A DNA stretch of 12,578 nucleotides. Origin: Anaerolineales bacterium (lineage in GTDB: Bacteria; Chloroflexota; Anaerolineae; 4572-78; J111). The DNA lies in assembly GCA_012032575.1 (NCBI GenBank), contig JAAUSP010000183.1:1-12578 (forward strand), in the 5' to 3' direction. The translations under genes and the position numbers were made by a program. The notes beneath the pieces are model-generated. The model worked only from the letters and a program-made list of their open reading frames with translations. It was not told where the DNA came from and searched no databases. Positions 1-12,578 of the stretch are shown in pieces (positions within the stretch are counted from its first letter, which is position 1; each line of letters starts with the position of its first letter).

Positions 1-562
1 CACCTGGAGAAGGGCTGGGTGCAGCTCTATTGGTGTGGACAGCGTTGACAGCGAAAGCTGGTATGCCCGTTGGGCCCATCCCGGCGGTCGGGCCTGGCGG
101 CACTTCCAATACGAGAATTATTTACTCAACGAAGTTTTACCTCTCAGCACGTATCGCAACCCTAATCCATTTTTAATTACGGTTGGGGCCAGTTTTGGGG
201 CCTATCATGCGATTAACTTTGCCTTTCGTCACCCGTCGCTGGTGGGCCGGACCATCGGCCTGAGTGGGATTTATGATATTAGCGACTGGACCGACGGCCA
301 CCACAACGACACCATTTACTTCAATAATCCCTGCGCCTACATTCCCAATGAGTACGATGGCAACCGTCTGCAAGCGCTCCGACAGATCAATATTATTCTG
401 GCTGTGGGCCGGGACGATCCCCTCCGCCTCAACAACGAGCATTTGTCGGGCCATTTGTGGGGCAAAAATATCTGGCATGCCCTGCGCATCTGGAACGGCT
501 GGACGCACGATTGGCCCTGGTGGCGGGATATGATCCGGCTGTACATTGGCGGCCATGATTGA
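1..562 (+). CDS. Putative esterase, alpha/beta-hydrolase fold (5' truncated, frameshifted)
   Basis: The 3' part of a small serine-hydrolase gene whose start lies before the window. From the GTG at 35 the reading frame gives 175 residues with a nucleophile elbow GASFGAYHA (Ser53 in that numbering), a candidate acid in GRDDPL (Asp127/128) and a candidate His in GWTHDW (His158). This matches the uncharacterised esterase group related to COG4947 and esterase D. The GTG is not the true start: frame 1 from base 1 reads HLEKGWVQLY, then hits a stop at 46-48. Removing one G near 31-33 joins it to CVDSVDSESWY, the expected family sequence, so the record carries a +1 slip. The gene is followed after no gap by a hairpin repeat and then by a second esterase gene, probably in the same transcript. 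The substrate is unknown. The fold call is firm, the exact family less so. Confidence 0.75.
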   Translation, partial: TWRRAGCSSIGVDSVDSESWYARWAHPGGRAWRHFQYENYLLNEVLPLSTYRNPNPFLITVGASFGAYHAINFAFRHPSLVGRTIGLSGIYDISDWTDGHHNDTIYFNNPCAYIPNEYDGNRLQALRQINIILAVGRDDPLRLNNEHLSGHLWGKNIWHALRIWNGWTHDWPWWRDMIRLYIGGHD

Positions 563-620
563 GTAGACAGTAGACGGGGTAAAAAATCCCCATCTACCGT
601 CTACCGTTTACCGTCTACCT
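563..620 (+). repeat. Heptamer-based hairpin repeat between the two esterase genes
   Basis: The repeat begins directly after the TGA stop. A 17-nt left arm (563-579, units GTAGACA, GTAGACG) faces a right arm at 588-604 across the 8-nt loop TAAAAAAT; 15 of 17 positions pair. The right side continues with further CTACCGT-type heptamers (CTACCGT, CTACCGT, TTACCGT, CTACC) up to the next ATG. There is no U-tract, so it is not a standard terminator. It could act as an RNA stem that sets the balance between the two cistrons, which is inference. Confidence 0.75.
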
Positions 621-1484
621 ATGTCCAATTGGCAAGATTACCTGGCAGATAAAGTTGAGGGCACGCATACGGTGGTCGGCACGCTGAAAGTGCTGCCGCG
701 AGTCTGGTCGCCCCAACTGCGTAACCGGCGCGATCTGTTGGTCTATTTGCCGCCTTCATACAGCCGCTCAAGCAAACACTACCCGGTCATCTACATGCAC
801 GACGGCCAGAATTTGTTTGATCTGTTCACCAGTTTTGCCGGAGAATGGCAGGTGGATGAAACAATGGAGGCGCTCAGCCGGCGCGGCTACGAAGCGATTA
901 TTGTCGGCCTGCCCAACCAGGGCGCACAGCGCCTCGACGAGTACAGCCCGTTTCCCCAGCCGCGCTACAGCCGGGGACAGGGGGCCAGGTACATCGAGTT
1001 TATTGTACAAACGGTCAAACCGCTGATTGACCGTGACTTTCGGACCCGGCCGGAACGAGCGCAAACCGGCATTTTTGGCTCATCTATGGGCGGTCTGATC
1101 AGCCTGTACGCCTTCTTCTGCCCGCCGCAAGCCTTTGGGTTGGCCGGAGTGATGAGTCCATCGCTGTGGTTTGCCCAGGGGCGCATCTTCAGCTACGTCG
1201 AAAAAGCTGCCTTTGTTCCCGGCAAAATCTATCTGGATACCGGCACCCACGAACAGACCCACTTCACCCCCACCCGGCCCCAACTGAGGGCTAAACTCAG
1301 CGAGTACCAGTCTACCGTCCACGGCATGCACGATTTGCTTTACCAAAAGGGCTACCGGCCCGGTCAGGATTTGCTCTACGTGGAGGAGGAAAACGGCCTG
1401 CACAACGAAGCCGCCTGGGCGCGTCGCCTGCCGGCGGCGCTGGAGTTCTTGTTAAGCCAGCAGACAGTAGACAGTAATCAGTAG
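621..1484 (+). CDS. Alpha/beta-hydrolase esterase (esterase D / Fes-like, COG2819 type)
   Basis: A 287-residue serine hydrolase of the putative-esterase family that includes enterochelin esterase-like and esterase D-like proteins. Visible features are an early strand RRDLLVYLPPSY (37-48), the oxyanion-side YMHDGQNLF (58-66), the nucleophile elbow GSSMGG (Ser155), a candidate acid in YLDTGTH (Asp206) and the catalytic His in GLHNEAAWARR (His261). No signal peptide or membrane segment is seen, so it is probably cytoplasmic. The ATG follows the upstream repeat immediately and has no Shine-Dalgarno, so translation may depend on coupling to the preceding gene or the true start may differ slightly. 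The last residues (QQTVDSNQ) and the TAG stop are encoded by the left arm of the next hairpin repeat, so the native C-terminus appears to have been replaced by repeat sequence. The substrate is unknown; neighbouring ATP-grasp ligases suggest an ester, thioester or peptide-like compound. Confidence 0.85.
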   Translation: MSNWQDYLADKVEGTHTVVGTLKVLPRVWSPQLRNRRDLLVYLPPSYSRSSKHYPVIYMHDGQNLFDLFTSFAGEWQVDETMEALSRRGYEAIIVGLPNQGAQRLDEYSPFPQPRYSRGQGARYIEFIVQTVKPLIDRDFRTRPERAQTGIFGSSMGGLISLYAFFCPPQAFGLAGVMSPSLWFAQGRIFSYVEKAAFVPGKIYLDTGTHEQTHFTPTRPQLRAKLSEYQSTVHGMHDLLYQKGYRPGQDLLYVEEENGLHNEAAWARRLPAALEFLLSQQTVDSNQ

Positions 1485-1518
1485 CCAGAAAACTACTGAC
1501 TACTGGCTACTGTCTACT
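1466..1518 (+). repeat. Heptamer-based hairpin overlapping the 3' end of the esterase gene
   Basis: Left arm 1466-1488 and right arm 1496-1518 pair at 20 of 23 positions around the 7-nt loop AAAACTA. Both arms are degenerate heptamers (GACAGTA, ATCAGTA; CTACTGA, CTACTGG, CTACTGT). The left arm is translated at the end of the esterase and supplies its stop codon. The architecture matches the repeats at 563-620 and 5996-6051, but the heptamer sequence differs. Confidence 0.75.
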
Positions 1519-1542
1519 AAATACTAATCAAAGGAGAGAGGC

Positions 1543-2481
1543 ATGACCTTAAAAGTTGGGCTGCTGGTGGGCCGGGAGTGGTCGTTTCCGCCGGCCTTTA
1601 TCGAAGAGGTAAACGGGCGCGAGGCCGGCGTGGTGGCCGAATATGTCACCCTGGGCGGAACCCAGATGGACGAACCCTGCCCTTACGCCGTCATCATTGA
1701 CCGCATCTCGCACGAAGTGCCCTATTACCGCAGCTATCTCAAAAATGCGGTTCTGCAAGGCACAACCGTCGTCAACAACCCCTTTATGTGGACTTCTGAC
1801 GACAAATTCTTTGAAGCTTCGCTGGCTAACCGGCTGGGCGTCGCCAGCCCCAGAACTATCGTTTTACCCAACAAAGAATATGTCCCTGGCATCAGCCACC
1901 AGGAAAGCCTGCGTAATCTCAAATATCCCATCGAGTGGCGGAGCATTATTGATTATGTGGGCCTGCCATGTGTGCTCAAAGATGCGCACGGAGGCGGCTG
2001 GAAAGAGGTCTACATCTGCCAGACTCTGGATGAAGTGATTAACCACTACAATCACTCTGGCCTGCTGACTATGATTTTGCAGGAATTTATCCGTTGGGAG
2101 CATTATGTCCGCTGTATTTGCCTGGGTCAGGAAGAAGTGCTGCCCATCAAATATGACCCCGGCGAGCGCAAATATTATGTCGAGCACGACCATCTCAGCA
2201 AAGAACTGGGCCGGCGGGTGGTAGACGACTCACTCAGGCTGGTGCGGGCGCTGGGCTACGATATGAACACCGTCGAGTGGGCCATTCGCGACGGCATTCC
2301 CTACGCCATTGATTTTATGAACCCGGCCCCCGATATGGACATCAACTCGCTGACCCAGTTTTATTTCAAATGGGTGGTCCGGCACATGGCCGATATGGCC
2401 ATCCGCCTGGCTAAGAAACCGCGCAAACAAGCTAAAGAATTGGGCTGGGATAAGATATTCACCGCCAGCCGGAAGAAATGA
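1543..2481 (+). CDS. ATP-grasp family ligase (glutathione-synthetase/RimK-like)
   Basis: A 312-residue protein with an ATP-grasp fold. These enzymes activate a carboxylate as an acyl phosphate and join it to an amine or thiol. The pre-ATP-grasp region ends in NNPFMWTSDDKFFEASLA (78-95), typical of the family. The nucleotide-binding part includes PCVLKDAHGGGWKEVYI (Lys146 plus a glycine loop), the hinge MILQEFI (177-183) and the metal-binding end EWAIRDGIPYAIDFMNPAPD (Glu245, Asp257, Asn260). It lacks an obvious substrate domain that would reveal what it joins. The ATG has a strong site (AAAGGAGAG) 6-7 nt upstream. It sits between the second esterase and a permuted ATP-grasp gene on the same strand, so the two ligases may act on the same compound. 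Glutathione synthase itself is not claimed, since no glutamate-cysteine ligase is present here. Confidence 0.82.
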   Translation: MTLKVGLLVGREWSFPPAFIEEVNGREAGVVAEYVTLGGTQMDEPCPYAVIIDRISHEVPYYRSYLKNAVLQGTTVVNNPFMWTSDDKFFEASLANRLGVASPRTIVLPNKEYVPGISHQESLRNLKYPIEWRSIIDYVGLPCVLKDAHGGGWKEVYICQTLDEVINHYNHSGLLTMILQEFIRWEHYVRCICLGQEEVLPIKYDPGERKYYVEHDHLSKELGRRVVDDSLRLVRALGYDMNTVEWAIRDGIPYAIDFMNPAPDMDINSLTQFYFKWVVRHMADMAIRLAKKPRKQAKELGWDKIFTASRKK

Positions 2482-2550
2482 GGCGGGGAGGAGTGAGGCG
2501 AGGAGGCGAAGATGCGAAATGCCTCGCCTCCTCGCGTCTTCGCCCCATCT
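2482..2550 (+). repeat. G/C-rich inverted repeat between the two ATP-grasp genes
   Basis: This repeat begins at the TGA stop of the upstream ligase gene. GGCGAAGATGCGA (2505-2517) can pair with TCGCGTCTTCGCC (about 2531-2543) with one mismatch, and GCGAGGAGGCGA can alternatively pair with TCGCCTCCTCGC, so two competing stems are possible. It is built from short GAGGCG-like units and resembles the other post-stop hairpins. A separate ribosome site (TGAGGT) follows it, just upstream of the next ATG. Confidence 0.65.
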
Positions 2551-2569
2551 CTCATTTATGAGGTAGATC

Positions 2570-3947
2570 ATGACCGTCCAACACGCTATTCAAACCTACC
2601 ACGATTTATTGACCGCCAGCGTTGCGGCCGAGTCGCAGGGCGAGTTAGAGGCCCAACAGCAGCGGCGCGGTTTGTTCTTTGGCGAGCGGCCTCTGTGTAC
2701 CGTTTTGCGGCCCCGCTTTTTGACGCCGGCCCAATACCGCTTTATCCAACGGCGCACCCGCACCTTATTACGCGCTTTTGATAAAATTCACCAGGCCGGC
2801 CTGGCCGATAAAACCTTCCGCGCCCAATTTGATTTGACCGATTGGGAAGAGTCCCTGGTGCAGCACGACCCCGGCTTTCGCCCCGCCATTCCCATCTCCC
2901 GCCTGGATGCTTTTTTATCCCTCACCCCCAACCCCTCTCCCAGAGGGAGAGGGGAGAACTTTATTTCACCGAATACAACGCTGAAACCCCCGCCGCTTCC
3001 GCCTACAACGATGTTCTGACCGATGTTTTCTACGCCCTGCCGGTGATGCAGCACTTTTTGCGCCGCTACCAGGTCTTTTCGCTGCCGGCCCGGCATGGCG
3101 TGCTGCATGCCCTGCTGGCCGCCTTTCGCCAGTGGCGCGGTACCACCGAAGCGCCGCGCATCGCTATTTTGGATTGGCGCGAAGTGCCGACCTACAGCGA
3201 GTTTGTCCTGTTTGAGTCCTATTTCAAATCCCAGGGCCTGGAGTGCATTATTGCCGATCCCCGCGAGGTGGAATACCGCCAGGGCGGCCTGTATGCCGGC
3301 GATTTTCACATCACCCTCATTTACAAGCGGGTGCTTATCAGCGAGTTAATCGAGCGGGGCGGCATGGATCATCCGGTAGTGCGGGCAGTGCTCGATGGCG
3401 CTGTCTGCATGGCTAACCCCTTTGTTTGCAAAATGCTTTATAAAAAGGCCAGCCTGGCCGTTTTGAGCGACGAACGCAACGCCCATCTGTTCAATCGGGA
3501 GGAGCGCCAGGCCATCGGAGAGCATATCCCCTGGACGCGCCGGGTGGAAGAGCGCCGCACCGAATACGCCGGCCAAACGGTTGACCTGATTCCCTTCATC
3601 CACCAGCAGCGCGAACGGCTGGTTTTGAAGCCCAACGACGATTACGGCGGGCGCGGCATTGTGCTGGGCTGGACGGTTGATGATACTGCCTGGGCCGAAG
3701 CCGTGCAGATTGCCCTGTCCACGCCCTACATTGTGCAGGAGCGCGTGCCCATTCCCAGCGAACCCTACCCCAGCCTGACCGAAGGGGGCCAGCTTCACAT
3801 TTTCGAGCGTATGCTCGACACTGCGCCCTTTGTTTTCACAGCGACAGCGTCTACGGCTGTCTGACCCGCCTCTCCACCGCCGCGCTGCTCAACGTCACCG
3901 CCGGGGGCGGCTCGACGGTGCCGACCTTTCTGGTGACGAGACGATAA
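2570..3947 (+). pseudogene. Circularly permuted type-2 ATP-grasp protein, interrupted by a palindromic repeat and a frameshift
   Basis: Three reading-frame segments together reconstruct one protein of the COG2308 / DUF404-DUF407 circularly permuted ATP-grasp family. Segment one (2570 to about 2917, ATG with TGAGGT upstream) gives MTVQHAIQTY... through FGERPLCTVLRPRFLTP to SRLDAFL. Segment two (from about 2953) resumes with GELYFTEYNAETPAAS and includes LKPNDDYGGRGIVLGW, the nucleotide-binding part, and IVQERVPIP. Segment three (from about 3840) gives [19 protein letters not shown] and [16 protein letters not shown], the conserved C-terminus, with its stop at 3945-3947. Break one is a palindromic insertion of about 38 bp (length 2 mod 3). 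Break two looks like loss of one C near 3837 (VFHSDSVYG restored by TTCCAC). Members often sit with other ligases, peptidases or transglutaminases in peptide-modification loci. As written, no full-length product is possible. Confidence 0.8.
2917..2957. repeat. REP-like G/C-rich palindrome inserted in coding sequence
   Basis: A C-rich stretch (CCCTCACCCCCAACCCC at 2920-2936) is followed by the hairpin CCCCTCTCCC-AG-AGGGAGAGGGG. It is the kind of small palindrome that turns up in short hypothetical proteins as LTPNPSPRGRGE or HPQPLSQRERG; both translations occur here, in adjacent frames. The flanking protein halves (SRLDAFL and GELYFTEYN) adjoin it directly, so its insertion into the permuted ATP-grasp gene is visible without needing a reference. 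The family is recognised from memory of how often this motif occurs; the copy number in this genome is unknown. Confidence 0.8.
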
Positions 3948-3959
3948 TTGGATTTACAA

Positions 3960-5989
3960 ATGGACAAACGCACCATAACCGCCGAAGACCTTTATCAATT
4001 TCAACTCATCTCCAACGGTGAGATTTCGCCGGATGGGCAACATGTTGTTTTTACGTTGCAGCGGGTGGACCCCAAAACGCACAAGGAGTCAAGTAATCTG
4101 TGGGTCGTCCCCACCGAAGGCGGCTCGGCCCGCCAGTTTACCTACGGCGACCAGCTTGACCGCCGGCCCAAATGGTCGCCCGATGGCCGGGAGATTGCCT
4201 TTCTGTCTAATCGCGGCCCGGCCCGCCAGACCCAGCTTTACCTCATCCCCTTTTACGGCGGCGAGGCCCGCCCACTGACCCAACTCAAAGGCGAATTTGG
4301 CGGCTTTGCCTGGTCGCCCGATGGCCGGCAGTTGGTTTGTAACTTTCGCAAAAAAGATTTGGAAGCCATCGAACGGGAGGAGGATGAACAGAAGAAACAA
4401 CTCGGTGTGGTGGCGCGGCACATCACCCGGATTGTTTTTAAGCAGGACGGCTACGGCTTTCTGCCCCAGGAACGCTGGCACATCTGGACCATTGATGCCG
4501 CCACCGGCGAAGCCCGCCAACTGACCGAAGGCGACCTGTACGACGAACTCGAACCCACCTGGTCGTCCGACGGCCAGCACATCCTCTTTCGTTCCAACCG
4601 CACCGGCGACCCGGACCTGAATTGGGATGTGACCGACCTGTACCTGATTCCGGTCAGCGGGGGCGAATTACGTGTCATTCCTACCCCCATTGGCCCCAAA
4701 GAAACGCCGGTCTTCTCGCCCGATGGCCGCTGGATTGCCTATTACCAACTGGGCGGACGCTCCGACCGCTGGCGGCACACCAACCTGTGGCTCGTTCCCG
4801 CCGACGGCCAGGGCGAGGCCCGCAACCTGACCGCCCCCCACGAAACGCTAGCGACGCACGCCACCATCAACGATATGGGCCGCATGAGCACCATGCCGCC
4901 CACCTGGTCGCCCGACAATCAGACGATCTATTTCCAGGCCAGTGAACGAGGCAACACCGTGCTCAAATCTATCAGCCTCGATGGAGCCAGGGTGTGGAAC
5001 ATTATTGACTCTTACGGCGCGGTCGAAGAGTTCAAATTTGACCCAACCCACACCCGGCTGATCTACCTGCACGGCACCATGACCGATCCCGGCCAAATCT
5101 GGCTGCGCGACCTGAAAAGCCACCAGGCTGGCCCGCTGACCCACTTCAACCAAACGCTGCTCGACGGGCTGGAGTTGGGTCAGGTCGAGGAGGTCTGGTT
5201 CAAGGGCGGGGAGGGCAACGATCTACAGGGCTGGATTCTCAAGCCGCCCGGCTTCGACCCGGCCCGGCGGTATCCCTCGATCCTGCAAATTCACGGCGGG
5301 CCGCTGGTCCAATACGGCAACTTCTTTATGCACGAATTTTATTTTTTGGCGGCGCAGGGCTACGTGGTCTACTTTTGCAATCCGCGCGGCGGCTGGGGTT
5401 ACGGCGAGGCGCACGCCCGGGCCATTTACAACGATTGGGGCGGGGCCGACTACGCCGATCTGATGGCCTGGGCCGACTGGGTTGAGCAGCAGTCCTACAT
5501 TGACCCGGCCCGTATGGGCGTGACCGGCGGCAGCTACGGCGGTTTTATGACCACCTGGATCATCGGCCACACCGACCGCTTCCGGGCGGCCGTGACCCAG
5601 CGCAGCGTCAGCAATATGCTCAGCATGGACGGCTCCAGTGACCTGGCCTATCGCTTCCACGCCCTGTTTGGCGCGGAGAAACATGCCTGGGAAGATTTTG
5701 ACAACTACTGGCGGCAGTCGCCCTTAAAATATATTTGGCCAACGCCAAAACGCCCACCCTGGTCATCCACAACGAAGAGGACCTGCGCTGCGAGATCGAG
5801 CAGGGTGAGCAGATTTTTATTGCGTTGAAGAAGCTGGGGGTCGAAACCGAGCTGGTTCGCTTTCCCGGCGAGCCGCACGGCATGTCCCGCGATGGCCGCA
5901 CCGACCGGCGGATTGTCCGGTTGAACCATATTTTGCGGTGGTTTGATCGGTATTTGAAAGAGGGGAACGACTCAGCCCAAGGTGATTAG
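3960..5989 (+). CDS. S9 family peptidase (prolyl oligopeptidase / acylaminoacyl-peptidase-like), frameshifted
   Basis: A serine oligopeptidase of about 675 residues if the slip is repaired, a usual size for the family. The N-terminal half is a TolB/PD40-type beta-propeller with repeated WSPDGR-like blades (SPDGQHVVF, SPDGREIAFLSNR, SPDGRQLV, SSDGQHILFRSNR, SPDGRWIAYY, SPDNQTIYF). The C-terminal hydrolase domain contains QIHGGP, NPRGGWGYGE and the nucleophile GGSYGG (Ser525 counted from ATG 3960, codon 5532-5534). Asp (HNEEDLRC, codon 5780-5782) and His (EPHGMSRDG, codon 5876-5878) lie in another frame; the switch is near 5728-5735 (SPLKYI / ANAKTPTLV), equal to a lost T in a T-run or a 2-nt gain. 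No signal peptide is seen, so it is likely cytoplasmic. I prefer ATG 3960 to the in-frame TTG at 3948, because MDKRTITAEDLYQ is the family N-terminus. It starts 12 nt after the permuted ATP-grasp stop, so cotranscription is likely. Confidence 0.85.
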
Positions 5990-5995
5990 ATAAAT

Positions 5996-6051
5996 GCGTG
6001 TTGCGTGTTGCGTGTTGCGTCTTCCGTTAATCTTACGCAACACGTAACACG
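5996..6051. repeat. Tandem heptamer GCGTGTT with hairpin between convergent genes
   Basis: Three perfect GCGTGTT units (5996-6016) and one variant GCGTCTT (6017-6023) are followed by a complementary run. Positions 6004-6020 pair with 6035-6051 (17 positions, one G-T) around a 14-nt loop. It lies between the peptidase stop (5989) and the stop of the convergent SecD-head gene (6099), so a stem forms in either transcript. It may shield 3' ends or aid termination, but no clear U-tract follows. Confidence 0.78.
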
Positions 6052-6098
6052 GACTGCTTAACTATCTTCTTGGAACTACCAAAAGTCTACGCCGGGTG

Positions 6099-6839
6099 CT
6101 AATCAGCGAGCACTTTTAGCCGGGTAGAGAGCGGGCCGCTGTACAAGAAAACTTCCAGATCATCCATATTGATCGGCCCATCGCTGCTCAATTCGGGCAG
6201 AATTTCCAGGCTGGCCTCGCTTTGCTGGTACATGGTCGAACAATTTACTACTTGCGCATCCAAAACCATACAAATGTAAGCGCCCGGATGGGTGGCGATA
6301 AAATCGGCCAGACGAGCCGCCGCATCTGGCGCTAACGTAAGCTGGAAAAAAATTTGGCCGCTGGCAGAGTCAGGGGGAGCAATGGTTTGCACTTCGCGGC
6401 TGGTGAAAAGAATTGAATAAGTTTTGTGGGCCTCAGAAGGCACACCCAGGGTAATGGTTTCGCCCACCGGCGGAGACTCCTGACCACCATTGATAAAAGT
6501 AATCTCGCCGATACTGGTAATCACCGAGGCGATATAGGGCACATTTCGACCCTGCGGCAGGGTGACTTCCAGATAGTTGTTGCGAATCACCAAATTGTAC
6601 GGCCCATTCAAGGCTAATTTATCCAGTCGTTTGGCAATAACAGGTCGGGCGGCAATCAATTCAACTTCCTGATTGCCAGGGATGATAGTATCAGGGGCAA
6701 GGATAAGCTTGGTTTCAAAAACCTGCTGGGCAGGGTCAAAGACACTCAAATCGGCCAGGGCGCGGCTGCCAAAAACCAGGCTCGCCACGCCAAGCACAAA
6801 AAGTACAGCCACGATCACGACGATCTGGTTTCTAAACAT
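6099..6839 (-). CDS. Secreted or membrane-anchored SecD-head-like (SecDF P1 head) protein
   Basis: 246 residues. An N-terminal hydrophobic segment (about residues 5-24) ends in GSRALADL, compatible with a signal peptide cut after ALA or with a membrane anchor, so the body is extracytoplasmic. The rest resembles the first periplasmic region of SecD. VIAKRLDKLAL-NGPYNLVIRNNYLEVTLPQG corresponds to SecD's R-x-D-x-LG...I.VELPG block, IASVITSIGEITFINGG to its TAQLEFR block, and a later piece (FFQLTLAPDAAARLADFI...CMVLDAQVVN) to the head subdomain. The five to six transmembrane helices of SecD are absent. I chose the ATG at 6839 over the one at 6881: a strong AGGAGG lies 7 nt upstream, and a near-perfect promoter lies between the two. 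The gene is transcribed on its own, after the pfp terminator. Its role is unknown; a stand-alone accessory or sensor derived from SecD is the natural guess. Confidence 0.72.
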   Translation of the reverse strand: MFRNQIVVIVAVLFVLGVASLVFGSRALADLSVFDPAQQVFETKLILAPDTIIPGNQEVELIAARPVIAKRLDKLALNGPYNLVIRNNYLEVTLPQGRNVPYIASVITSIGEITFINGGQESPPVGETITLGVPSEAHKTYSILFTSREVQTIAPPDSASGQIFFQLTLAPDAAARLADFIATHPGAYICMVLDAQVVNCSTMYQQSEASLEILPELSSDGPINMDDLEVFLYSGPLSTRLKVLAD

Positions 6840-6869
6840 TGCCAGCCTCCTGGTTGTATACATAAGCAG

Positions 6870-6898
6870 AGTATACGCCATTTGGCTTAGTATGTCAA
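6870..6898 (-). promoter_or_regulatory. Sigma-70-type promoter of the SecD-head-like gene
   Basis: On the minus strand, TTGACA (6893-6898) and TATACT (6870-6875) are separated by exactly 17 nt, matching consensus at 11 of 12 positions. The predicted start of transcription is near 6863, giving a leader of about 24 nt with AGGAGG before ATG 6839. Two GTATAC palindromes (6856-6861 and 6871-6876) lie across the -10 and the start region, 15 bp apart; an operator is possible but unproven. Confidence 0.8.
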
Positions 6899-6964
6899 TA
6901 GCCGACTAAGCAATGTTGCCTAATCGTAGGGTGCGAGTAGGAAAAAATGTGTCCCGTTCTTGAA

Positions 6965-7055
6965 TGTCATTTCGAGCGCCAGCGAGAAATCTTCCTGCTC
7001 GTCATAGCATTTTAGGCTGTGGCAACGAAGATTCCTCCCTCCGGTCGGAATGACA
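6965..7055. repeat. MITE-like element with TGTCATT / AATGACA ends
   Basis: A 91-bp non-coding element with imperfect terminal inverted repeats. The left end reads TGTCATTTCGAGCG...AAATCTT (6965-6993), and the right end AAGATTCC...TCGGAATGACA (7028-7055). The arms match at both tips (TGTCATT, CGA, AATCTT) and diverge in the middle. Similar palindromes beginning GTCATTCCGAGCG are common intergenic repeats in many bacterial genomes. It carries no ORF, so any movement would need a transposase elsewhere. It sits in the gap between the pfp terminator and the promoter of the next gene; I see nothing else in the rest of that gap (6902-7124). Confidence 0.72.
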
Positions 7056-7124
7056 TGATGACTCGCATTGATTTCGTTACGAACTAATGCAATGCTGTAC
7101 TTAGGCTCACCGCGTAACTTCTGT

Positions 7125-7167
7125 AAACAAAAACAGTGGATAAAGATCGGTTCTTTAGCCACTGTTT
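7125..7167 (-). terminator. Rho-independent terminator after pfp
   Basis: Read on the minus strand, AAACAGTGG (7159-7167) pairs with CCACTGTTT (7131-7139). After one mismatch, TAAAG (7153-7157) pairs with CTTTA (7141-7145), around a 7-nt loop. A T-rich run (TTTTTGTTT on the minus strand) follows. It begins 18 nt after the pfp stop codon, so it closes the gnd-pfp transcript. The plus strand also has a T-rich tail (7165-7175), so the stem could work in both directions. Confidence 0.82.
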
Positions 7168-7185
7168 GCTTTTTACTCACCGGCC

Positions 7186-8481
7186 CTAATTTTTGCGCCA
7201 GGCCTGCAATTGATAAACGGGCAATTTCTTCTCCGCCACGATGGGTTTGAGCCGGGCGAAGCGCTGCCGGCCACTGACCAGCGGAATGCTGGGCCAGCTC
7301 TCGCCGAGCAGAGGCCGGGCATAGGCCACAAAGTCGTCGGTGACGTCGTTGCCGCCGGGGGTGATCCACTCGGCGGGGAAAGAGCGTTCCGAATTGGCCA
7401 CCAGTTCCAGGGGAACCTTGTCATAGGTCACGCTGTAAATAACCCCAGGCCGACGCAGGATAGTGGACATGTAGCCGGAACCGTCTTCGGCGGCGATGAG
7501 GGCCGCTTTTTGCCCCACTTTATACGCCTCTTCCATATCCACCGTTGAGGCATAAATCATGTTGTGCCGCTGGTCCGTGCCTGGCAAGTTGCCCCGCGCC
7601 GCTCCCCGCGCCGCCAGACCGACCTCGTTCAAATAATTGACCACGATCTGGGCGACCGTCGTGCCGCTGGCGCTGAACATGGTGTGTCCAAAAGAATCCT
7701 TGCGCGCCCCAATATCGCCCACATCAAACCCTTCGCTGACTACCACGACCGCACGGCCACGAGTCCGCAGCATGTCGTTAACCTGGTCGGCCAGGCTCTC
7801 CATCGTCAAGCCTGACTCCCGCATGAAGATCAGCAGCGGCATTTCGCGCTCCGGGTCGGCCAGGCGGGCGGCCGCGGGGATGTAGCCAATCTTGCGGCCC
7901 ATGGCCTGCATGACCAGCACCGCATCGGCAGGATAGGAACCGGCGTTCTCTTCATTGGCGTTCTGGACGTTGAGCGCCCAGTAGCGGGCCACCGAGCCAT
8001 ACCCCGGCGTGTGGTCAATCAGCTTGAACTCGCTGTCGCCGACATCATTATCAATGGTCTTCGGCACCCCGGCGGCGATGAGGTCCAGCCCGCGTTCGTG
8101 GGCCAATTGGGCAATCTTGTGGGCCGTATCCATCGAGTCGTTGCCGCCGTTGTAGAAAAAGTAGCCAATATCGTGGGCCTTGAAGACCTCGATGACCCGC
8201 TCGAAATCTTCCTGCTGCTGCGCTTTAAGCTTGTAGCGGCAGGTGCCGATGGAACCGGCTGCCGGAGTCACGCTCAACAAGGCAATTTCCTCGGCGGACT
8301 GGGCCGACATATCCAGCAGTTCTTCCTTCAAAACCCCCTCGATGCCATGCAGACCGGCGTAAACCGTGCCGAACACCTCTGGCATAGCCATACATGTCTC
8401 CACCACGCCCCGCAGCGAGCAGTTGATTACCGGCGTCGGGCCGCCGGATTGAGCCACCAGTACATTTTTGGGTTTGGACAT
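7186..8481 (-). CDS. pfp: 6-phosphofructokinase, pyrophosphate-dependent type
   Basis: 431 residues of the phosphofructokinase family, which phosphorylates fructose 6-phosphate to fructose 1,6-bisphosphate. The N-terminal loop is VAQSGGPTPVIN (9-20), the phosphoryl-donor site is GGNDS (112-116), the catalytic loop is PKTIDND (140-146, base Asp144), and the sugar-phosphate motif is AMGRKIGYI. The Asp in GGNDS (Gly in ATP enzymes, GGDGS) and the Lys in PKTIDND (Gly in PGTIDND) are the known marks of the PPi-using type, so the reaction should be reversible and serve both glycolysis and gluconeogenesis. Length fits the longer PPi-PFK clades rather than the 320-residue bacterial ATP enzyme. A good ribosome site (AGGAGA) lies 7 nt before ATG, inside the 17-nt gap after gnd, so the two genes are cotranscribed. 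Donor preference is inferred from residues only. Confidence 0.92.
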   Translation of the reverse strand: MSKPKNVLVAQSGGPTPVINCSLRGVVETCMAMPEVFGTVYAGLHGIEGVLKEELLDMSAQSAEEIALLSVTPAAGSIGTCRYKLKAQQQEDFERVIEVFKAHDIGYFFYNGGNDSMDTAHKIAQLAHERGLDLIAAGVPKTIDNDVGDSEFKLIDHTPGYGSVARYWALNVQNANEENAGSYPADAVLVMQAMGRKIGYIPAAARLADPEREMPLLIFMRESGLTMESLADQVNDMLRTRGRAVVVVSEGFDVGDIGARKDSFGHTMFSASGTTVAQIVVNYLNEVGLAARGAARGNLPGTDQRHNMIYASTVDMEEAYKVGQKAALIAAEDGSGYMSTILRRPGVIYSVTYDKVPLELVANSERSFPAEWITPGGNDVTDDFVAYARPLLGESWPSIPLVSGRQRFARLKPIVAEKKLPVYQLQAWRKN

Positions 8482-8498
8482 GGTTAATCTCCTGGCGG

Positions 8499-9950
8499 CT
8501 AGGCCACGTAGGTCCGCGCGGTTACATCGCCGCCGTGGCCGGTCCAGTTGGTGTGGAAGAACTGGCCGCGCGGCTGGTCAATGCGCTCGTAGGTGTGCGC
8601 GCCAAAGTAGTCGCGTTGAGCCTGCAGCAGGTTGGCCGGCAGCCGTTCGCGGCGGTAGCCGTCGAAAAAGGCCAGGGCGCTGGACATAGCCGGCACCGAA
8701 ATACCCAATTCGACCGCTTTGGCCACCACCCGCCGCCAGGCAGCCTGGGCCGCCTCGACCTGCTCTGTGAAGTAGGGGTCGAGCAGCAGGTTGCTGAGGT
8801 CCGGGTTCGTGTCAAAAGCCTCTTTGATTTTCCCCAGAAAGACCGAGCGGATAATACAGCCGCCCCGCCACATCAGGGCGATGCCGCCGTAATTGAGATT
8901 CCAGTTGTATTCCGCCGCCGCCGCGCGCATCAGCATATAACCCTGGGTGTAAGAAATAATCTTGGAAGCGTAGAGGGCCTCGCGGATGTCGTTGACAAAA
9001 GCCGCTTTGTCGCCCTCAAACTGCGAGGTTGGGCCGGCCAGCACCTTCGAGGCAATAACGCGCTCGTCCTTAAGGGCCGATAAGGAGCGGGACAGGACAG
9101 CCTCCATAATCAAGGTCAACGGAATACCCATATCCAGAGCCGAGATGCCAGTCCACTTGCCCGTGCCCTTCTGCCCGGCGGTATCCAGAATTTTTTCGAC
9201 AATGGGCTGGCCGTCTTCATCCTTGAAGCCCAGGATGTCGCGGGTGATCTCGATTAAATAGGAGTCCAGCTTGCCCTTATTCCACTCGACAAAGACCTGG
9301 TGCATTTCGTCGGCGTTCATGCCCAAAGCATTTTTCATCAAATCATACGACTCGCAGATAAGCTGCATATCGCCGTACTCGATGCCGTTGTGGACCATCT
9401 TGACAAAGTGACCTGCGCCGTTCTCGCCCACCCAATCGCAGCAGGGCGAGCCGTCATCCACCTTGGCCGCTATCGCCTGAAAAATGGGTTTCACATGCGG
9501 CCAGGCTGCCGGGGAACCGCCCGGCATAATGGATGGCCCGTTGCGCGCGCCCTCTTCGCCCCCGGAGACGCCGGTGCCAATGTAAAGCAGCCCTTTCGAT
9601 TCGACATAGGCGGTGCGCCGAATCGAATCCTGATAGTTCGAGTTGCCGCCGTCCATGATGATGTCACCCGGCTCCAGGTGCGGGATCAATTTCTCGATAA
9701 AGTCATCCACCGCCTGGCCGGCTTTAACCAGCAGCATCACCCGGCGCGGTTTTTTGAGCAGACCTACGAACTCCTCAATCGAGTGCGCCCCGACGATTTG
9801 GGTCCCTTTGGCGTTGCCGTTGATAAACTCATCCACCACAGAGACGGTGCGGTTAAACACGGCCACCTTAAAGCCGTGATCGTTCATATTCAGAACCAAA
9901 TTTTGGCCCATTACCGCCAGGCCAATCAAGCCAATATCTGCATTGCTCAT
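8499..9950 (-). CDS. gnd: 6-phosphogluconate dehydrogenase, decarboxylating
   Basis: 483 residues, the usual length for the homodimeric long-chain enzyme. It oxidises 6-phosphogluconate to ribulose 5-phosphate and CO2 with NADP in the oxidative pentose phosphate pathway, in the cytoplasm. The Rossmann loop is [12 protein letters not shown] (7-18), with NRT (33-35) at the position that usually contacts the NADP 2'-phosphate. Further signatures are [12 protein letters not shown] (101-112), the substrate loop [19 protein letters not shown] (127-145) and [14 protein letters not shown] with catalytic Lys184 and Glu191. The C-terminal swap tail ([18 protein letters not shown]) is complete. An in-frame ATG at 10088 would add 46 residues, but that stretch is repeat sequence ([13 protein letters not shown]), so the start is ATG 9950, preceded by AAAGGAAG. 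pfp follows after 17 nt. Confidence 0.96.
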
Positions 9951-9991
9951 AATAGTGTTACTTCCTTTCGTGAATTTTTTATCAGCCCTCA

Positions 9992-10153
9992 TGTCATCCT
10001 TCGACAGACCCCCTTCGACAAGCTCAGGACGCAGCTTCGACAAGCTCAGGAAGTTCTCAGGACAGGTTTCGAGGCCGCGTGCCGGCACGAAGCGTCGCTA
10101 CCGCGCTGCATCGGCCTCGGAGATTTCTCCCCGCTTGGCGGGTCGAAATGACA
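9992..10153. repeat. Composite intergenic repeat: TGTCAT/ATGACA ends with CTTCGACAAGCTCAGGA copies
   Basis: This region is bounded by TGTCAT (9992-9997) and ATGACA (10148-10153). The right end (AGATTTCTCC...GTCGAAATGACA, 10121-10153) resembles the reverse complement of the left arm of the element at 6965, so it looks like a relative or remnant. Inside are two exact direct copies of CTTCGACAAGCTCAGGA (10013-10029 and 10035-10051, 22-nt period) and a partial third (TTCTCAGGAC, 10054-10063). That motif is a very common bacterial intergenic repeat, seen in translations as FDKLRT or PSTSSGRS. It fills most of the 259-nt gap between the HAD gene and gnd; I find no convincing promoter in what remains. 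Confidence 0.7.
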
Positions 10154-10180
10154 TGGTTGAGTAGTTACAGAAATACACTT

Positions 10181-10208
10181 ACTCCCTACTCCCTACTCCC
10201 TACTCCCT
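10181..10208. repeat. Four tandem ACTCCCT heptamers
   Basis: Four perfect copies of ACTCCCT (AGGGAGT on the minus strand) end 2 nt from the stop codon of the minus-strand HAD gene, so on the transcript they directly follow the stop. GAGTAG at 10159-10164 could pair with a CTACTC in the array, a weaker stem than those on the plus-strand side. The heptamer period and post-stop position match the other arrays in the window, with a different sequence. Confidence 0.75.
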
Positions 10209-10209
10209 G

Positions 10210-11106
10210 CTACCTCTTCCACGGAGGCACTTCGGGCATAAACTGCTCAAATTCGGCGATGAGGCCGGCTTCATAATCGCCGGCAAACTCCAGCGACAGG
10301 AATTTATGCAGCCCTTCCTCAAAGAAACGCTGCCAGCTTTCCTGTTCGTAACCGGGGTTGATGGGGAAAAACAGGGCTTTGTTGGCCCGCGCCGCTTTCA
10401 TATCTCCCGGCGCATCGCCGATCATCAGCACATGGCCGGGTTGGTATTTGTCGCCCGAAGCCAAAGCGATATGCTCGGTCTTGGTACCTCTTTCCTGTCC
10501 GGCGATAATACGAACATATTTATCCAGGTCGTGTTCCGCCCATTCCCGTTCCAGCGCTTCACCCGGCGTTTGGGAAACGACCATCATATCGGCCTTGTCC
10601 AGAAGGTATTCAAAACTCTCCCGCACGTAGGGAAACGGCGGAATACTGTGGACCATATCGGCAATGGTCACATTAACCGCTTCGCTCCAGGCCAGCGCTT
10701 GCTCCAAATCCGCCGCCGGATGCTCCGCCATGTACGCCTTCAGACCATCATTACTTTGAGGATACTTGCCTGAGGCAACAAAATCGCGCAGGTTGGGGGC
10801 GTCAGGGAGCTTGGCGTGTCTGGCCTTCACCTGGTCCCGCTCCTCAAGCAGGTCAAAAACCTTGATCAGCGCCGGCCAGCGGTTGATTCCCCGCCATTTG
10901 GAATACAAATTTACAAACTCAACCGCCTCACGGGCATATTTGGAGATAGCCTGCAAATTCCAATACTTAACCGTATTGGGGCAAAAACATTCTTTTTGCT
11001 TGATCTCCATCGTATCAAACACACAACCATCCGAATCTATACCGATAAAAAATTTGTAGTTGGGTTTCATCTCCACCAAAGGTTTGGCGGCTTCTGGAAT
11101 AGTCAT
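10210..11106 (-). CDS. HAD-superfamily hydrolase with a large cap domain
   Basis: 298 residues with all four haloacid-dehalogenase motifs: motif I GIDSDGCVFDT (nucleophile Asp24, acid Asp26), motif II VVSQTP (Ser178 or Thr180), motif III Lys209 in RGTKTEH, and motif IV MIGDAPGD (Asp231, Asp235). These define a Mg-dependent phosphatase or phosphotransferase. About 140 residues separate motifs I and II, which indicates a large, probably helical, C1 cap that sets substrate choice. The segment has a Cys-rich patch (CFCPNTVKYW, 40-49). No signal or membrane segment is seen. The ATG has a strong site (AAGGAGG) close upstream. It lies upstream of gnd and pfp on the same strand with a 259-nt repeat-filled gap, so a sugar-phosphate substrate is plausible but not shown. 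The superfamily is certain; the substrate is unknown. Confidence 0.85.
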   Translation of the reverse strand: MTIPEAAKPLVEMKPNYKFFIGIDSDGCVFDTMEIKQKECFCPNTVKYWNLQAISKYAREAVEFVNLYSKWRGINRWPALIKVFDLLEERDQVKARHAKLPDAPNLRDFVASGKYPQSNDGLKAYMAEHPAADLEQALAWSEAVNVTIADMVHSIPPFPYVRESFEYLLDKADMMVVSQTPGEALEREWAEHDLDKYVRIIAGQERGTKTEHIALASGDKYQPGHVLMIGDAPGDMKAARANKALFFPINPGYEQESWQRFFEEGLHKFLSLEFAGDYEAGLIAEFEQFMPEVPPWKR

Positions 11107-11241
11107 TACTCCTCCTTGAGCTTAGATAATGATTGGAATTAATAAGGGGTCTCAGTCCAGACAATTTGGGGTGGGCCGAGGCGATTGTGAGCCACCTCTC
11201 GTTTAAAAATCAGTGAGGTATTAAAATCTCTAACCTGTCTT

Positions 11242-11270
11242 ATTCTATAATGCTGCCTTAAAATGGGCAA
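11242..11270 (-). promoter_or_regulatory. Possible promoter of the HAD gene
   Basis: On the minus strand TTGCCC (11265-11270) and TAGAAT (11242-11247) are 17 nt apart, with 4 of 6 and 5 of 6 consensus matches. The inferred start near 11235 would leave a leader of about 129 nt before ATG 11106, long enough for a regulatory structure. Only a weak 6-bp stem (GAGGTG/CGCCTC) is visible in it. The surrounding gap (11107-11319) is AT-rich and holds no ORF. Confidence 0.45.
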
Positions 11271-11319
11271 ATCACTCTAATGAGGGGGCAGATTTCTCAC
11301 AAGGCTCGACCCATAAAGA

Positions 11320-12038
11320 TTACTGACCTTCGTTCTGGTCTGGCGCGGTCAGGGCTTGACGCAGCGCCTGGGCCATCCGTTCCGGGCCGATGACTTCGGC
11401 CAGGGCGCGTAAAACATTCGGCTGTTCGGCCCACAGCCACTCAACCCGCAGCCAGAAACCCGGCAGTACGGTAGAGCGATAAATCCCATCAGCCTCAACC
11501 GGCACAGATTGATACTGGCCTTGTTCGTCCAACCGGTAAAACAAGGCCGCCGGCGCTGAGGACGATTGTCAATAATCCAATACTCCGGCACCCCCCCGGC
11601 CTCGTACTCATCAAATTTATCCACCCGGTCGCGATGGGTGCTATCGTCAGAAACAACCTCGATAATTAAATCGGGAGGGCCAATCACTCGCGCCGTTGTC
11701 AGCCGTTCCAGGTGCGCTTTAGCAATGAACATTAAATCTGGTTCACGCGAGTTACCTGCAAGGGTTAATTTCAATTCAAAAGGAGCTATTCTCAATCGTC
11801 CCAAATCAAAAACGGAACTAAACAAATTGAGGAGTTGATATAAAAATTCTATTACAGTCTGATGAGGATTTAAGGGTGGCATAAAAATAATCACTTCTCC
11901 ATTGACCCATTCGGCGTGAATATCTTCATTGGCCCAGGCTAGAAATTCATCGTAGGGCATGCTTTTCTTGAACTCTTGGGGAAGGCTGCCTGTTTCTGGG
12001 GCCATTACCTCAGGTGTCAAGATAGTTTGAGCGGCCAT
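11320..12038 (-). CDS. Uma2 family (DUF820) restriction-endonuclease-fold protein, frameshifted
   Basis: A protein of about 239 residues if repaired. The PD-(D/E)XK-like core is visible: PYDEFLAWA (28-36), AEWVNGEVI (42-50), REPDLMFI (98-105, Asp101), PPDLIIEVVSDDST (121-134, Glu127), Lys141, and the Uma2 signature GGVPEYWIIDN (148-158). The frame then runs RRRPCFTG. Restoring one G near 11548 (GGCGGGCC) gives RRRALFYRLDEQGQ and a C-terminal region (LPGFWLRVEWLW) typical of the family, with its stop at 11320. The ATG has a perfect AGGAGGT 5 nt before it. Uma2 proteins occur in many copies in cyanobacteria and Chloroflexota, and their role is unknown. Base composition is more AT-rich than the neighbouring metabolic genes, consistent with transfer or relaxed constraint. 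Confidence 0.82.
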
Positions 12039-12079
12039 ACATTACCTCCTGCCGGTTATTTTACCACAAACCCTGTTGA

Positions 12080-12578
12080 TTACCACCCCACCGCCGCGCC
12101 GTCACTGCGCTTATCACTGCCGGCCACGTAGACGCCTTCATCCAGCCGCCAGATGATCTGGCCCCGGCCAAAATCGCCCCGATCCAGGCCAATATTAACT
12201 GAGTGGCCGCGTGCCGCCAGACTGCGCAAAACGTACTCCGGGGTGTCCGGTTCAAAGCCGACCTCCAGCCCGGCGGCCCAGCGCCAGCGCGGCGCGTCGA
12301 GCACCGCCTGCGGGTTGAGGCCATAGTCCACTGTGCCAACCACCACCTGGGTGTGTCCCTGCGGCTGCATGTGCCCACCCATCACCCCAAACGGACCAAC
12401 CGGCTGGCCGCCGCGAGTCAAAAAGGCAGGGATAATCGTATGGAAGGGTCGGTGGCCGCCCGCCGCTTCGTTGGGGTGGCCCGGCTCCAGGCTGAAACAG
12501 GCCCCCCGGTTGTGTAAAGCAATCCCGGTGCCGGGGACGACCAGGCCGCTGCCAAACCCGCCGTAGTTGGATTGAATA
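12080..12578 (-). CDS. ggt: Gamma-glutamyltransferase family protein, C-terminal part (5' end outside the window)
   Basis: The last 165 residues of an N-terminal-nucleophile hydrolase of the gamma-glutamyltranspeptidase family. The first full codon is at 12577, reading IQSNYGGFGSGLVVPGTGIA. Family marks are FGSGLVVPGTGIALHNRG, HTIIPAFL, FGVMGGHMQPQGHTQVV, DYGLNPQAVLDAPRW and the C-terminus YVAGSDKRSDGAAVGW. These enzymes move or hydrolyse gamma-glutamyl groups of glutathione or related amides. The self-processing Thr and the large subunit lie outside the window, so activity and any signal peptide cannot be judged. The stop codon is 41 nt from the Uma2 start, so the two could share a transcript. 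Some relatives are acylases rather than true transpeptidases. Confidence 0.88.
   Translation of the reverse strand, partial: IQSNYGGFGSGLVVPGTGIALHNRGACFSLEPGHPNEAAGGHRPFHTIIPAFLTRGGQPVGPFGVMGGHMQPQGHTQVVVGTVDYGLNPQAVLDAPRWRWAAGLEVGFEPDTPEYVLRSLAARGHSVNIGLDRGDFGRGQIIWRLDEGVYVAGSDKRSDGAAVGW

Follow-up and report, generated by a model that had tools for sequence, protein, structure and literature searches.

A right-truncated C-rich palindrome in an ATP-grasp gene of an Anaerolineales bacterium, and C-rich palindromes beside DUF559 nuclease genes

Introduction

How does a short palindromic repeat come to lie within a conserved protein-coding gene, and what might have carried it there? The question is raised by a stretch of 12,578 nucleotides from an Anaerolineales bacterium (assembly GCA_012032575.1, contig JAAUSP010000183.1), which we refer to as the window. 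A preliminary description, made from the letters of the window, pointed to a C-rich palindrome inside one of its genes and took the entry of such repeats into genes to be a question of interest, a judgment that we share.

Palindromes within genes are already in print. Short palindromic REPs, of the GTAG and CGTC superfamilies, occur in many copies, some of them in ORFs of unrelated proteins, and Rickettsia palindromic elements of about 150 bp persist in frame in many unrelated genes (PMC3733652 and PMC10969869, respectively). As for the nuclease family that figures below, one paper places DUF559, a PD-(D/E)XK nuclease, in the EDxHD homing endonuclease family (PMC9403480), and another reports DUF559 in a Vsr-like nuclease (PMC12907096); the basics of homing endonucleases are treated in PMC3943268.

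Results

A truncated palindrome in an ATP-grasp gene

The gene that contains the palindrome is listed in Table 1 together with the other features of interest. Its homologues P0001–P0014 are proteins 76–95% identical, some of which carry a precomputed PF14403 assignment and are labelled circularly permuted ATP-grasp. We compare the window with two relatives, Anaerolineales H5_CFX5 (locus L001), which is the closest genome found (87% DNA identity over the ATP-grasp gene), and H5_CFX7 (locus L002). The L001 protein matches the Pfam model CP_ATPgrasp_2 at E 2e-5, under Pfam's cut-off, and the pieces of the window gene alone matched no Pfam family.

Table 1. Features of the window, with positions counted from its first letter.
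Feature	Position	Strand	Basis
Circularly permuted ATP-grasp type 2 gene (PF14403 family)	2570..3947	+	homologues P0001-P0014; alignment to L001/L002
One-base gap relative to both relatives (cause of frame shift)	2909..2916	+	alignment to L001/L002
C-rich palindromic element, right-truncated	2919..2954	.	fold; full unit in L001
Second one-base gap in the same gene, relative to both relatives	3833..3840	+	alignment to L001/L002
Empty site in S9-type peptidase gene	4650..4692	+	L001 and L002 occupied

The element consists of an outer left arm, CCCTCACCCC (2919-2928), followed by a perfect 10-bp stem (2932-2941 paired with 2945-2954) around a 3-nt loop (2942-2944). The hairpin at 2932-2954 is the sole one in the window with a stem of at least 10 bp and a loop of 3-8 nt, and such a stem is present in 1 of 20 first-order simulations of the window. 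The element folds only modestly better than its composition would predict (z -1.87, with 10 of 200 shuffles equally good). With this perfect stem and outer arm lying within a conserved gene, the earlier claim of a palindrome inside conserved coding sequence holds.

At the same place, and in frame, the ATP-grasp gene of L001 carries a full palindrome of about 50 bp, whose termini, CCCTCACCCC...GGGGTGAGGG, are terminal inverted repeats such as MITEs possess. The window copy is 36 nt long and, unlike a homing endonuclease cassette, holds no nuclease gene. Relative to the relatives it is missing 15 nt of the right arm, the right terminus of the family among them. The length of about 38 bp first proposed for the inserted unit is therefore not that of an intact unit.

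Single-base gaps at 2909/2910 and 3836/3837 divide the gene among three reading frames. The element had been said to shift the frame by 2; the shift comes instead from the base missing at 2909/2910, upstream of the element, whose own loss is a multiple of three and keeps the frame. Accordingly, the downstream frame of the window reads ..FFIPHPQPLSQRERGELYFTEYNAE.., in register with intact homologues. At the second gap, most of the 14 aligned homologues read FVFHGDSVYG or one other 10-residue string. The frame shift is a separate one-base event, whether a reading error or slippage. Since frame-changing differences from both relatives occur in several conserved genes (in coding stretches at 32, 3836/3837 and 5736, besides 2909/2910), the sequence accuracy of the window is likely to be low; the alternative is that the ATP-grasp gene may be decaying. 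By eye, there is perhaps another frame change at 11545-11570, where an apparent Uma2-type gene is spread over two ORFs.

We measured the loop at the element site, between two conserved strands, in 148 of the 157 ATP-grasp proteins listed by two homologue searches. It is 7-8 residues long in 130 of the 148, and 11-31 residues long in the 14 closest homologues, ten of which have, by eye, element peptides in frame, such as PHPQPLSQGERG or SPLPDGEGPGVR. In P0005, for example, the loop VPHPQPLSQREKGALR has 16 residues, the same length as the window loop in the downstream frame. Because of these long loops and in-frame peptides, we conclude that the palindrome of the window was inherited and is a copy, truncated on the right, of a unit of roughly 50 bp placed in a predicted turn. 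In the AlphaFold prediction for the L001 protein the element falls between strands 109-117 and 135-142, and pLDDT drops below 50 at residues 122-131 and, near the C-terminus, 445-450; the element is thus predicted to add a short, disordered peptide in the turn between two predicted strands. The full palindrome of H5_CFX5 and the element peptides of the closest homologues suggest that the insertion common to these relatives either predates the split of the species or has recurred at one site.

The site had also been expected to give the exact borders of the inserted unit. It does not, because the loop is variable and is lengthened in all 14 closest homologues; no close relative with an empty site at the ATP-grasp position was found. 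At the in-gene sites compared, the loops are too variable for the base-exact empty site that a comparison of target-site duplications needs.

A dispersed family in related genomes

The expectation of a dispersed family of C-rich palindromes was borne out. Genome counts use a strict hairpin pattern, CCCTCTCCC-N{2,20}-GGGAGAGGG; a pattern with a three-base spacer misses the four-base spacer of the window's own copy. Of the relatives found, the closest two have genomes (G001 and G002) with 50 and 22 hairpins of the strict pattern, versus 3 and 1 for the reversed pattern. Sixty of them were examined, 40 of the 50 in G001 and 20 of the 22 in G002; the G001 remainder comprises five in a separately scanned contig, C6, and five that overlap or adjoin a hairpin taken. 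Long open frames hold 20 of the 60, a number that does not give the proportion of insertions in frame, because the selection of open frames favours in-frame copies.

When 19 of these 20 in-gene ORFs were scanned against Pfam, 16 had a match at E 0.001 (15 above the curated cut-off), and in seven the matched domain spans the element (FemAB, TMEM260-like, SBP_bac_3 twice, M20, bMG10 and PALP). That is, like the Rickettsia elements, the palindrome lies in frame in several unrelated protein genes. Its presence at a given site varies between genomes. TrpB has the element in G002 and lacks it in G001 (91-93% identical, with a loop shorter by 10 residues) and in others; FemAB has it in G001 and lacks it in G002 and others; and the M20 peptidase has it in G001, shows an element-like stretch followed by a broken frame in G002, and lacks it in four other genomes.

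Outside long frames there are 41 copies, namely the other 40 and L163, which is counted in both groups. Many intergenic copies among L123-L182 are composite leaders, in which a CCAGCGAC/GTCGCTGG pair and a C-rich hairpin stand before the ribosome-binding site. These leaders have CGTC inside and mostly one orientation, and several start and end, by eye, with AGGAG. A further form, a double hairpin about 110 bp long, is seen by eye at L128, L130, L135, L140, L143-L145 and L147, with related flanks that include GCGAATTTTCATTATC in several. Another genome, G003, has 145 strict hairpins in 4.4 Mb, many of them in a longer element starting like GTATATCAAGATTTGGG; of 20 copies examined there (L301-L320), one lies within a long ORF.

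A palindrome of another family, 33 bp long (AGACCTGACAGGT...ACCTGTCAGGTCT, of the form AGACCTGACAGG(T)..), lies in frame in the S9-type peptidase gene of L001 (8913 onwards) and L002 (7104 onwards). Palindromes of the same form occur in the Type ISP genes of G001, G002 and G011, and their arms differ in concert. The window also contains intergenic palindromes of simple repeats (CAGTAGAC.., GAGGCG.., GCGTGTTGC..) at 563-620, 1459-1518, 2476-2557 and 5995-6050.

DUF559 genes bounded by C-rich palindromes

The Pfam scan of in-gene copies revealed in G001 a Type ISP restriction gene interrupted by a DUF559 gene, which C-rich palindromes flank left and right. DUF559 matches listed for 41 relatives number 38, of which 30 loci form our first set. 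C-rich motifs stand on both sides at 8 of these 30, and at least two motifs in all at 1 of 90 other loci.

A second set was drawn from 251 genomes of the phylum, in which 109 DUF559 matches reach E 1e-20 or better. We tested 89 loci, several from one genome in some cases; the rest are three second matches in tested stretches and 17 unfetched, two of which are those of G001 and belong to the first set. The measures and cut-offs for the second set were picked after the first had been seen. Hairpins with a stem of at least 9 bp within 350 nt occur on both sides at 38 of 89 loci versus 0 of 110 offset controls (Fisher p 2e-16), and on any side at 60 of 89 versus 13 of 110 (p 3e-16); direct repeats between left and right flanks occur at 36 of 89 versus 1 of 110 (p 5e-14). 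The offset controls are weakened by the fact that they probably fall largely in coding DNA.

A fairer control is provided by loci of Y1_Tnp genes, the RAYT type of transposase, which have hairpins and direct repeats of their own. From the first genome set 34 such loci were fetched and six left out, their flanks being missing or short. Within 470-nt flanks, 8 of the remaining 28 have hairpins on both sides and 15 have direct repeats. Neither feature alone can thus be called specific for DUF559; only the C-rich class is. C-rich hairpins flank the gene on both sides at 32 of 89 DUF559 loci, 0 of 110 offset controls and 0 of 28 Y1_Tnp loci, and on any side at 53 of 89, 6 of 110 and 0 of 28, respectively. 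Within 350 nt, hairpins of any kind are absent at 29 of the 89 DUF559 loci, and C-rich hairpins at 36. As a predictor of palindrome number, DUF559 copy number is weak: over 41 genomes hairpin and DUF559 counts correlate at rho 0.27 (p 0.09, not significant), and four genomes with at least 14 hairpins have no DUF559 match.

Beyond the phylum, ten DUF559 loci were read on plasmids of Cyanobacteriota, Deinococcota and Pseudomonadota. Eight of them have a C-rich hairpin (stem of at least 8 bp, within 350 nt) on one side or more, two of these eight on both; the other two loci have repeats between their flanks. C-rich palindromes beside DUF559 genes are thereby seen in four bacterial phyla. On the Deinococcus plasmids L501, L502 and L507, from three species, the DUF559 gene stands at different places of the same hpa cluster, and each time a C-rich hairpin lies to one side of it or to both.

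At three loci (L334, L335 and L347) DUF559 adjoins intein blocks, for which the Pfam intein matches, at E 3e-5 to 2e-4, fall under the cut-off. At L455 and L459 it stands beside intein blocks recognized by motif only. The hosts of such arrangements include DNA methylase genes. Among solved structures, a DUF559-like protein is 3hrl (E 5e-22). At the level of the family, then, we find a nuclease gene bounded by palindromes of the same kind, as in a homing cassette.

Empty, naked and loaded sites

Three host genes were compared site by site. In MetH, a DUF559 cassette occupies a single site in G059, G069 and G086; the site separates the pterin-binding part from the B12-binding one, and each gene with its cassette forms one open frame. 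Of 30 MetH loci fetched, three have these cassettes, 25 have neither cassette nor C-rich hairpin, one could not be read by motif, and one (G261) is a contig that begins in a palindrome at the site, so that a naked palindrome was seen among the 30 only at a contig end. In G059 and G086 both cassette ends are units in direct orientation, CCCTCA(C/T)CCC...GGG(G)(A)TGAGGG, and they fall within a few bases of conserved host codons; in G069 the outer left arm is missing from the left unit. The ATP-grasp unit of H5_CFX5 has the same termini as the MetH cassette units.

Type ISP genes carry cassettes at one site in four genomes. In G003 and G038 the cassette lies in one open frame with the domain matched on both sides, in G001 the gene is spread over two frames, and in G092 the assignment is by motif only. 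Of 11 other Type ISP sites read, six have no long palindrome and five have a palindrome of 31-37 bp and of other sequence, several with arms differing in concert; DUF559 is absent from these. Since palindromes of other sequence occur at the same site where DUF559 is missing, the loop may simply be tolerant.

In DUF1156 genes the site compared follows the motif KKDNK, which reads RKDNK in G246. A naked C-rich palindrome stands there in G001 and a cassette in G121; G246 shows neither, its own cassette lying at another place in the gene. Identity between the G001 and G121 proteins is 30-36%, and theirs is the only pair of naked and loaded sites with C-rich palindromes that was found. Occupied and empty alleles of the same site are therefore seen in MetH, Type ISP and DUF1156 genes, in comparisons between species.

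Discussion

We lean, by a little, towards reading the naked palindromes in genes as solo or non-autonomous forms of DUF559 cassettes. The mechanism would run as follows. The DUF559 nuclease would cut at or beside a palindrome site, and repair would then copy the cassette in; recombination between the two direct palindrome units could later delete the nuclease gene and leave one palindrome behind, in the way that a retroelement leaves a solo LTR. The ATP-grasp copy would be one of these solo units, or else a non-autonomous one that the same nuclease had spread, and would now be decaying in a tolerant loop.

A broader proposal, to which we give somewhat less than an even chance, is that the C-rich palindromes mark the boundaries of a single class of mobile element, in which a gene for a homing-type DUF559 nuclease stands between two direct copies. 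The cassette would be read through without stops, so that first the whole cassette and then the solo palindrome could persist in frame in genes like MetH, no splicing being involved; in-gene palindromes like that of the window would be the solo forms. The strongest points against a DUF559 origin are the weak correlation of copy numbers, the four palindrome-rich genomes that lack DUF559, the 29 hairpin-less loci, and the ATP-grasp family itself, in which no DUF559-bearing homologue was found among the best 120 listed (lengths 448-491).

Some of these points favour a different account, in which the palindromes spread by another route and accumulate wherever loops and gaps tolerate them, where DUF559 merely settles, and are not derived from cassettes at all. 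The 33-bp family speaks for it as well, being present at the same Type ISP site and in the S9 peptidase loop with DUF559 absent. We nevertheless regard this account as rather unlikely, since the MetH cassettes start and end close to palindrome units, their flanks are direct repeats, and C-rich hairpins are strongly specific for DUF559 over Y1_Tnp loci.

It is improbable that selection keeps the palindromes as a functional feature of RNA or protein, such as a leader hairpin, an attenuator or a useful loop. Their placement is suggestive, in that 24 of the 41 copies outside long frames stand directly upstream of a ribosome-binding site and start codon; the in-gene peptide, however, differs in length and sequence among relatives and is predicted to be disordered in the one case folded, and neither the window nor any of four loci, five sources in all, gave an Rfam match.

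Mobilisation as REPs, by a RAYT or another Y1 transposase, is less probable still. Y1_Tnp genes are present in 28 of 41 genomes, and GTAG-type REPs are reported in Chloroflexi and within ORFs (PMC3733652). Against this, Y1_Tnp counts do not track hairpin counts over the 41 genomes (rho 0.13, p 0.43), two genomes with 29 and 14 hairpins (G018 and G008) have no Y1_Tnp match, C-rich hairpins are absent within 350 nt of all 28 Y1_Tnp loci, where the flanking repeats of a RAYT gene would be expected, and neither GTAG nor CGTC, the REP tetranucleotides, was found at the element ends of the in-gene copies read directly (window, L001 and L002). The RAYT-like transposase that had been suggested as a candidate is accordingly not supported by these counts. 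Finally, a recent frame-breaking insertion, as first read from the two frames of the window gene around the element, has practically no chance of being right, since alignments show the element in frame at the same place in relatives and the missing base outside it, and since P0005 has an in-frame insertion of equal length, an observation that the preliminary description had itself named as refuting its reading.

It is useful to set the elements beside known systems. They resemble the GTAG and CGTC REPs as short palindromes of many copies, some in ORFs of unrelated proteins, and differ in their C-rich arms, in the absence of the tag beside the in-gene copies compared, and in a link to DUF559 and not to RAYT. 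The Rickettsia elements are likewise found in frame in unrelated genes, but they are about 150 bp long, whereas those described here measure about 50 bp, occur in Chloroflexota and are linked to a candidate nuclease. MITEs, too, are short and dispersed and have terminal inverted repeats (PMC10969869); no matching transposase was found for the present elements. With the EDxHD homing endonucleases (PMC9403480 and PMC3943268) the DUF559 cassettes share the placement of a nuclease gene at common sites of conserved genes and, at some loci, the adjoining intein blocks; here, however, the cassettes are bounded by direct palindromes, and the MetH, Type ISP and DUF1156 hosts have no Pfam intein match. 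No link between DUF559 and palindromes was found in the literature searched, which was covered mostly by title and the start of the abstract and left most subscription journals outside, and its novelty is unproven.

For the question of how C-rich palindromes spread, and why genes retain some of them, the association with DUF559 supplies a candidate enzyme, the MetH cassettes give borders to within a few bases, and the sites form a series of empty, naked and loaded states; together these make the question testable. If the preferred reading is right, many 'intergenic repeats' and odd Pro- or Gly-rich peptides in annotated proteins (LTPNPSPRGRGE, PHPQPLSQGERG) may share one source, and homing nucleases can live in genes that have neither intron nor intein.
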